64,000 bases of DNA. Origin: Conexibacter sp. DBS9H8. GTDB taxonomy: Bacteria > Actinomycetota > Thermoleophilia > Solirubrobacterales > Solirubrobacteraceae. The stretch spans positions 2,046,001 through 2,110,000 of the forward strand of contig NZ_CP097128.1 in assembly GCF_023330685.1 (NCBI RefSeq), given 5' to 3'. Shown here piece by piece: positions 1 to 64,000 of this stretch. The translations under genes and the position numbers were made by a program. The notes beneath the pieces are model-generated. The model saw only the letters and a program-made list of their open reading frames with translations, made no database searches and was not told where the DNA came from. Every line of letters starts with the position of its first letter. Positions within the stretch are counted from its first letter, which is position 1.

Positions 1-107
1 CCATCGGCTACCGCCCCGGCCACGACGCCCAAGAGCGTGCCTTCCGATGAACGCCTGTGGAGCACTCGGCGCGGCGGCCACGTTCGTGGCGCGGCTACGC
101 TCAGCCC

Positions 108-1139
108 GTGGCCGCCACCGATCACCGACTCAGCGACCTGACGGACCTGCGCCTGCTCGTGTCGGTCGCCGAGTGCGGCAGCCTCGGCCAGGCGGCCGCC
201 CGCCACGGGCTCTCCCAGCCGGCCGTCAGCGCCCGGATGACGAGCCTCGAACGGCGCCTCGGTCTCACCCTGCTGCGGCGGGCCCCGGTTGGAGCCCGGG
301 TCACGCCGGTCGGGGCGGAGATCGTCCGTGAGGCACGGCGGGTGCTCGCCGCCGCCGACGACCTCGTCGCCTCCGCGGAGCGATACCGGGCAGAGAGCGA
401 CGCACGGCTACGGGTGGCAGCATCCTTCACCGTCGGCGAGCATCTCCTGCCGCGCTGGATCGGTGTGCTGCGCGCCCGGGACACGCACATCTCGCTCATC
501 GTCGAGGTGATCAACTCCACCCGAGTGCTGGACGCGGTCGCATCCGCTCGCGTCGACATCGGATTCGTGGAGGGGATCGAGGACGAGGTGGCGGGCATCA
601 GGTCGGTGACGATCACGACGGACGAACTCGTCGTCGTCGTCGGCCCTGAGCACGCGTGGGCACGGCGGGAGACGCCGGTGAGCCCCGCGGAGCTGGCTGC
701 GACCGGGCTGATCGTGCGGGAGCGGGGCTCGGGCACGCGGGAGGTGCTCGACAGCGCCTTGGAACGCTGGGGCGGAATCCGCCCCTACCTCGAGCTTGGC
801 TCCTCGACCGCTCTGCTCAGCGCCGCCCGCGGAGGGGCCGGACCCGCGGTGCTGGGCCGGATCGCCGCCGAGGACGACCTTTCTGCCGGTCACGTCCGGC
901 TGGTGCCGACCACGGGAGTCGAGCTGCGCCGCACGCTGCGGGCGGTCTGGCCCAGCGACATCGACCTCAGCCCCCTCGCGCGACAGCTTCTCGGCGTGGC
1001 CGAGCTGAGTGCCTCGCGATCGCCGACGGCCGCCGGGCCGCTCGACGAGGCGGCGACGGGCCAGAGCCCGACCGAGCAGGGCGCGACCGGGCGGGGTAGG
1101 ACCGGACGGAGCCCCCAAGCCCTCGTTGGGGGTCCCTAG
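108..1139 (+). CDS. LysR-family transcriptional regulator
   Basis: This is a 343-residue LysR-type DNA-binding regulator. The N-terminal winged helix-turn-helix (about residues 10-70) has the family pattern of an Ala-rich helix, a SQPAVSARM recognition helix and a basic RRLG turn. A periplasmic-binding-protein-like effector domain fills about residues 95-300. I prefer the GTG at 108 over the ATG at 57 because a -10-like TACGCT (96-101) sits 6 nt before it, which fits a leaderless transcript, and homology-like sequence begins just after. The tail after residue 310 is low-complexity. It lies 49 nt upstream of the molybdoenzyme operon on the same strand, so it probably controls that operon. The effector is unknown. 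Confidence 0.88.
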   Translation: MAATDHRLSDLTDLRLLVSVAECGSLGQAAARHGLSQPAVSARMTSLERRLGLTLLRRAPVGARVTPVGAEIVREARRVLAAADDLVASAERYRAESDARLRVAASFTVGEHLLPRWIGVLRARDTHISLIVEVINSTRVLDAVASARVDIGFVEGIEDEVAGIRSVTITTDELVVVVGPEHAWARRETPVSPAELAATGLIVRERGSGTREVLDSALERWGGIRPYLELGSSTALLSAARGGAGPAVLGRIAAEDDLSAGHVRLVPTTGVELRRTLRAVWPSDIDLSPLARQLLGVAELSASRSPTAAGPLDEAATGQSPTEQGATGRGRTGRSPQALVGGP

Positions 1140-1188
1140 GCAACTGAGGTCTACCGCGGCGCCACAAGCGGCTGTAGCTTCGTTCGGT

Positions 1189-2748
1189 ATGACCCCGGAA
1201 ACCGCTTCGCCACGTTGGGTAAAGGTGCTCGACCAGACCCGCTGCATGGGCTGCCACGCCTGCACCACGGCCTGCAAGAGCGAGAACGAGGTTCCCCTGG
1301 GTGTGACGCGCACCTACGTCAAGTCGGTGGAGGTCGGCACCTTTCCCCAGGTGCGCCGCAACTTCCAGGTCACGCGCTGTAACCAGTGCAGCGACGCGCC
1401 ATGCGTGGCGGCCTGTCCGACCAAGGCGATGCACAAGCGGCCCGACGGGATCGTGGACTTCGACAAGTCGATCTGCATCGGCTGCAAGGCCTGCATCGCC
1501 GCCTGCCCGTATGACGCGATCTTCATCAACCCTGAGGATCACTCGGCGGAGAAGTGCAACTTCTGCGCGCACCGTCTCGACATCGGCCTCGAGCCCGCGT
1601 GTGTGACGGTCTGCCCGACGGAGGCGATCCTCGTGGGCGACCTCAACGACCCCACCTCCAAGGTTGCCCAGATCGTGCAGCGTGAGCCGGTCGCGGTACG
1701 CCGCCCGGAGAAGGAGACCCGACCCGGGCTCTACTACAAGGGCGCGCACCAGGCGACCCTCGACCCGCTCGCCGCACGGCGTCCCGACGGCGGTCTGTTC
1801 GCCTGGGCGACCCAGGGCGATACCTCCGACCCCCAGCACGTCACCTCCGGCCACCCGAGCCACCACAACTCCTCCGCGGCGGCGCTGCTCTCCTACGACG
1901 TGCCCCATCACGCCCCCTGGGGCTGGCGAGTGAGCCTGTACACCTGGACCAAGGGCATCGCGGCGGGAGCGATCGCGGTCGCGATCATGATCGCCTACCT
2001 CGGCGGGCTGACCTTCCACAGCGACGTGGTGCGCTACGTCGCACCGGCCGTGTCGCTTGTCTTCCTCGGCTTCACCGGGATCCTGCTCATCTGGGACCTC
2101 AAGCATCCCCTGCGCTTCTACATGATCTTCACCCGGCACCAGTGGGGCTCGTGGCTGGTCCGTGGATCGTTCATCATCGGCTACTTCGGGGCGGTCGCGT
2201 CGCTCTTTCTGCTCGTCGGCGTGCTCGGCGGCACTGGAGCGATATCGGTCTCCTCGGCCGATGCGATCGAACGGGTCCTCGGCGGGTTCGTCATCGCGGG
2301 GGCGGCTGGAACCGCCTGCTACACGGCGTTCCTGTTTGCCCAGGCCAAGGCGCGGGATCTCTGGCAGAGCCCGTTGCTGCCCGCCCACCTGGCCGTGCAG
2401 GCGGCGATGATCGGGGCTGCGGCGGTTCTGCCGTTCGCCGGCGCCTTCGCGACACCGCATGTCGCCCGCCACATCCTCGAGGTGCTGCTCGCCGTGTCCG
2501 CGGGAACGCACCTCCTGCTCGTGGCCGGTGAGATGACCCTCACCCACCCGACCGCCCACGCCCACCTCGCGGCCGCCGAGATGCTGCGGGGCCGATTCGC
2601 CCGGTTCTTCTGGCCCGGAGTGGTGCTCGTCGCCGTGGCGATCGCCGCACCCGCGATCGGCGTCGTTGCGGTCCCCTTCGCCCTGCTGGGGCTGCTTGCG
2701 CACGAGCATTCCTACGTGCAGGCCGGCCAGTGCGTCCCCCTGGCCTGA
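1189..2748 (+). CDS. Fusion of four-cluster ferredoxin subunit and NrfD-like membrane anchor
   Basis: The 519-residue protein joins two subunits that are usually separate in complex iron-sulfur molybdoenzymes. Residues about 15-150 are a DmsB/NrfC-type electron-transfer domain with four Cys clusters, for example CMGCHACTTACK, CIGCKACIAACP and a final CVTVCPTEA. Residues about 240-519 are hydrophobic with about eight membrane segments and the NrfD/PsrC signature around DLKHPLRFY and SWLVRGSF. It should pass electrons between the quinone pool and the catalytic subunit encoded next. ATG 1189 is chosen because TAGCTT (1175-1180) lies 8 nt before it and the Fe-S domain begins immediately after. 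The direction of electron flow cannot be read from sequence. Confidence 0.9.
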   Translation: MTPETASPRWVKVLDQTRCMGCHACTTACKSENEVPLGVTRTYVKSVEVGTFPQVRRNFQVTRCNQCSDAPCVAACPTKAMHKRPDGIVDFDKSICIGCKACIAACPYDAIFINPEDHSAEKCNFCAHRLDIGLEPACVTVCPTEAILVGDLNDPTSKVAQIVQREPVAVRRPEKETRPGLYYKGAHQATLDPLAARRPDGGLFAWATQGDTSDPQHVTSGHPSHHNSSAAALLSYDVPHHAPWGWRVSLYTWTKGIAAGAIAVAIMIAYLGGLTFHSDVVRYVAPAVSLVFLGFTGILLIWDLKHPLRFYMIFTRHQWGSWLVRGSFIIGYFGAVASLFLLVGVLGGTGAISVSSADAIERVLGGFVIAGAAGTACYTAFLFAQAKARDLWQSPLLPAHLAVQAAMIGAAAVLPFAGAFATPHVARHILEVLLAVSAGTHLLLVAGEMTLTHPTAHAHLAAAEMLRGRFARFFWPGVVLVAVAIAAPAIGVVAVPFALLGLLAHEHSYVQAGQCVPLA

Positions 2749-2767
2749 GAGAAAGCGAGTTCTGACC

Positions 2768-5701
2768 ATGAGTGATCAACACAGCGGCCAACCCGACCTT
2801 GACGCCATCGGCCAGCGGGTGTCCGCCGCCCGCTCTGCCACCGAAGCACGTGGGGAGACGTTCTACCAGGGGCCATCCAAGACGATGCTCGCCGCCTTCC
2901 CGCCGATCGAACGCTGGGACGACTGGGTCGAACTGGACTCACGGGCCTGGCCCAAGCGGGTCGAGCACCACTCGATGCTCGTTCCGACCACCTGCTTCAA
3001 CTGCGAGTCGGCCTGCGGTCTGCTCGCCTACGTCGACCGCGACTCCCTCCAGGTGCGCAAGTTCGAAGGCAACCCGCTCCACCCCGGCTCGCGCGGACGC
3101 AACTGCGCCAAGGGGCCGGCGACACTCAATCAGGTCACCGATCCGGACCGGATCCTCTATCCGCTGCGTCGCGCCGGCGCGCGGGGTGAGGGAAAGTGGG
3201 AGCGCGCGAGCTGGGATGAGGCACTGGACGCGATCGCCGCTCGCCTGCGGGCCGCGATCACCGAGGGCCGACAGAACGAGATCATGATCCACATCGGCCG
3301 GCCCGGCGAGGACGGGTACACGGAGCGGGTCATGGCGGCGTGGGGGGTGGACGGGCACAACAGCCACACGAACGTCTGCTCCTCCGGTGGGCGGACCGGC
3401 TTTCAGTTCTGGACCGGCATCGACCGGCCGAGCCCCGATCACGCGAACGCGAAGGTGATCTACCTGATCAGCTCCCACCTGGAGGCCGGCCACTACTTCA
3501 ACCCGCACGCCCAGCGGATCACCGAGGCCCGTGCCCGCGGGGCGAAGGTGATCGTCCTCGACACCCGCCTCTCCAACACCGCCACCCACGCCGACTACTG
3601 GCTGTCGCCCCAGCCCGGGAGTGAGGCGGCGATCAATCTCGCGATCGCCCGACACCTGATCGCGACCGGCCGGGCGAACTGGCCGTTCATCCACGACTGG
3701 TGGAACTGGCAGGAGTACATGGCCTCCTGTCGCCCCGAGTCGCCCCAGACCTTCGAGGCCTTCCAAGCCGCGCTTGGCGAGCTCTACGCGGAGTACACGT
3801 TCGAGTTCGCCGCTGCCGAGTCCGGCATCGACGCCGCCACGCTCGCCGAGGTCGCCGAGGTCGTCGCCGGGGCCGGGACCGCGTTCTCCTGTCACTCCTG
3901 GCGGTCGGCGGCCGCGTCGAACCTCGGCGGCTGGCAGGTGTCGCGCACGGTGTTCTTCCTCGCCGCGATCCTCGGCGCGGTCGCCACCCCGGGCGGCACC
4001 TTCCCCAACGCCTACAACAAGTTCGTGCCCAAGCCGATCCATCTCCCGCCTCACCCCAAGGTGTGGCAGGAGCTGTCCTGGCCGCTTGAGTTTCCGCTCG
4101 CCCAGAATGAGCTCAGCTTCCTGCTCCCGCACTTCCTCAAGGACGGGCGCGGCAGGCTCGACACGTACTTCAGTCGCGTCTACAACCCCGTCTGGACCAA
4201 CCCGGACGGGATGTCCTGGGTCGAGGTGCTCAGCGATCCGGACAAGGTCGGTTGCTACGTGGCGCTCACCCCGACCTGGAATGAGTCCTCGTACTTCGCG
4301 GACTGGGTGCTGCCGATGGGGCACGCCTCCGAACGCCACGACACCCACTCCTACGAGCAGTACGACGGCCAGTGGATCGGCTTCCGCCAGCCGGTGCTGC
4401 GCGCCGCTCGGGAACGGCTGGGGGAGACGGTCACCGACACCCGGGAGGTCAACCCGGGTGAGGTGTGGGAGGAGAACGAGTTCTACATCGAGCTGTCCTG
4501 GCGCATCGATCCCGACGGCAGCCTCGGGATCCGTCAGTATTTCGAATCTCGCGCCCATCCCGGGGAGAAGCTCACCGTCGACGAGTACTACGGCTGGATG
4601 TTCGAGAACTCCGTCCCCGGCCTGCCCGAGCGCGCCAAGGAGGAGGGGGTGACCCCGCTGGAGTACATGCGCCGCCACGGTGCCTTCGAGATCACCCGCG
4701 GGCAGGGTGCCCTCTATGCCGAGGAGGTGCCCGAACAGGAGTTGGAGGACGTCCGGGTCAGTGAGATCGGCCGGGTCTACACCGCCGCCCCCAAACCGGA
4801 GACGCTCAACGTCGGCCCGCTCGGGGCGCCGGCCCCCGATGACGAGGGCCGCCGGGCGGTCGGTGTCATCTGCGACGGTGTGGTCCGGCGCGGGTTTCCG
4901 ACCCCGTCGGGGCGGCTCGAGTTCTACTCCTCAACCATTGACGGGTGGGGCTGGCCCGAGCACGCGCTGCCCGGCTACATTCGCAGCCACGTCCATCCCG
5001 AGAACCTCGCCGGCGACGAGATGGTGTTGTTGTCGACCTTCCGGCTTCCCACCCAGATCCACACCCGGTCGGCGAACAGCAAGTGGCTGGACGAGCTTTC
5101 TCACACCAATCCGGTGTGGATCCATCCGAGTGACGCCCGGCGTCTCGGCGTGGCACGCACCGGCGACCTTGTGCGGGTCGAGACCCACATCGGCTACTTC
5201 GTCGCCAAGGCGTGGATCACCGAGGGGATCCGTCCCGGGGTCGTCGCCTGCAGCCACCACATGGGCCGCTGGAAGATGACCGGCCACGACCACGTGTCGG
5301 CGGGCGGCATGATGGCGACCGTCGACCTCGCCCAGGGGCCCGAGGGCTGGACGCTGCGGGCCCGCGAGCGCGTGAAGCCGTTCGCCTCCTCTGACCCCGA
5401 CACCCTGCGGATCTGGTGGTCCGACACGGGCGTGCATCAGAACCTCACCTTCCCCGTCCACCCGGACCCGATCTCCGGCATGCACTGCTGGCATCAGGCG
5501 GTCCGGGTCGGTCCGGCGCGCCCTGGCGACAGCCACGGTGACGTCGCCGTGGACACCGCCCGGTCACGGCAGGTGTATGAGGAGTGGATGGCCAGAACGC
5601 GGCCGGCGGGCACCTACTCCCCCAACGGAACCCGGCGGCCAGCCTGGCTGATGCGGCCGCTCAAGCCCGCGCCGGAGGCCTTCCTGCTGACAACGCCGTG
5701 A
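2768..5701 (+). CDS. Molybdopterin oxidoreductase, catalytic subunit (DMSO reductase superfamily)
   Basis: This 977-residue protein is the large Mo-bisPGD subunit. An N-terminal 4Fe-4S site is formed by C76, C79, C83 and C113 (pattern C-x2-C-x3-C ... C). The likely molybdenum ligand is C204 in NVCSSGGRTG, which aligns with the Cys position of Nap/Psr-type enzymes. The C-terminal third (from about residue 780) is the molydopterin dinucleotide-binding domain. There is no twin-arginine signal or other export signal, so the enzyme appears cytoplasmic. An SD-like GAGAAAGCGAG precedes ATG 2768. It lies 19 nt after the Fe-S/NrfD fusion and overlaps the chaperone gene. The substrate is not identifiable; polysulfide, thiosulfate, arsenate-type or other chemistry all remain open. 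Confidence 0.9.
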   Translation: MSDQHSGQPDLDAIGQRVSAARSATEARGETFYQGPSKTMLAAFPPIERWDDWVELDSRAWPKRVEHHSMLVPTTCFNCESACGLLAYVDRDSLQVRKFEGNPLHPGSRGRNCAKGPATLNQVTDPDRILYPLRRAGARGEGKWERASWDEALDAIAARLRAAITEGRQNEIMIHIGRPGEDGYTERVMAAWGVDGHNSHTNVCSSGGRTGFQFWTGIDRPSPDHANAKVIYLISSHLEAGHYFNPHAQRITEARARGAKVIVLDTRLSNTATHADYWLSPQPGSEAAINLAIARHLIATGRANWPFIHDWWNWQEYMASCRPESPQTFEAFQAALGELYAEYTFEFAAAESGIDAATLAEVAEVVAGAGTAFSCHSWRSAAASNLGGWQVSRTVFFLAAILGAVATPGGTFPNAYNKFVPKPIHLPPHPKVWQELSWPLEFPLAQNELSFLLPHFLKDGRGRLDTYFSRVYNPVWTNPDGMSWVEVLSDPDKVGCYVALTPTWNESSYFADWVLPMGHASERHDTHSYEQYDGQWIGFRQPVLRAARERLGETVTDTREVNPGEVWEENEFYIELSWRIDPDGSLGIRQYFESRAHPGEKLTVDEYYGWMFENSVPGLPERAKEEGVTPLEYMRRHGAFEITRGQGALYAEEVPEQELEDVRVSEIGRVYTAAPKPETLNVGPLGAPAPDDEGRRAVGVICDGVVRRGFPTPSGRLEFYSSTIDGWGWPEHALPGYIRSHVHPENLAGDEMVLLSTFRLPTQIHTRSANSKWLDELSHTNPVWIHPSDARRLGVARTGDLVRVETHIGYFVAKAWITEGIRPGVVACSHHMGRWKMTGHDHVSAGGMMATVDLAQGPEGWTLRARERVKPFASSDPDTLRIWWSDTGVHQNLTFPVHPDPISGMHCWHQAVRVGPARPGDSHGDVAVDTARSRQVYEEWMARTRPAGTYSPNGTRRPAWLMRPLKPAPEAFLLTTP

Positions 5702-6672
5702 CCTCCTCGGGGGTCGGCGTGGGCGGGGAGACCGCCGGGGACAGGGCCGCGACCGCCATGGGGGATGCAGCGGCGGGACGCTGGGAGGTGCTGCGGGCCC
5801 TCGGCAGCGTCAGTCGGCTTGCCCCCCCGGACGGGGCTCCGGTGCTCGCCGCGCTTGGCCTGCCCGGCTGGAGCAAGGCCGACCACACGCGGCTGTTCGT
5901 GCTCGAGCTCCCACCGTACGCGAGCATCCACCTCGGCCCCGAGGGCAAACTCGGTGGGGAGGGCAGCGAACGGATCGCCGGCATGTGGCGGGCCCTTGGG
6001 CTTGAACCCCCGGCCGACTGCGACCACCTCGCGACGCTGCTGGCCTTCTACGCGCACCTGGGTGAGAGCAGTGGCGCCTGCCGAACGGCAATCGCCCGCG
6101 ACCGGCTCGAGCACGCACGTTCGGTCCTGCTCTGGGAGCACCTCGCCACGTGGCTGCCCGGGTACCTGCATGCGCTGTCGCGGGACCCGACAGCAGGACC
6201 GTGGTGCGATCTGCTTGGCGCGGCGCTGCGGCGTGAGGCGGCGGAGAGTGAGGCGCCCGCCGGGCTGCCGGTCGCCCTCCGGGACGCCGTCCCCCCGATC
6301 AGCGACGCGTTCAGCCTGGATGAGCTGCTCGACGCGCTCGTCGCACCCATCCGGGTCGGGTTCATCCTCACCTTCACCGACCTCACCCTCGCCGCCGGCC
6401 AGGTCGGGGCCGGCCTTCGCCGCGGCGAGCGCCGGTACGCGCTGCGGGCGCTGCTGGAACAGGAGCCGGCCGGGACGCTCGGTTGGCTCGGACAGCACGC
6501 GAGCGCCTGGGCGGAGGTGCACGGTCGCGGCGGGCACGTCTCAACCCTCACCGCTGGCTGGTGGCGCCAGCGCGCGCTCGACAGCGCCACCGTGCTGCAC
6601 CGGCTCTCCGATCTCGCGCGCGACGCCTCCGTCCCCGCCGCTTCCCCGGCGGCGGGTGAGCGCGGGCGCTGA
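5698..6672 (+). CDS. TorD/DmsD-like molybdoenzyme maturation chaperone
   Basis: The 324-residue, mostly helical protein has TorD-family features: aromatic/acidic helices about residues 60-200 including the LLAFYAHLGES region, and its position directly after a molybdoenzyme subunit. Such chaperones bind the apo-catalytic subunit and assist cofactor insertion. GTG 5698 overlaps the upstream stop codon by 4 nt, implying translational coupling; ATG 5758 is an alternative that would remove a low-complexity Gly/Ala stretch. The chaperone is longer than the usual 200-residue TorD and its C-terminal 120 residues are less recognisable. The partner has no Tat signal, so the role would be assembly rather than export proofreading. 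Confidence 0.75.
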   Translation: MTSSGVGVGGETAGDRAATAMGDAAAGRWEVLRALGSVSRLAPPDGAPVLAALGLPGWSKADHTRLFVLELPPYASIHLGPEGKLGGEGSERIAGMWRALGLEPPADCDHLATLLAFYAHLGESSGACRTAIARDRLEHARSVLLWEHLATWLPGYLHALSRDPTAGPWCDLLGAALRREAAESEAPAGLPVALRDAVPPISDAFSLDELLDALVAPIRVGFILTFTDLTLAAGQVGAGLRRGERRYALRALLEQEPAGTLGWLGQHASAWAEVHGRGGHVSTLTAGWWRQRALDSATVLHRLSDLARDASVPAASPAAGERGR

Positions 6673-6689
6673 GGGCCGTCGCAGGTCGG

Positions 6690-7880
6690 TCAGCGCCCCC
6701 TGGCCCCGCGCTGTGTCCGCAGCACGCCGCGCCCGACGGCGAGCAGGAGCGCGTCATTGGCTCCCTCGCCGATCTGGGTCTGGGGCGCATCGCGCCGCAG
6801 TCGGGCGAGCTCCGCCTCGGCGGTGTAGGAGCGGCTGGCCGCCAGGCGGGAGGCGACGTCCACGGCCCAGACCGCGCTGTCGGATGCGAACACCTTGGCG
6901 GCGGTCGCCAGATCGCCGGCGTTCTCGGCTCGCGCGTCCACCGCGGAGGCGGCGGAGCAGACGAGTGCCTCCACCGTCAGCTGGCGGGCGCGCAGCTCAC
7001 CGAGGCGCATCTGGGCGTGGGTGTGGTCCCCGAGCACGCCCTGGCCGATCGTCCGCCCCGTGCTCTCGGCCACAGCGGCGGCGAGCGCCCGGTCGATGAT
7101 CCCGAGGGCGCGGCAGGCGACGTTGACGCGGCCGATCCCGAGGACGTCGATCATCTGCCGGACGCCGGAACCGGCGTGCGTGATGCCGCCGAGGATCTCG
7201 GCGCCGGGAGCGTAGTGGTCCTGGAACCGCCAGGCGGCCGATTCGACCCCGCGGTAGCCGAGCTTGTCGAGGAGTTCCACCGACCAGGACGGGCTCGGGC
7301 GGCCGACGGCGGGCAGCAGCACGCACGAGGGCCGCGCCGCCCCGGCTCCGGTGGCGAGCATGAACGCGAGCGGGAAGGAGAGGCCACCGGCGATCCACCG
7401 CTTCTCCCCGTTGACGAGCAGGCCACCGTCGACTGCTTCGACCCGGGTGCTGAGACGCTTGAGGTCGCTGCCCGCCCCCGGTTCGGTGATCGAGAACGAG
7501 GACCACACCTCACCGGAGGCAATTCGCGGGAGCCACTCCTCGCGCTGGGCCTGAGTGCCGTAGCGCAGCAGCAGTGCGGTCCCGAGGTGGGTCGTGTTGA
7601 CCGCCCCGGTCAGGGAGATCCAGCCGTGGGCGAGGGTTCGCCAGATGGGGACGAGGTCGCTCACGCTGAGGCCCAGACCGCCGTAGTCGGCTGGGACGAG
7701 CGCGCCCGGCACTCCGATCTCCCCGAGGCGTGCGAGCGCGCTCTCAGGCAGGATGTCGGCGGCATCCCAGTCGGTGACCTGGGGGAGGACCTCGGAGGCG
7801 ACGAAGGTCTCAACAGCCGTCCGCATCGCCGTGGCGGCCTCACATGCGGTCGGGTCGGGGGACAGGGTGGCGGGAGTCAT
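6690..7880 (-). CDS. Acyl-CoA dehydrogenase
   Basis: This 396-residue flavoprotein has the full acyl-CoA dehydrogenase layout: helical N-terminal domain, middle beta domain with FSITEPGAGSDL (FAD/substrate contact, about residues 127-138) and a helical C-terminal domain. The predicted catalytic base is E372 in QIGEGAND, the usual position. It would oxidise an acyl-CoA to the enoyl-CoA and pass electrons to ETF. The gene is convergent with the chaperone gene (17 nt apart) and divergent from the MMPL transporter. Nothing nearby encodes other beta-oxidation steps, so the chain length or branched substrate is unknown. Confidence 0.92.
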   Translation of the reverse strand: MTPATLSPDPTACEAATAMRTAVETFVASEVLPQVTDWDAADILPESALARLGEIGVPGALVPADYGGLGLSVSDLVPIWRTLAHGWISLTGAVNTTHLGTALLLRYGTQAQREEWLPRIASGEVWSSFSITEPGAGSDLKRLSTRVEAVDGGLLVNGEKRWIAGGLSFPLAFMLATGAGAARPSCVLLPAVGRPSPSWSVELLDKLGYRGVESAAWRFQDHYAPGAEILGGITHAGSGVRQMIDVLGIGRVNVACRALGIIDRALAAAVAESTGRTIGQGVLGDHTHAQMRLGELRARQLTVEALVCSAASAVDARAENAGDLATAAKVFASDSAVWAVDVASRLAASRSYTAEAELARLRRDAPQTQIGEGANDALLLAVGRGVLRTQRGARGR

Positions 7881-7990
7881 GGACGCTTACTTTCCAGAAG
7901 TGCGACCCCGCACACACGGGCATTGGTCACACAACGACACCGTTTGCCCGGACCGACGCCGAGGGCGGCAGCTGCGAGACTGCGGCGGCC

Positions 7991-10138
7991 ATGGTCGCCG
8001 CCACCCGCTGGGTCCTCGCCCACCGCCGCTGCGTCGTCGGCGTGTGGGTCCTGCTCACGCTCGCTGGGGCGGCGACCGTCAACGCGGCGACCCGGTCGTT
8101 CTCGACCGCCTTCACCGTCCCCGGCAGCGAGGGGTACACGACGAACGTCCAGATCGTCAGGACCTTCCACAGCGGCGGCAACAACGCCCCGCTGCTCGCG
8201 GTCATCCATCTGCCCCCGGGGGCGACCGCCACCCGCCCACTCGTCCAGGACGGTCTCAAAGCTGTCGCCGCGCGCCTCCGGACAGCCCTGCCCGGCGCTC
8301 GAATCGCCTCCTACGCAAGCACCCACAGCCCGGCCTTCGTGTCCCGGGACGGCCAGACGACGTTCCTCATCGCCGACCCGCTGCCGGACCCGCACGCGAG
8401 CTTCGGCGTCAACACCGCCGCGGCGAAGGCGGCGACCGCGGCGCTCGCGCACACGACCGTCCTCGGGGCGCCCGTGCAGGTGACCGGGGTGGACGCGCTC
8501 CAGAACGCCACCGGCGGTGGCGGTGGCCCCGGCGTGCTCGTCGAGAGCGTGCTCGGTGGCGTCGGGGCGCTCGCGGTCCTCGCCGTCGTGTTCGCCTCCC
8601 TGCTGGCGATCGTGCCGATCCTGATGGCGATCGTCGCGATCATGACGACCTTCCTCGTCCTCTACGGCGTCGCCCAACTGCTCAGCGTCTCCTTCATCGT
8701 CGAGTTCCTCGTCGGTCTGATCGGGCTCGGGGTGGCGATTGACTACTCGCTGCTGGTGATCGTCCGCTGGCGGGAGCAGCGCGCCCGTGGCGCGGTCGGT
8801 GAGGCCGCGGTGATCGAGGCGATGAGCACCGCCGGTCGGGCCGTCGCCTTCAGCGGCAGCACCGTCGCGATCGGGCTGCTCGCCCTGATCGTCCTTCCGC
8901 TCCCGTTCCTGCGCTCGATCGGCCTGGCCGGGATGCTCATCCCGCTCGTCTCGGTGCTCGTCGCGATCACGCTGCTGCCGGTCCTGCTGTTGGGCGTCGG
9001 GGAACGCCTTGACTGGCCCCACCGGCGCTCGGAGGTCACAGCGGGCCGCCGGTGGACCGCGTGGGCACGGGCGACCGTGCGTCTGCGCTGGCCCGCCGCG
9101 ATCGGTGCGCTCGCGCTGCTGATCGCCCTCGTGATCGCGGCCACCTCACTGAACCCGGGCACCTCCAACGTCAACACGCTCGCCCGTTCCGGTGAGGCGC
9201 ACGCCGGGCTTGAGACGCTCAATGCGGCCGGCATCGGTGCCGGGGCGCTCCAGCCGATCGAGATTCTCAGCGACGGCGGCCAGGCCGGAGCCCGGCGGGT
9301 CGCCGCCGCCGTCGCCCACCTCCCCGGCGTCCACGGGGCCGTCGCCCCGGGCGGGCCGGCGTGGGAGCACGGTCGCCTCGCCCTCGCCGACGCGTTCACG
9401 GTCGCCGACCCGGCGACCGCCGCGGGGGCCGCTGCGCTCAACCGTGTGATCGCCGCCGCCCGTCGCTTCGGCCCGGGCGTGCGGGTCGGGGGTACCGCCG
9501 CCGAGAGCGCCGACTTCGTCCACGTCATCTACTCGCACTTCCCGGAGATGGTCGCACTCATCGCCGTGCTCACCTTCCTCCTCCTCGCCCGCGCGTTTCG
9601 GTCCCTCATCCTTCCGCTCAAGGCCGTTCTGTTGAACGTGATCAGTGTCGGCGCCGCCTGGGGGGTGATGACACTGGTCTGGCAGGACGGGCACGGCTCT
9701 CGACTGCTCTACGGAATCGCCCCGACGCACGCGATCACCTCCTGGATCCCACTGATGGTGTTCGCGTTCCTGTTCGGACTGTCGATGGACTACGAGGTGT
9801 TCATCCTCTCCCGGGTGCGTGAGGAGTACGACGCGTCCGGATCGACCGATGAGGCGGTGACCACCGGCCTCGGTCGCACGGGTCGGCTCGTGACGAGCGC
9901 CGCGCTCATTCTCTTCCTCGCCTTCATCGCCCTCTCCTCCGGTCCCGAGACCGACATCAAGGTGTTCGCGACCGGGCTTGCCGCCGGGATCCTCCTCGAC
10001 GCGACGGTGATCCGGGCGCTGCTCGTCCCGGCGCTCGTGTCGCTGCTGGGGCGCTGGAACTGGTGGCTGCCGGAGTGGTCGGCGCGGCTGCTGCGGATCT
10101 CGGCCCCGCCGCCGCGCGACGATCCCGTCGGCGCCTGA
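7991..10138 (+). CDS. MMPL/RND-family membrane transporter
   Basis: The 715-residue protein has the duplicated RND layout: one N-terminal membrane helix, a soluble loop (about residues 40-170), five helices, then a second repeat with a helix near residue 365, a second loop and five more helices. The ends of both halves carry the family-type GxxxDY segment (GVAIDYSLLVIVRW and GLSMDYEVFILSR), whose Asp-Tyr pair takes part in proton coupling in MmpL proteins. Likely substrates are lipids or hydrophobic compounds. ATG 7991 is chosen because the preceding 49 codons look non-coding and the family starts just before the first helix. It is transcribed divergently from the acyl-CoA dehydrogenase gene. 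Confidence 0.9.
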   Translation: MVAATRWVLAHRRCVVGVWVLLTLAGAATVNAATRSFSTAFTVPGSEGYTTNVQIVRTFHSGGNNAPLLAVIHLPPGATATRPLVQDGLKAVAARLRTALPGARIASYASTHSPAFVSRDGQTTFLIADPLPDPHASFGVNTAAAKAATAALAHTTVLGAPVQVTGVDALQNATGGGGGPGVLVESVLGGVGALAVLAVVFASLLAIVPILMAIVAIMTTFLVLYGVAQLLSVSFIVEFLVGLIGLGVAIDYSLLVIVRWREQRARGAVGEAAVIEAMSTAGRAVAFSGSTVAIGLLALIVLPLPFLRSIGLAGMLIPLVSVLVAITLLPVLLLGVGERLDWPHRRSEVTAGRRWTAWARATVRLRWPAAIGALALLIALVIAATSLNPGTSNVNTLARSGEAHAGLETLNAAGIGAGALQPIEILSDGGQAGARRVAAAVAHLPGVHGAVAPGGPAWEHGRLALADAFTVADPATAAGAAALNRVIAAARRFGPGVRVGGTAAESADFVHVIYSHFPEMVALIAVLTFLLLARAFRSLILPLKAVLLNVISVGAAWGVMTLVWQDGHGSRLLYGIAPTHAITSWIPLMVFAFLFGLSMDYEVFILSRVREEYDASGSTDEAVTTGLGRTGRLVTSAALILFLAFIALSSGPETDIKVFATGLAAGILLDATVIRALLVPALVSLLGRWNWWLPEWSARLLRISAPPPRDDPVGA

Positions 10139-10183
10139 CCACGGTCGGTCGGGCCGCCGTCCGCCCGCCCCGACCGCCGGCGG

Positions 10184-10681
10184 TCAGCTCTCCGGCCACT
10201 CCGCGCCCTCAGACAGCGCCTGCAGCTCGATCTGGGCGAGGGTCTCCTCGGTGATCCGGTCGGCGAGCATCGCCTCAAACGCGGCGGTGACGCTCGGCGC
10301 CCAGATCTGCCGCGGGGTGGGGTCGGCGGCCGGGCCCCGCGCCGTCCACTCGAGGCTCACTCTCATCCCCTCCGCGCCCGGTTCCTCGGCGGTCGGGTCC
10401 GCCGGACCGGAGCGGACGGTGATATCGGCCCGCCAGCCGAACGGGCAGAGCTCGTCCATCGTCAGGCGACAGCGCTCCTCCGCCTGGGCGGAGGCGAGCA
10501 GTCGTCGATGCCGGTACCGACGGGCGCGGAGCCGGCGACGCAACGGCGGGATGGTCCGCTGGGCGGCCCCGAGCAGCCCGAGGCCGAACACCGTGAACGC
10601 GGCGACCATCAGCATCGCCGGGAGGAAACTCCCGGGCCGCGGGTGTGTTCCGAGACCGAATTGCCAGGCGAACACGAACAC
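10184..10681 (-). CDS. Hypothetical membrane-anchored protein
   Basis: I do not recognise the family. The 165-residue product has one or two hydrophobic segments at the N-terminus (about residues 15-42, FLPAMLMVAAFTVFGLGLLG), then a very basic stretch rich in Arg (about 45-65), and a soluble acidic C-terminal domain with possible beta structure around residues 75-125. A TAGCGT hexamer 7 nt upstream of the GTG start at 10681 supports a leaderless transcript. It is convergent with the MMPL gene, 45 nt away. No function is proposed. Confidence 0.6.
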   Translation of the reverse strand: MFVFAWQFGLGTHPRPGSFLPAMLMVAAFTVFGLGLLGAAQRTIPPLRRRLRARRYRHRRLLASAQAEERCRLTMDELCPFGWRADITVRSGPADPTAEEPGAEGMRVSLEWTARGPAADPTPRQIWAPSVTAAFEAMLADRITEETLAQIELQALSEGAEWPES

Positions 10682-10760
10682 GCTCGGGACGCTAGCGCCT
10701 CGCGGTCACGCTCACCAGGGCCCGCTGGAAGCCGGTCAGGCGGATGACCGGGCGCAGCAG

Positions 10761-10792
10761 AACGGGCCCCGGCCTGTGAGCCGGGGCCCGTT
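10761..10792 (-). terminator. Strong GC hairpin, probable terminator
   Basis: Perfect 12-bp inverted repeat (AACGGGCCCCGG / CCGGGGCCCGTT) with an 8-nt loop. It lies downstream of the decayed chemotaxis-receptor gene on the minus strand and upstream of the membrane-protein gene. There is no clear U-tract. Confidence 0.65.
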
Positions 10793-10822
10793 GGTCAACC
10801 GGGCGGCGCTGCGAGGCGACGC

Positions 10823-11319
10823 TCAGGCGAGCGCGAAGCGTGCGACGAGGCGTTCGAGCTCTTCGGCGGTGGAGGCGAGCTGCTGGGCGGAGGCGCTCGT
10901 CTGCTGGGCGGAGGCGCTCGTCTGCTCGGTCGCGGCCGACACCTCCTCGGTCGCCGCCGAGGACCGTTCGGCGACGCTGGCGACCTCGTCTACGCTCGAG
11001 TGCATCAGCTGGGAGTTCGCAGCGATCCCCTGGGCCGCCTCGGAGATCTCCTCCACCCGCTGGCCCATGCTTGTCACCGACTCGTTGGCCGCCGCACGCG
11101 CCTCGCTGGCCGCGCGGCTCGTCTGCTGAGCGTTCTCGGCCGAGGATTGGGAGGCGGCGGCTCGCTCGGCGATCAGCTTCGCGTCATCGACGCTGTGAAC
11201 AGCTCCCCGAACTCACCGATCGACTCGCCGGGAGCGCGGACGATGGAGGTTGTCACCGGGGTCACTGCGATCGACAGGTCACCGTCGGACATCGCCGACA
11301 GGCCGATGTTGATCTTCCT
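10823..11319 (-). pseudogene. Methyl-accepting chemotaxis protein remnant (frameshifted and internally deleted)
   Basis: Reading the minus strand, positions about 11319-11180 encode a HAMP-like segment (INIGLSAMSDGDLSIAV ... GEFGELFTA). That frame ends at a TGA at 11173-11175. Another frame picks up at about 11190 and encodes AKLIAERAAASQSSAEN and then an MCP-type end, SAATEEVSAATEQTSASAQQ ... AEELERLVARF, finishing at 10823. The highly conserved signalling hairpin that should lie between these parts is absent, and no sensor domain or transmembrane segment is found upstream. The gene is therefore a remnant with a frameshift, an internal deletion and loss of its 5' end. No other chemotaxis gene is in the window. 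Confidence 0.8.
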
Positions 11320-11568
11320 GGGCTGGTTGGGTGGGGGCAGCGGAGTGACGGTGGGTGGTGGACGGCACTTGCCTTGGGGCGGGCTACCCTCCGGCGATCG
11401 GACGGCGCCGACGGAACCTGACGGGTGGTAGTCGGGCCGTTCGCGGCGGGGCTCGCCAGCCGTACGGCGGGTGTGGGCGAGGACCGGCTGTCGAATGTGA
11501 AAGAATCGTGTCAGCCGCAGGGGTAGCAGGGACTCGCTGCGAGAAAACTCAGGGAGAGAGGACCGAAC

Positions 11569-13119
11569 GTGATGAGGCTGACGCAGTGGAGATGGCTGCT
11601 TGGTGTGGGGCTCGCGTGCCTGTGCATGCTCGGCGCGAGCGCGACGACGGCGCTGGCGAGCCCGACGCCACCGACCCAGGATCCCTTCTACAGCTATTCG
11701 GGCCCGCTGGCGGGGCTTGCCCCCGGGACGATTCTCAAGACCCGTCAGGTCGCCTTTGAGACCTCCGGGCACAGCCTGCCGGTGAAGACGACGCAGATCC
11801 TCTTTCGCACGACGGACGAGCTCGGCAACCCCACGCTGGCGGTGACGACGGTGATCGAGCCCCTGTCGGGGGCAACGCAGAAGATCATCTCCTACCAGTG
11901 GGCCTACGACGGCATGGCCTCGAACTGCGAGCCGTCGTATGCGATCCAGGGCGGAACCCCGACCGAGAGCACGAACTCCTCAGAGCAGCAGCTCGTCGTG
12001 CCGATGGTGATGGCCGGGGACACCGTGGTCGTCACCGATTATGAGAGTGAGGGCAACGACTTTGCCGCCGGGCGTGAGGAGGGGCAGGTCACCCTCGACG
12101 GGATTCGCGCAGCCGAGTCACTGCTGAAGTGGCCTGCCGCCACGCCAGTCGCCCTGATGGGCTACTCGGGCGGGGCGATCGCCAGCGACTGGGCGTCTGA
12201 GCTGGCCCCCAGCTACGCCCCCCACGTCAACATCGTCGGCACCGCCGAGGGTGGTATCGCCGTCGATTTCGCGCACAACCTCGACTACATCAACGGCAGC
12301 CAGGAGTGGTCCGGAGCGATCCCGGCTGCACTCATCGGCATCGCTCGGGCGTTTCACATCGACCTCGCACAGTACCTCTCCCCCTACGGCGTGAAGGTGA
12401 CCGACGCGGTCGGTAAGACCTGCCTGGAAACCGACCTTGGCGGCTACCCGGGCCTGACCTACCAGCAGTTGCTCAAACCTCAGTACACGAACGTCGATCA
12501 GATCCCAGTGCTCGTGCACGCCATTGACAACCTGATCATGGGCACGGGCGGCGTCCCGCGCGAGCCGTTCTACATGGGGATCGGCAACGCGGACGGCCGC
12601 GGTGACGACGTGATGGTTCTCGCCGACGATGAGGCGCTTGCTCACGTGTACTGCAATGAAGGGCTTCCCGTGCAGTTCAACATCTACAAGGGCGACAACC
12701 ACGGCAGCGCCGGGGAGGCCTTCCTTCCCGCCGCCGAGGAGTGGGTGGTCGCCCGCCTGAATGGAGTTGCGCCCGACAACGGTTGCGCGAGCATCCCTGC
12801 GGGCGATTCGCTCGCTCCGCTTGCGGTCGCCCCGCTGCCGGCCACCGGTCGACTGCACCTGCGCGTCGGCTATCGCGGCTCCCGTGGCCGGACGGTCCGC
12901 CTGGCCCTCTCGACGACCGCTCCGGCGCGGGTGACCGTGCGACTGCTGAACGCGTCGCGGCGTGTACTCGCCCGCCGCACGCTCTCTCTGCGACCGGGCC
13001 GCCGCATCGTGACTGCCCTCCGCATCCGCCGCCAACTGCCTCCGGGGCACTACTTCGTTCTCGTCTTCCGGGGACACCGGCGGGTCGCTCGGACCTTCTT
13101 CCGGGTGCGCCGCCGCTGA
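11569..13119 (+). CDS. Secreted lipase of the LIP (fungal secretory lipase-like) family
   Basis: The 516-residue alpha/beta hydrolase carries a signal peptide (residues 1-31, cleavage near ALA-SPTPP). Its nucleophile elbow is GYSGG, about residues 195-199, and a candidate catalytic His lies in GDNHGSAG near residue 386, with Asp in the NADGRGDD segment. The layout matches PF03583 triacylglycerol lipases found in actinobacteria. Residues about 420-516 form an extra Arg-rich, beta-strand-rich domain of the type often attached to secreted actinobacterial proteins. GTG 11569 and ATG 11572 are adjacent and share an AGGGAGAGAGG ribosome site about 8 nt upstream. The gene stands alone. Confidence 0.88.
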   Translation: MMRLTQWRWLLGVGLACLCMLGASATTALASPTPPTQDPFYSYSGPLAGLAPGTILKTRQVAFETSGHSLPVKTTQILFRTTDELGNPTLAVTTVIEPLSGATQKIISYQWAYDGMASNCEPSYAIQGGTPTESTNSSEQQLVVPMVMAGDTVVVTDYESEGNDFAAGREEGQVTLDGIRAAESLLKWPAATPVALMGYSGGAIASDWASELAPSYAPHVNIVGTAEGGIAVDFAHNLDYINGSQEWSGAIPAALIGIARAFHIDLAQYLSPYGVKVTDAVGKTCLETDLGGYPGLTYQQLLKPQYTNVDQIPVLVHAIDNLIMGTGGVPREPFYMGIGNADGRGDDVMVLADDEALAHVYCNEGLPVQFNIYKGDNHGSAGEAFLPAAEEWVVARLNGVAPDNGCASIPAGDSLAPLAVAPLPATGRLHLRVGYRGSRGRTVRLALSTTAPARVTVRLLNASRRVLARRTLSLRPGRRIVTALRIRRQLPPGHYFVLVFRGHRRVARTFFRVRRR

Positions 13120-13169
13120 GGCCCGGCCGCGCCGGTGAGGGACGCGTCTGAGGTCGGCCCCCGCCGGCC

Positions 13170-13991
13170 TCAGACGCCCTGGGCCAACTCGGCGACCGGC
13201 TGCCACTCCCGCCAGATCGCCAACCGTGAGGCGTAATCGGCCTCGGCAAGTCCGAGCGGAGCGGTCCCGAGGAATGCCCGCAGCGGCGGGGCGGCGGCGT
13301 CGACGATGCGCAGGACCGCCGCGGCCGAAGCGACCGGATCTCCCGGCGCCCGTGCGGCCCGGCTGCGGTCTCGGGCCGCACGGACCTCGTCATAGGCGGC
13401 GAGGGACTCGGCGTGACGGGCCGAGGGCCCGGCCCAGTCGGTCGAGAACCCGCCCGGCTCGATCAGGGTCACCTTGATTCCGAACCCGGCGACCTCCTGG
13501 GCGAGCGATTGGCTGATCCCCTCCAGCGCCCACTTGGACGCGTGGTACATGCCGATGCCGGGGAACGCGGTGATCCCGCCGATCGAGGAGACCTGGAGGA
13601 TGTGGCCCGACCCCGCCGCCCGCAGGTGCGGCAGAGCCGCCTGGGTCACCCACAGCGCGCCGAACAGGTTCGTCTCGATCTGCTCGCGCGCCTCGGCCTC
13701 TGACAACTCCTCGACCATCCCGAACTGTCCGTACCCGGCGTTGTTGACGACGATGTCGAGCGTCCCGAAGTGCGCCCGAGCCCGGTCGACGGCGGCGAAC
13801 ACCGCCGCACGGTCGCGGACGTCGAGGGTGAGGTCGAGGAACGTGTCGGGGTGGGCGGCCCGGAGGTCGGCGACGGTGGCGGCATCGCGCACGGTGCCGA
13901 CGACGCGGTCGCCGCGGGCCAGGGCCGCGCGCGCCCATTCGTAGCCGAATCCGCGGGAGCTTCCGGTGATGAACCAGGTGCGAGAGGACAT
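13170..13991 (-). CDS. Short-chain dehydrogenase/reductase
   Basis: A 273-residue classical SDR. The NAD(P)-binding motif is TGSSRGFG near the N-terminus, NNAG follows at about residue 90, and the catalytic set is Ser in VSSIGG with YHASK near residue 151. The Arg after the glycine motif suggests NADP(H). The substrate is unknown. A TAGAAT hexamer (13999-14004) lies 7 nt before ATG 13991, supporting a leaderless start. It is divergent from the aldehyde dehydrogenase gene with about 100 nt between starts, so the two may share a control region and act on related alcohol/aldehyde substrates, which is inference. Confidence 0.92.
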   Translation of the reverse strand: MSSRTWFITGSSRGFGYEWARAALARGDRVVGTVRDAATVADLRAAHPDTFLDLTLDVRDRAAVFAAVDRARAHFGTLDIVVNNAGYGQFGMVEELSEAEAREQIETNLFGALWVTQAALPHLRAAGSGHILQVSSIGGITAFPGIGMYHASKWALEGISQSLAQEVAGFGIKVTLIEPGGFSTDWAGPSARHAESLAAYDEVRAARDRSRAARAPGDPVASAAAVLRIVDAAAPPLRAFLGTAPLGLAEADYASRLAIWREWQPVAELAQGV

Positions 13992-14093
13992 GGGCTCGAT
14001 TCTATCGTTATCGAACTGACCTCTTGCCGGACGCTGGTCGGAGGCTGTGGGACGGCTACGTCCATAATGGACAGCCAACTCGAGGAGGCGTTC

Positions 14094-15815
14094 ATGGGCC
14101 AGGGCAAGACAACGGTGGGCGACAGGCTCGGGGCCGCTGAGGTGAGGGAGATCGACACGGCCTTCAGCGCGCTCTCGGCCGGGGCGCAGCGGTGGGCGCA
14201 GGCCGACCTGGCCGCACGGATTCAGCTGCTCACCGCCACCCGTGACGGTGTCGCCGCGCACGCCGCAGCGTGGGCGGAGGCGGCGATCGCCGCCAAGGCG
14301 ACCCCGGCGGCCCTCGCCGGTGAGGAGTGGCTCTCGGGACCCTACTGCGTGATCGCGAACCTCAACACGCTGATCGGTTCGCTGGAGGCGCTCGCCCGGG
14401 GGGAGTCTCCGCTGGCGGGCCGTTCGCTCCATTCCGCGCCGGGGGGGCGCACTGCCGTCCGCGTGCTGCCGACGAGCGTGCAGGAGCAGATCCTCCTGCA
14501 CGGCTTCTCTGCCGAGGTGTGGACCGCTCCGGGGGTTGATGCCGAGCGGGTGCGTGCCGACGCCGGTCTCGGCGCTCGCCGGCTCGGGGAGAACGGCGGC
14601 GTCGGGCTCGTCCTCGGGGCGGGCAACATCTCCGCGATCGGCCCCCTCGACGTGCTCTATGAGATCGTCGCCCACAACCGCGCCGCCCTGTTGAAGCTCA
14701 ACCCGACCTTCGCGTCCCTGGCGCCGGTGCTCGAGGCCGCCCTCGCTCCCTTGGTCGATTTCGGCGTGCTCGCGATCCTCAACGGCGGTGCCGCAGTCGG
14801 CGCCGCGCTCACCGAGGATGAACGCGTCGACCACGTCCACATCACCGGCAGCGCGATCACCCACGACCGGATCGTCTGGGGCGACGGTGAGGAGGCGGCC
14901 GAGCGTCGCGCGGCCGGGACACCGAAGCTGAGGGCGCCGATCACCTCCGAGCTCGGGGGGGTCGCGCCGATCATCGTCGTCCCGGGCCGGTGGTCGACGG
15001 CCGATCTGCGCTTCCAGGCCGAACACGTCGCGACGATGCGGCTCCACAACGGAGGTCACAACTGCATCGCCGGGCAGGCGCTGATCCTGTCGGCCGACTG
15101 GCCCCAACGGGAGGCATTCCTCGCCCAGTTGCGGACCGTCCTCGACGAACTGCCGCCCCGGGAGAGCTGGTATCCGGGCACCGCGACGAAGATCGGTCTT
15201 GCCGAGGCCACCTACCCCGAGGCCGAGCATCACCGCAACGTGCTCTTGATCGAGGTCACCCCGGACGGGCCCCAGGACCTTTGCGTCACCGAATACTTCG
15301 GACCCGTGCTCGGCCACACCTCCCTGCCCGGGGACGGAGAGGCGTTCCTGGCGGCGGCGATCGCCTTCGCCAACGAGCGTCTCGACGGCACTCTCGGAGC
15401 GAACATCCTGATCGAACCCCGCCAGCGAGCGCGGATGGGGGAGCGCTTTGGTGAGCTCCTCGCCGACCTGCGCTACGGGACGATTGCGGTCAACACCTGG
15501 ACGGCGTTCGGATTTCTCACACCCGGTGCGGCCTGGGGAGCCTTCCCCGGGCACACCCTCGATGCGGTCGGCAGCGGCATCGGCACCGTCCACAACGCCT
15601 TCCTCATCGCCGACGTCGAGCGAACGGTTCTCACCGGCCCGTTCCGGCCCAGCCCACGCTCCCTGCGGGCCGGCGAGCTGGCGATCTCTCCCAAGCCGGC
15701 GTGGTTCCTCACCGCGCGGACGGGGGCGGAGACCGCGGTGCGGCTCACCGACTGGGCGCCGCAGCGCCGCTGGAGCGCGCTGCCGGGCATCGTCCTCTCC
15801 GCCCTGCGCGCCTGA
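14094..15815 (+). CDS. Aldehyde dehydrogenase family protein
   Basis: The 573-residue protein belongs to the NAD(P)-dependent aldehyde dehydrogenase superfamily. Recognisable parts are the cofactor-binding segment LVLGAGNISAIGPLD (about residues 170-185), the HITGSAITHDRI segment, ELGGVAP carrying the general-base Glu, and the active-site Cys in HNCIAGQ near residue 325. It is longer than typical ALDHs, with an extended N-terminus (about 50 residues) and C-terminus. ATG 14094 is chosen over ATG 14067 because a strong GAGGAGG lies 5 nt before it. The neighbour is a divergent SDR. The physiological aldehyde cannot be inferred. Confidence 0.88.
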   Translation: MGQGKTTVGDRLGAAEVREIDTAFSALSAGAQRWAQADLAARIQLLTATRDGVAAHAAAWAEAAIAAKATPAALAGEEWLSGPYCVIANLNTLIGSLEALARGESPLAGRSLHSAPGGRTAVRVLPTSVQEQILLHGFSAEVWTAPGVDAERVRADAGLGARRLGENGGVGLVLGAGNISAIGPLDVLYEIVAHNRAALLKLNPTFASLAPVLEAALAPLVDFGVLAILNGGAAVGAALTEDERVDHVHITGSAITHDRIVWGDGEEAAERRAAGTPKLRAPITSELGGVAPIIVVPGRWSTADLRFQAEHVATMRLHNGGHNCIAGQALILSADWPQREAFLAQLRTVLDELPPRESWYPGTATKIGLAEATYPEAEHHRNVLLIEVTPDGPQDLCVTEYFGPVLGHTSLPGDGEAFLAAAIAFANERLDGTLGANILIEPRQRARMGERFGELLADLRYGTIAVNTWTAFGFLTPGAAWGAFPGHTLDAVGSGIGTVHNAFLIADVERTVLTGPFRPSPRSLRAGELAISPKPAWFLTARTGAETAVRLTDWAPQRRWSALPGIVLSALRA

Positions 15816-15857
15816 CAGGATCTCGGCGGCGTCTGCTCCCCGGTAGCCTTCGCGACC

Positions 15858-16550
15858 GTGTCCGAGGAACTCTTCGCATCCCCGCTGCTGCACTGGCCCG
15901 CCTCGATCAGCCACATCGAGGAAAAGCAGTCCGTCGCCGACCGGGCGGTTGCCGAGGTCCAGGACGGTCAACTGATCGGGATCGGATCGGGCTCCAACGC
16001 CTACCTCGTGCTGTGGGCTATCGGCCGACGGGTGCGCGCAGAGGGCCTGTCGGTCGCCGTCGTCTGCTCGAGCTATGAGACCGAGGTCGCCGCCGTCCGG
16101 CTCGGTCTCACCCTCCGGGAACTCGGCAGCGTGACGCCGGCCTGGGGGGTCGATGGGGCCGACGAGGTCGACCCCGACGGGCGACTGATCAAGGGCCGCG
16201 GCGGTGCGCTGTTCCGCGAGAAGATTCTCTGGCACACCGCCGAGCGGATGTTCCTCGCCGTCGACGCCTCCAAGCACGTCCAACAGCTCGGGCAGGGCTT
16301 CCCGGTGCCGATCGAGGTACAGCGCAACGGGGTCACCCTTGTCGCCCGGGAACTCGCTGCCCTCGGGGCGACCGAGGTCGGCCTGCGGGTCGCCGGCGGC
16401 AAGGACGGCCCGGTCATCACGGAGTCGGGGAACCTCATCCTCGACGCGCGCTTCGACGAGATCGCCCACGGCTTGCACGCGACGCTCAAGCTCCTGCCAG
16501 GCGTCATCGAGACCGGCCTGTTTGAGGGGTACCGCTTCGATCTTCTCTGA
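15858..16550 (+). CDS. rpiA: Ribose-5-phosphate isomerase A
   Basis: A 230-residue RpiA that interconverts ribose 5-phosphate and ribulose 5-phosphate in the pentose phosphate pathway. Diagnostic segments are the phosphate loop GIGSGSNAY, the catalytic DGADEVD and the KGRGGALFREKI loop carrying the general base; the length is normal. GTG 15858 lies 7 nt after a TAGCCT hexamer (15845-15850), consistent with leaderless translation. The gene follows the aldehyde dehydrogenase by 42 nt but has its own promoter-like element. zwf, another pentose phosphate gene, is far away at 51.8 kb. Confidence 0.95.
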   Translation: MSEELFASPLLHWPASISHIEEKQSVADRAVAEVQDGQLIGIGSGSNAYLVLWAIGRRVRAEGLSVAVVCSSYETEVAAVRLGLTLRELGSVTPAWGVDGADEVDPDGRLIKGRGGALFREKILWHTAERMFLAVDASKHVQQLGQGFPVPIEVQRNGVTLVARELAALGATEVGLRVAGGKDGPVITESGNLILDARFDEIAHGLHATLKLLPGVIETGLFEGYRFDLL

Positions 16551-16583
16551 GGCCGGGCCCAGGCCCCGCGCCGCCGGGTGAGC

Positions 16584-17285
16584 TCAGGCGGGACGGTTGC
16601 CGGCCTTGGCCGCCTCCGCGACCGGGTCGGCGCCCGACGCGATCCGCCGGGCACGCCTGCGTCCCGCAACCGCGATCGGGGCTCGCTCCCGGATCTCACT
16701 CAGCAGACGGTTGGCGAACGCCTTCGGGTTTTCCCCGGGCGCCAGTCCACCGCCGGCGGGCCGGAAGAACTCCACCCGCACGCGGGGGCGTTCGTTGGGG
16801 AAACGCGGAATCAACACCGTCCCGGACACCGCGACGCACACGATCGTCGCCTCGGGCACCTGTTCGGCAAGGCGGCCGATGCCGCTGCGGGCCCGGAGGG
16901 TGCGCCCGAGTGAGCGGGTGCCCTCGGGAAAGATGCCGATGCACGCCCCGTTCTGCAACTCCTCAATCGCGCGGTCGAGCGCGCCGACGTCACCCCGACC
17001 GCGGTCGATCGGGATCTGCCCCATCCCGTCCAGGACGGTCCCGAGCACCGGCTTCCACAGCGACGACTTGGCCAGGGCACGGACCTGACGACGGGGCATC
17101 CCGGCGATCCCGACCGTGACGGTGTCCCAGTAGCTGTCGTGGTTGCCCGCGAGCAGCACCGGCCCGGTAAGGGGCAGGTGCTCGAGGCCCGTCACCTCCA
17201 GCTGCCCCCACCAGCGGACCGCCGGAGTGGACAGGTACATCACGCCGCGGTAGGCGGCGCTGATCGACTCGACTCGTGACTCCAT
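16584..17285 (-). CDS. PlsC-like 1-acylglycerol-3-phosphate acyltransferase
   Basis: This 233-residue membrane-associated acyltransferase has the LPLAT motifs: block I NHDSYWD (NHx4D, about residue 48), block III FPEGTRS (about residue 118), and a hydrophobic N-terminal region. It would acylate lysophosphatidic acid or a related acceptor in phospholipid synthesis. ATG 17285 is preferred to the upstream in-frame start at 17345 because a CAGGAT hexamer lies 8 nt before it and the intervening residues are non-homologous. It is convergent with rpiA and divergent from the esterase gene. Confidence 0.9.
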   Translation of the reverse strand: MESRVESISAAYRGVMYLSTPAVRWWGQLEVTGLEHLPLTGPVLLAGNHDSYWDTVTVGIAGMPRRQVRALAKSSLWKPVLGTVLDGMGQIPIDRGRGDVGALDRAIEELQNGACIGIFPEGTRSLGRTLRARSGIGRLAEQVPEATIVCVAVSGTVLIPRFPNERPRVRVEFFRPAGGGLAPGENPKAFANRLLSEIRERAPIAVAGRRRARRIASGADPVAEAAKAGNRPA

Positions 17286-17392
17286 TGGCCGACATCCTGC
17301 CACGCGGCAGGACCGGAGGGGCGGCGACCGGTCAGCTCCTTCCACACTCCTCGACGGGCGCCGTCCGGCGGTGCCCCCTCTAGATTGGGTTC

Positions 17393-18349
17393 GTGTCCGC
17401 GTCGGATCCCCGTTCTGGCCGTTCTACGGTGGTCATCGACGAGCGCTGGCGGTCGCCGCGGGAGGGGCAGTTCCTCCTCGCCTCCGCTGCGCTCGGGCGA
17501 CCGGCCCGCGTCAACGTCCTCACACCCCCGCCAGCGGTCTCGGCCGCCCCGTTGCTGCTCCTCCTCCACGGTGCCGACGATGACCCCGACTGCTGGGAGA
17601 GCGGGGTCGGGCTCTCCGCTCGAGCGCGGGAGTTGGGCGCCGTCATCGTGATGCCGGAAGGCGGTGCCGTCGGATTCTGCACCGACTGGGTCCATGCCGA
17701 GCGCCCGGTCCCCGGCCGGATCGGTCGCCCTGGCGGGCGCCGAGATCAGGTCGCTCCCGCCTGGGAGCGCTTTCACCTCGATGAGGTGCTGCCCTGGGCT
17801 GAGGCCCGCTTCTCCGCCTCCGGGCATCGGGTCGTGCTCGGAGTCTCGATGGGCGGCCTCGGCGCGATCGCCTACACCGCCCGCCGGCCGGGGACCTTTG
17901 CGGCGGCGGCGTCCCTGTCAGGGGTGCTCAACCTCTTCGCTCCGGGGATTGCCGCGCTGACGCTCAGCGCCCTGCTGCGCGAACGCCAGCACCCATACGC
18001 GCTGTGGGGCTCACCGCGAGAGGACCGCCGTCGCTGGGAGGCCCACGATCCGGTCAGCCTCGCCTCCCGGCTCGATGGGGTCCCGCTCTACCTCGCCCGC
18101 GCCGACGGCCGGCCGGTGCCGGGCGACCCCAACTTCCCCGCACTGACCGGCGTGCTCGAGCGGCTGATCGGACCCTGCACGGACAGTTTCAGCCGGCGAC
18201 TGAACGCCCTCGGGATCCGTGCGACGGTCCACCACGGCCACGGGGTCCACATGTGGCCGACCTGGAACCGTGAGTTTGACCGGGCCTGGCCGTTCCTGAC
18301 CGCGGCACTCGGCCTGGCCGATGCGCGCGGCGGTCGGGGCGGGGGGTGA
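17393..18349 (+). CDS. Putative esterase (esterase D / antigen 85-type alpha/beta hydrolase)
   Basis: The 318-residue protein has an alpha/beta hydrolase fold with an LLLLLHGADDD oxyanion region, the nucleophile elbow GVSMGG (about residues 152-157) and a late His in HGHGVHMWP. The arrangement resembles the PF00756 esterase/mycolyltransferase family. There is no signal peptide, so it is probably cytoplasmic. GTG 17393 lies 6 nt after TAGATT (17381-17386), supporting a leaderless message. The natural substrate is unknown and no operon partner is present. Confidence 0.82.
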   Translation: MSASDPRSGRSTVVIDERWRSPREGQFLLASAALGRPARVNVLTPPPAVSAAPLLLLLHGADDDPDCWESGVGLSARARELGAVIVMPEGGAVGFCTDWVHAERPVPGRIGRPGGRRDQVAPAWERFHLDEVLPWAEARFSASGHRVVLGVSMGGLGAIAYTARRPGTFAAAASLSGVLNLFAPGIAALTLSALLRERQHPYALWGSPREDRRRWEAHDPVSLASRLDGVPLYLARADGRPVPGDPNFPALTGVLERLIGPCTDSFSRRLNALGIRATVHHGHGVHMWPTWNREFDRAWPFLTAALGLADARGGRGGG

Positions 18350-18394
18350 GGTTCGACCGGGTCGGGTTGGGCCCGCAGAGGTCGGTTGCGTCGC

Positions 18395-19300
18395 TCAGCT
18401 CCCGAACGGGCTCGGATCTGCGACCGTCGGGGTGCGGTCATGTCCGCCCCGCGTCCCGGTGACCGAAGCGCCGAGAGAGGCGGCGGAGACGAGCACCATC
18501 CCCGCGAGCTCTCGGAGGGTCAACGCCTGGCCGATCACGACGGCGCCGGCGAGAGCCGCGGCGGCGGGCTCGAGGCTCATCAGGACGCCGAAGATCCCGG
18601 GGGAGAGGCGGCGTAGCACGACGAGCTCGATCGAGTAGGGAATCACCGAGCTGAGCAGCCCGACGGCCACCCCGATCGTGAGCACCCCGGGGCTGAGCAG
18701 GCGGGCGCCCCCCTCGACCACCCCGTCCGGGATCGCCACTGCGGTCGCTACGAGCATCGCGAGGGCAAGCCCTGACCCATCCGCGAACGCGCGTCCGACC
18801 CGTGCCTGGAGGAGGATGTAGAGACCCCAGAGGCAACCAGCGATGCCCGCGAGCAGGAGGCCGAGTGGGTCGAGATGCTGGCCGCTGCCGTGTGCGAGGG
18901 CGAGGATCCCCACCGCGGCGAGCCCGGCCCAGAGCAGATCCCGCCGCCGCCGTGAGTGGGCGATCGCGACGGCGAGCGGACCGATGAACTCCACGGTGAC
19001 GGCGATTCCGAGCGGGATTCGGGCGATCGCGTGGTAGAAGGTGAGATTCATCGGCGCGAGCACGCACCCGAGCCCGGCCGCCGGCCACCATTCAGATCGC
19101 CCCCGGCCCGTCAACCGGGGGCGATAGATCGCGACGAGCACGAACATCGCCCAGCCGAGGCGCAGCAGTCCGGCGCCGCCGGCCCCGACCCGCCCGAACA
19201 GGCTGTCCGCCCACGCGTTGCCGATCTGCACGGAGGCGATCCCGGTAAGGAGGAGGATCGGGGCGGGAACGGTGCCGGCGGGGCGGGTGAGGCGAGCCAC
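18395..19300 (-). CDS. EamA/RhtA-like drug-metabolite transporter
   Basis: A 301-residue integral membrane protein with about ten hydrophobic helices arranged as two EamA repeats (about residues 10-140 and 150-285). The N-terminal segment GIASVQIGNAWADSLF and the NLTFYHAIARIPLGIAVTVEF segment resemble RhtA threonine/homoserine exporters of the DMT superfamily. It probably exports an amino acid or small metabolite across the cytoplasmic membrane. The start is GTG 19300, preceded by a TATCAC element. It is convergent with the esterase gene. Confidence 0.87.
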   Translation of the reverse strand: MARLTRPAGTVPAPILLLTGIASVQIGNAWADSLFGRVGAGGAGLLRLGWAMFVLVAIYRPRLTGRGRSEWWPAAGLGCVLAPMNLTFYHAIARIPLGIAVTVEFIGPLAVAIAHSRRRRDLLWAGLAAVGILALAHGSGQHLDPLGLLLAGIAGCLWGLYILLQARVGRAFADGSGLALAMLVATAVAIPDGVVEGGARLLSPGVLTIGVAVGLLSSVIPYSIELVVLRRLSPGIFGVLMSLEPAAAALAGAVVIGQALTLRELAGMVLVSAASLGASVTGTRGGHDRTPTVADPSPFGS

Positions 19301-19402
19301 GCCGATCAGTGATAGCGGGCGATCAGAAACGAGCCACGATCAGGCGACCGGGGCCGGAGATCAAGGGGGGGGGGAACTCGGAGCGACCCTGACCGTGAGC
19401 GG

Positions 19403-20053
19403 TCAGGCGGCGCGGTCGGTGCGCCAGGTGACGGTGGGCCCGTCGGGGACGCTGATGCCGGCGTCGCGGGCGCCCACTTCGGCGGCGTTGACGAGCGCCC
19501 GGAGATCGGCGACGTTGATCTCAATCGTGTGCGCCTCCCCGTCGATCGTCTGGGGCTCCTCGACGGTTTCGGCATCGGGGATCGCTGCGGCATTCGCCGA
19601 CACTGGAGGGTTCCCGACGGCGGCCTGAGCCGACTCGGCCACGTTCGTGTGCGGATCGGTGACTGTGGCCGGTGCCGGTAGCGCGGGCGTCGCTTCATTG
19701 GCGGCGCGGAACTGCGCGCGCATCTCAAACCCCGCGCCCGCCTCACTCCACTCGATCACGAAACGCCCCTCGAGGCGACTTCCGACCCAGGCGACGACGA
19801 CCATCCCGATCCCGATGATCAGGACTGGGAAGGTCCAGACCGAGTGGGTGACGACGAACAGACCGAGGGCGATCAGAAGCGCGCCGACGATCATCGTCCG
19901 CGCCCGTGGCCGAGCCAGCAGCGCCGCCGTCCAGCGACCGAGCCTTTCAAGCAGACCGACAAGCGGCGCGCTCAGACTGCTGCTCCGCTTGTCCTCCGGC
20001 CGCGACTGCGCGGTCGGGGCTTCCGGTTGCGGCGCTGCTGTCTCGGAATCCAT
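19403..20053 (-). CDS. Hypothetical two-helix membrane protein
   Basis: The family is not recognised. The 216-residue product has a disordered N-terminus (about 1-30), two adjacent membrane helices (about residues 52-90, MIVGALLIALGLFVV and FPVLIIGIGMVVVAWVG), and a soluble C-terminal region with an Ala/Pro/Thr-rich linker followed by a short charged segment. ATG 20053 is chosen over the upstream start because GGAAGGAG lies 6 nt before it. The 100 nt after its stop contains a run of ten G residues (19365-19374). The gene stands alone between EamA and a methyltransferase. Confidence 0.65.
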   Translation of the reverse strand: MDSETAAPQPEAPTAQSRPEDKRSSSLSAPLVGLLERLGRWTAALLARPRARTMIVGALLIALGLFVVTHSVWTFPVLIIGIGMVVVAWVGSRLEGRFVIEWSEAGAGFEMRAQFRAANEATPALPAPATVTDPHTNVAESAQAAVGNPPVSANAAAIPDAETVEEPQTIDGEAHTIEINVADLRALVNAAEVGARDAGISVPDGPTVTWRTDRAA

Positions 20054-20202
20054 GGACAACTCCTTCCCGAACCTGGCCGCTCCCAAACGCGTCCCCGTCG
20101 CCAGTCGGGTGAGGGGGCCTGCGGGCGAAGCGGCCGGGCGGCTCGATCGACCGTGCGTGTCCCGAGCTTCGACCCGGGGGCGCCGGTTCCTGCCTCGAGC
20201 GG

Positions 20203-20805
20203 TCAGCCGCGTCGGGCTCGGACGAGCGCATCGAGGGCGACCCGCTCGCCCGTGTCGGTGGCGACTGGCCGCTCGACTCGTTCACCGCGCTCGATCATCA
20301 GGCCGCTGTCGGCGAGATCGGCGATGACGTCCTCGGCCCGGTAGAGCACCGTCGGGTCCTGCGGGCCGCCGTAGCCGTTGTCGAGGTTGGTGAGATCATG
20401 GGCGACGACGAGCAGCGTTCCGCCGTCGGCGACCGCGGCGGCTGCGGCCGCGAGGATCGGCGTCCGCTGGGCGGCGGGCACCTGGAGGTAGAAGACCACC
20501 ACGAGGTCAAAGGCACCGGCCGGCGGCCGATAGGCGCTGAGATCGGCGACCTCCCAATCCGCCTCGACCTCGCGCGCTGCTGCGAGTTCACGTGCCTTCT
20601 CGATCGCGACGGAGGAGAAGTCGACCCCGCGGGCACGCCAACCCTGCTCGGCCAGCCAGACTGTGTTACGGCCCTCCCCACAGGCCAGGTCGAGCGCCCG
20701 TCCCGGTTGCAGATCGCTGACCTCCGACACGAGAAACCGGTTCGGTTGGGCCGTCCACACCAGCTCGCTGCCGGCGTACCGGCGATCCCACTGTTCGCTG
20801 TCCAT
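20203..20805 (-). CDS. Class I SAM-dependent methyltransferase
   Basis: The 200-residue protein has a Rossmann-like methyltransferase fold with motif I LDLACGEGRN (about residues 38-47), an acidic residue at the end of strand 2 (GVDFS) and FDLVVVFYLQVP at strand 4. It resembles small TehB/thiopurine-type methyltransferases. The start ATG 20805 is 6 nt after TACGGT (20812-20817 on this strand), again a leaderless arrangement. The substrate is unknown. Confidence 0.88.
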   Translation of the reverse strand: MDSEQWDRRYAGSELVWTAQPNRFLVSEVSDLQPGRALDLACGEGRNTVWLAEQGWRARGVDFSSVAIEKARELAAAREVEADWEVADLSAYRPPAGAFDLVVVFYLQVPAAQRTPILAAAAAAVADGGTLLVVAHDLTNLDNGYGGPQDPTVLYRAEDVIADLADSGLMIERGERVERPVATDTGERVALDALVRARRG

Positions 20806-20902
20806 GTCCAGACCGTAGCGGGCGCCGCCGCGACACCCGCTGGCGTGGCGTGCGCGCGTCTGCGACGCGTCCAGGGCGCTGGCGTGAGGACGTAGGCTTT
20901 TG

Positions 20903-21307
20903 GTGAAGGTGACTCGATTCGTGATCGACGCTCAGGTCCTGATCGGCGTCGTCCAGGACGGCCGGCCGGTCGGCGACAGACATCAGCTCATCGCGCCCAA
21001 CGCCATCCGCTCCCACGCCCTCGAGTATCTTCTCGGTGCGGTTGGGCGGGGTGAGCTGAGCGAGCGGGACGCGCTTGGGCTGCACGAACGGATGACCGGG
21101 CTCAAGTTGCGTCTCCTCGGCGACCGGGTGTCCCGCCGCGCGGCCTGGGACCTCGCCCGCGCTCACGGGTGGTCGGGTCTGCGCGAGGCCGAGTACCTCG
21201 CGGTCACCCAACTTCAGGCCGACGCTCTGGTGGCCGAGGAGCCCGCGTTGTTGGCGCTCGCCCACGGGATCGTTCCGCTCGCTCCGGTGGCGGCCCTGTT
21301 CTCCTGA
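20903..21307 (+). CDS. PIN-domain protein, probable nuclease
   Basis: The 134-residue protein has a PIN-like layout: an N-terminal strand with Asp9 (VIDAQVLIG), Glu in SHALEYLL, a helical middle and the typical AEYLAVTQLQADALVAEEPALL segment, where an acidic residue would complete the metal site. PIN proteins are often toxins of VapC type, but no small antitoxin gene lies immediately upstream or downstream, so it is an orphan or a housekeeping variant. GTG 20903 is used; TTG 20900 is adjacent. A TAGGCT hexamer at 20893-20898 precedes it. Confidence 0.7.
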   Translation: MKVTRFVIDAQVLIGVVQDGRPVGDRHQLIAPNAIRSHALEYLLGAVGRGELSERDALGLHERMTGLKLRLLGDRVSRRAAWDLARAHGWSGLREAEYLAVTQLQADALVAEEPALLALAHGIVPLAPVAALFS

Positions 21308-21526
21308 ACTCCGCCATCCCACGCCGAGCCATCCGGTGACATGCTCGTCGTCGGCCCTGCCGGGGACCGATGTCAGAGGGGGCCTCCGATGTCAAGGCGC
21401 TCTGATGCCTCCGAGTGCTCGTCGGCTCAGTCACGCAACACCGCCAGTCCCGCCTCTGACCATCATTTCCACATTTGGGCCGCGATCGGTGTCATTCTGA
21501 CCGCGACACCATCTGAGGAGGAATCC

Positions 21527-22348
21527 GTGTTGGGACGGCTGTTGGCGATCGTGGGCCTGGGGCTGTGGCTCGCGCCGGCGGCAATGGCCGCCAAGCCGGC
21601 CCATGGCGCAGGACGGTTCAGCACGAGCACCGGCTACGACATCTCCTATCCACAGTGCGCCTCGGTCTACCCGGCGAGCCCTGCGTTTGGGATCGTGGGC
21701 GTCAACGGCGGGCTCGCCAACGATGCCAACTCGTGCTTCTCATCGGAACTTGGGTGGGCCCTCGCGGCGCCTGGTCTGACCAATCAGCCCAATGTGTCGC
21801 TGTACATCAACACGGCCAATCCGGGCCCAGCGCCCGGGGTGACCGACTGGCCGACGTCCGGGACGAGCCCGTACGGCTCCTGCGATGGCAGCTGGAGCAC
21901 CGCCTGCTCCTACGTCTACGGGCAGGCTCGTGGTGAATACTCGTACGGACTCGCTGACATGACCGACGCGGCCGTCGCCTCAAGCGCCCCGTGGTGGCTC
22001 GACATCGAGACGGCAAATAGCTGGGCGACCAGCGGCACGGCAGGTTATGCGCAGTTGAACATCGCGGCGATACAGGGCTTCATCGCGGGCCTGCAGGTAT
22101 CTGGTGCGACCGGCCCCATCGGGGTGTACTCAACGGACAGTCAATGGAGCACGATCACGGACCTCGACGCGCAGACGACCGCTGCCGGTCTCGGGCTCAG
22201 CACGGCTCCGCCGGATTGGGTCGCCGGTGCACGTGGCTCATTGCGGACCGCGCAGCGCAACTGCACCAACGGGGGGTTCACCGGTGCCGCTCCGACCCTC
22301 GCGCAATACAGCTCGGGTGGCTATGACGCCGACCTGCGCTGTCCGTGA
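21527..22348 (+). CDS. Secreted glycoside hydrolase-like protein (GH25-like / DUF1906-type fold)
   Basis: The 273-residue protein begins with a signal peptide (about residues 1-25, ending AAMAAKPAHG). The mature part has features of an actinobacterial TIM-barrel family: GYDISYPQC at its start, GIVGVNGG, the SLYINTANPG strand, PWWLDIETANSW with the usual acidic pair of the GH25-like fold, and GPIGVYS. Activity on cell-wall glycans is possible but not shown. GTG 21527 has a GAGGAGGA site 5 nt upstream; the longer in-frame extension to 21341 is unlikely to be translated. Confidence 0.75.
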   Translation: MLGRLLAIVGLGLWLAPAAMAAKPAHGAGRFSTSTGYDISYPQCASVYPASPAFGIVGVNGGLANDANSCFSSELGWALAAPGLTNQPNVSLYINTANPGPAPGVTDWPTSGTSPYGSCDGSWSTACSYVYGQARGEYSYGLADMTDAAVASSAPWWLDIETANSWATSGTAGYAQLNIAAIQGFIAGLQVSGATGPIGVYSTDSQWSTITDLDAQTTAAGLGLSTAPPDWVAGARGSLRTAQRNCTNGGFTGAAPTLAQYSSGGYDADLRCP

Positions 22349-22491
22349 CAGGCGTCGCTAGGGTCTCAGGGGTGACCGCCACCCCGGCTCGTGACTGACA
22401 CTCAGCGAATCCTGACGGCAACCGACGCACCGTCTGGTTCAACTCGGTGACCGGCCTCGCGGCATCGTGGTGGAACACCTGGCTGAGGGTC

Positions 22492-22590
22492 CTTGAAGTC
22501 CCAGCCGTCGACCGATCCGCGCAGGTCGTTGGCGATCCGCCAGATCGTGCGGTGCAGCTCCGCACGCTCGGCTTCCTTGGTCGCTCCCAT
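22492..22590 (-). pseudogene. hsdM remnant: N-terminus of a type I restriction-modification methylase
   Basis: The first 33 codons from ATG 22590 match the very conserved start of HsdM (type I M subunit), including ELHRTIWRIANDLRGSVDG followed by WDFK. Immediately after WDFK the similarity stops; the expected helix (YVLGMLFYRFISEN type) is missing and the frame runs into unrelated sequence to a stop at 22402. Intact HsdM has about 500 residues, so only the extreme N-terminus survives. The fragment lies 176 nt beyond the 3' end of tRNA-Gly on the same strand, a typical island insertion side. Confidence 0.8.
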
Positions 22591-22734
22591 CAGCGCGAGT
22601 CTGTCAAGCGCCGCCGACGCTCACGGTTCCGAGACGGCGCTCTGAGCTGAGACGCCGATCCGGCGGCGCGAACTTGGGACCACATTTCGGGACCAAGCAC
22701 CCATATTTGCCTGTGCTTCCCTGCCTGAGCAACA

Positions 22735-22762
22735 GAAAAGCCCCGCATTTGCGGGGCTTTTC
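22735..22762 (-). terminator. Rho-independent terminator of tRNA-Gly
   Basis: Perfect 12-bp stem (GAAAAGCCCCGC / GCGGGGCTTTTC) with a 4-nt loop, 5 nt beyond the tRNA 3' end on the minus strand and ending in a short U-run. Confidence 0.88.
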
Positions 22763-22766
22763 TCCA

Positions 22767-22840
22767 AGCGGCTGAAGGGACTCGAACCCTCGACCTTCTG
22801 CATGGCAAGCAGACGCTCTAGCCAACTGAGCTACAGCCGC
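22767..22840 (-). tRNA. tRNA-Gly (GCC)
   Basis: The minus strand folds into a full cloverleaf: acceptor arms GCGGCTG/CAGCCGC, D-arm AGCTCAGTTGGCTAGAGC, anticodon stem TCTGC/GCAGA around the loop TTGCCAT (anticodon GCC) and T-arm with GGTTCGAGTCC. The discriminator base is U and CCA is not encoded. A TATACT -10 element lies at 22854-22859, inside the 3' end of the upstream hydrolase reading frame. Confidence 0.97.
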
Positions 22841-24648
22841 GCTGGAGCGTCGGAGTATAGGACGGTCTTGGAGGTCGTGCGTGAACGGTCGGCGGGGTGC
22901 CGGACGCGGTGGCGTGCGGGGCGGTGCCGGCGCCCGCCGCGGAACCCTCGGCGGTGACGGCGCCCGTGGGGGGGGTGGCGGGCGCCGCGGTGACGGCGCC
23001 CGCGGCTGGGCCCGCGTCCGTGGTGCCCCAGCGGGTGGCGGTGGCGGACCGGCGGGATTCCCCGGTGACGGTGGCCGGGACCGCGCGGGAGCACCGTGGA
23101 GGCTGCGGCGCCGAGGCCGGCCGGCTCGACACCGGGCTGGGTGAGGGCGGTGAGGTTGATCGCCGCCGCCATCGTCGCGTAGCCGAGGTTGTTTGGGTGC
23201 AGGTGATCGCCGCTGTCATAGCGCGGGTTGAGGACCTCCGGGTGACCCGGTTCGGCCATCAGGGCGGCGAAGTTGATCACGCCGTTGAACGCGCCGCTGG
23301 TGAGGATCCAGCGGTTGATGGCCGCCCATTTGGCCTGGCCCGCCTGGGTCCAGTGCCGCGATCCCTTGAACGGCAGCAGCGTCGCCCCGAAGATTGACAG
23401 CCCGGCGGCGTGTGCCTCGGTGATGATGTGCCGGTAGCCGGCGATGATCGCCGCCGCGCTGAGATTGCGATGCGGTGCGGTGAGGCGGCTGTGGCTCTGG
23501 CTGTAGCCGATGTCGTTGATCCCCTCGAGCAGGATCACGTCACGCACGCCGGCCTGGTCGAGCACGTTGAGGCCAAAGCGGGTGACGGCGGCCGGGCCAC
23601 AGCAGGGGGAGGGCAGCAGCAGCCGGTTGCCGCTGATCCCCTCGTCGATGACTCCGAGCGTCGGCCCCGCCTGCACGGAGAGGCGCCGGGCAAGATCGTC
23701 GGGCCAGGCGCCAAAGCTGCCGACGACGCTGTGGAACCCGGCGGTGATCGAGTCGCCGATCGTCGCGACGGTTCCGAGGTAGCGGGCGGGGCTGAGGGTG
23801 TCGACTCCCGTGATGACGTACCAGGAGGAGGTGCTGACCGCGTCCCAGACCGGGGCGTCAGCGAGGGTGCGGTCACCCACGGTGAAGTAAGCCCGCTGCT
23901 CAGCGGCGCTGTGGTAGGTGAGTGGTCCCGTCGCCTCCGGGAGGTAGAGGCTGATGGCGAGGCGCTCGAGGGCGTGGACGGGCAGGTTGACGGGATCGGA
24001 GACGACGCTCTCTCCGACCGGGACGCTCACGCCGGGGGCGCCGGCGAAGGTGATCGGGATCGCCGGTCCGTCGAGACGGCCGAGCACGGCCGCTGGGGCG
24101 ACGGACGCCGCACCGATCACGAGGGGGCGGTGGCCGAAGCGGTTGCTGAAGTGGATCCGCACGGCGGTCCCGGCGCTGGAGAGCATCACGATCTCCCGCA
24201 CGGTCGCGTTCTCGACCCCGGTGAGGGCGACCTGGTCCTCCGCGCTGGCCGCCTCCGGGGCCGCACCCCAACTGGCGAGCCAGTGACTCGGTCCGGCGGT
24301 CGCCGAGCCCCCGGGGGCCGCCGTCGTCGGGGTCGTGCTTCCCCCCGGAGTGGTGGTCGCGCTGGCGGTCCCGGTGGTCGACCCGGGGACGGTCGCCGTC
24401 CCCGTCCCGGTGCTTCCGACCGTCGCGCCGGACCCCGACACGGTGACCGGCCCGGCCACGCCGACGGTCGCCCCCGTGGTCCGAAAGGCACCGGAGCGCG
24501 CCGGGCCGACCGCACCCGGGAGCGCCGGACGATCCTGCGTGCTGCGCGCCTGGGCGGTCGCACCGTGGTGCCAGGGAGCGAGGGCGAGGACGGTGAGACC
24601 GGCGAGGGCGAGCCCGACTGCGACCACGATCTTACGTCGACTGGACAC
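22831..24648 (-). CDS. Secreted SGNH/GDSL hydrolase with Ser/Thr/Gly-rich linker
   Basis: The 605-residue protein has an N-terminal signal/anchor helix (about residues 8-24), a low-complexity Thr/Ser/Gly linker (about 45-120), a beta-rich domain and an SGNH hydrolase domain. Catalytic blocks are visible: IGDSITAGF (block I Ser), EGISGNR, EGINDIGYS (block III Asn) and DHLHPN (block V Asp/His). It is probably an extracytoplasmic esterase. After about residue 500 the product becomes an unusual Arg/His/Gly-rich tail of about 100 residues that ends inside the tRNA-Gly gene; another frame there reads Ala/Thr/Pro-rich, so a frameshift is possible. GTG 24648 is 8 nt after TACCCT. Confidence 0.82.
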   Translation of the reverse strand: MSSRRKIVVAVGLALAGLTVLALAPWHHGATAQARSTQDRPALPGAVGPARSGAFRTTGATVGVAGPVTVSGSGATVGSTGTGTATVPGSTTGTASATTTPGGSTTPTTAAPGGSATAGPSHWLASWGAAPEAASAEDQVALTGVENATVREIVMLSSAGTAVRIHFSNRFGHRPLVIGAASVAPAAVLGRLDGPAIPITFAGAPGVSVPVGESVVSDPVNLPVHALERLAISLYLPEATGPLTYHSAAEQRAYFTVGDRTLADAPVWDAVSTSSWYVITGVDTLSPARYLGTVATIGDSITAGFHSVVGSFGAWPDDLARRLSVQAGPTLGVIDEGISGNRLLLPSPCCGPAAVTRFGLNVLDQAGVRDVILLEGINDIGYSQSHSRLTAPHRNLSAAAIIAGYRHIITEAHAAGLSIFGATLLPFKGSRHWTQAGQAKWAAINRWILTSGAFNGVINFAALMAEPGHPEVLNPRYDSGDHLHPNNLGYATMAAAINLTALTQPGVEPAGLGAAASTVLPRGPGHRHRGIPPVRHRHPLGHHGRGPSRGRRHRGARHPPHGRRHRRGFRGGRRHRPARHRVRHPADRSRTTSKTVLYSDAPARL

Positions 24649-24816
24649 CCCGGCAAAGGGTAGGGCGCCCGACCCCCCCGACTGTTAGCCCGAGGTTGCC
24701 TGTCGGCCGCTTTTCCATGACGGTCCGGTCGCCTGCGGCTCCCCGCCCGTCGGTCACCCAACCCCGTCTTTCGCCACGGCTGGCGGCGGGTTCCACGCCC
24801 CCGCGGCCGGGCGCGC

Positions 24817-27009
24817 TCAGTGCGCGAGCAGGGCCCGGCCAGCCATGAAGATGTGGGGGGCGAGCAGGTCGCCGCAGTAGATCGTCACGTGGATCCCATC
24901 AAAGCGACAGAGCTGACCGTTGACGTCGGTGCTGTAGTGCCCCTGGGGGGCGAGCCACCGGTCGATGTGAAGTACCGCAGCGTCGTTGTGATCGGCGGCG
25001 GCCGCCTCGGTGATCAGCCGGTTGATCTCATCCCGGCGGGCCGTCGAGGCCTGGGGAGCGGGACTGCCGTTGGCCTGGGGGGGAGGGTTGACGAACGGGA
25101 TCGACAGGAACAGGAGCTTGCGCCGCCCGTTCTCGCCGAGCACGGAGATGAATCGTCGGATCCGCGCCTCCACGTAGCGGTCGAAGGCGGGCTCTCCGAG
25201 GTGGACGAGCTGACCGTTCCATTTGAAGTTGAACTCGTCCCGGTAGCCGAGCTCGAAGATCACCTCGTTCGCGCCGAACGCGTTCGCCTGGGACTGCCAG
25301 GTGGCGATCTCGTTCGGGCAGCCCTTGGGGACGGTCTCCCAGGTCCCGTTGACGTCGATCTCACCCCGGGTGGCGAACGAGCAGCCGAGGATCGCCGCAT
25401 CCGCGATGGCCATGCCGTAATGCTGTTCGCTGTAGAGCAGGGGCACACCGATCGTGAAGGCGATCGAGTCTCCGATCACGAGCGCCCGCTTGGGCGGGCA
25501 GGTCCGGAACCGGGTCGTCGTCGTCGCCGACGGCCAGCGTACGGCTCCGCGGGCAAGCGACGAGGTCTGAAAGGACGCCTCCTGGGCGCTCGGAGGGGCG
25601 ACCGCCCCGCCGGTCGGGGTGTTGGCAAGTGTCACCGCGCAGGCAGGGTCGGTGCCGGCGAGGTCCGTGTGGATCGTCGGCACGGGCGCGGTCGCCGCGG
25701 TCGGGATCGCCGCCGCGCTCGCCGCCAGCGCGAGGGAGATGATGCCCGCGCCGGCGGTGACGGGCGCCAGCCCGTGGACGATCCACGCCGGCCAGCGGCG
25801 TTGGCGGATCGGCTGCTCGACGAGGTGGTAGGAGGCGATCGAGACGGCGAGAGCGACGGTGATCCGGACGATCAGGAGCGGGAATCCGCTCAGACCGGTG
25901 GCGGAGTCGTTGAGCCAGAGAAAGAGCGGGAAGTGCCACAGGTAGAGCCCGTAGGAGATCGCCCCAACCCCACGCAGCCAGCGCATCGAGAAGACCCGGT
26001 TGGCGATCGAGCGGGGGGTGGTGACGATGACCGCGATCACGGCGACGGTGAGTCCGTCGGTGAGCAGGAACCCCCACGGGTAGAGCCAGTGGTCGTCTCC
26101 GCTGACGGTGACGACCAGGATGAGGAGGAGCAGGATCGCCGCTCCGGAGGCGAGGCTGATCGCCGGGGTCGGCCACGGGGGACGCTGCGCCCGGGAACGG
26201 GCACCGGCGGCTCGGGTGCGCACGAGAACCGGCCAGCCGGCGGGGGGAAGCCGCCCGGTGAGCCGCAGGCGCGCGACGATGAAGGCGAGGATCGCCCCGG
26301 ACAGCAGCCCGGTCGCCCGGGTGTCGGTGCCGAAGTAGACGCGGTTGAGCCCGCTGCCCCCATGGAAGAGCACGAGCGAATCGATCGCGGAGGCGACCAA
26401 CAGCAGACCGGAGATGCGGATCATCACGTCGAGGAAGGCGATTGCCGAGCGTCCGAACGGTGCGGCCCGTCCGCCGCGCTGGCGCCGAAGCGTGAGCAGC
26501 GTGGCGACACCGAGCAGCAGCAGCGGCCAGAGGAGGTAGAACTGCTCCTCGATCGCCAGCGACCACGTGTGCTGGAACGGGGAGGTCGGGCCGGTTTGGG
26601 CGAAATAGCTCGAGCCGACGGCGATCTGATGCCAGTTCGAGTAGTAGAAGAGGGCGGAGAGCCCGTCGCCGAACAGGCCCGGAACGGCCCCGTAGGTGCC
26701 CTTGAGGGCGTAGAAGATGCCGATCACGACGACGAGCACGAACAGCGCCGGCAGCAGCCGCCGCGCACGACGCGCCCAGAACCGCCGCAGCGTGACAGTG
26801 CGCTCGGACACCCATTCGCGCACGAGCAGCGAGGTGATGAGGAACCCGGAGAGGACGAAGAACAGCTCGACGCCGAGGAATCCGCCGTTGGCCCAGGAGA
26901 CGCCGCCGTGGTAGAGGACGACGACGATGACGGCGAGCCCGCGCAGCCCGTCGAGCCCGTTGACGTGTGCCAGCTCGGTCCGGTGCGAGCGGCTGCTGAC
27001 AACTGTCAT
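24817..27009 (-). CDS. OafA/YrhL-type membrane acyltransferase with C-terminal SGNH domain
   Basis: The 730-residue protein combines an acyltransferase-3 domain with about ten to eleven membrane helices (residues about 20-430; catalytic-type His in VVLYHGG near residue 35) and a C-terminal periplasmic SGNH domain (about 500-730) with ALVIGDSIAF and a late DGIHVT. Such fusions O-acetylate envelope polysaccharides, peptidoglycan or lipids, with the membrane part moving the acyl group and the SGNH part transferring it. ATG 27009 is used; the annotated frame extends to a TTG at 27027. It is followed on the same strand by the secreted SGNH hydrolase (168 nt gap), so the two may act on the same glycan. 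Confidence 0.9.
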   Translation of the reverse strand: MTVVSSRSHRTELAHVNGLDGLRGLAVIVVVLYHGGVSWANGGFLGVELFFVLSGFLITSLLVREWVSERTVTLRRFWARRARRLLPALFVLVVVIGIFYALKGTYGAVPGLFGDGLSALFYYSNWHQIAVGSSYFAQTGPTSPFQHTWSLAIEEQFYLLWPLLLLGVATLLTLRRQRGGRAAPFGRSAIAFLDVMIRISGLLLVASAIDSLVLFHGGSGLNRVYFGTDTRATGLLSGAILAFIVARLRLTGRLPPAGWPVLVRTRAAGARSRAQRPPWPTPAISLASGAAILLLLILVVTVSGDDHWLYPWGFLLTDGLTVAVIAVIVTTPRSIANRVFSMRWLRGVGAISYGLYLWHFPLFLWLNDSATGLSGFPLLIVRITVALAVSIASYHLVEQPIRQRRWPAWIVHGLAPVTAGAGIISLALAASAAAIPTAATAPVPTIHTDLAGTDPACAVTLANTPTGGAVAPPSAQEASFQTSSLARGAVRWPSATTTTRFRTCPPKRALVIGDSIAFTIGVPLLYSEQHYGMAIADAAILGCSFATRGEIDVNGTWETVPKGCPNEIATWQSQANAFGANEVIFELGYRDEFNFKWNGQLVHLGEPAFDRYVEARIRRFISVLGENGRRKLLFLSIPFVNPPPQANGSPAPQASTARRDEINRLITEAAAADHNDAAVLHIDRWLAPQGHYSTDVNGQLCRFDGIHVTIYCGDLLAPHIFMAGRALLAH

Positions 27010-27097
27010 TGACCTGTTGATAGTCAAGCGGACCTCAAACCTTCATAAACGCCCGGGTGGGGCGGCGACGTCCGCCGACCCCCTCGGCCCGCCGTCA

Positions 27098-27168
27098 AGG
27101 CGACGACCGGACTCGAACCGGTGTAGACGGCTTTGCAGGCCGCTGCGTAGCCACTCCGCCACGTCGCC
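27098..27168 (-). tRNA. tRNA-Cys (GCA)
   Basis: The minus strand forms a 71-nt cloverleaf with acceptor arms GGCGACG/CGTCGCC, anticodon loop CTGCAAA (anticodon GCA) and a T-arm GGTTCGAGTCC. The discriminator is U, as in other tRNA-Cys. CCA is not encoded. Confidence 0.97.
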
Positions 27169-27220
27169 AAGGCCCTTTGAGGGTAGCGGCCGGTCCGGTC
27201 TGATCTTATGATGGCCGGGG

Positions 27221-27919
27221 ATGGACCCAGCGTCGCGCCTCTCTGCCCAGCGGGCCGCCGACGCCGACCGTGAGGCGGCCGCCGCGCTCGTCCAGGCCGC
27301 CGGCGGCGACGGTCGCCTCGGCCTCGAGGAGCTCGAGCAGCGACTCGGTGCCGTCCTCTCCGCGCGCACCCACGCCGAGCTTGAGCGGCTCACCGCCGAC
27401 CTCCGGCCCGGGGTGGACGCCAGGCCTGCGGTCGCCACGCACGCATCCGCATCCGGCCATGCCCCGGCGCCCACCGCCACGGCCGACGCCGCCCCACCTC
27501 ACCGCCGATGGCGCCGTGAGGGCCGCCGCCGGGCGCCACGGGTTCCGGCCGCGACCGGAACGGGGACTGCCGCGACCGTCGCCGTGCTGCGCGCGGTGCG
27601 TCGCGGTGGGGTCTGGCGTCCAGCCCCCACCGGCCGCGTGGTCACGTTGTTCGGGGAGGCGACGATCGATCTCCGCGCCGCCGAGCTCGATCGGGTCACC
27701 GAGCTGCGGATACTCACCGTGGTGGGTACAACGACGGTCCTCCTCCCCGATCACATCGTTCTCGAGCTGACGCAGGTTGCGCTGCTCGCCGATCACGACC
27801 TCGACGCCGTGGGCCGCCCACGGCCCACGGCGCCCGTCCTGCGCCTGTCGCTCGTCTCCGTGATCGGGCGGGTGCGCCTCCGGTCGAGCCCGGACCTCCC
27901 CCAGGAGTTGTACGCCTGA
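27221..27919 (+). CDS. DUF1707 protein with LiaF-like C-terminal domain
   Basis: A 232-residue actinobacterial-type protein. Residues about 8-62 match DUF1707 (SAQRAADADRE ... GRLGLEELEQRLGAVLSARTHAEL). An Ala/Pro/Arg-rich linker follows (about 65-120). The C-terminal part (about 135-232) has GEATIDLRAAEL and a repeated beta pattern like the LiaF/cell-wall stress response domain. No membrane helix is evident. ATG 27221 lies 8 nt after TATGAT (27207-27212), implying a leaderless message. Function is unknown but the domains are linked to envelope stress in relatives. Confidence 0.8.
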   Translation: MDPASRLSAQRAADADREAAAALVQAAGGDGRLGLEELEQRLGAVLSARTHAELERLTADLRPGVDARPAVATHASASGHAPAPTATADAAPPHRRWRREGRRRAPRVPAATGTGTAATVAVLRAVRRGGVWRPAPTGRVVTLFGEATIDLRAAELDRVTELRILTVVGTTTVLLPDHIVLELTQVALLADHDLDAVGRPRPTAPVLRLSLVSVIGRVRLRSSPDLPQELYA

Positions 27920-27942
27920 CCGCGTCCGTTCCGCGCCCGCGT

Positions 27943-28908
27943 TCAGGCGAGCAGCAGCAGGCGGTTGGCGCTCGGGTCGCTGACGCGCAGGCCATCGCCC
28001 GCTGGGGTCACCGGGTAGCCGGCCCCCTCGAGTCGGGCCGCCACGGCGGCGAGTGCGTCGGTGGACCCTGCGTGGAGGATGTAGTGGTCGAGGCCGATCG
28101 CGCCGGGGTGATCCGCCGCGGCTCCTCGCGACCGCCACGTGTTGAGCCCGAGGTGGTGGTGGTACCCGTCGGCGGCGAGGAACAGGGCCCCGGGGTAGCG
28201 CACCATCACCTCGAGCCCGAGTGCCGATCCGTAGAAGTGCTCGACCTCCGGCAGGGACGCGACCTGGAGGTGGACGTGCCCGATCCGCGTGCCCGCCGCG
28301 AACGTGGCGGGCACCTCGCGCTCTGTGCCGAGCTCGCCGACGAGATCCTCGAGGTCGAGGGGCAGCGTCGCCATCTCAAGGCCTCCGTCGCGGCCGTGGG
28401 GCCAGAGCTCAGGCGGCCGGTCAGAGTAGATCTCGATGCCGTTGCCGTCGGGATCGTCGAGGTAGAGCGCCTCGGAGACGAGGTGATCGGAGGCCCCGGT
28501 GAGCGGCCGGCGCGCCCTCACCAGGCGCATCAGGGACCGGGCGAGCTCGAGCCGCGAGGGGACGAGCAGGGCGAAGTGGAACAGCCCGGTGTGGCGCGGG
28601 TCGCGTCGCGGCGCGCTGGCATCCCCGATCAGGACGAGCAGTGCGCTCCCGTCGGGGCCGCCGAGCACAAGCCGTTCGAGGCCGTCGGTCGGGGTGCGCG
28701 CGAGCGGCGGCCCTGCCGCACCGTCATCGTCATCGAAGGTGCCGGTCAGCTCGCACATTCCGAGCGCCTCGGTGTAGAAGGCGCGCGAACGGGGGAGGTC
28801 GGCGACCCTGAGGGTGACGGGACCGAGGCGCACCCCGGAACCCCGCGCAGCTCCGGCGGTGGCGGTGGTCGTGGCGGGGTTCCGGGGCAGGCTCATGCTC
28901 AGCCTCAA
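27943..28908 (-). CDS. VOC-family dioxygenase/glyoxalase-like protein (CatE-type)
   Basis: The 321-residue protein contains two vicinal-oxygen-chelate modules (about residues 25-165 and 205-320), the arrangement of CatE-type ring-cleaving enzymes. Probable metal ligands include His in GLFHFAL and GHVHL, and Glu in GIEIYSDRP; a second His pair occurs in YHHHLGL and GLDHYIL. It could open catechols or detoxify hydroxyquinones. It overlaps the flavin reductase gene by 4 nt (ATGA), so they are translated together in the MarR-controlled group. Confidence 0.87.
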   Translation of the reverse strand: MRLSMSLPRNPATTTATAGAARGSGVRLGPVTLRVADLPRSRAFYTEALGMCELTGTFDDDDGAAGPPLARTPTDGLERLVLGGPDGSALLVLIGDASAPRRDPRHTGLFHFALLVPSRLELARSLMRLVRARRPLTGASDHLVSEALYLDDPDGNGIEIYSDRPPELWPHGRDGGLEMATLPLDLEDLVGELGTEREVPATFAAGTRIGHVHLQVASLPEVEHFYGSALGLEVMVRYPGALFLAADGYHHHLGLNTWRSRGAAADHPGAIGLDHYILHAGSTDALAAVAARLEGAGYPVTPAGDGLRVSDPSANRLLLLA

Positions 28909-29468
28909 CCGACGAGGGCCTTGTGGTGGGACGCGAGCTGGTGGGCGAGCTCGGTGAGGCGGCCGCGCAGCTCCTCGTCAACGAGCACGTTCTCGGCGTC
29001 GAACTTGGCGATCACGCCACCGACGCTGAGGTCGATCTCAGCGAGGACGCGGGCGCCGGCGATGCCGAGCGCCTTGCGCGCCGCCTCACCGGCCCATAGG
29101 GCGCCGTAGTCCGACGGCGACGTCGAGACCACCGCGACCGGCTTCGCGTACAGGGCCGCGCTGTCCCCGCGGGGGCGAGAGCCCCAGTCGATCACGTGCT
29201 TGAGCTGACCCGGCAGGGTGCCGTTGTACTCGGGCGTGGCGATCAGGAGGACGTCGGCGGCGGCGATCTTCGCCCGCAACACCGCCGCGTGGGGCGGCGG
29301 CACCTCACCGTCGTCGTCCTGGTCATATGGCTCGAGGGCCTTCAGCTCGGCGGGGTCGAGGATCTCGACCTCCACCTCGGCGGGCGCCAGCTCGGTGAAG
29401 GCGTGCAGCAGCGCCGTGTTGTAGGAGCCCGCCCGCAGGCTCCCGGAGATCGCGAGGACGGTCGTCAT
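28905..29468 (-). CDS. NAD(P)H-dependent FMN reductase / quinone reductase
   Basis: The 187-residue flavodoxin-fold protein shows the NADPH-dependent FMN reductase motifs: the FMN-phosphate loop SGSLRAGSYN (about residues 8-17), TPEYNGTLPGQLKHVIDW (about 78-95) and a PVAVVSTSPSDYG strand. It would reduce flavins, azo compounds or quinones in the cytoplasm. The start codon directly abuts the yceI stop codon and its own stop overlaps the dioxygenase start, so the three genes form one transcription unit. Confidence 0.9.
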   Translation of the reverse strand: MTTVLAISGSLRAGSYNTALLHAFTELAPAEVEVEILDPAELKALEPYDQDDDGEVPPPHAAVLRAKIAAADVLLIATPEYNGTLPGQLKHVIDWGSRPRGDSAALYAKPVAVVSTSPSDYGALWAGEAARKALGIAGARVLAEIDLSVGGVIAKFDAENVLVDEELRGRLTELAHQLASHHKALVG

Positions 29469-29999
29469 CTACGCCGCCTTGACGGCCGAGACGGACACGA
29501 CGAGCTTGACGTCGTTGGCGACGAGCACGTTGCCGTTGGGAAGGGTCTGGTTCCAGTTGAGCCCGAAGTCACCGCGGTCGATCGTCGAAGCGACCTCAAA
29601 GCCGACGCGCTGGTTGCCCCACGGGTCCTCGCCGCCCTCCGCCAGCGTCCCGGCGAGGCTGATCGGCTTGGTCACGCCCTTGATCGTGATCTGACCCTCG
29701 AGGGTGATCGACTCGCCCTCCAGCTGGGCCGACTCGGAGGAGAAGGTGATCTGGGGGTACTGGGCCACATCGAAGAAGTCGGGGGACTGCAGGTGCCCGT
29801 CGCGGTTCTCATCGCCGGTGTCGATCGAGGCGACCTCGACGGTTCCATCGAGCTTGAGCGACGTGTCGCTCGCCGTGATCGTGCCGGCGAAGGTCTTGAA
29901 GGCGCCGCGGACGGTGGCGATACCCATGTGCTTGACCTCGAACCCGACGTTCGAGTGGGTGGGATCGACGTTGTAGGTACCACTGGCGATGTGGGGCAT
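29469..29999 (-). CDS. YceI-family lipocalin-like protein
   Basis: A 176-residue YceI-domain protein beginning ASGTYNVDPTHSNVGFEV, with the alternating beta-strand pattern of the family throughout (for example GTVEVASIDTGDENRDGHL and DFFDVAQYPQITF). YceI proteins bind isoprenoid chains, including quinones, inside a beta barrel. This one lacks a signal peptide, so it is cytoplasmic. ATG 29999 has an AGGAG site 9 nt upstream. It is the first gene of the detoxification unit and carries a promoter with an operator-like palindrome. Confidence 0.92.
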   Translation of the reverse strand: MPHIASGTYNVDPTHSNVGFEVKHMGIATVRGAFKTFAGTITASDTSLKLDGTVEVASIDTGDENRDGHLQSPDFFDVAQYPQITFSSESAQLEGESITLEGQITIKGVTKPISLAGTLAEGGEDPWGNQRVGFEVASTIDRGDFGLNWNQTLPNGNVLVANDVKLVVSVSAVKAA

Positions 30000-30022
30000 G
30001 TGGGCTGTCTCCTGAAACGATG

Positions 30023-30036
30023 GTTGACCGAACAAC
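30023..30036 (-). promoter_or_regulatory. Candidate MarR operator at the yceI promoter
   Basis: GTTGACCGAACAAC matches the perfect palindrome before marR at 12 of 14 positions. It covers the predicted transcription start of the yceI unit, about 24-37 nt upstream of the start codon. Confidence 0.6.
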
Positions 30037-30040
30037 TAAA

Positions 30041-30068
30041 GGTATAGCAGGTTTGGTTGTGCCGTCAA
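30041..30068 (-). promoter_or_regulatory. Sigma-70-type promoter of yceI-flavin reductase-VOC unit
   Basis: On the minus strand TTGACG (30063-30068) and TATACC (30041-30046) are separated by 16 nt. This is the best -35/-10 pair seen in the window. An ACAACCAAA / TTTAGTTGT imperfect inverted repeat also flanks the -10 element. Confidence 0.65.
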
Positions 30069-30144
30069 GTATCTCGCCGAGCGCGGTGGCGGTGCCGGTG
30101 GGCCACCGGGCCCACCGGCACCCTGTGGCGGGGGCGGGGGCGCG

Positions 30145-30684
30145 CTACTCGCTGACGCTGCAGGTGCCGTCGGCGCCGGCCGGGCCGCTCACGGCACAGG
30201 CCTCGGCGGCGGCGGTGCAGCCGCCGGTTTCGGGCAGAGCGCCCGGAAGTCGGCCGAGCAGCTGAGCGAGCTGGTCGAGCTCCTCGGGACTGAAGTGGGT
30301 GAGAAAGAGCCGTTCGATCCCGGCGACGTGGGTGACCCCGGCGGAGACGAGCTTGGCGTGCCCGCTGTCGGTGAGCTGCGCGTAGGAGATCCGGGCGTCC
30401 TTGGGGCAGGAGACACGCTCGACGAGCCCCTCGGCGACGAGTCCGTCGATCAGCCGGGTGATCCCCGAGCGGGTGAGCATCGTTCGCTCCGACAGCACCG
30501 ACATCGCCATCCGCCGTTCCTCCGCCTGGGCGAGGTAGAGCAGCACCTCATAGTCGCGCGTGGTCATCGCGTGCGCGTGATGGAGGTCGGCGTCGAGCTC
30601 GCGCACGATCGCCGCGTGGCTCTGGAGGTAGCTGCGCCAGGCCTCCAGGGCGGTTCCCTCGAGTGCGGGAGCTGTGACGTTCAT
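30145..30684 (-). CDS. MarR-family transcriptional regulator with Cys-containing tail
   Basis: The 179-residue regulator has a winged-helix MarR core (about residues 30-145): MTTRDYEVLLYLA, the recognition segment SERTMLTRSGITRLIDGLV, and the wing VERVSCPKDARISYAQLT. The C-terminal 28 residues add three Cys (GGCTAAAEACAV, GTCSVSE) to the Cys in the wing, which could allow redox or electrophile sensing as in YodB/MhqR-type MarR proteins; that is inference. The gene is upstream of yceI on the same strand with its own promoter and a perfect palindrome, suggesting autorepression and control of the downstream unit. Confidence 0.88.
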   Translation of the reverse strand: MNVTAPALEGTALEAWRSYLQSHAAIVRELDADLHHAHAMTTRDYEVLLYLAQAEERRMAMSVLSERTMLTRSGITRLIDGLVAEGLVERVSCPKDARISYAQLTDSGHAKLVSAGVTHVAGIERLFLTHFSPEELDQLAQLLGRLPGALPETGGCTAAAEACAVSGPAGADGTCSVSE

Positions 30685-30693
30685 GTGAACACA

Positions 30694-30713
30694 ATTCTAG
30701 TTGACCGGTCAAC
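30694..30713 (-). promoter_or_regulatory. marR -10 element with adjacent palindromic operator
   Basis: TAGAAT (30694-30699 on the minus strand) lies 9 nt before the start codon. Directly upstream is the perfect 14-bp palindrome GTTGACCGGTCAAC (30700-30713), a position suited to blocking RNA polymerase. Confidence 0.65.
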
Positions 30714-31261
30714 CGCCCCGGCGGGGCGGGCGATCTGCGAGCAACCGCCCCTGGATCCTCAGAGCATCGATCAGGCCTACAACCAGTTGCAACAGGAGTT
30801 CCGCGAGGTCGCCAGCGCCCTCCAGAGTCCGCGCCCATCTCGATCGCCCGGCCGGAGCCGAGTTGAGGAAGCCGCCGAGGCCGCCACGGCGACCCGTCCC
30901 GCCCCCGTACTGCTGCTGATAGGCCGGGATCTGCTGCTGGTACTGCTGGTGCTGGCTGTCGATGAAGGCGTGGATGGTCGAGAGCGGGTTCTGTCGGCAT
31001 CGGCGACGCCCTGATCAACAGCATCTTCTGAGCGCCGGACGGCACTGAGGGCACGGCCCCGGCCCGCCTTGGGCGCTGGGTCGACGATCAGCGGGAGTCG
31101 GGCCAACAAGGGGGGAGAAATGTGTCGTGGGAACGCACTTCTCCCCCCTCGTCGACACAGGGCCGGCCGTCCGACGGGCCCGAGGGACTGCCCCCGGTGA
31201 ACGGCCTGCCGGCCCCGCCCGGCGCGACGCCTCCGGGCGCACGCTCGGGTGCTCGACCGGC
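30714..31261. other. 548-nt stretch without a convincing gene
   Basis: No intact gene is seen. A minus-strand frame between about 31000 and 30709 encodes a Gln-rich peptide (STIHAFIDSQHQQYQQQ and following AYQQQYGGG) with no start codon or homologous upstream part; it may be a remnant. A plus-strand frame ends with GDALINSIF at 31029. The stretch also holds an inverted repeat at 31110-31148. Confidence 0.5.
31110..31148. repeat. Imperfect inverted repeat with G6/C6 arms
   Basis: Ten-base arms GGGGGGAGAA and TTCTCCCCCC flank a 19-nt centre whose edges also partly pair. No U-tract follows on either strand, so it is not an obvious terminator. It lies 114 nt before the methyltransferase pseudogene. 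Confidence 0.7.
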
Positions 31262-32181
31262 ATGGCCGAGCCCGGCCCCTCGATCTATCGGCATCCGCTC
31301 GCCTATCTCATCGGACTTGAGGGGATCGCGCTGCTCCGCGCCTTCGGCGGCGAGTATGACCGCGCCTTCACGCTCGCCCGGCTGGCGGAGGTTCGCGCGC
31401 CCCTGGACCGGGCGGACGCGTCCGGTGACGGCGTCAGCATCCCCGCGATGTCCACCCAGGAGGGGTACGCGGACTGGGCCGCCCGCTATGACCACGCCAA
31501 CAACGCACTGATCCGGATCGAGGCACCCGTGGTGCGCGCTCTCCTCGACCGCCTGCCCGTGGGCGTGGCCTTCGACGCCGCGTGCGGCAGCGGGCGACAT
31601 GGGGAGTAGCTGGCGGGCCTGAGACACCGCGTGATCGGGGTTGACAGTTCGTCCGCCATGCTGGAGGTGGCCGGTGAGAAGCCGCCGGACGCGGAACTGC
31701 TCGAGGGGCCTCTCGAGGCCCTCCCGCTCGCCGGCGGGTCCGTCGACCTCGTCGTCTGCGCTCTGGCGCTCATGCACGTCCGCGACCTCGGTGCCGTCCT
31801 CCGCGAGTTCGTGCGGGTGCTGCGCCCGGGCGGCCAGATCGTCGTCTCCGACATCCGCGGGATCGTCGGCGACACCGTCTCGCCGCTGATCAAGTTCGGG
31901 CATGACGGCGAGCCGCGCTACGTGCCGGAGTGGGCGCGACCAACGAGCCAATACATCGAAACCGCCCTCGGCCTCGGGCTTGAGGTGCGGTTCTGCCGGG
32001 AGATCCCCGGGCCGGTGCCGTTCGTCGATGACGGCGTGGCCGCCGGTGACGTGGCACGCGAACAGACCAAGGGGGAACCACCGGACCGGTGGGCGCTGCA
32101 CCGGTACGCGCCGCAGGCGACGAACGCGGCCGCCCCTATGTGCTCGTCAGTCAGTTCGAGCTGCCCGACCGCTGCAGCTGA
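31262..32181 (+). pseudogene. SAM-dependent methyltransferase broken by a nonsense codon and a frameshift
   Basis: From ATG 31262 the frame encodes a methyltransferase with motif I FDAACGSGRH, then meets an in-frame TAG at 31607-31609, where relatives have an aromatic residue. The same frame continues with LAGLRHRVIGVDSSSAML, DLVVCALALMHVRD and LRPGGQIVVSDI, all normal for the family. Near 32110 a second lesion shifts the frame: the continuing open frame becomes nonsense and runs into tRNA-Val, while the next frame gives a plausible C-terminal strand (PYVLVSQFEL) ending at TGA 32179-32181. With two lesions the gene is almost certainly inactive unless the stop is read through and the shift is an assembly error. 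Confidence 0.82.
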
Positions 32182-32190
32182 CCCCGGTAG

Positions 32191-32215
32191 AGAAACGGCC
32201 CGCGGAGGCGGGCCG
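32191..32215 (-). terminator. Terminator hairpin of tRNA-Val
   Basis: CGGCCCGC / GCGGGCCG stem (8 bp, GGAG loop) 6 nt beyond the tRNA 3' end; on the minus strand it is followed by TTTCTC. Confidence 0.75.
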
Positions 32216-32220
32216 GTGAG

Positions 32221-32293
32221 TGGGCGATACTGGGCTCGAACCAGTGACCTCCACGATGTCAACGTGGCGCTCTCCCAGCTGAGCTAATCGCCC
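32221..32293 (-). tRNA. tRNA-Val (GAC)
   Basis: The minus strand forms a 73-nt cloverleaf: acceptor GGGCGAT/ATCGCCC, D-arm AGCTCAGCTGGGAGAGC, anticodon stem CCACG/CGTGG around TTGACAT (anticodon GAC), T-arm GGTTCGAGCCC. The discriminator is A. CCA is not encoded. Confidence 0.97.
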
Positions 32294-32364
32294 TGGGAGG
32301 CCACAAGAGTAGCGTGGTCGCCGCCTGAGACGGCGGACGGGGAATCGGCGCCGCCCGCGAGCGA

Positions 32365-32370
32365 TAGGAT
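32365..32370 (+). promoter_or_regulatory. -10 element of the thrS leader
   Basis: TAGGAT lies 6 nt upstream of the leader-peptide ATG at 32377, the same spacing as the leaderless starts elsewhere in the window. No clear -35 hexamer is seen. Confidence 0.55.
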
Positions 32371-32376
32371 CACGGG

Positions 32377-32436
32377 ATGTTCGTGTGCGCGCAGCCTGAG
32401 ACGACGACGCCGGCCTGGTCCGGCGCGGTCGCGTAG
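32377..32436 (+). CDS. Candidate Thr-rich leader peptide upstream of thrS
   Basis: A 19-codon reading frame starts 6 nt after TAGGAT and encodes MFVCAQPETTTPAWSGAVA. Three consecutive threonine codons (ACG ACG ACG, 32401-32409) sit in its middle. It ends at TAG 32434-32436, and a strong hairpin follows 14 nt later, before thrS at 32526. This is the layout of a ribosome-mediated attenuator, in which ribosome stalling at Thr codons would change the downstream fold. The peptide is an inference from position and codons; expression is not proven. Confidence 0.5.
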   Translation: MFVCAQPETTTPAWSGAVA

Positions 32437-32449
32437 AGCACGCGAACTT

Positions 32450-32474
32450 CGCCCGGGCCTCGTGGTCCCGGGCG
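32450..32474 (+). promoter_or_regulatory. Hairpin in thrS leader, candidate attenuator
   Basis: Stem CGCCCGGG / CCCGGGCG (8 bp) with a 9-nt loop, between the leader peptide and thrS. GCGCAC at the 3' arm (32472-32477) can alternatively pair with GTGCGC inside the leader peptide (32385-32390). No long U-run follows, so termination would have to be of a low-U type. Confidence 0.5.
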
Positions 32475-32525
32475 CACGTTCCTCCGGGGTCAGGGGCCGA
32501 CACCCGTCAGACCGAGGTCAACCCG

Positions 32526-34535
32526 ATGGATCAATACGATAGGCCGCCGATGAGTGACCAGCTCGCCGACGAGACCGTGGCCTTCACGCTGCCCAACGGC
32601 GCCGCGCTGACCCTGCCTCCGCACGCGACCGGCGCCGACGCCGCGGCGGCGATCGGCGCCGGCCTCGCCCGGGCGGCGCTGGCGGTCAAGGTGGACGGGA
32701 TCACCCTCGACCTCGCCCGGGAGCTGCCCACCGACGGGGAGCGGCGGATCGAGATCATCACCGAGAAGAGCGGCGCCGAGGCGCTCGAGCTGATCCGCCA
32801 CGACACCGCCCACGTGCTCGCCACGGCGATGCTCGAGCTTCACCCGGGGGTGAAGATCTCGATCGGACCGGCGATCGAGAACGGCTTCTACTACGACTTC
32901 GACTTCCCCGACGGGGTCAGCCTCTCGGACGCGGACTTCCCGGCGATCGAGGCGCGGATGCGCGAGCACGTCCGGGCCGACGAGCGGTTCGTGCGTGAGG
33001 ACGTCAGCGTCGAAGCCGCCCTCGAGCGCTTCCGCGCCGAGCAGCAGCCCTACAAGGTCGAGCTGATCGAGGACCTCGTCCGGAACGCCCCGGTGGACGC
33101 GCCGGTCACGAGCGTCAGCCTGTACACGAACGGACCCTTCACAGACCTCTGTCGCGGGCCCCACGCGCCGAGCACCAAGCGGATCAAGGCGTTCAAGCTC
33201 CAATCGGTGGCCGGCGCCTACTGGCGGGGCGACTCGGCTCGCAAGATGCTCACGCGCGTCTATGGGACGGCGTTCCTCTCCCAGGCCGAACTCGAGGAGC
33301 ACCTCGAGCGACTCGAACGCGCACGGGCCAACGATCACCGCCGCCTCGGACCCCAGCTCGGAATGTTCCAGTTCTCGGAGGTCTCCCCGGGAGCGGCGTT
33401 CTGGATGCCGGGCGGAACCGCGGTGTTCAACGAGCTCGTCCGCCTCAGCCGGGAGATGGGGGCCGCCCGTGGCTACCTGGAGGTGAAGACCCCGCAGGTG
33501 TTCGACTCCCATCTGTGGAAGACCTCCGGGCACTGGGACAAGTACCGGGAGAACATGTTCGTCACCGAGTATGAGGAGCGCGAGATGGCGCTCAAGCCGA
33601 TGAACTGTCCCGGCCACTGTCAGCTCTACGCGATGGCCCCGCACTCCTACCGGGACCTGCCCCTGCGACTGTGGGAACCCGGCCTGCTGCACCGCCGGGA
33701 GGCCTCCGGCACGCTGCACGGCCTCCTCCGGGTCCGCCACTTCGCCCAGGACGACTCGCACATCTTCTGCACCGAGGAGCAGATCCAGGCGGAGGTCGCC
33801 GGGGTGCTCGCCTTCGCCGCCGACACCTACGGGCTGTTCGGACTCGACGTCCACTACGAGCTGTCGACGCGTCCGGAGGTCCGGATCGGCTCCGATGAGC
33901 TGTGGGACCGGTCCGAGGCCGCCCTCGCCGCCGCCCTCGACTCCCTCGGCCTGCCCTACGTCGTCAACGCCGGGGACGGCGCCTTCTACGGGCCGAAGAT
34001 CGACATCCACATGACCGACTCGCTCGGCCGCTCCTGGCAGCTGGGCACCTGTCAGCTCGACTACAACTTCCCGGAGCGGTTCGATCTCACCTACATCGGG
34101 GCGGACAACGCCGAACACCGCCCGGTGATGCTCCACCGGGCACTGATGGGCTCCTACGAGCGGTTCATCGGGATCCTGCTCGAGCACTTCTCCGGTGAGC
34201 TGCCGCTCTGGCTCGCCCCGCGGCAGGTGACGGTGCTGCCGATCAGCGAACGCCACGCCGCCTATGCGGCCGAGGTCCTCCAGCGGCTGGCTGCCTCCGG
34301 GCTGCGTGCCGACGTCGATAGCCGTGATGAGAAGGTCGGCCGGAAGGTGCGCGATGCCGAACTCGCCAAGGTCCCCTACATGCTCGTCGTCGGAGATCGG
34401 GAGGCGGCCGAGAGGCAGGTCGGGGTGCGCGTCCACGGCGGCGGTGATCTCGGCGCCGAGTCGCTCGACGGCTTCATCGAACGGGTGCTCGCGCGGGTGC
34501 GCGAGCGCGACCTGCTCCGTGAGGGAACGGCGTGA
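32526..34535 (+). CDS. thrS: Threonyl-tRNA synthetase
   Basis: The 669-residue class II synthetase charges tRNA-Thr. Domains in order: TGS (about residues 15-75), the editing/second-additional domain with HDTAHVLATAM and the later LCRGPHAPS metal-site segment (about 90-235), the catalytic core with motif 2 around EPGLLHRREASGTLHGLLRVR, zinc-binding Cys in MNCPGHC, motif 3 HRALMGSYERFIGILLEH, and the anticodon-binding domain (about 560-660). ATG 32526 has GAGG 8 nt upstream; ATG 32550 is a possible alternative with a TACGAT element 9 nt before it. It is preceded by a Thr-codon leader, suggesting control by threonine or charged tRNA-Thr. Confidence 0.97.
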   Translation: MDQYDRPPMSDQLADETVAFTLPNGAALTLPPHATGADAAAAIGAGLARAALAVKVDGITLDLARELPTDGERRIEIITEKSGAEALELIRHDTAHVLATAMLELHPGVKISIGPAIENGFYYDFDFPDGVSLSDADFPAIEARMREHVRADERFVREDVSVEAALERFRAEQQPYKVELIEDLVRNAPVDAPVTSVSLYTNGPFTDLCRGPHAPSTKRIKAFKLQSVAGAYWRGDSARKMLTRVYGTAFLSQAELEEHLERLERARANDHRRLGPQLGMFQFSEVSPGAAFWMPGGTAVFNELVRLSREMGAARGYLEVKTPQVFDSHLWKTSGHWDKYRENMFVTEYEEREMALKPMNCPGHCQLYAMAPHSYRDLPLRLWEPGLLHRREASGTLHGLLRVRHFAQDDSHIFCTEEQIQAEVAGVLAFAADTYGLFGLDVHYELSTRPEVRIGSDELWDRSEAALAAALDSLGLPYVVNAGDGAFYGPKIDIHMTDSLGRSWQLGTCQLDYNFPERFDLTYIGADNAEHRPVMLHRALMGSYERFIGILLEHFSGELPLWLAPRQVTVLPISERHAAYAAEVLQRLAASGLRADVDSRDEKVGRKVRDAELAKVPYMLVVGDREAAERQVGVRVHGGGDLGAESLDGFIERVLARVRERDLLREGTA

Positions 34536-34567
34536 GCGGCGACCGGTGGGCGTGAGGGGCCGGGGGC

Positions 34568-34573
34568 TATACT
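34568..34573 (+). promoter_or_regulatory. -10-like element upstream of infC
   Basis: TATACT in the 116-nt thrS-infC gap, about 79 nt before the infC start. A good -35 is not visible. Confidence 0.35.
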
Positions 34574-34651
34574 CGGTGGCGTTGACTGATACGCATCTTT
34601 TCCCCACTTGGCCCGGCGTCGCAGCTTGAATCCTCGCCGGAGTGACATCTA

Positions 34652-35899
34652 GTGCCGGTCCCTCGTAGGTACGACCGGCGGCCGCCGGAGCGGGACCAGA
34701 CCCGAATCAACGACCGGATCCGTGTGCCCGAGGTCCGCCTCGTGGGTGCCGACGGCAAACAGATCGGCGTCGTCAAGACCTCTGAGGCGCTCGCCTATGC
34801 GCAGGAGCGCGACCTCGATCTCGTCGAGGTCGCCCCGGAGGCCCGCCCGCCTGTCTGCCGCGTCCTCGACTATTCGAAGTTCAAGTACGAGCAGGCGCTG
34901 AAGCAGAAGGCGGCGCGCAAGCACCAGCAGCAGATCACGATCCGCGAGATCAAGTTCCGTCCGAAGATCGCCCAGAACGACTACGACACCAAGAAGGGGC
35001 ACGTCGAGCGGTTCCTGCGCGGCAAGGACAAGGTCAAGATCACGATCATGTTCCGCGGCCGCGAGGTGACCCACCCCGAACGGGGCGTCGCGCTGTTGGA
35101 CAAGCTCGCCGGAGAGTTGGCTGAGCTCGCCGTCGTCGAGCAGTCGCCGCTTCAGGACGGGCGCAACATGACGATGATGCTCGCCCCCTCCAAGGCCGTC
35201 CTCGCCCTCGAGGACCACGAGCACGAGGAGCACGACGACGGTGCGCCGCGCGGCAAGAAGCCCCACAAGCACGACCAGCACGCCGAGGAGTTCTCGGCCG
35301 TGTCTGAGCCCGACGCGGACGAGGTGCCCGAGGACGACTTCGATGACGACACGGAGATCGCCCCGATCACAGAGATCGAACCGATCACCGAGATCGAGGC
35401 CGAGCCCGAGCCCGAGCCGGCCGCGCCCGTCGTCGCCGCACCCGTCCCCGAGTCCGTCGACGTCGAGGAGACCCCTTCGGGCCGTCCGGCTCGGAAGGTG
35501 AAGAGCGCTCCCAAGGGGGGAGGAGCCGCGGCGAAACGGGCCGCCGCCCTCCAGGCCGTCGCCGACTCCGCCGCGGAGAACGCCGCCTCCGAGGACGGGG
35601 ACGCGAAGCCGCCACCGGTCGCGGCCGCCCCCAGCTCCGCCGACCCGGGACCGTCCGTCGCCTCGGCCCCCGCCGAGACGTCCGAGGACGGGTCGACGGA
35701 AGCCGTCCCGAAGCCGACCGCCCCTCGCAAGAAGAGCGGGGTCAAGTCGCCGGTGACCAAGCCCGCGAGCCCAAAGCCGCGGGCGCCGAAGGCCACCGCC
35801 GCCGACGCGACGAATGGGGCGTCTGAGCCGGCCGCCGTCGAGCGCACCGCCCCGCGCCCGGTCAAGGCGAAGGCGAGCTCGGCCGCCAAGGCCGACTAG
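34652..35899 (+). CDS. infC: Translation initiation factor IF-3 with a long acidic/Ala-Lys tail
   Basis: Residues 1-185 are canonical IF-3, which binds the 30S subunit and checks start-codon selection: NDRIRVPEVRLVGADGKQIGVV at the N-domain, KQKAARKHQQQITIREIKFRP linker and KVKITIMFRGRE in the C-domain. The protein then continues for about 230 residues as a disordered tail, first His/Asp/Glu-rich, then Glu/Pro-rich with a TEIEPITEIE repeat, then Ala/Lys/Pro-rich. Normal IF-3 is about 180 residues. The start is GTG 34652 with GGAG 9 nt upstream; infC often has a rare start codon for autoregulation, but GTG is common here. Confidence 0.95.
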   Translation: MPVPRRYDRRPPERDQTRINDRIRVPEVRLVGADGKQIGVVKTSEALAYAQERDLDLVEVAPEARPPVCRVLDYSKFKYEQALKQKAARKHQQQITIREIKFRPKIAQNDYDTKKGHVERFLRGKDKVKITIMFRGREVTHPERGVALLDKLAGELAELAVVEQSPLQDGRNMTMMLAPSKAVLALEDHEHEEHDDGAPRGKKPHKHDQHAEEFSAVSEPDADEVPEDDFDDDTEIAPITEIEPITEIEAEPEPEPAAPVVAAPVPESVDVEETPSGRPARKVKSAPKGGGAAAKRAAALQAVADSAAENAASEDGDAKPPPVAAAPSSADPGPSVASAPAETSEDGSTEAVPKPTAPRKKSGVKSPVTKPASPKPRAPKATAADATNGASEPAAVERTAPRPVKAKASSAAKAD

Positions 35900-36006
35900 G
35901 CGGGATCCCCTCAGCGGTCCCCCCCGGGGGGTCTGCGGCCGCTTCCCGGCCGTTGCCCGCCGCCCCGGGGAGAGCGCGAACCGACCTGCTTTACTAGGCG
36001 ACCGCC

Positions 36007-36216
36007 ATGCCGAAGATGAAGACCCACTCGGGCGCCAAGAAGCGCTTCAAACTCACCGCGACCGGCAAGGTGAAGGCGCGCCACGCCTTCTCCTCCCACA
36101 TCCTCGAGAAGAAGTCGCCGAAGTACAAGCGCAACCTGTCCAACGACGTGATGCTCTCCGACCACGACGCACCGCGCGTGAAGGTGCTGCTGAACGCCCC
36201 CAAGAAGGGCCGCTGA
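36007..36216 (+). CDS. rpmI: 50S ribosomal protein L35
   Basis: The 69-residue basic protein begins [20 protein letters not shown], the hallmark of bL35, and has normal length. It is a large-subunit protein in the conserved infC-rpmI-rplT order. A GC-rich palindrome (CCCCCC/GGGGGG) lies in the 107-nt gap after infC. Confidence 0.98.
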
Positions 36217-36220
36217 TCCC

Positions 36221-36586
36221 ATGGCACGAGTCAAGCGTTCCGTCCACGCCAAGAAGAAGCGCCGGGAAACCCTCGCCCTCACCAAGGGGATGCGGGGCGA
36301 CGCGAGCCGCCACTACAAGCAGGCCAAGCAGGCCCTGATCAAGGCTGACACGTACGCCTACCGGGACCGGCGCACCCGCAAGCGGGACTTTCGCAAGCTG
36401 TGGATCACCCGGATCAACGCCGCCGCACGGCTCAACGGGCTCTCCTACAGCCAGTTCATGAACGGCCTCAACAAGGCGGGCGTCGAACTCGACCGCAAGG
36501 TGCTCGCCGACATCGCCGTCCATGACGAGGCCACCTTCCGACGTTTTGCCGACCGCGCCCGTGAGGCGCTGGCTGCGGCGCAGTAG
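36221..36586 (+). CDS. rplT: 50S ribosomal protein L20
   Basis: The 121-residue basic, helical protein has the bL20 signature: [17 protein letters not shown] at the N-terminus, [16 protein letters not shown] and [12 protein letters not shown]. It binds 23S rRNA early in 50S assembly and often represses its own operon. It starts 4 nt after rpmI and a strong terminator follows. Confidence 0.98.
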
Positions 36587-36615
36587 ATCGCCCCGCACCG
36601 GCAACCGCTTCAATC

Positions 36616-36646
36616 GGGCGCACTCCCTCGGGAGGGCGCCCTTTTT
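36616..36646 (+). terminator. Rho-independent terminator after rplT
   Basis: GGGCGC / GCGCCC outer stem continued by an inner CTCC/GGAG stem, followed by five T residues. It ends the infC-rpmI-rplT unit. Confidence 0.93.
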
Positions 36647-36667
36647 CGTTCTCGACCCGCACCGCTC

Positions 36668-37417
36668 ATGCTCATCACCAGCTCCCACAACGAGACACTC
36701 AAGGAGGTCCGCCGGCTCAACGGCCGCCGGCGCGACCGCGAGCAGCTCGGTCGATTCGTCGCCGAAGGGGAGGATCTCCTCGCCGCCGCCGAGGCGGCCG
36801 GGTGGACGCCGCTGGCGCGCCTCGTCGCCCATCAGAGCGGGCTCGACGGGGTCGAGGTGATGCCGCCGCTGCTCGCCGGGGTGTCGGAGCTCGGGTCGGG
36901 CACGCGGGCGCTTGGGATCTACCCGATCCGCTGGGCGCCGACGGCGACCGGCCCACTCTGTCTCTACCTCCACGGCGTCTCTGACCCCGGAAACCTCGGC
37001 ACGATCCTCCGCTCCGCCGAGGCGTTCGCTGCCTCGTCGGTCGTGCTCGGTCCCGGCTGTGCGGACCCGTTCGGCCCCAAGGCGGTGCGCGCGTCGATGG
37101 GGGCGATCTTCACCGTCCCGGTGCTTCGCGGTGGGGTCGAGGTCCTGCCGGGGCGCCGCCTCGCCCTCGACGTACACGGCTCTCAGGACCTGCGGGACGT
37201 CCTTGTCGGCCTGCTTGACGCCGCCTCCGACCCCGACGCCGCCTCCGACCCCGACGTCGTGCTCCTGCTCGGCGCCGAACGGGAGGGGCTGCCCGCCGAC
37301 CTGCTCGACGCCGCCGACACGGTCGCGAGGATCCCCGTCGCCAACCACTCCCTCAACGTGGCGATGGCGGCAACCGTCGCTCTGTACGAGCTCGCATCTA
37401 GGATGCCGCTGCGATGA
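36668..37417 (+). CDS. TrmH/SpoU-family RNA 2'-O-methyltransferase
   Basis: The 249-residue protein is a SPOUT methyltransferase. The N-terminal substrate domain (about 1-90) is followed by the knotted catalytic domain with LHGVSDPGNLGTILRSAEAF, a DPFGPKAVRASMGA segment, LLLGAEREGLP and the C-terminal PVANHSLNVAMAATVALYE, all canonical. It probably methylates 23S rRNA or a tRNA. Its position directly before pheS, overlapping by 4 nt, is typical. An 18-nt unit is duplicated in tandem at 37217-37252, giving a repeated DAASDP in a surface loop. Confidence 0.92.
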   Translation: MLITSSHNETLKEVRRLNGRRRDREQLGRFVAEGEDLLAAAEAAGWTPLARLVAHQSGLDGVEVMPPLLAGVSELGSGTRALGIYPIRWAPTATGPLCLYLHGVSDPGNLGTILRSAEAFAASSVVLGPGCADPFGPKAVRASMGAIFTVPVLRGGVEVLPGRRLALDVHGSQDLRDVLVGLLDAASDPDAASDPDVVLLLGAEREGLPADLLDAADTVARIPVANHSLNVAMAATVALYELASRMPLR

Positions 37418-38490
37418 TTGACGCGATCACCGAGTTGCGCGACGCCGGACTGGCCCGGATCGCCGCCGCGCAGACGAGCGCCGAGCTCGAGCAGCTCCGC
37501 ATCGCCCTGCTCGGACGCAAGGCCGAGCTGCCGAACCTCCTGCGGGGCGTCGCCGAGCTTCCGCCCGAGCAGCGCGGACCGGTCGGACGGGCCGCCAACG
37601 AGGCTCGCGGCGCCCTCGAGGCCGCCCTCGAGACCGCCGGCGCTCGGATCGCCGCCGCCGAGCTCGAGGCCCGCCTGCTCAGCGACCGGATCGACATCAC
37701 GCTGCCGGCCGACCCGCTGCCGCGTCCCGGGCGGCTGCACCTGCTCACCCAGGTCCGCAGAGAGATCGAGGACGTCTTCATCGGCCTCGGGTTCCGGATT
37801 GAGGAGGGGCCCGAGATCGAGTCGGTCTACTTCAACTTCGACGCCCTCAACCACGATCCGACCCACCCGGCCCGGCTGGAGAGCGACACCTTCTATTTGA
37901 GCGAGCTGCCCGGCGCCCCCGAGGAGATGGCGGGCCGGCTGCTGCTGCGCACCCACACGAGCCCGATGCAGGTCCGGGCGATGCTCGCCACCCCGCCGCC
38001 GATCGCGATCATCGTCCCAGGCCGCGTCTACCGCCGCGACTCGGACGTCACCCACACCCCGCAGTTCCACCAGATCGAGGGTCTCGTCGTCGCAGAGGAC
38101 ATCACCCTCGCCGATCTCAAGGGAACGCTGCTCGCCTTCAGCCGGGCGATCTTCGGACCCGACCGGGAGATCCGCCTGCGCCCACACTTCTTCCCGTTCA
38201 CCGAGCCGAGCGTCGAGGTCGACGTCTCCTGCTTCAACTGCGATCACGGCCGGCTCGCCGACGACAGCCGCTGCCCGCTGTGCAAGGGGACGACGTGGAT
38301 CGAGATCCTCGGAGCGGGGATGGTCGACCCGAACGTCCTCGGCCACGTCACCGCCAACGGCTATGACCCGGAGCGCCACCAGGGGTTCGCCTTCGGTATG
38401 GGGATCGAACGGATCGCGATGCTCAAGCACGGGATCGGCGACCTGCGCCTCCTCTATGACAACGACCTCCGCTTCCTCGAGCAGTTCTGA
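37414..38490 (+). CDS. pheS: Phenylalanyl-tRNA synthetase alpha subunit
   Basis: The 358-residue alpha subunit of the alpha2beta2 class II synthetase. An N-terminal coiled coil (about 1-90) precedes the catalytic domain with LRTHTSPMQVRAM, motif 2 around PGRVYRRDSDVTHTPQFHQIEGL and motif 3 GFAFGMGIERIAMLKHGI. The Cys-containing segment CFNCDHGRLADDSRCPLC looks like a zinc-binding insert. It overlaps the upstream methyltransferase gene by ATGA and is 2 nt from pheT. Confidence 0.97.
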   Translation: MIDAITELRDAGLARIAAAQTSAELEQLRIALLGRKAELPNLLRGVAELPPEQRGPVGRAANEARGALEAALETAGARIAAAELEARLLSDRIDITLPADPLPRPGRLHLLTQVRREIEDVFIGLGFRIEEGPEIESVYFNFDALNHDPTHPARLESDTFYLSELPGAPEEMAGRLLLRTHTSPMQVRAMLATPPPIAIIVPGRVYRRDSDVTHTPQFHQIEGLVVAEDITLADLKGTLLAFSRAIFGPDREIRLRPHFFPFTEPSVEVDVSCFNCDHGRLADDSRCPLCKGTTWIEILGAGMVDPNVLGHVTANGYDPERHQGFAFGMGIERIAMLKHGIGDLRLLYDNDLRFLEQF

Positions 38491-38492
38491 GC

Positions 38493-40889
38493 ATGCGCGT
38501 CCCCCTCGACTGGCTCTCTGAATACTGCGCGCCGGCGCTGAGCGCGACCGAGCTGGCGGCCGCGCTCGCCCTCACCGGCACCGAGGTCGAGCGCGTCGAG
38601 CACCATGGCGTCGCCACGCCCGACGGGTTCGTCGTCGGGCACGTGCTCGAGGCGACCAAGCACCCCGACGCTGACCGCCTCCGCGTCTGTGTCGTGGAGA
38701 TCGGGGATGGCGAGCCCCGCCAGATCGTCTGCGGCGCCCCGAACGTCGCCGCCGGACTGACCGTCGCGGTCGCCCAGCCCGGCAGCGTGATGCCGGACGG
38801 GACCCGCCTGAAGAAGGCGAAGCTGCGCGGCCAGGAGTCCCACGGGATGATCCTGTCCGAGCGGGAGCTCGCCATCAGCGCCGAGCACGACGGGATCATG
38901 GTGCTGCCCGGGACCCCGGCGCCGGGCACTCCGCTCGCGGAGGTGATCCCGATCGGCACCGACGTGCTCGTGCTCGAGATCACCCCGAACCGGCCGGACT
39001 GCCTCGGGATCTACGGCGTCGCCCGGGAGGTGCACGCCGCCACCGGCGCGCCGCTCGCCCCCGAACCCTGGGCTGAGGATCCCGGCAGCCTCGGGCCGCT
39101 CGCGGGCGTCGAGATCACCAACGCGGCCGGACCCGAGCTCAACCCGCGCTTCACCGCCCGCATCTTCGGCGGGGTCCGGGTCGGCCCGTCCCCGATCTGG
39201 CTCAAGGCCCGCCTGATGGCCGCCGGGATGCGGCCGATCTCCAACGTCGTCGACATCACCAACTACGTGATGCTCGTCACCGGCCAGCCGATGCACGCCT
39301 TCGACCTCGACCGGGTCGCCGGACGGCGCCTCAACGTCCGCCGGGCCCGGGCGGGGGAGACCGTCGAGACCCTCGACGGCCAGGCCCGGACGCTCGATCC
39401 GGACATCGTGCTGATCGAGGACGCCGACGGGCCGACCTCGATCGCCGGGGTGATGGGCGGCGCCCGCTCGGAGGTGTCTGAGACGACGAGCACCGTGCTC
39501 GCCGAGGTCGCCACCTGGAACGGGCCGAACATCCACGAGACCGCGCTCAAGCTCGCGCTCAACTCCGAGGCGGCCAGCCGCAACGCCAAGGGCCTCGCCC
39601 CCGAGCAGACCCTGTGGGCCCAGGCGCTCGCCACCCGCATGTTCAGGGAGCTGACGGGCGCGACGGTCAGCCCGGGGACGCTCGACCTCGGCGGGGACGG
39701 GCCCGCCCCGGCGAAGATCGCCCTGCGCACCGCCCGGATCGCCGCGCTGCTCGGGACCGAGGTGCCCCGCGAGCGCGCCGCCGAGGTGCTCGACGCGCTC
39801 GGGTTCACGACCGCCGCCACGCCTGAGGGGCTGGCGGTCACCGTACCTCCGGTCCGCCGCACCGACGTCACCCGGGAGGTCGACCTGATCGAGGAGATCG
39901 CCCGTCTCGCCGTGCTCGGCGACCTGCCGGCGACGCTGCCGCGCCGGTCCGGTTCCGGGGCCCTGTCCGCCCGCCAGCGCCTGCGCCGCCGCGCCGCGGA
40001 CCTGCTCGCCGGGGCGGGCCTGTCCGAGGTCGTCGGCTGGTCCTTCGCGGCGCCGGACCAGAACGCTCGGCTGCGCCTCGCCGACCCCGCCGTCACGCTC
40101 GCCAACCCGATGTCGGCCGACCACTCCCGACTGCGTACCACCCTGCTCGGCTCGGTGCTCGACGTCGCCGCCCACAACCGCGCCCAGGGCGCGGAGCGGA
40201 TCGCGATCTTCGAGATGGGCGCCGTCTACCGGCCCGAGCGGATCGCCCCCCGCGCCGAGGACGTCCACGCCCTCGCCCTGCTCACCGGGCCGGTGCGGAC
40301 CCCGACCTGGCGCGAACCCGCTCCGCCGCCGGCGGACGTGTTCGCCGCCAAGGGGGTCGCTGAGGTGCTGCTCGACGGGCTCGGGATCGCATGGGAGCTC
40401 GTGCCCGGCCAGGCGCTCGCCACTCTGCACCCGACCCGCAGCGCCGTCGTGCAGGTCAACGGGCACCGGGTCGGGTTCCTCGCCGAGGTGCACCCCGAGG
40501 TCGCCGCCGCTTGGGACCTCGGGCCTGGGCCGGTCGCGGTCGCGGCGATCAACCTCGACGCGCTCGCCCTCCCCGAGACCCGGCAGGCCCGGGATCTCAC
40601 GAGCTTCCCGTCCCTGCGCGAGGACCTCGCCGTCGTCCTCCCCGACACCGTCAGCGCCGCGGAGCTGCTCGCGGTGATCGGCGCCGCCGCCGGCCCGCTT
40701 CTGCACAGCGCCGATGTCTTCGACGTCTACCGGGACAGCGCTCGCCTCGGGGCCGGCCGCTACTCGGTCGCGGTGCGCCTGCACTTCCGCGCCTCCGACC
40801 GGACCCTCACCAATGAGGAGGTTGCCGTCAAGCGCGGGCGGATCATCGCCGCCGTCGCCGACCAGCTCGAAGGGACGATCCGTGCCTGA
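38493..40889 (+). CDS. pheT: Phenylalanyl-tRNA synthetase beta subunit
   Basis: The 798-residue beta subunit shows the bacterial domain order: B1, an OB-fold tRNA-binding domain inserted near residues 45-150 (VVGHVLEATKHPDADRL), B3/B4 editing domain (about 215-380, with GMRPISNVVDITNYVM), B5 domain (about 405-475), a catalytic-like domain and the C-terminal ferredoxin-fold anticodon-binding domain (about 705-798). Together with PheS it charges tRNA-Phe. The 3' end overlaps argC by 8 nt, tying aminoacylation genes to arginine biosynthesis. Confidence 0.97.
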   Translation: MRVPLDWLSEYCAPALSATELAAALALTGTEVERVEHHGVATPDGFVVGHVLEATKHPDADRLRVCVVEIGDGEPRQIVCGAPNVAAGLTVAVAQPGSVMPDGTRLKKAKLRGQESHGMILSERELAISAEHDGIMVLPGTPAPGTPLAEVIPIGTDVLVLEITPNRPDCLGIYGVAREVHAATGAPLAPEPWAEDPGSLGPLAGVEITNAAGPELNPRFTARIFGGVRVGPSPIWLKARLMAAGMRPISNVVDITNYVMLVTGQPMHAFDLDRVAGRRLNVRRARAGETVETLDGQARTLDPDIVLIEDADGPTSIAGVMGGARSEVSETTSTVLAEVATWNGPNIHETALKLALNSEAASRNAKGLAPEQTLWAQALATRMFRELTGATVSPGTLDLGGDGPAPAKIALRTARIAALLGTEVPRERAAEVLDALGFTTAATPEGLAVTVPPVRRTDVTREVDLIEEIARLAVLGDLPATLPRRSGSGALSARQRLRRRAADLLAGAGLSEVVGWSFAAPDQNARLRLADPAVTLANPMSADHSRLRTTLLGSVLDVAAHNRAQGAERIAIFEMGAVYRPERIAPRAEDVHALALLTGPVRTPTWREPAPPPADVFAAKGVAEVLLDGLGIAWELVPGQALATLHPTRSAVVQVNGHRVGFLAEVHPEVAAAWDLGPGPVAVAAINLDALALPETRQARDLTSFPSLREDLAVVLPDTVSAAELLAVIGAAAGPLLHSADVFDVYRDSARLGAGRYSVAVRLHFRASDRTLTNEEVAVKRGRIIAAVADQLEGTIRA

Positions 40890-41892
40890 GTCGGGCCCGC
40901 GCGTGGCCGTCCTCGGCGCCTCCGGTTACGCGGGCGCGCTCGCCGCCGCGCTGCTGACCCGCCATCCGGCCTTTCAGCTTGGCGCCGCGAGCGCGCGGTC
41001 CGACGCGGGCCGGCGTCTCGATCATCTCTACCCGCACCATCGGGTCGCCATCGAACTCGTCAGCCCCGACACGCTCGATCCGGGCGGCTTCGACGCTGCG
41101 ATCGTCGCCTACCCGCACATGGCCGCCGCGCCGGTCGTCGCCGCCTGGCGCTCCGCCGGGGTCAAGGTCGTCGACCTGTCCGCCGACTTCCGCCTCCGCG
41201 ACGTCGGCACCTACGGTGAGTGGTACGGAGCCCATCCCGAGGCGGAACTCATCGCCGAGGCCGTCTACGGTCTCCCCGAGCTGTACCGGACCGCCATCCG
41301 CGAAGCGAGCCTCGTCGCCAACCCGGGCTGCTACCCGACCGCGACGATCCTTGCGCTCGCGCCGCTCGCCCGTGCCGGGCTGATCGGCGACCTCGTGATC
41401 GACGCGAAGTCCGGGGTCTCGGGCGCCGGTCGGGCGGCGACGGAGGCGACTCACTTCGTCAGCGTCGATGAGAACGTCCGCGCCTACAAGGTGCCCCGCC
41501 ACCGCCACACCCCGGAGATCGAACAGGAGCTCGCCGCGCTCGGCAACCCGGTGACGATCACCTTCACCCCGCACCTGCTCCCCCTCGACCAGGGAGAGCT
41601 CGTCAGCTGCTACGTCACCCTGACCGAGCCAGACCGGTCCGAGACAGAGCTGCGCGACCTCTACGCCGACGCCTACCGGGAGGAGGCGTTCATCGAGACC
41701 GTCGACACGCTCCCCGGGGTCAGGGACGTCCGCGACACGAACATCTGCCGGATCGGCCTGCACAAGGACGAGCGGACCGGCCGGGCGATCGTGTTCGGCG
41801 CGATCGACAACCTGTGGAAGGGCACCGCCTCTCAGGCGATCCAGAATCTCAACCTGATGTTCGGCTACGCGGAAGGGCTCGGGATCGGCTGA
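40882..41892 (+). CDS. argC: N-acetyl-gamma-glutamyl-phosphate reductase
   Basis: The 336-residue NADPH enzyme makes N-acetylglutamate semialdehyde, the third step of arginine synthesis. The dinucleotide motif GASGYAGA is at the N-terminus, the catalytic Cys is in NPGCYPTAT (about residue 151) and the catalytic His segment is PRHRHTPEIEQEL. GTG 40882 is chosen because it overlaps the pheT stop and has AAGGGA upstream; the longer frame upstream is pheT antisense-frame sequence. The stop overlaps the argJ start (TGATG). Confidence 0.97.
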   Translation: MPESGPRVAVLGASGYAGALAAALLTRHPAFQLGAASARSDAGRRLDHLYPHHRVAIELVSPDTLDPGGFDAAIVAYPHMAAAPVVAAWRSAGVKVVDLSADFRLRDVGTYGEWYGAHPEAELIAEAVYGLPELYRTAIREASLVANPGCYPTATILALAPLARAGLIGDLVIDAKSGVSGAGRAATEATHFVSVDENVRAYKVPRHRHTPEIEQELAALGNPVTITFTPHLLPLDQGELVSCYVTLTEPDRSETELRDLYADAYREEAFIETVDTLPGVRDVRDTNICRIGLHKDERTGRAIVFGAIDNLWKGTASQAIQNLNLMFGYAEGLGIG

Positions 41893-43148
41893 TGGGGACG
41901 TTCTTTCGCTCCCGCTGGGTCGATGTGCCCGCTGCGGTCACCGAGCTCGCCGGCGCGGTGCTCCCGGCCGGCTTCCGGGCCGCCGGGGTCGCCGCCGGGA
42001 TCAAGGAGTCGGGGGCGCCCGACCTCGCCCTCATCGTCTCGGACCGGCCGACCGCGAGCGCGGCCCGGTTCAGCCGCACCGGTGCCCCGTCGGCGCCGGT
42101 GCTGCTCACCCGTCGGCGCACCGAGCTGGGGGAGATCCGCGCGGTCGTCGTCAACTCGGGGAACGCGAACGCGGCGACGGGCAACCGCGGGCTCGAGGAC
42201 GCCGCCAAGATGCAGGGGGGAGCGGCGATCGTCTGCGGGGTGTCCGAGCGCCACGTGGCGGTCGCCTCGACCGGGGTGATCGGCGTGCCGCTGCCGATGA
42301 ACCGGGTGATGTCCGGGCTCGCGGCCGCCGGCCGCGGTCTGTCCCCCGACGGCGGCGGGGCCTTCGCGGAGGCGATCCGGACGACCGACGCGCACCCCAA
42401 GCAGATCAGCCTGCAGGTTGCCCTCAGCGGCGGGACGGTCACCCTCGCCGTCCAGGCCAAGGGGGCCGGGATGATCTCCCCGCGCTTTGCCACCCTGCTC
42501 GTGTTCATCCAGACCGACGCCGAACTCGACGCCGATGAGGCCGACCTGCTCCTGTCGGTGTGCACGAAGCGGTCCTTTGACCGCATCTCCGTCGACGGCC
42601 AGCTGTCGACGAGCGACACGATCATCCTCCAGGCCAACGGCGCCTCCGGGGTGCGAGTGGAGCCCGAGTCCGGTGACGAACGGATCTTCGGGGAGGCCCT
42701 CGACGCGGTGCTGCGCCAGATCGCCCTGGCGGTGATCGCCGACGGGGAGGGGGCTCGCCGGGTCGGGCGCGTCGTCGTCCGCGGCGGCGACGATGAGGCG
42801 GTCACCCGGGTCGCCCACGCGGTCGCCGACTCGCCGCTTGTCAAGACCGCGCTGTACGGGGGGGACCCGAACTGGGGGCGGATCATCCAGGCCGTCGGGG
42901 CGGCGCTCGCGGCCCCGGCGGGCGCCGCAGCGGCGCCCCTGGCCGTCGACATCGCGATTGAGGGCGTCACCGTCTGTGCCGGAGGCAGCTTCGTCGTCCA
43001 CGACGCCGCCGCGCTCGCCGCCGCCGTGCAGCGGTCCGAGGTCGAGTACGAGATCACCCTCGGCGGGGCCGAGGCGGCGGAGACCGAGCGCTACTTCTCC
43101 GACCTCGGGCACGAGTACGTGACGATCAACGCCGACTACACGACCTGA
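41892..43148 (+). CDS. argJ: Glutamate N-acetyltransferase / ornithine acetyltransferase
   Basis: The 418-residue ArgJ transfers the acetyl group from N-acetylornithine to glutamate, and may also use acetyl-CoA, closing the acetyl cycle. It is an Ntn hydrolase that self-cleaves at an Ala-Thr bond; here that lies in ISPRFATLLVF, with the Thr nucleophile kept. Other family marks are NSGNANAATG and GDPNWGRI near the C-terminus. Because ArgJ is present, a separate argE is not required. The start ATG 41892 shares a base with the argC stop codon. Confidence 0.96.
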   Translation: MGTFFRSRWVDVPAAVTELAGAVLPAGFRAAGVAAGIKESGAPDLALIVSDRPTASAARFSRTGAPSAPVLLTRRRTELGEIRAVVVNSGNANAATGNRGLEDAAKMQGGAAIVCGVSERHVAVASTGVIGVPLPMNRVMSGLAAAGRGLSPDGGGAFAEAIRTTDAHPKQISLQVALSGGTVTLAVQAKGAGMISPRFATLLVFIQTDAELDADEADLLLSVCTKRSFDRISVDGQLSTSDTIILQANGASGVRVEPESGDERIFGEALDAVLRQIALAVIADGEGARRVGRVVVRGGDDEAVTRVAHAVADSPLVKTALYGGDPNWGRIIQAVGAALAAPAGAAAAPLAVDIAIEGVTVCAGGSFVVHDAAALAAAVQRSEVEYEITLGGAEAAETERYFSDLGHEYVTINADYTT

Positions 43149-43164
43149 GCTGGACGGACCGCCT

Positions 43165-44073
43165 GTGATGCCGACCCCCGACTCCCCTGCGCCGATGACC
43201 CACAGTCCGGCCGGACGCCCGATCCGCGACGTCGACACGCTGCTGGAGGCGCTGCCCTACATCCGCGCGTTCCACGGCTCGACGATCGTGATCAAGTACG
43301 GCGGGGCGGCGATGACCGACCCGGTTCTCAAGGAGGAGTTTGCCCGCGATGTCGCGCTGATCAAGTACGTCGGGATCAACCCGGTGATCGTCCACGGCGG
43401 CGGCCCGGAGATCACCGCCTACATGCGCCGGCTCGACCTGCCCGTCGAGTTCGTCGACGGACTCCGGGTCTCGGACGCCGCGACCGTCGAGGTCGCCAAG
43501 ATGGTGCTCGTCGGCAAGGTCAACAAGGACATCGTCGGCCTCATCAACCGTCACGGCCAGCGGGCGGTCGGCCTCTGCGGGGATGACGGGGCGCTGTTCA
43601 CCTGCTCGCGCCAGCCGTCCCCGAGTGGCCAGGACATCGGCTTCGTCGGACGGATCGACACGGTCGACACCGGCATCCTCACCCACATCGCGACCGACTA
43701 CATCCCGGTGATCGCCTCCGTCGGCGTCGACGGGGTCGGCAACTCCTACAACATCAACGCCGACACGGCCGCCGCCGCGGTCGCGACGGCGCTCGGCGCC
43801 GACAAGGTGATGTTCCTCACCGACGTCTCCGGGTGGCTGGCGGACCCGGCCGACCCGGCCAGCCTGATTCAGGAGGCGACCGCCGATCAGCTCGCGGCGG
43901 CCCTGCGCGAAGTCGGTGGCGGAATGCGCCCCAAGCTCGAGGCGTGCCTGGACGCGGTCCGTGGTGGGGTGGCGACCGCGGTGATCGTCGACGGCCGCCA
44001 GCCCCACAGCCTGCTCGTCGAGCTGTTCACCGCCGCCGGGCAGGGCACCCTCATCCGCGGGGAGGGCCGGTGA
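43165..44073 (+). CDS. argB: Acetylglutamate kinase
   Basis: The 302-residue amino-acid kinase phosphorylates N-acetylglutamate, the second step of arginine synthesis. The phosphate-binding KYGGAAM is near residue 46, HGGGPEI near 76, and the late DVSGWLAD and EVGGGMRPKLEA segments are typical. The N-terminal helix DTLLEALPYIRAF is of the type found in arginine-feedback-sensitive enzymes. GTG 43165 and ATG 43168 are adjacent. argB lies 16 nt after argJ and overlaps argD by GTGA. Confidence 0.97.
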   Translation: MMPTPDSPAPMTHSPAGRPIRDVDTLLEALPYIRAFHGSTIVIKYGGAAMTDPVLKEEFARDVALIKYVGINPVIVHGGGPEITAYMRRLDLPVEFVDGLRVSDAATVEVAKMVLVGKVNKDIVGLINRHGQRAVGLCGDDGALFTCSRQPSPSGQDIGFVGRIDTVDTGILTHIATDYIPVIASVGVDGVGNSYNINADTAAAAVATALGADKVMFLTDVSGWLADPADPASLIQEATADQLAAALREVGGGMRPKLEACLDAVRGGVATAVIVDGRQPHSLLVELFTAAGQGTLIRGEGR

Positions 44074-45224
44074 GCCTGTCCGAACTGCAGGCGCTCGAGC
44101 GTCGCTACGTGATCGGGACCTACCTGCGCAACCCGGTCGTGTTCGTGCGTGGCGAGGGGACCCGCCTGTGGGACGACTCGGGTGTCGAGTACCTCGACTT
44201 CCTCGCCGGCATCAGCGTCCTCAACGTCGGCCACTGTCACCCGCGCATCGTCGCGGCGATCCAGGCCCAGGCGGCGACGCTCACCCACGTCTCGAACCTC
44301 TACTACACCGAGCCGGCGATGCGGCTGTCCGCCGCCCTCTCCGAGAGCGCGCTCGGCGGCAAGGTGTTCCTCGCCAACTCGGGCGCGGAGGCGAACGAGG
44401 CGGCGCTCAAGCTCGCCCGCCGCGCCCGGCCGGGCGGCGGGATCGTCGTCCTCGAGGACGGCTTCCACGGACGCACCTACGGGGCGCTGTCGGCGACCCC
44501 GCAGGAGTCCAAGCAGGCGCCGTTTGCCCCGCTCGTGCCCGGGTTCACCGCGGTCGCTCGCGACCCGGAGGCGATCACCGCCGCGGTCGGCCCCGACACG
44601 GCGGCGGTGATGCTCGAACCGATCCAGGGCGAGTCGGGCATCCACCCGCTCCCCGACCCGGTGCTGCTCGCCGCCCGGGCGGCGTGTGACCGGACCGGCG
44701 CGGTGCTCATCTACGACGAGGTGCAGACCGGGATGGGCCGGACCGGCACCGTCTGGGCGTACCAGGGCGGGCCTGTCGTCCCCGATGCGCTCACCTCCGC
44801 CAAGGGGCTCGGCGGCGGCGTCCCGATCGGGGCGCTGATCACCGGCCCGCGCCTGGCCGACACCTTCCGGCCCGGCGATCACGGCTCGACGTTCGCCGGT
44901 GGACCGCTCGTCTGCGCGGCCGCACTCGAGGCGCTGGCGATCTGCAGCGACCCGGCGCTGCTGACCCAGGTCTCCCAGCTCGGCGAGCGGCTGACGGGCT
45001 CGCTCGCCGAGCTCCCGCACGTGCGGGAGGTGCGTGGCCGGGGCCTGATGGTCGGCGTCGACCTCGACGTCGACGCGATCGACGTGGCCCGGCGCGCGCT
45101 GCTGGACCAGCGGCTCGTCGTCAACGCGACCGGGCCGGCGACGCTGCGGCTCGAGCCGCCGCTGACGGTCAGCGCCGCCGAGGTCGACGAGGCGGTCGCC
45201 CGGCTGGGTAAGCTGCTCGCGTGA
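44070..45224 (+). CDS. argD: Acetylornithine aminotransferase
   Basis: The 384-residue class III PLP aminotransferase makes N-acetylornithine. Visible marks are FLANSGAEANEAALKLAR, FHGRTYGALS, the YDEVQTGMGRTG PLP-ring segment and the Schiff-base Lys245 in TSAKGLGGGVP. GTG 44070 overlaps the argB stop codon, and the C-terminus overlaps the CHAD gene by 4 nt. argF, argG, argH and argR are not in this window, so the operon covers only ornithine synthesis. Confidence 0.97.
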   Translation: MSLSELQALERRYVIGTYLRNPVVFVRGEGTRLWDDSGVEYLDFLAGISVLNVGHCHPRIVAAIQAQAATLTHVSNLYYTEPAMRLSAALSESALGGKVFLANSGAEANEAALKLARRARPGGGIVVLEDGFHGRTYGALSATPQESKQAPFAPLVPGFTAVARDPEAITAAVGPDTAAVMLEPIQGESGIHPLPDPVLLAARAACDRTGAVLIYDEVQTGMGRTGTVWAYQGGPVVPDALTSAKGLGGGVPIGALITGPRLADTFRPGDHGSTFAGGPLVCAAALEALAICSDPALLTQVSQLGERLTGSLAELPHVREVRGRGLMVGVDLDVDAIDVARRALLDQRLVVNATGPATLRLEPPLTVSAAEVDEAVARLGKLLA

Positions 45225-46633
45225 GCCCCGAGTACGTCGCGGAGCAGCCGCTCTCCCTCCGGGTCATCGCGGCGGCCCTTGACGGTGCCTTCCGCTTCGG
45301 CCCGGTGAGCGTCCGTGAGGAAGCGCTCACCGTCTATGACACCTTCGACGGTCGGCTCGCGGCGGCCGGTCTCGCCGTGGCCGTCACCGGCCCGGAGGCG
45401 ATTCCCGCCCGGGCGCGTGCGCTCGCCGGGCGCCGCGCCCTGCTCGAGCTGGCGACCGTGACGGTGCGGACGGAGACGGTGTCGCTCTGGGACGACCTCG
45501 ACAAGACGGTCCTGCGTCTCGAGCTGATCAGCGCGCCCGGTCTCACCCCGCGCGTCCGCCTCCACGGTCTCCGCGGCTATGAGGCCGAGCGGGCGCTCAT
45601 CTTCGAGCTGCTCGCCCTCACCGAGGCGCCGCTCAGCCTGACCGACGAGGCGATCCTCGCCGCCGGCGGGCGACCCGGCGGGGTGCGGGCGAAGGTCCGG
45701 GTTTCCCTCAACCCCGGCGAGCGATCCGACGCGGCCGTCGCCGCGATCTGCCTCGCCCTGTGGGAGGTGGTCGACGCGAACCTTCCCGGTACGCTCGCGG
45801 ACACCGACGCAGAGTTCCTCCACGACCTGCGCGTCTGCGTGCGCAAGACGCGCTCGGTGCTCAAGGAGCTGCCGGGCGTGTGGGAGCCGGGGGAGCGCGC
45901 CCGCTGGCGGGAGGAGTTCCGCTGGCTCCAGCAGATCACCGGCGAGAGCCGTGACCTGGACGTCGCCCTCGAGGACCTTGACGCGCTCGCCGGCCTGCTC
46001 GAGGACGAGACGGACCGGCGCGCGCTCGCCCCGCTCGCGACCGTGATCGCCCGGCGCCGGGCGGCCGCCCGGCGGATCATGGTTCGCGAGCTGCGCGGCG
46101 GGCGAGCCCGCGCGCTCGGACCGGCGTGGACGGCGGCGCTCACCGGCCTCCCTGAGCGGTCCGAGGCCGACCGGCCCGACGGCGCGACCCCGATCGGCCG
46201 GCTCGCCGCGGACCGGATCCTTGCCGTTGCCCGCCAGATGGTCAAGCTCGGGCGGGCGATCGGCCCCGACTCGGCGCCCGAGGAGTATCACACCCTCCGT
46301 AAGCACGGCAAGGAGCTGCGCTACCTGCTCGAGCTGTTCGGGCTCGAGCTCGGCGAGCGTGAGCAGATCGCCCCGCTACTCGATGCCCTCAAGGACCTCC
46401 AGGAGGTCCTCGGCCGCCACCAGGACCGAGAGATCCAGGCCCACACCCTGCGCGGCATGGCCGAGGAGATCGCCGCCCTGCCCGGCGGCGCTCAGGCGCT
46501 GATCGCCCTCGGCCGGCTGCTCGGCGCGCTCGCCGCCGACGGTGCCGACGCGCGCGGCGAGTTCGCCGCCGCCTTTGGGGCCTTTGCCGCCAAGCCGCAG
46601 CAGGCGGCGCTCCGGACCGCGCTCGGGCGCTGA
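45221..46633 (+). CDS. CHAD-domain protein with degenerate CYTH-like N-terminus
   Basis: The 470-residue protein has a C-terminal CHAD domain (about residues 195-470), an all-helical fold rich in conserved His/Arg/Lys: FLHDLRVCVRKTRSVLKEL, ITGESRDLDVAL and YHTLRKHGKELRYLLELF are the classic patches. CHAD domains bind inorganic polyphosphate and locate to polyphosphate granules in other bacteria. The first 190 residues resemble the CYTH (triphosphate tunnel) half of CYTH-CHAD proteins but lack an evident ExExK motif. It is coupled by 4-nt overlap to argD and by TGATG to parA. Confidence 0.88.
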   Translation: MSPEYVAEQPLSLRVIAAALDGAFRFGPVSVREEALTVYDTFDGRLAAAGLAVAVTGPEAIPARARALAGRRALLELATVTVRTETVSLWDDLDKTVLRLELISAPGLTPRVRLHGLRGYEAERALIFELLALTEAPLSLTDEAILAAGGRPGGVRAKVRVSLNPGERSDAAVAAICLALWEVVDANLPGTLADTDAEFLHDLRVCVRKTRSVLKELPGVWEPGERARWREEFRWLQQITGESRDLDVALEDLDALAGLLEDETDRRALAPLATVIARRRAAARRIMVRELRGGRARALGPAWTAALTGLPERSEADRPDGATPIGRLAADRILAVARQMVKLGRAIGPDSAPEEYHTLRKHGKELRYLLELFGLELGEREQIAPLLDALKDLQEVLGRHQDREIQAHTLRGMAEEIAALPGGAQALIALGRLLGALAADGADARGEFAAAFGAFAAKPQQAALRTALGR

Positions 46634-47385
46634 TGGCGACCGTCATCGCCACCTACAACATCAAGGGCGGGGTCGGCAAGACGTCCGCCGCTGTCAACCT
46701 CGCCTACCTCGCCGCCCGCGACGGTGGGCGCACCCTGCTCTGGGACCTCGACCCCCAGGCGGCGTCGACGTACCTGTTCCGGATCCGTCCGCGTGTGCGG
46801 GGCGGCTCTGACGCGCTCATCCGCCGTCGCACCCCGGTCCTCGCCCAGATCAAGGCAACCGACCACGATCGCCTCGACCTCCTGCCCGCCGACTTCTCCT
46901 ACCGGCACATGGATCTCGCCCTCGACAGCTTCAAGCATCCGACCCGCCGGCTCGCCAAGGTGCTCGAGCCCCTCGCCGAGGACTACGACACGATCTTCCT
47001 CGACTGTCCGCCGTCGATCTCGCTCGTCTCCGAGTCGGTCTTCGACGCCGCCGATGTGCTGCTCGTTCCGATCATCCCGGCGACCTTGTCCTCCCGCACC
47101 TTCGACCAGCTCGCCGAGCTTGCCGGCGCCGCCGGGGGGCCGCGCGTGTTTGCCTTCTTCTCCATGGTGGAGACTCACAAGGCCCTGCACCGCAGGGTGA
47201 TGGCCCGCCTCCGGGGCGTCCATCAGCTGACGATGCTCGGCGCGGCGATCCCCGCCTCTGAGGACGTCGAGGCGATGGGGGAGGAGCGCGATCCCGTCGG
47301 CGCCTTCGCCCCGGCGTCGAGCGCGGCGATGGCCTATGAGGCCCTGTGGTGGGACCTCCGCCGTCGGCTCGCCGTTCCCGCGTGA
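46633..47385 (+). CDS. ParA-family P-loop ATPase
   Basis: The 250-residue ATPase has the deviant Walker A KGGVGKTS with signature Lys (about residues 11-18), Walker A' LLWDLDPQAAS and Walker B TIFLDCPPS. These are the elements of ParA/MinD ATPases that form gradients on the nucleoid or membrane and position cargo. No parB, parS-like repeats or chromosome-origin genes are nearby. Its start overlaps the CHAD stop codon, so the pair is co-translated and the CHAD protein or its granule is a candidate cargo. A second candidate partner, a coiled-coil protein, follows. Confidence 0.9.
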   Translation: MATVIATYNIKGGVGKTSAAVNLAYLAARDGGRTLLWDLDPQAASTYLFRIRPRVRGGSDALIRRRTPVLAQIKATDHDRLDLLPADFSYRHMDLALDSFKHPTRRLAKVLEPLAEDYDTIFLDCPPSISLVSESVFDAADVLLVPIIPATLSSRTFDQLAELAGAAGGPRVFAFFSMVETHKALHRRVMARLRGVHQLTMLGAAIPASEDVEAMGEERDPVGAFAPASSAAMAYEALWWDLRRRLAVPA

Positions 47386-47417
47386 GACGCGGCGGGATCT
47401 CCCTTACCCTTGCGGTG

Positions 47418-47441
47418 ATGCCGTCGGGACGAGCCTTGTGA
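47418..47441 (+). CDS. Candidate 7-codon mini-ORF ahead of the coiled-coil gene
   Basis: ATG 47418 follows TACCCT (47405-47410) by 7 nt, the leaderless spacing used elsewhere in the window. It encodes MPSGRAL and its TGA overlaps the ATG of the coiled-coil gene as TGATG. This would load ribosomes onto that gene by termination-reinitiation. It is an inference from layout only. Confidence 0.35.
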   Translation: MPSGRAL

Positions 47442-48151
47442 TGCGGGACACCAGCTCCGAGCAGATGCTCATCGAGCGCCAGTTGCGGGCCGCGGAGATC
47501 GCGCTTGCGACCGCACGGCAGCGACGCTTTGACAATGACGAGGCGATCCGCACCCTGCGGGCCCAGGTCGCCGACGTCGAGTCAGCGCTGGAAGCGAGCA
47601 TCGCCGCCCGTGAGCGCGACCTCGAGCAGTATCAGGCGGCCTTGGAGAGCGCCCGCCGGCGGGCGGTGGAGGCCGAGCAGCGTTACCTCGGTGAGCGACG
47701 GCGCGCGAGCGCCCTCGAGCAGGAGCTCGGCGCCGTCCGCGCCGAAGCCGAGCAGCGGGACCACCTGCGCAGCCAACTCGCGGCCGAGCAGCGGGTCCGT
47801 CGTCTCGAGGCCGAACTCGAGTTCGTCCTCCGGCGCGCCGCCGAGTTCGAGCACGGCATCCGGATCGCCGTCCTCGACGCGTTCACGGTGCTGCGCGGCG
47901 CCTCGACCCGCCTTGACGCCGTCCTCACCGCCGCCGGTCTCCCCGAACTCCCCGGGTTGTCGGGGTTGTCCGCGCGTCCGTGGGGCACGGTGGAGCCGTC
48001 GTCGGGCTTCGAACCGGCCGCGCCTGCCGGGGGCCCCACGGTCCCGTCCGGTCCGTCGCGGCCGGTCCCCGACCGGCTCGAGTCCGACCGGCTCGACGCC
48101 GCGCTTGAACGGCTGCGGGCGAGCACCCCCGCCCCCGAGGACGTCGCGTAG
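47441..48151 (+). CDS. Coiled-coil protein of unknown function
   Basis: The 236-residue protein is not recognised by family. Residues about 8-150 form a long heptad-rich coiled coil (RQLRAAEIALATARQRR ... LEQELGAVRAEAEQRD ... RVRRLEAELEFVLRRAAEF). A Pro/Gly-rich disordered region (about 175-215) and a short amphipathic C-terminal helix (LDAALERLRAST) follow. There is no membrane segment. ATG 47441 (or GTG 47438) follows parA by 55 nt. The combination of coiled coil, disorder and a ParA neighbour recalls adaptor proteins that link ParA ATPases to cargo, but the sequence alone does not prove this. Confidence 0.75.
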   Translation: MRDTSSEQMLIERQLRAAEIALATARQRRFDNDEAIRTLRAQVADVESALEASIAARERDLEQYQAALESARRRAVEAEQRYLGERRRASALEQELGAVRAEAEQRDHLRSQLAAEQRVRRLEAELEFVLRRAAEFEHGIRIAVLDAFTVLRGASTRLDAVLTAAGLPELPGLSGLSARPWGTVEPSSGFEPAAPAGGPTVPSGPSRPVPDRLESDRLDAALERLRASTPAPEDVA

Positions 48152-48219
48152 CGATTGTCCGCAGGGAGCGGGCTCGGACGCGGGAGCCGTCCGCGACAGG
48201 ACATATTCTCCGCCCTCGG

Positions 48220-51200
48220 ATGAGTCCCACCTGCGCGCACCTTCACGTCCACTCCGAGTACTCGCTGCTCGACGGCGCCAACAAGATCGACGCGCTCGCC
48301 GAGCGAGCCGCCGCCTTCGATCAGCCGGCGCTTGCCCTGACCGATCATGGCCGGATGAACGGGGCCGTAGAGCTCTACCAGGCCGCCAGGAAGCACGGCA
48401 TCAAGCCGATCCAGGGCTGTGAGGTGTACGTCACCAACAACCGGCGGGAGAAGGGCAAGCGCCACCATCTCACGTTGATCGCCGAGACACCGGAGGGCTA
48501 CCGCAACCTCGTGAAGCTGTGTTCGGCCGGCTTCCTCGAGGGGCTCCAGCGGGGGTACCCGACCGTTGACGCGGAACTGTTGGCGCGTTATGCGACGGGC
48601 ATCATCGCGCTCACGGGCTGTCTTGCCTCGAAGTTCTGCTCCGCGCTGGTGGAGGGGCGGGTTGACGCGGCCCGGGGAACCGCGGATGAGCTGATCCAGA
48701 TCTTCGGGCCCGAGCAGGTGTACTTCGAGATCCAGCAGAACGGCATTCCCGAACAGGAGAAGGCGAACGCGGGCATCATCGCGCTCGCCCGCGAGTTCGG
48801 CCGTCCGCTCGTGGGTACCGGGGACGTCCACTACCTGCGGCGCGAGGACTTCGACAACCATGCCGCACTGCTCTGTGTGCAGACCAAGTCGACGCTCGCG
48901 AACCCGAAGCTCGCCTTCTCCACGAACGAGTTCTACCTCCACTCGAGTGAGGAGATGGCCGACAAGTTCTCCCCGTGGCCGGAGGCGCTCGCCTCGACCC
49001 TGGAGATCGCCGAACGCTGTGACGTCGAGATCGAGCTGGGCAAGCAGCTGATCCCGACCTTCCCGTGCCCCGACGGTCTCGTTGAGGCGGGCTACCTCCG
49101 CCGCCTGGTGGAGGAGGGGCTCGCCCACCGTTACGGCGACCCGGTTCCCGCCGCCGCCCGGGAACGCGCCGAATATGAGCTCGGTGTGATCGACCGGATG
49201 GGCTACTCGGGCTATTTCCTGATCGTCTGGGACTTCATCAACTGGGCGCGGTCGAACGGGATCTCGGTCGGTCCGGGCCGTGGTTCGGCGGCCGGGTCGA
49301 TCGTCGCCTACAGCACCGGCATCACCGACCTCGATCCGCTCGCCTATGACCTGCTGTTCGAGCGGTTCCTCAACCCCGAGCGGGTGTCGATGCCCGACAT
49401 CGACGTCGACTTCTCCGTCCGTGGCCGTGAGCGGGTGATCCAGTACGTGACCGAGAAGTACGGTAAGGAGTCGGTCGCTCAGATCATCACGTTCGGCCGG
49501 ATGTTCCCGCGCGCGGCGACCAAGGACGCCGCGCGGGTGCTCGGCTTCCCCTACGCGCTCGGGGACAAGCTCGCCAAGCTGATCCCCGACCCCGAGCAGG
49601 GGCGGGCGCCGAAGTTCGCCGACTGTCTCGCCGACGGTCAGCCGCTCGCGCTCGAAGTCGCTCGGGATCCTGAGGCGGCGAAGGTGATCGAGGTCGCGCG
49701 CGGGCTCGAGGGGATCGTCCGCAACGCGTCGATCCACGCCGCTGCGGTGGTGATCGCGCCGCGACCGCTGACTGACCTCGTCCCCGTCGAGCTCGCCGAC
49801 ACGCGCTCGACCGATGCCAACGGGGACAAGGTCTATCGCACCGTCACCCAGTTCTCGATGAAGCCGGTCGAGGCGATGGGGCTGTTGAAGATGGACTTCC
49901 TCGGCCTGCGCAACCTCGATGTGATCGAGGACGCCCTCGACATCATCGAGCGCTCCACCGGCGGGCGCCCGGACATGCGCAACCTCGCCCTCGATGATGT
50001 CCGCACCTACGAGATGCTCGCCCGCGGCGAATCGATCGGCGTGTTTCAGTTCGAGTCCGAAGGCTTCCGCGAGGCGCTCAAGAAGGTCCGTCCGACCGAG
50101 TTCGACGATCTGATCGCCCTCGGTGCTCTGTATCGGCCCGGGGCGATGGATTCGATCCCCACCTACGCCCGCGGCAAGCACGACCCCGCGTCAATCGACT
50201 ACCGCGACGACCGGCTGATCCCGATCCTCGAGTCGACCAAGGGCGTGATCATCTACCAGGAGCAGGCGATGCTGATCGCCCAGGAGCTCGGCGGATTCTC
50301 GGGCGCCAAGGCCGACGATCTCCGCAAGGCGATCGGGAAGAAGAACCGTGAGGCGATGGCGAAGCTCAAGCCCGAGTTCGTCGACGGCTGCCGCGCGTCA
50401 GGCACCGCCGACAGCGTGATCGACTGGCTGTGGACGACGAACGAGAAGTCGGCCGACTACTCATTCAACAAGTCCCACGCCGCCTGTTATGCGCTGATCT
50501 CCTACCGGACCGCGTGGTTGCGGGCCAATTACCCGGCCGAGTACATGGCCGCGCTCATCTCCTCGGTGATGGACACCAAGGACAAGGTGCCCTTCTTCGT
50601 GTCCCAGGCCGAGCAGATGGGCATCGACATCCTCCCGCCCGACGTCAACCTGTCCGACCACAATTTTGTCGTCGTCGACTCCCAGATCCGGTTCGGCCTC
50701 GACGCGGTCAAGGGCGTCGGGTACGCCGCGGTGGAGGCGATCAAGGCCGCCCGCGGGGAGATTGATCCGGTCACCGGCCGACCGCTCACCCCGTTCCGGG
50801 ACATCTACGACTTCTGTGAGCGGATCGACTCACGGTCGGTCAACCGCAAGGCGATCGAATCGCTGATCAAATGCGGGGCGTTCGGGTCGACCCAGGACAG
50901 CCGCAAGGGGATGCTGCTCGTGCTCGAACAGGCCCAGGCGGCTGGCCAGCAGGCCCAGCAGGATCAGGAGCGCGGCCAGGCGTCGATCTTCGATCTGCTC
51001 GGTGAGGCCGAGGCCGCACCCGTCACGGGAGGCGGCGTCGCGCACGCCCCGGTCCCCGCCGGCGAGTTCGAGCCCTCCGAGCTGCTGGCGATGGAGAAGG
51101 AGTCGATCGGACTGTTCATCTCCACGCACCCGCTCAAGGCGATCGCCGCGACCCTTGAGGCGGAGATCGACTATCGCCTCGCCGAACTTGACGGCGTCCC

Positions 51201-51789
51201 CGACCAGGAGCGGGTGATCGCGGGCGGCATCATCTCGGCGACCAAGCGGATCAAGACCAAGAAGGGCGACTGGATGATGTTCGCCACCCTCGAGGACCTC
51301 AGCGCGAGCGTGGAGATGGTCATCTTCGGGGACACCCTCGCGGAGTGCGAGGAGATTCTCAGCCCGGATGTGATCGTGCTCGTCAAAGGCAAGGTCGACC
51401 ACAAGGACGCCGGCCGCACCTGCCTCGTCGTCAACCACGTCGAGCGGTTCGCGCCGACCGCCGAGGAGGTCGCCGCCGCCGAGGCGGCCGCCGCGGACCG
51501 GCCAGTTGCGCCGGCGACCGTTCCCTTCCGTCTTCGTCTCGCCGCCGGTGCCCTCACGGCGAGCACGATCACCGACCTGCGTGACGTCCTCGTCAACTTT
51601 CCGGGCGAGTCAGAGGTCCTGCTCGACCTGGTCACGCGCCGCGGAACGCGCACACTGCGGCTCGGCGCCGGCTACCGGGTGACCCGTCACGACGCGAGCC
51701 TTCACGCCGAGCTCGACCGTCTGCTCGGCGGGGCGCTGTTGGGGCCTGACGACGGGGACGCGGCCGCCGTCGACGCCCGCGCCGCCTGA
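48220..51789 (+). CDS. dnaE: DNA polymerase III alpha subunit
   Basis: The 1189-residue replicative polymerase starts with the PHP domain (about 1-280; HLHVHSEYSLLDGANKI). The catalytic palm includes GPGRGSAAGSIVAY and the metal-binding PDIDVDFS (D393/D395), the fingers follow, then a helix-hairpin-helix region and a C-terminal OB-fold (about 985-1080) with a tau/clamp-contact tail. Length matches DnaE1-type enzymes. ATG 48220 lies 10 nt after TATTCT (48204-48209). It is transcribed after the coiled-coil gene with 68 nt between. Confidence 0.97.
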   Translation: MSPTCAHLHVHSEYSLLDGANKIDALAERAAAFDQPALALTDHGRMNGAVELYQAARKHGIKPIQGCEVYVTNNRREKGKRHHLTLIAETPEGYRNLVKLCSAGFLEGLQRGYPTVDAELLARYATGIIALTGCLASKFCSALVEGRVDAARGTADELIQIFGPEQVYFEIQQNGIPEQEKANAGIIALAREFGRPLVGTGDVHYLRREDFDNHAALLCVQTKSTLANPKLAFSTNEFYLHSSEEMADKFSPWPEALASTLEIAERCDVEIELGKQLIPTFPCPDGLVEAGYLRRLVEEGLAHRYGDPVPAAARERAEYELGVIDRMGYSGYFLIVWDFINWARSNGISVGPGRGSAAGSIVAYSTGITDLDPLAYDLLFERFLNPERVSMPDIDVDFSVRGRERVIQYVTEKYGKESVAQIITFGRMFPRAATKDAARVLGFPYALGDKLAKLIPDPEQGRAPKFADCLADGQPLALEVARDPEAAKVIEVARGLEGIVRNASIHAAAVVIAPRPLTDLVPVELADTRSTDANGDKVYRTVTQFSMKPVEAMGLLKMDFLGLRNLDVIEDALDIIERSTGGRPDMRNLALDDVRTYEMLARGESIGVFQFESEGFREALKKVRPTEFDDLIALGALYRPGAMDSIPTYARGKHDPASIDYRDDRLIPILESTKGVIIYQEQAMLIAQELGGFSGAKADDLRKAIGKKNREAMAKLKPEFVDGCRASGTADSVIDWLWTTNEKSADYSFNKSHAACYALISYRTAWLRANYPAEYMAALISSVMDTKDKVPFFVSQAEQMGIDILPPDVNLSDHNFVVVDSQIRFGLDAVKGVGYAAVEAIKAARGEIDPVTGRPLTPFRDIYDFCERIDSRSVNRKAIESLIKCGAFGSTQDSRKGMLLVLEQAQAAGQQAQQDQERGQASIFDLLGEAEAAPVTGGGVAHAPVPAGEFEPSELLAMEKESIGLFISTHPLKAIAATLEAEIDYRLAELDGVPDQERVIAGGIISATKRIKTKKGDWMMFATLEDLSASVEMVIFGDTLAECEEILSPDVIVLVKGKVDHKDAGRTCLVVNHVERFAPTAEEVAAAEAAAADRPVAPATVPFRLRLAAGALTASTITDLRDVLVNFPGESEVLLDLVTRRGTRTLRLGAGYRVTRHDASLHAELDRLLGGALLGPDDGDAAAVDARAA

Positions 51790-51819
51790 GCGCCAGCCGG
51801 TCCGTCCGGTCCGGCCGAC

Positions 51820-53220
51820 TCAGGGTGCGTCGATCCACGGTCCGCGCCAACCGCCGATCTCAGCGGTGAGCACGTCCGCGGCGGACGGGCCGGCCGACCC
51901 GCGCTTGTAGCGGTGCACGGCCGGCGGGTGATTGAGGAGCGGTTGCAGCACCCGCCAGGACTCCTCGACACTGTCCTGTCGCGTGAACAGGGAGGCATCA
52001 CCGGCGAGCGCAGCCTCAAGCAGCACCTCATACGGGGTCGGATCCTCGCCGCCCTGGCTGGCCAGCTCGGCCGCCAGCGCGAGCGTCCCTCGGCCGTCGC
52101 GGGCGTCAGCCCGGTGGGCGTCGAGGAGCACCTGGACGCCGGTGGCGGGATCGAGTTTGAAGACAAGCTGGGCCGGTTCGGGCTCCCCGACTCCGGCCGG
52201 GATGAACGGAACCCGCGGCGGGTCGCGGAAGATGAGCCGGATCTCCGTCGCGGTCGTCGACATCTCCTTGCCGGCCCGGATGAAGAACGGCACCCCCGCC
52301 CAACGCCAGTTGTCGATCTCGAGCTTCAGCGCGGTGTAGGTCTCGGTCTCAGAGCCCTTGGCGACGCCCTTGACCTTGGTGTAACCGACGTATTGACCGC
52401 GGACGTAATGGGCGGGGTCGGCGTCGCGCATCGAGCGGAGCACCGCATATTTGGCGTCCTGAAGCGTCGTCGCGTCACCGCCGGCGGGAGGTTCCATCGC
52501 GGCGGCGGCGAGCACCTGCAGGAGGTGGTTGACGACGACGTCCCGCAGCGCCCCGACCGGGTCATAGAAGCTGCCGCGGTCCTCCACCCCGAAGGACTCG
52601 AACATGTTGATCTGCACGGCGGCAATGTGGTTGCGGTTCCACACCGGCTCGAGCATCGTGTTCGCGAACCGCAGGTAGAGGATCTCGCGCAGAGCCATCT
52701 TGGCGAGGAAGTGGTCGATGCGAAAGAGCTGGGCCTCCTCGATGTACTTGTGCAGGTCCGCCGCGAGCGCGCGGGCGGAATCGAGGTCGTGGCCGAAGGG
52801 TTTCTCGACGACGACGCGCTGGCCGTCGGCGAGCAGCCCCTTGCGAGAGAGGCCGCCGATCACCGACTCAAACAGCGCGGGTGGGATCTCGAGGTAGTAG
52901 GCCGGGTGGGGATGGTCAGCCAACGCGGTGGCGAGACGGTCATAGAAGTCCTCCTGCGCGGCCCCACCGACAAACGACAGTCGGCGCGCAAACCGTTTGA
53001 ACACCTTCTCGTCAAGCTTCTCCCCGGCCGAGGTGATCGACTCCCGAGCCCGGTCGATCAACTGCTCCAGGGTCCAATCCTCGACCGCCGCGCCGATGAT
53101 CGGCACCCTCAGCAGTCCCCGCCGCTCGAGCCTGTAGAGCGAGCGGAACGTCATCTTGTGGGCCAGATCTCCGGTGATCCCGAAGATGACGAGGGCGTCG
53201 GCCGTCCGCGTGTCGTTCAC
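51820..53220 (-). CDS. zwf: Glucose-6-phosphate 1-dehydrogenase
   Basis: The 466-residue enzyme oxidises glucose 6-phosphate to 6-phosphogluconolactone. The coenzyme loop is GITGDLAHK, EKPFGHD marks the substrate domain and the active-site segment is RIDHFLAKM, where the usual form is RIDHYLGKE; the catalytic His and the Lys are kept. A GTG at 53220 is chosen because family similarity begins shortly after it; an upstream start at 53280, overlapping the nfo stop as TGATG, would add 20 residues. It is co-directional with nfo. Confidence 0.93.
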   Translation of the reverse strand: MNDTRTADALVIFGITGDLAHKMTFRSLYRLERRGLLRVPIIGAAVEDWTLEQLIDRARESITSAGEKLDEKVFKRFARRLSFVGGAAQEDFYDRLATALADHPHPAYYLEIPPALFESVIGGLSRKGLLADGQRVVVEKPFGHDLDSARALAADLHKYIEEAQLFRIDHFLAKMALREILYLRFANTMLEPVWNRNHIAAVQINMFESFGVEDRGSFYDPVGALRDVVVNHLLQVLAAAAMEPPAGGDATTLQDAKYAVLRSMRDADPAHYVRGQYVGYTKVKGVAKGSETETYTALKLEIDNWRWAGVPFFIRAGKEMSTTATEIRLIFRDPPRVPFIPAGVGEPEPAQLVFKLDPATGVQVLLDAHRADARDGRGTLALAAELASQGGEDPTPYEVLLEAALAGDASLFTRQDSVEESWRVLQPLLNHPPAVHRYKRGSAGPSAADVLTAEIGGWRGPWIDAP

Positions 53221-53279
53221 GCTCGCGGAGCCTACAGGGTCCCTGGTGCGCCGGTGGCTCGCACGTCCGCCCGCGAACA

Positions 53280-54140
53280 TCACTGACGGCGCGCCGTCGC
53301 TCCACGGCGCTGGAGTTCACGGGCGAGATCGACGTCAGCCGGGGCGACGGCGCCCTCGGCGCTGCCGGTCTCGAGAATGACCGCGAGTCCGGAGAAGCGC
53401 GGCTCGGAGAGGAACACGGCGAGGCCGTCGACCCCCAGCTCACCCGCGCCCGGGGCGGCATGGCGGTCCCGGTTGGAGCCCAGCGGCGCGGTCGAGTCGT
53501 TGAGGTGCAGCGATCCGAGCCGGTCCAGACCGACGGTGGCCGCACAACGGTCGAGGACGTCGGTGAGGCCGTCAACGGTGCGGATGTCATAGCCGGAGGC
53601 GAGGAGGTGGCAGGAGTCGAGGCAGAGCCCGAGCCGAGGCGATCCGCCGCTCGCCTCCAGCAGCGCCGCCAGTTCCTCGAAGGACCGTCCGAGCGTGCCC
53701 CCGGCACCGGCGGTGTTCTCGAGGTGGAGGGGACAGTCCGGCGACTGGGCGAGCGCCTCAGCGATCACCTCGCCGGCCCGGGCGATCGCCGCAGCAACGT
53801 CACCGGTCTTGGCCGATCCGGCGTGGAGGATGACCCCGGCCGCGCCGATCGCCGCGCCGACGGTGAGCGACTGGATCAGGGAGGCGAGTGATTTGGCCCG
53901 GATCTCCGGATCATCGCTGGCAGCGTTGATGAGATAGACGGCGTGAATCACCACCGCGCCGAGGCGCGAGCCGGCCATCGCCGCAGAGAAGGCGGCGCAG
54001 TCCTCCTCCCGGTAGGCGGTCGGCTTCCACATCCGCGGGGACTGGTTGAAGATCTGAATCGCGTCGGCGCCGAGGTCGACGCCGCGGTCGACCGCCTTGG
54101 TGAGGCCGCCTGAGGTGGAAACGTGTGCACCGATGAGCAT
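53280..54140 (-). CDS. nfo: Deoxyribonuclease IV (AP endonuclease)
   Basis: The 286-residue TIM-barrel enzyme cuts DNA 5' of abasic sites in base excision repair. Metal-ligand segments are visible: GAHVSTSGGL, VIHAVYLIN, HAGS, LENTAGAGG, GLCLDSCHLLASG, LHLNDST and a final ILETGS. The length is normal for Nfo. It is divergent from gltX with only 17 nt between start codons, and upstream of zwf on its own strand. Confidence 0.95.
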   Translation of the reverse strand: MLIGAHVSTSGGLTKAVDRGVDLGADAIQIFNQSPRMWKPTAYREEDCAAFSAAMAGSRLGAVVIHAVYLINAASDDPEIRAKSLASLIQSLTVGAAIGAAGVILHAGSAKTGDVAAAIARAGEVIAEALAQSPDCPLHLENTAGAGGTLGRSFEELAALLEASGGSPRLGLCLDSCHLLASGYDIRTVDGLTDVLDRCAATVGLDRLGSLHLNDSTAPLGSNRDRHAAPGAGELGVDGLAVFLSEPRFSGLAVILETGSAEGAVAPADVDLARELQRRGATARRQ

Positions 54141-54157
54141 GGCTAGGATCGCAGCAC

Positions 54158-55498
54158 ATGCGCGTCCGCTTTGCTCCCTCCCCGACCGGCCAGATGCACA
54201 TCGGCAACGCTCGGACGGCGATCTACAACTGGCTGCTCGCCCGCGGGCCGGAGCGGGCGACCTTCGTGCTGCGCGTCGAGGACACCGATCCGGAACGCTC
54301 CAGCGAGGCGAACGTCGCCTTCCTCCTCGATGCCCTCGCCTGGCTCGGGCTCGATTGGGACGAGGGCCCGATCCGCCAGACCGACAACACCGCTCGGCAC
54401 CAGGCGGCGCTCGCCACGCTCCTCGTCGACGGCCGCGCCTACCGGTCCCGGGCCGGCGCGGCCGAGGTGGCCGCCTACCGGGCGACGCACGGGGCGGAGC
54501 GGGGCTTTCGCGGTGAGGATGACGGCGAAGGTGCCGTTCGCCTGCGCGTGCCCGACACCGGCGCCACCACGTTCACCGACGTTATCCGGGGTGAGATCGC
54601 CACCCCGAACGTGAGCATGGACGATCCCGTCATCGCCCGGGCCGACGGCAGCGTCCTCTACAACTTCGCCGTTGCCGTCGATGACATCGACGCGCAGATC
54701 ACCCACGTTCTCCGCGGCGAGGACCACATCTCCAACACGCCGCGGCAACTCCTGGTCATGGAGGCGCTGGGAGCGACCCCGCCGGTGTACGCGCACCTTC
54801 CGCTGATCCGGGATGAGAGCGGCAAGAAGCTCTCCAAACGCCACGGCGCCGCCTCCGTCCAACAGTTGCGCGATCTCGGCTACCTCCCGGAGGCGGTCGT
54901 CAACTACCTGTCCCTGCTCGGAGCCGGGTTCGCCGCGGACGAGGAGTTCTTCACCCCTCAGGAGTTGGCCCAGCGCTTCCGGCTCGCCGCCGTCTCCAAG
55001 AGCCCCGCCGTCTTTGACGAGCGCAAGCTGCGTCACCTCAACGGCCAGCATCTCCGTGCCCTGCCGGTGGAGGAGCTCACCCGCCGCCTGCAGGCGTTCA
55101 CCGGCGCAGACGTCGACCTGGGGCCGGCGGTGGCGATCTGCCGCGAGAAGATCCAGACACTCGCCGACTTCTGGCCGCTGGCGGGCTTTCTCTATGACGG
55201 CCCCGCCGACGATCCGGCCGCGGCCGCCAAGTGGCTGGGGTCCGAAGAGCAGATCGCCACGCTCCGCGCGGCGCGTGACCGGCTTGCTCAGGTCCCCACC
55301 TGGGACGTCGCGAGCCTCGAGGCCGCGTTGAGCGATCTGCTCGACGAACTCGGTCTCAAGCCGGGCCAGCTCTACCAGCCGATCCGGGTGGCGCTCGCGG
55401 GGCGCACCGTCTCCCCGGGCATCTTCGAGACCCTTGCGGTTCTCGGACCCGAGGCGAGCCTCGCCCGGATCGACCGCTCGCTCACGACCCGCGGCTGA
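54158..55498 (+). CDS. gltX: Glutamyl-tRNA synthetase
   Basis: The 446-residue class I synthetase has HIGN (HIGH-type, about residues 14-17) and KKLSKR (KMSKS-type, about 224-229), plus RFAPSPTGQMHIGNAR at the start and a C-terminal anticodon-binding helical domain. TAGGAT (54144-54149) lies 8 nt before ATG 54158, consistent with a leaderless message. There is no leader peptide like that of thrS. The zinc-binding Cys set of some GluRS is not evident. Confidence 0.96.
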   Translation: MRVRFAPSPTGQMHIGNARTAIYNWLLARGPERATFVLRVEDTDPERSSEANVAFLLDALAWLGLDWDEGPIRQTDNTARHQAALATLLVDGRAYRSRAGAAEVAAYRATHGAERGFRGEDDGEGAVRLRVPDTGATTFTDVIRGEIATPNVSMDDPVIARADGSVLYNFAVAVDDIDAQITHVLRGEDHISNTPRQLLVMEALGATPPVYAHLPLIRDESGKKLSKRHGAASVQQLRDLGYLPEAVVNYLSLLGAGFAADEEFFTPQELAQRFRLAAVSKSPAVFDERKLRHLNGQHLRALPVEELTRRLQAFTGADVDLGPAVAICREKIQTLADFWPLAGFLYDGPADDPAAAAKWLGSEEQIATLRAARDRLAQVPTWDVASLEAALSDLLDELGLKPGQLYQPIRVALAGRTVSPGIFETLAVLGPEASLARIDRSLTTRG

Positions 55499-55741
55499 CC
55501 CCGAGTCGCCCTGCGGCTGGTTTCGCGCTCAGTTTGCGGGCTTCTGCTGATGACGGCGCCGGGCGCCCCCCCATAGGCTCGAACACATGTCCAGACGAGC
55601 GCGTCCAGGAATGTCCGCGAGGTGACCAAAGGCGTATCTGGGCTGGAGTTTTCTCGAACATTCGCCGATAGAGCATCCACCTGGTTCAGATAGTGGGAGA
55701 GGTCCTCTTCCACGCCGCCCACCCACCACCGACCGAACTTT

Positions 55742-56836
55742 GTGAATCAACTGAGCCCCTCTTCCCCCCCGCGCATCGTCCCCACCGACCCCTACGCGAG
55801 CCGCGACCGCGGACATAACGAGGGCCACGGCCGCCGCCTGACCCAGGCGTTCGAGGCGCTCGAGGCGTTTCCGGTCATGGCCGAGTCACGCAACCGCATC
55901 CTCCGCCTGTTCGAGGATGGCGTCCCGCCGGTACATGAGGTGGTCGGGGCGATCGAGGGTGACGTCGCGCTCGCCATCGCCGTGCTCCGCCTTGCCAACC
56001 AGGTCGATGGTCCGCACCGCGGGCACGTCGACAGTGCGACGCGCGGGGTCGACGCCCTCTCCCCGCAGACGATCCTCGCGATCGTCTCCCGGGCGAGGAC
56101 ATATGACTTCTTCGAACGTACCCCCGTCTGGCAGGGGATTCCCGAGCGCTTCCGACTGCACGGGATCGCCACCCAGCGCGCCGCCGATCGAATCGCCCGG
56201 GAGCTTGACTTCGGCCAGCGCGACCAGCTGATGCTCGGCGCGCTGCTCCACGACATCGGCAAGCTCGTGCTCGTGCACGCCTATCCCGGTTACCCGCGTC
56301 AGGTGCACGGCGATGCCCGCACGCCCGAGGAGCGCATCCTCGCCGAGCGGCGGGAGCTCGGGGTCGATCACGCGCTCGTCGGCGGGGTGCTCGCACGGCG
56401 CTGGGGTCTGCCCCGGTCGATCGCGGCGGTGATCGAGGGCCATCACGCCGATGAGGTCGCCGACGCCACCGCGATCGTGCGGCTCGCCGACATGCTCGCC
56501 CACTACCTCCTCGGCGCGGCAGTCAGCCCGAATGAACTGCTCAAGGTGAGCCGGAGCACAGGGCTTTCCCCCGCCCAACTGCGCACCGTGATGTATGACC
56601 TGCCGATGCCGGCCGTCAGTGAACGTCCCCGGCTGATCGAGCCCTCCCCGATGTCGAGCCGCGAGGTTGACGTGCTGCGCAAGCTTGCCAAAGGGATGGT
56701 GTACAAGCAGATCGCCGGGGAGATGGGCCTGTCGACGTCCACGGTGCGAACCCACCTCCACAACGTCTATAAGAAGCTTGGTGCGATGGACCGGGCCCAG
56801 GCGGTCCTGATCGCGACCGAGCGCGGCTGGATCTGA
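55742..56836 (+). CDS. HDOD-domain protein with C-terminal LuxR-type HTH
   Basis: The 364-residue protein has an HDOD domain (about residues 35-270) with LLHDIGKLVLVHAYP near residue 168 and EGHHADEVADA, then a GerE/LuxR helix-turn-helix (about 298-364: MSSREVDVLRKLAKGMVYKQIAGEMGLSTSTVRTHL). HDOD proteins act as signalling scaffolds or metal-dependent regulators; joining one to a LuxR HTH implies direct transcriptional output. The HD pair is intact, unlike many HDOD proteins, so phosphodiesterase activity is possible. GTG 55742 is used. It is followed 18 nt later by an Rrf2 gene. Confidence 0.87.
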   Translation: MNQLSPSSPPRIVPTDPYASRDRGHNEGHGRRLTQAFEALEAFPVMAESRNRILRLFEDGVPPVHEVVGAIEGDVALAIAVLRLANQVDGPHRGHVDSATRGVDALSPQTILAIVSRARTYDFFERTPVWQGIPERFRLHGIATQRAADRIARELDFGQRDQLMLGALLHDIGKLVLVHAYPGYPRQVHGDARTPEERILAERRELGVDHALVGGVLARRWGLPRSIAAVIEGHHADEVADATAIVRLADMLAHYLLGAAVSPNELLKVSRSTGLSPAQLRTVMYDLPMPAVSERPRLIEPSPMSSREVDVLRKLAKGMVYKQIAGEMGLSTSTVRTHLHNVYKKLGAMDRAQAVLIATERGWI

Positions 56837-56854
56837 TCTAAGCTCCGGGGGGCG

Positions 56855-57247
56855 ATGCTGTCGATCACCTCCAAGTCGCCGTACGCCGTCCGGGCGCTGG
56901 TGGAGCTGCACCGGCTCGGGGACGCCGAACCGGTGCCGATCGGCGAGCTCGCCCGCCGCGGAGAGATCCCCGTCCAGTTCCTCGAGCAGCTCTTCGCGGC
57001 GCTGCGTCGCGCCGGCCATGTCCGCTCCCAGCGCGGCGTCAAGGGCGGCTACAGCTTCGCCGTCGACCCCCACCAGCTGACCGTCCTCGAGGTCGTCGAG
57101 CTGCTCGACGGACCCCTCGGTCAGGACGCGACGGGGATCTTCGCGGAGGCGGCCGAGGCGGCTCGCCGGGTCCTGGCTGAGGCGACGATCGCCGACGTCG
57201 CGGAGGCGGAAGCCCGCGCCGCCGGGGCGACGATGTACTTCATCTAG
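56855..57247 (+). CDS. Rrf2-family regulator without Fe-S cysteines
   Basis: A 130-residue winged-helix regulator with the Rrf2 core: SKSPYAVRALVEL, IPVQFLEQLFAALRRAGHVRSQRGVKGGY and LTVLEVVELLDGPL. It has no cysteine at all, so it cannot hold a Fe-S cluster as IscR or NsrR do. Cys-free Rrf2 proteins of CymR type regulate cysteine synthesis together with CysK, and cysK and cysE lie about 0.7 kb downstream. A TAAGCT element lies 10 nt upstream of ATG 56855. The CymR-like role is inference. Confidence 0.87.
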   Translation: MLSITSKSPYAVRALVELHRLGDAEPVPIGELARRGEIPVQFLEQLFAALRRAGHVRSQRGVKGGYSFAVDPHQLTVLEVVELLDGPLGQDATGIFAEAAEAARRVLAEATIADVAEAEARAAGATMYFI

Positions 57248-57371
57248 AGCGTGGCAAGCGGCTTCATCTCACCACTCTCATCGTGCGGTCATATTGACGC
57301 GGGCCAGCCTGGTCTGGCGTAGCCTTCCCGGCCGGAGCTGAGGATGCACGACCGACGGAGGAGGCAACACC

Positions 57372-57794
57372 ATGACCGACCCGCTCCAACAGGGCGAGCA
57401 GGACCTCCTGGAGGCCGGACGCTCCACCCTCGCGCACCTGCACCAGCTCAGCCACGGGGACTCGAAGAAGCTGGCGGGCATCCTCTCGCGGATGGTCGAT
57501 GACGGCGAGGGCCCGGCGCTCGCCGCCGCGGTGTACGCCAGCCTCGTCCATGCCGCTCCCCACCACGCCAGCCACGAGGGCGGCTCCCACGCCACCGCGG
57601 CGCTTGGGGTCGCCGCGGGGCTCTCCGGTGATAGCTCGGACCTCTACCGGGCAGCGCGGCTCTCCAGCGACGTCCACGCCGTTGAGCGTAGCCTCGAGAC
57701 GGGGGACCCGACCTACGCGGCCCGGCGCGTCAAGAACATCGTTGTCGGTCGCTCGCTCGGCAAGGCCGGTGTGTGGCGGCGGCTCTGGAAGTAG
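57372..57794 (+). CDS. Small helical protein of unknown function
   Basis: The 140-residue product is Ala/His-rich and predicted helical, without membrane segments or known motifs. It begins with an acidic helix (LQQGEQDLLEAGRSTLAHLHQL) and has a His-rich patch HAAPHHASHEGGSH near residue 62, and a basic C-terminus (AARRVKNIVVGRSLG). GGAGGAGG lies 7 nt before ATG 57372 and a TAGCCT element at 57320-57325, so it is well supported as a gene. It sits between the Rrf2 regulator and cysK. Confidence 0.75.
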   Translation: MTDPLQQGEQDLLEAGRSTLAHLHQLSHGDSKKLAGILSRMVDDGEGPALAAAVYASLVHAAPHHASHEGGSHATAALGVAAGLSGDSSDLYRAARLSSDVHAVERSLETGDPTYAARRVKNIVVGRSLGKAGVWRRLWK

Positions 57795-57916
57795 TCCCGC
57801 CGCTGCCCTCGCCTTCGCGCGTCGGCGCGCCGAGGGTGGCCAGCGAAGCGTATGCGAGCACCGGCGCGCGGAGCAGGGTGCTGCCGGTCGGTCCGCGCCT
57901 GTACTAGGGTTTGGGA

Positions 57917-58867
57917 ATGGCGCGAATCCCGACTGACATTTCTGAGCTGATTGGTCATACCCCGATCGTCCAACTGAGCCGGATGGCTGAAGATCGGCAA
58001 CTGTTCGTCAAGCTCGAAGCCCAGAACCCGGGGGGGAGCGTCAAGGACCGGGTCGGGCTGGCGATGATCGAGGCGGCTGAGCGGGAGGGCCGGATCGAGC
58101 CCGGGCGAACGACGATCGTTGAGGCGACGAGCGGAAACACGGGCATCGCGCTCGCGTTCGTGTGCGCCGCCAAGGGCTATGACCTCATCCTCACCCTGCC
58201 GCAGGGGATGAGCCGTGAACGCGAACGCCTCCTCGCTCTGTACGGGGCTCGTTTCGAGATCACCGAGTCGATGGGCGGTATGAATGAGGCGGTCGCCGCC
58301 GCCCGAGCCCTTGCAAGCCGTGACGACGTCTTCCTGCCCGACCAGTTCTCCAACCCGGCCAACCCCGCCGCCCACCGCGCCGGGACCGGGCCTGAGATCT
58401 GGGAGGCTCTCGACGGGCAGGTCGACGTGCTCGTCGCCGGAGTCGGGACCGGGGGAACGATCACGGGGACCGGCGAGTACCTCAAGCAGCGCAATCCGAA
58501 CCTGTGGGTGGTCGCGGTCGAGCCCGCCAGTTCGGCGGTGCTCTCGGGCCGTCCGGCCGGCGCGCACCGCATTCAGGGCATCGGTGCGGGCTTTGTGCCC
58601 GCAGTGCTCAACCGGGAGATCATCGATGAGATTCTCCCGGTGGAGGATGATGACGCGGTCGGCACCGCCCAGGCGTTGGCGGCCCGGGAGGGAGTCCTCG
58701 CCGGCCTCAGCGGAGGCGCGGCCGCGTACGCGGCGCTGCAGGTGGCCGCTCGTGACCGATTCGCCGGGGCGCGGATCATCGCGATCATTCCCGACTCGGG
58801 CGAGCGCTACGCCTCGCTGCCGTGGTTTGCCCCCGAGCCGTTGGGCGCCGCGAGCCAGGGCCGGTGA
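57917..58867 (+). CDS. cysK: Cysteine synthase (O-acetylserine sulfhydrylase)
   Basis: The 316-residue PLP enzyme makes cysteine from O-acetylserine and sulfide. The Schiff-base Lys43 is in GGSVKDR, the substrate loop is EATSGNTGI, the phosphate-binding loop is GVGTGGTITG and GLSGGAAAY is near the end. The start ATG 57917 is 6 nt after TAGGGT (57905-57910), so the message is probably leaderless; a TTG at 57911 is in frame. cysE follows 35 nt later. Confidence 0.97.
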   Translation: MARIPTDISELIGHTPIVQLSRMAEDRQLFVKLEAQNPGGSVKDRVGLAMIEAAEREGRIEPGRTTIVEATSGNTGIALAFVCAAKGYDLILTLPQGMSRERERLLALYGARFEITESMGGMNEAVAAARALASRDDVFLPDQFSNPANPAAHRAGTGPEIWEALDGQVDVLVAGVGTGGTITGTGEYLKQRNPNLWVVAVEPASSAVLSGRPAGAHRIQGIGAGFVPAVLNREIIDEILPVEDDDAVGTAQALAAREGVLAGLSGGAAAYAALQVAARDRFAGARIIAIIPDSGERYASLPWFAPEPLGAASQGR

Positions 58868-58902
58868 GCGGGCCCGCCAGTGGATCTGGTTACGCTCCTT
58901 TG

Positions 58903-59613
58903 ATGGGTCCCTTCACAGCGCTCGTCCGCGAGCTTCGTGACAACGTCAGCGTCGTGCGTGCCCGAGACCCGGCGGCCGCCGGCGTCTCGACGCCCGAGAT
59001 CTTGCTCACCTGGCCGGGCCTGCAGGCGGTGCTCGCCCATCGGCTCGCCCACCGCATGCATCAGCTCGGTGTGCCGCTCCTGCCCCGCCTGATCGCCGCC
59101 CTTGCCCGGACGCTCACCGGCGTCGAGATCCATCCGGCCGCCCGGCTCGGTCGAGGCTTCTTCATCGATCACGGGATGGGGGTCGTGATCGGGGCGACCG
59201 CCGAAGTCGGCGACGACGTCACCGTCTACCAGGGGGTCACCCTCGGGGGAACGGGCTTCATCATCGGCAAACGCCACCCGACGGTGGAGGACAACGTCGT
59301 GATCGGGTCAGGGGCCAAGCTCCTGGGCCCGATCCGGATCGGCCACGGTGCCAAGATCGGCGCCAACACCGTGGTGATCCACGATGTCCCGGCGAACTCG
59401 ACCGTCGTCGGCAACCCCGGCCGCCCGGTGCGGATCGAGGGGCGTCGTCCGGAGGGGCCCGACTTCGACTGGATTCACCTGCCCGACCCGATCGCCGACG
59501 CGATGACCGTGCTGTCTCGCCGGCTTGACGCGGTCGAGGGCAGGTCCGAGGCCTCAGCTCCGGTTCGTCTCGAGGCCGGGGGGCGCGTCGGCCCCAGCCC
59601 GGCCGGCGGGTGA
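58903..59613 (+). CDS. cysE: Serine O-acetyltransferase
   Basis: The 236-residue hexapeptide-repeat enzyme makes O-acetylserine for CysK. A helical N-terminal part (about 1-85) precedes the left-handed beta helix: GVEIHPAARLGRGFFIDHGMGVVIG, VTVYQGVTLGGTG and KIGANTVVIHDVPANSTVVGNP. TACGCT (58891-58896) lies 6 nt before ATG 58903. The C-terminus, which in CysE can insert into CysK, is long and atypical here, and the last 60 nt overlap the convergent glycosyltransferase gene. Confidence 0.95.
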   Translation: MGPFTALVRELRDNVSVVRARDPAAAGVSTPEILLTWPGLQAVLAHRLAHRMHQLGVPLLPRLIAALARTLTGVEIHPAARLGRGFFIDHGMGVVIGATAEVGDDVTVYQGVTLGGTGFIIGKRHPTVEDNVVIGSGAKLLGPIRIGHGAKIGANTVVIHDVPANSTVVGNPGRPVRIEGRRPEGPDFDWIHLPDPIADAMTVLSRRLDAVEGRSEASAPVRLEAGGRVGPSPAGG

Positions 59614-60567
59614 GTCAGGATCGACGTCGACGTTCGCGGTCGCCCGGATGAGGTACAGCGGACGGCCCTTCACCTCGTCGTAGATGCGGCCGACGTACTC
59701 TCCGATGATCCCGATTGTGATCAGCTGGATGCCTCCGAGCAGCAGCATGGAGATCTCGACGGTCGAGAAACCGGGCAGGTAGGAGCCGACGATCTTGAGT
59801 GCGATGACGACCGGAATCGCGACGAGGGCGAGGGCGGAGATGACGAACCCGAGCAGCGTCGCGAGTTGCAGCGGCCGGTGCGAGAACCCGGAGATCGCAT
59901 CCAGTGAGAAGCTCAGCATCCGCGCGAGCGTGTACTTGGTCTCACCGGCGAAGCGCGGGTCGCGGTCATAGACGACCGCGGATTGCGTGTAGCCGACCCA
60001 CACCGTCATGCCCCGCAGAAAGCGGCTGCGCTCGCGCATCGACAGCAGCGCGGTGAGGGCCCGGCGGTCAAGCAGGCGGAAGTCCCCCGAGTTGTGGACG
60101 AGGTCGACGCTCGTGAACCAGTCAAAGAGCCGGTAGAAGAGCGAGGCGGTCGTCAGCTTGAAGCGCGACTCCCCGGCGCGCCGCGCCCGGACCGCATAGA
60201 CGACGTCAGAGCCCGACCGCCAGCGGTCGAGCATCTCGACGATCAGCTCCGGCGGGTCCTGCAGGTCGGCGTCGAGCATCACGATCGCGTTGCCATCGGC
60301 ATGGTCGAGCCCCGCCGTGAGCGCCATCTGATGCCCGAAGTTGCGGGAGAGGAAGATCGCTTTGACCCGCGGGTCCCGGTCGGCGAGGGCGGCCAGCAGC
60401 ACCTCGGAGCCGTCACTGGATCCGTCGTCGACGAGGACGAGCTCGAAGGGAACGTCGGCGAGGGCCGAACAGACCCGGCCGTAGAAGGCCTCGAGGGTGC
60501 CCCGCTCGTTGTAGACCGGCGCGACCACGCTCAACAGATCCAGGGTGCGGCCGGACGCCAAGCTCAC
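59554..60567 (-). CDS. GtrB/DPM-like family 2 glycosyltransferase with membrane helices
   Basis: The 337-residue protein has a GT-A fold with VVAPVYNERGTLEAF, the VDDGSSDGS loop and DADLQDPPE metal site, then two C-terminal membrane helices (about residues 238-258 and 272-300). This is the form of polyprenol-phosphate glucosyl or mannosyl transferases such as GtrB. GTG 60567 is chosen because TACGAT lies 7 nt before it; the frame extends upstream to 60591. It ends with a disordered Pro/Ala tail that overlaps cysE tail to tail. Confidence 0.88.
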   Translation of the reverse strand: MSLASGRTLDLLSVVAPVYNERGTLEAFYGRVCSALADVPFELVLVDDGSSDGSEVLLAALADRDPRVKAIFLSRNFGHQMALTAGLDHADGNAIVMLDADLQDPPELIVEMLDRWRSGSDVVYAVRARRAGESRFKLTTASLFYRLFDWFTSVDLVHNSGDFRLLDRRALTALLSMRERSRFLRGMTVWVGYTQSAVVYDRDPRFAGETKYTLARMLSFSLDAISGFSHRPLQLATLLGFVISALALVAIPVVIALKIVGSYLPGFSTVEISMLLLGGIQLITIGIIGEYVGRIYDEVKGRPLYLIRATANVDVDPDSPAGRAGADAPPGLETNRS

Positions 60568-60595
60568 ACCCGCGATCGTAGTGCCCTGCACGTGC

Positions 60596-62011
60596 TCAGG
60601 TCTGGAAGCCGAGGATGACCGGGCCGTGGGGGATGTAGGGGATCGCGGTGCTCAGCATCACCCAGGCGCTGAACCACAGCGCCGCCTTGGCCAGCTTGCG
60701 GTCCGCTGAGAGGGCGACGGGAACGAGCATCCAGCTGACGTACCAGGGAAGGATCGAGCTTGTCGCCATCAGCAGCCAGAAGGTCGCCCAGCCGGCCCCG
60801 TCGATCCAGTCGAGCTCGCCGCTCCGAACCCGCCAGAGCAACCGCAGGCAGATGACCACGAACACCGCCCCGAACAGCATCGAGATCACATGGCTGGCCG
60901 CCTGCCACTGCAAGGCGGTCGAGAAGAAGCCGGGAATGCTCTGCCAGCCGCCCTCGCCCTGAACCTGGCTGAGAGTGTGGAACATCTGCACCAGGCCCGT
61001 CCCGAACACCGCGATGCCGACGCCGATGGAAACCACGGCCGCGACGGCTGCTCCGAGCAGGACGTCGCGGCGCAGCGTGCGACCGCCCGCCGGCGGCTCT
61101 GCCAGCAGCGCGAAGGGCAGGAAAACGCCGCCGGTGAGCTTGATCGCCGCGGCGACGATGGCCAACGCGCCACTCGCGCGCTCGCGCCCGGAGAGCAGCG
61201 CGAGGATCCCGCCGGTCGCCGGCACGAGCATCAGCAGGTCGTTGTGCCCGCCCCCGACGGCATAGAGGACGACGAACGGGTTGAGCCCGAACAGCGCGAC
61301 CGCTCGCACCGGATTCACCCCCCGTATCCGCGCCCCCCGCCACAGCATGGCGGTGATCGCGACCGTGGAGAGTGCCGCGATCGTCTTGTACGCGTAGGCA
61401 CTGAAGGCGATCGCACCCGTTGTCGCGGTGTTCGCGAACAGTCCCGACAGCAGCGTGAACAGTGGCCCATAGACGGTCGGCGTGCGGATCCACTTGTCCC
61501 CGATGTAGGGAGCGAGTGGATCGAGGGCGAGCACCTGGGAACCGTGGGTGTACGGGTTCACGTGCAACCCGAAGAACATCCGGGCGTACTCCTGGTAGCT
61601 GAACAGGTCAGTCGAGAAGAGCGGCGGCGCAAGCAGCACGACGGTGAGGAAGCCGGCCATCGCGAGGATGACGGCCCGTGGGGTGAGGCGGTCGGCGCAG
61701 AGAACGACGGCGATCCACCCGCCGAACATGACGGCGAGGGTGGCGAGCAGTTCACCGGCCCGCAGGTGCAGACCGAGCGGAAGCAGCGGTCCCGCGAGGG
61801 CCGGTAGTGAGGAGACGACGGCGATCGACTGGGGGAGGAGCGTGCTCGTCTTCAGCGCGGCGAGGGAGAGCAGCGCCCCGGTGAGAACGATGGCGATGAG
61901 ACCGGCGCGGCCGGCCACCGTACGGAGATCGCGTTCGGGGCTGATCTCCGCGGCACTGCCCAGCTCGAGGGCGGGCTGACCCGCGGTGGTGAAGCCTCCA
62001 AGTGAACTCAC
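60596..62011 (-). CDS. MptB-like GT-C polyprenol-phosphate mannosyltransferase
   Basis: The 471-residue integral membrane protein has about twelve to thirteen helices. An early loop carries STDLFSYQEYARMFFG and NPYTHGSQVL, the acidic and NPY pattern of GT-C mannosyltransferases of the MptA/MptB class, and GLNPFVVLYAVGGGHNDLLML is also characteristic. It would use polyprenol-phosphate mannose as donor to extend an envelope lipoglycan. The start is GTG 62011. Its stop is 28 nt before the GtrB-like gene start on the same strand, suggesting an operon. Confidence 0.83.
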   Translation of the reverse strand: MSSLGGFTTAGQPALELGSAAEISPERDLRTVAGRAGLIAIVLTGALLSLAALKTSTLLPQSIAVVSSLPALAGPLLPLGLHLRAGELLATLAVMFGGWIAVVLCADRLTPRAVILAMAGFLTVVLLAPPLFSTDLFSYQEYARMFFGLHVNPYTHGSQVLALDPLAPYIGDKWIRTPTVYGPLFTLLSGLFANTATTGAIAFSAYAYKTIAALSTVAITAMLWRGARIRGVNPVRAVALFGLNPFVVLYAVGGGHNDLLMLVPATGGILALLSGRERASGALAIVAAAIKLTGGVFLPFALLAEPPAGGRTLRRDVLLGAAVAAVVSIGVGIAVFGTGLVQMFHTLSQVQGEGGWQSIPGFFSTALQWQAASHVISMLFGAVFVVICLRLLWRVRSGELDWIDGAGWATFWLLMATSSILPWYVSWMLVPVALSADRKLAKAALWFSAWVMLSTAIPYIPHGPVILGFQT

Positions 62012-62059
62012 GGGAGGGAAGCATGCCCGCTCAACCAGCGGGAAAGCATGAGACGAACG

Positions 62060-62800
62060 TTAAGATCGTGTAAGCGAGGGCGGATGGGTCCGGCGCATCT
62101 TCGGCACGAGGAGGAACGCCTCAGCGGCGATCCGCCACGACATTTTGGACGAACCGGCACGGCGGTCGGTGAAGATGATTGGCACCTCACGGACTCGAAA
62201 GCCGGCCTGGATCGCACGGTAGGTCACCTCGATCTGAAACCCGTAGCCGTCCGCGCGAACGGACTCGAGATCGATCCGCTCGAGTACCCGCCGGTGGATG
62301 CACTTATATCCGCCCGTGAGGTCGCGGACGTCGATCCCAAGGATCGTGCGGGCGTAGAGGCCGCCCCCGCGGCTGATCAGTCGGCGCAGCATGCCCCAGT
62401 TGCGGGTACCCCCGCCGGGGACGTAGCGCGACCCGATCACGAGGTCAGCCTCCTCTGCGGCGGCGACGAGGGCCGGCAGATGAGCGGGATCGTGGGAGAA
62501 ATCGGCATCCATCTCCATCACGAGTTCGGCGCCGGCGGCGAGCGCCCGAGTGAAGCCCGCCGTGTAGGCCTTGCCCAGGCCCGCCTTCTCGAGACGATGG
62601 AGCACCTCGACGCAGTCGAATTCGGTGGCGAGCGCGTCCGCGAGCGCGCCGGTCCCGTCGGGGGAGTTGTCGTCGACGATGAGAACACGATGATCGCCCG
62701 GGGCGACCTGCTCGAGGGCGGCGTGAACGGCCGGGATGATCCGGTTGATGTTCTCCGCCTCGTTGTAGGTCGGCATCACCAACCAGACGCGCTCATGCAT
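62060..62800 (-). CDS. Polyprenol-phosphate mannose synthase (Ppm1/DPM1-like)
   Basis: The 246-residue soluble GT2 enzyme has MPTYNEAENINRII, VDDNSPDGTG, MDADFSHDP and GYGFQIEVTYRAIQAG, the motifs of dolichol/polyprenol-phosphate mannosyltransferases. It would make the lipid-linked mannose donor from GDP-mannose. It lacks membrane helices, as in stand-alone DPM1. TACGAT lies 9 nt before ATG 62800. It precedes the MptB-like gene on the same strand, so donor synthesis and use are linked. Confidence 0.93.
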   Translation of the reverse strand: MHERVWLVMPTYNEAENINRIIPAVHAALEQVAPGDHRVLIVDDNSPDGTGALADALATEFDCVEVLHRLEKAGLGKAYTAGFTRALAAGAELVMEMDADFSHDPAHLPALVAAAEEADLVIGSRYVPGGGTRNWGMLRRLISRGGGLYARTILGIDVRDLTGGYKCIHRRVLERIDLESVRADGYGFQIEVTYRAIQAGFRVREVPIIFTDRRAGSSKMSWRIAAEAFLLVPKMRRTHPPSLTRS

Positions 62801-62856
62801 AGGGGGAAGATCGTAGGAGGTGGGGCCGGCCGGGCGGTTGCCCGGCTCGGTGGAGC

Positions 62857-63315
62857 TCAGCGCCGGACGTAGGCGACGCGATTCCAGCTCGGCTCGGGGG
62901 CGAGCTCGATCGGTTCGCCGCCTCGTTCAGGCTGAATGTAAACGAAGCCGGTGCTGTGCACGTCGAAGCAGACGTCGAGCTCACCCTCCTTGACCCGCTG
63001 GTCGAGCCAGGCGGTGCGGAAGATGAGGCGCCTGAGCCAGTGCACGAGGGATCGGTCCGAGGGGCCGACGAGCTCGGGCCAGCAGTCGTTGACATGCTCT
63101 CCCAGCGCGGAGGCCGGGTCGGTCACCTCGCCGTTGACGACGAGGTTGATGAGATCCTCCGCCTCATCCTCTTCGACCTCGGCGCCGATGAAGCCGAGCC
63201 GACGGGCGGCTTGTTCGCAGCGCTCCCGGAAATCGCGTTCGTTGAAGGTGAAGCGTAGGTCGCCGTATTCCAGGACGAAGTCGTCCCCGGAGCTGTAATT
63301 GCCGCGTCTGTGCAT
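62857..63315 (-). CDS. Hypothetical acidic protein
   Basis: Not recognised. The 152-residue soluble protein is acidic and mixed alpha/beta, with FTFNERDFRERCEQAARRLGF near residue 23, an EVEEDEAEDLINLVVNG segment, and a C-terminal strand pattern ending EPSWNRVAYVRR. ATG 63315 is chosen because the upstream in-frame extension to 63525 lacks protein-like character; TAAGAT lies 11 nt upstream. It is divergent from the response-regulator gene. Confidence 0.65.
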   Translation of the reverse strand: MHRRGNYSSGDDFVLEYGDLRFTFNERDFRERCEQAARRLGFIGAEVEEDEAEDLINLVVNGEVTDPASALGEHVNDCWPELVGPSDRSLVHWLRRLIFRTAWLDQRVKEGELDVCFDVHSTGFVYIQPERGGEPIELAPEPSWNRVAYVRR

Positions 63316-63484
63316 GAGCCGTCGGCATCTTATGGCCGATTCCTGCCCCCGCGCAGTGACTGGGCGGGATGTTGCAGTGCGGGCGGGGCGGGGGGCGCTG
63401 AGATTGCCGCAGAAAGCGAGAAAACGCGCCGGTCGAGTGTGCCAAGAGCGGGGGAGACGGGGCGCTCCGACGCCTCTATGGCAC

Positions 63485-64000
63485 ATGAATTGCAACTGCG
63501 CCACGATCCTCATCACCGGCCCCAACCGTGCGGCCCGAGCCTATGTCGGAGACAACCTGACCGCCGACGGACACGACGTCCGCGTCGCGCCCACGGTGGA
63601 GACGGCCTGGCAGATGCTCGCAGCAGACTCCGTCGACCTCGTCATCGTCGACCTCAGTGACTTCGGACGCTATGACCGGGCGGGACTCGAGTTCATCGGT
63701 CGGGTCCGACAGCCGGCTCGGCTCGGGGCAGGCACGGATGCGGCGGTCCCGATCATCTCGCTGGCGCCACGGCTCGGTGAGCTCGAGCGCGTGCGCGTCC
63801 TCGAGCGAGGCAGTGATGACCTCCTTCAGATCCCCTACGCCTACGCCGAGCTTCGGGCGCGGGTCGCGGCGCTGCTGCGCCGCGCCCAGGGTGAGTGGAG
63901 GGCCGGTCGGATCCGGGTCGGTCCCTTGGAGATCGACGCCGGAGCGCGTCAGGCGTGGATGGACGCCCGGCCGCTTCCCCTCACGGCCAAGGAGCTCGCC
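63485..64000 (+). CDS. OmpR/PhoB-type response regulator with atypical receiver (incomplete)
   Basis: The frame from ATG 63485 stays open to the window end (172 codons visible). Residues about 7-125 form a receiver domain with the candidate phosphoacceptor D56 (VDLVIVDLSDF). The usual acidic pair near the N-terminus is replaced by LITGPN, and the usual conserved Lys is replaced by Gln (LLQIPYAYAEL), so normal phosphorylation is doubtful. Residues from about 145 begin the winged-helix effector domain (GRIRVGPLEIDAGARQAWM ... LPLTAKELA). The gene resembles unphosphorylated regulators of GlnR type in some actinobacteria. Confidence 0.82.
   Translation, partial: MNCNCATILITGPNRAARAYVGDNLTADGHDVRVAPTVETAWQMLAADSVDLVIVDLSDFGRYDRAGLEFIGRVRQPARLGAGTDAAVPIISLAPRLGELERVRVLERGSDDLLQIPYAYAELRARVAALLRRAQGEWRAGRIRVGPLEIDAGARQAWMDARPLPLTAKELA

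What the first reader, a model, noticed from the sequence alone, without database searches (positions are those of the whole stretch)
45221..48151. CHAD protein, ParA ATPase and coiled-coil protein: candidate polyphosphate-granule positioning system
The CHAD and parA genes share the TGATG junction, so they are co-translated, and a coiled-coil plus disorder protein follows 55 nt later. CHAD domains are known to bind polyphosphate and localise to granules; ParA-type ATPases position carboxysomes, PHB granules and other cargo with small adaptor proteins of coiled-coil type. No parB or parS repeat is present here. A ParA system that segregates polyphosphate granules would be a new combination.
Basis: partly seen in the sequence, partly recalled or inferred. 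Interest (0 to 1): 0.7.

Follow-up and report, generated by a model that had tools for sequence, protein, structure and literature searches.

The report
ParA paired with polyphosphate-binding CHAD protein
Two adjacent genes, one for a protein that grips polyphosphate and one for a cargo-moving ParA motor of its own distinct type, travel together in bacteria from at least eight phyla, often beside the genes that make polyphosphate, so they very probably form an unstudied machine that positions or shares out polyphosphate granules.

Summary
ParA orthologues with CHAD directly upstream, usually overlapping or within about 22 nt, occur in Actinomycetota, Gammaproteobacteria, deltaproteobacterial lineages, Chlorobiota, Acidobacteriota, Planctomycetota, Nitrospirota and SAR324 (58 of 80 loci). 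Across two genome samples, presence of this ParA predicts CHAD (Fisher 1e-18 and 3e-20). Outside Actinomycetota the pair often sits beside PPK1, PPK2, Ppx, CYTH, PhoU or Pst genes. In Chlorobaculum tepidum the order is PPK1-x-CHAD-ParA, and that CHAD is the protein crystallised with polyphosphate (PDB 6QVA); its polyP-binding His/Arg residues are invariant in the family and present in the window protein. The ParA forms a clade apart from this genome's chromosomal ParA, which lies 1.5 Mb away beside parB. So CHAD is the likely polyP-granule adaptor and ParA its dedicated positioning ATPase: partner and linkage are shown, granule positioning is inferred. The coiled-coil gene is not part of the conserved system; it follows the dnaE side. 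The gene order was noted in Acidithiobacillus (2019, 2024) without this interpretation, and a 2025 review lists the ATP dependence of polyP-granule spacing as unknown. A new variant (new cargo) of ParA/MinD positioning, directly testable.

The parts
45221..46633 (+). CHAD protein (470 aa): degenerate TTM/CYTH-like N-terminal domain plus long CHAD domain; candidate granule adaptor
   Evidence: Pfam CHAD E=2e-47; AlphaFold2 pLDDT 94, pTM 0.88; Foldseek 6QVA CHAD-polyP TMt 0.93, TTM enzymes TMt about 0.5; no Pfam CYTH hit in nine paired relatives and no ExExK motif in the first strand
45821..45844 (+). codons for His201, Arg204, Arg208 = polyP-binding His253, Arg256, Arg260 of CtCHAD
   Evidence: invariant in 31 paired CHADs; mutagenesis of the C. 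tepidum residues in PMC6537752
45950..45952 (+). codon for Arg244 = polyP-binding Arg296 of CtCHAD
   Evidence: invariant; numbering from the alignment
46631..46635 (+). TGATG stop/start overlap of CHAD and parA
   Evidence: sequence; overlaps or short gaps in 81 paired entries, repeats of some loci included
46633..47385 (+). ParA-type ATPase (250 aa), member of the CHAD-linked ParA clade
   Evidence: 46-71% identity to orthologues across phyla
46663..46683 (+). deviant Walker A motif KGGVGKT
   Evidence: K11, G12, G13, V14, G15 and K16 invariant in 40 orthologues
43833..45224 (+). argD ORF (mechanical start; gene begins near 44070); CHAD is coupled to it and lies in an arg operon
   Evidence: the argD-CHAD link is kept in relatives with or without parA
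47441..48151 (+). coiled-coil protein, judged NOT part of the conserved system

Best explanation
The pair encodes a polyphosphate-granule positioning and partitioning system. The CHAD protein binds polyphosphate on the granule surface and acts as cargo adaptor. The ParA binds ATP, dimerises, coats the nucleoid and is released where granule-bound CHAD stimulates its ATPase, so granules are spaced along the nucleoid and shared between daughter cells, as McdA/McdB do for carboxysomes. Shown here: the conserved pairing, co-occurrence, polyP gene neighbours, conserved polyP-binding residues and fold, and a ParA clade separate from chromosomal ParA. Shown elsewhere: the C. tepidum partner CHAD binds polyP, and CHAD proteins localise to granules in Ralstonia. 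Inferred: physical CHAD-ParA contact, ATPase stimulation, nucleoid binding, granule spacing.
For: CHAD directly upstream, same strand, in 58 of 80 ParA loci from many phyla, with most gaps between -4 and +22 nt. Gammaproteobacteria sample: ParA in 48 of 322 genomes, CHAD in 43 of those 48 versus 64 of 274 others (Fisher 1e-18); 38 of 49 ParA loci adjacent, including all scoring above 319 bits. Close relatives: all 26 genomes with ParA have a strong CHAD versus 4 of 75 without (Fisher 3e-20). 24 of 24 genomes behind non-adjacent and other loci still have a CHAD. PPK1 in 12 of 47 non-actinobacterial loci, plus PPK2, Ppx, CYTH, SixA-like, PhoU, Pst and H+-PPase. C. tepidum: PPK1-x-CHAD-ParA, with CHAD 100% identical to the crystallised polyP-binding domain (PMC6537752). 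PPK1 directly before ParA in G274, where no CHAD passed the search threshold. Fold and residues. The ParA clade is separate from this genome's own ParA next to ParB. Some Gammaproteobacteria add a helix-hairpin-helix protein with a lysine-rich tail beside the pair, recalling AlgP and PhaH (PMC13052382).
Against: No experiment on this ParA. In 14 Geobacter-type and 4 Solirubrobacterales loci the ParA is not beside CHAD. Five of 48 gammaproteobacterial genomes with the ParA lack a CHAD at E<=1e-10. The basic, disordered N-terminal peptide that partners of ParA/MinD ATPases usually use is not evident: the window CHAD model is ordered throughout and its N-terminus is not basic. Tail net charge in paired CHADs is only slightly positive (median +2). 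The arginine nearly invariant at position 182 of the family is His in the window ParA. In the window's own order the neighbours are arginine genes, and PPK1 is 0.28 Mb away.
Confidence: 0.7

Rival explanations
1. The ParA is a regulatory switch rather than a granule mover: it senses nucleotide state and, through CHAD, controls PPK or polyP turnover, or tethers polyP enzymes to the nucleoid, without spacing granules.
For: Close linkage to PPK1, Ppx, CYTH and Pst genes fits regulation as well as positioning; some ParA/MinD members such as FleN/FlhG regulate rather than segregate (background knowledge).
Against: The characterised short, deviant-Walker-A ParAs that are not FleN-like position cargo (background; PMC10241942), and the conserved partner is a granule-surface phosin rather than an enzyme.
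Confidence: 0.17
2. CHAD-ParA is a chromosome or DNA partition module in which CHAD replaces ParB, with polyP serving as a counter-ion or DNA competitor.
For: ParA clade related to Soj by sequence.
Against: The genome has a separate ParA next to ParB at 0.55 Mb. CHAD has no DNA-binding domain, and two tested CHADs, RcCHAD and SsCHAD, did not bind DNA (PMC6537752). The neighbours are polyP genes.
Confidence: 0.04
3. The reader's full three-part system, with the coiled-coil protein as an essential adaptor.
For: The coiled-coil gene follows parA by 55 nt in the window.
Against: Of 28 genomes in the genus only G004 has a clear relative, and there argG intervenes; in G023 a coiled-coil ORF sits before dnaE while parA is elsewhere; other relatives carry argG, a membrane protein, an isochorismatase or a CYTH gene after parA.
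Confidence: 0.05
4. The pair is an operon accident of the arginine operon with no functional link.
For: In Solirubrobacterales the genes sit in argJ-argB-argD operons.
Against: The same pair occurs in many other contexts and phyla.
Confidence: 0.01

Closest known systems
McdA/McdB carboxysome positioning system
   Same: A dedicated short ParA/MinD-type ATPase encoded beside the cargo genes, with a non-ParB partner that coats the cargo; likely the same Brownian-ratchet mechanism
   Different: The cargo would be polyphosphate granules; the partner is a folded TTM-like plus CHAD protein instead of a small McdB; McdA is only a distant relative (structures 6noo/6nop E about 1e-12 to 1e-13)
Chromosomal ParA/Soj of ParABS
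   Same: Closest solved sequences by E-value after 8ray (1wcv, Soj); same Walker motifs
   Different: No ParB or canonical parS; separate clade; partner is CHAD
CHAD phosins (CtCHAD, Ralstonia CHAD proteins, Streptomyces PptA)
   Same: The CHAD domain is a true member; C. tepidum CtCHAD is itself encoded beside this ParA
   Different: Published work treats them as stand-alone polyP binders; this subgroup adds a degenerate TTM-like domain and a co-encoded ParA
AlgP (P. aeruginosa polyP granules) and PhaH/PhaF/PhaM (PHB granules)
   Same: Granule-to-nucleoid link; the helix-hairpin-helix, lysine-rich-tail protein beside some gammaproteobacterial pairs resembles them in general design
   Different: Passive DNA tethers with no known ATPase; no homology to ParA
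Acidithiobacillus folD-ppk-parA-CHAD cluster (PMC6416229, PMC10892726)
   Same: Apparently the same gene pair in one genus, conserved there
   Different: Described in passing in work on cAMP signalling and copper; no positioning role proposed and no wider survey

Membership tests
ParA/MinD (A/D) ATPases | Deviant Walker A KGGxGK[T/S] with signature lysine | tested here: met
   K11, G12, G13, G15 and K16 invariant in 40 orthologues
ParA/MinD (A/D) ATPases | Gene linked to cargo or partner genes | tested here: met
   CHAD adjacency and polyP neighbours
ParA/MinD (A/D) ATPases | Partner with positively charged, disordered N-terminus (PMC10241942) | tested here: not met
   Window CHAD N-terminus is not basic and the model is ordered throughout; another partner or contact mode cannot be excluded. 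This is a property of the partner, not of the ATPase family itself
ParA/MinD (A/D) ATPases | ATP-dependent nucleoid binding and partner-stimulated hydrolysis | not testable with these tools
   needs biochemistry
McdAB-like organelle positioning | McdB-type small adaptor | tested here: not met
   no such gene conserved beside the pair; CHAD takes that place
ParABS chromosome partition | adjacent parB and parS | tested here: not met
   ParB_N hits only at 0.553 and 1.640 Mb; no parS-like site in the window. The parS part is weak because none was found anywhere in the genome
CHAD phosins | CHAD domain with conserved polyP-binding His/Arg residues | tested here: met
   Pfam E=2e-47; H201, R204, R208 and R244 invariant; fold match to 6QVA
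CHAD phosins | localises to polyP granules in vivo | not testable with these tools
   shown for Ralstonia CHAD proteins as cited in PMC6537752
TTM/CYTH triphosphate enzymes | ExExK catalytic motif on the first strand | tested here: not met
   absent in the window; of 31 rows only two chance matches, outside that strand as far as judged; the fold resembles TTM weakly (TMt about 0.5)

The most novel reading that the evidence does not exclude
A widespread ATP-driven positioning system for polyphosphate granules: the first ParA/MinD system whose cargo is a polyphosphate condensate, with a CHAD phosin as adaptor and, in some lineages, a helix-hairpin-helix, lysine-rich DNA-tether protein as a third part.
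Probability: 0.65. Interest if true: 0.85.

Novelty: new variant of a known kind. Interest (0 to 1): 0.77.

Why it matters
Polyphosphate granules are widespread and evenly placed in several bacteria. The only positioning factor listed for them in a 2025 review is AlgP of P. aeruginosa, and whether ATP is used is marked unknown (PMC13052382). A conserved CHAD-ParA pair across at least eight phyla gives a concrete genetic handle in tractable hosts such as Chlorobaculum tepidum. It also assigns a likely cargo to a large group of otherwise orphan ParA ATPases and a physiological role to CHAD proteins, for which deletions in Ralstonia and E. coli gave no apparent phenotype (as stated in PMC6537752).

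Tried and rejected
The coiled-coil gene as conserved adaptor: rejected. A natural CHAD-ParA fusion in L161: rejected, because the reading frame runs through a scaffold gap of N. The conserved C-terminal RxxFxxxFxxF tail of CHAD as a ParA-docking motif: not specific, since long CHADs without ParA in the locus have it and it lies in the crystallised CHAD construct. A coiled-coil gene downstream in Solirubrobacter: a reading-frame shadow of a sigma factor gene on the other strand. parS search: uninformative, no canonical site in the whole genome. A hypothesis left open: the TTM-like N-terminal domain may dock ParA. Three arg-operon CHADs in genomes lacking this ParA also lack that domain (L269, L270, L271), but several gammaproteobacterial CHADs beside ParA have short open frames. 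Papers joining CHAD, ParA and positioning: none in the held library; bioRxiv is not held.

Full report
Observation. CHAD (45221-46633) ends in TGATG, sharing a base with the parA start at 46633; parA ends at 47385; a coiled-coil ORF starts at 47441. Pfam gives CHAD E=2e-47 and AAA_31 (ParA type) E=2e-29. The CHAD start also overlaps the argD stop, so the pair is the tail of an argJ-argB-argD operon.

Is it conserved? A scan of public bacterial genomes with the ParA protein returned 80 loci. In 58 of them a CHAD gene lies directly upstream on the same strand. Across the 81 paired entries, which include repeats of some loci, most gaps lie between -4 and +22 nt. Record titles place paired loci in Solirubrobacterales and other Actinomycetota, Gammaproteobacteria, several deltaproteobacterial groups, SAR324, Chlorobiota, Acidobacteriota, Planctomycetota and Nitrospirota. 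Many are metagenome bins, so single titles may be wrong, but the spread is not in doubt. Two loci are uninformative because the contig ends there (L004, L008). The exceptions are four Solirubrobacterales loci, fourteen Geobacter-type loci and two others.

Co-occurrence. In 101 relatives, 26 genomes hold the ParA orthologue and all 26 hold a strong CHAD, against 4 of 75 without the ParA (Fisher 3e-20). In an even draw of 322 genomes from the class of the L064 genome, a gammaproteobacterium by its record title, the ParA is in 48, and CHAD is in 43 of these against 64 of 274 others (1e-18). CHAD is immediately upstream of 38 of 49 ParA genes, including every one scoring above 319 bits. These p-values treat genomes as independent, which they are not; the breadth across phyla is the stronger argument. 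All 24 genomes checked through loci hold a CHAD somewhere, including the Geobacter-type ones. Two of those (G101, G113) hold in addition a canonical CHAD-ParA-CYTH set, so their orphan ParA is probably a paralogue; the five Geobacter-type rows form one clade in the tree (100/100).

Polyphosphate link. Neighbours of the pair outside Actinomycetota are PPK1 (12 of 47 loci), PPK2, Ppx/GppA, CYTH triphosphatase, SixA-like phosphatase, PhoU, PstS/PstC and H+-pyrophosphatase. In one genome without a detected CHAD (G274) the ParA lies directly after PPK1. The profile of paired CHADs matches CtCHAD of Chlorobium tepidum (PDB 6QV7, 3E0S) at E about 1e-100. In the genome carrying exactly that protein (G458; 100% over 310 residues; 2,154,946 bases) the order is PPK1, a 282-aa ORF, CHAD, ParA. 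CtCHAD was crystallised with a polyP 9-mer, and changes of His253, Arg256, Arg260 and Arg296 weaken binding (PMC6537752). By alignment these are His201, Arg204, Arg208 and Arg244 of the window protein, and all four are invariant in 31 paired CHADs.

Structure. AlphaFold2 of the window CHAD gave pLDDT 94 and pTM 0.88. The C-terminal part matches CtCHAD with polyP (TM 0.93 by target); the beta-rich N-terminal part weakly resembles triphosphate tunnel enzymes (TM about 0.5) and the whole resembles YgiF. The ExExK catalytic motif is missing, so the N-terminal domain is probably a dead TTM fold.

Which ParA? The genome has one other clear ParA next to ParB at 0.55 Mb. In a maximum-likelihood tree the 40 orthologues group apart from that ParA, from chromosomal-type ParAs of relatives and from Soj structures (support 88/80). 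The family carries its own motifs: LLPADFSYRHMD, FFSMVDRRKxLH and ExMGxxRxPV. It starts at the Walker A motif without an N-terminal DNA-binding domain.

The coiled-coil gene. It is not conserved with the pair. Relatives have argG, a membrane protein, an isochorismatase or a CYTH gene after parA. Of 28 genomes in the genus only G004 has a clear relative (E 9e-6; blastp 3e-8), and there argG lies between; in G023 a coiled-coil ORF lies between argG and dnaE while parA is elsewhere. It follows the dnaE side of the locus.

A possible third part elsewhere. In eight gammaproteobacterial loci a small protein with a helix-hairpin-helix domain (Pfam HHH_5, E 5e-13 for the L048 copy) and a very lysine-rich tail follows parA, and a similar protein precedes CHAD in an Acidobacteria locus. 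Geobacter-type loci carry another small protein with a lysine-rich tail near parA. Lysine-rich-tail ORFs are enriched next to the pair (16 of 19 unique; Fisher 4e-10). Granule-to-DNA tethers AlgP and PhaH are described in PMC13052382 and PMC9239181 with histone-like (KPAA-repeat) or helix-hairpin-helix DNA-binding parts; this is a resemblance in design, not a homology test.

Mechanism and confidence. CHAD grips polyP on the granule; ParA-ATP binds DNA and is released by the granule-bound partner; granules move and spread as carboxysomes do with McdA/McdB. That the pair is one functional polyP module I put at about 0.9; that it positions granules at 0.7. The usual basic disordered partner peptide is not evident, so how ParA and CHAD touch is open.

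Novelty. Two papers note a conserved folD-ppk-parA-CHAD order in Acidithiobacillus (PMC6416229, PMC10892726) without proposing positioning. A 2023 study of seven ParA/MinD systems in Halothiobacillus states that its set covers all known protein cargos of the family, and the word phosphate does not occur in it (PMC10241942). A 2025 review lists the ATP dependence of polyP-granule spacing as unknown. I found no paper joining the three ideas, but preprints were not searchable.

Noticed in passing
L039:2461-2913, L046:1051-1536, L048:8902-9282, L049:8910-9281, L050:8851-9195, L052:6309-6686, L054:6683-7051, L058:5971-6363, L044:1306-1794: Small helix-hairpin-helix protein with a lysine-rich tail beside the CHAD-ParA pair, reminiscent of granule-DNA tethers such as AlgP or PhaH; candidate third component.
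   Followed up: partly
L057:1399-1770, L062:9079-9525, L066:4373-4705, L067:8814-9164, L069:9209-9532, L070:9214-9531: A different small protein with a lysine-rich tail near the orphan Geobacter-type ParA, which forms its own clade; cargo unknown.
   Followed up: partly
L235:5265-7076, L239:8234-10165, L243:5503-7473: Lower-scoring members of the ParA group sit next to AMP-binding acyl-CoA ligase-type genes and not CHAD; they may serve another cargo, for example a lipid inclusion.
   Followed up: no
L234:5632-8686: PPK1 directly followed by this ParA in a genome where no CHAD was found at E<=1e-10.
   Followed up: partly
L017:4302-8729 (also L018, L029, L031): Solirubrobacterales ParA moved away from CHAD and divergent from a large cyclase-AAA-TPR protein gene; ThiI gene nearby.
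   Followed up: partly
L269, L270, L271: arg-operon CHADs that lack the TTM-like N-terminal domain occur in genomes where no orthologue of this ParA was found; hint that this domain docks ParA.
   Followed up: partly
window 47441-48151: Fast-evolving coiled-coil protein gene just upstream of dnaE; a similar coiled-coil ORF precedes dnaE in G023 (L276:9804-11981).
   Followed up: partly
L252:5684-7117: A further ParA-like ATPase of the same genome at C1:1.92 Mb with no ParB_N hit nearby; cargo not examined.
   Followed up: no
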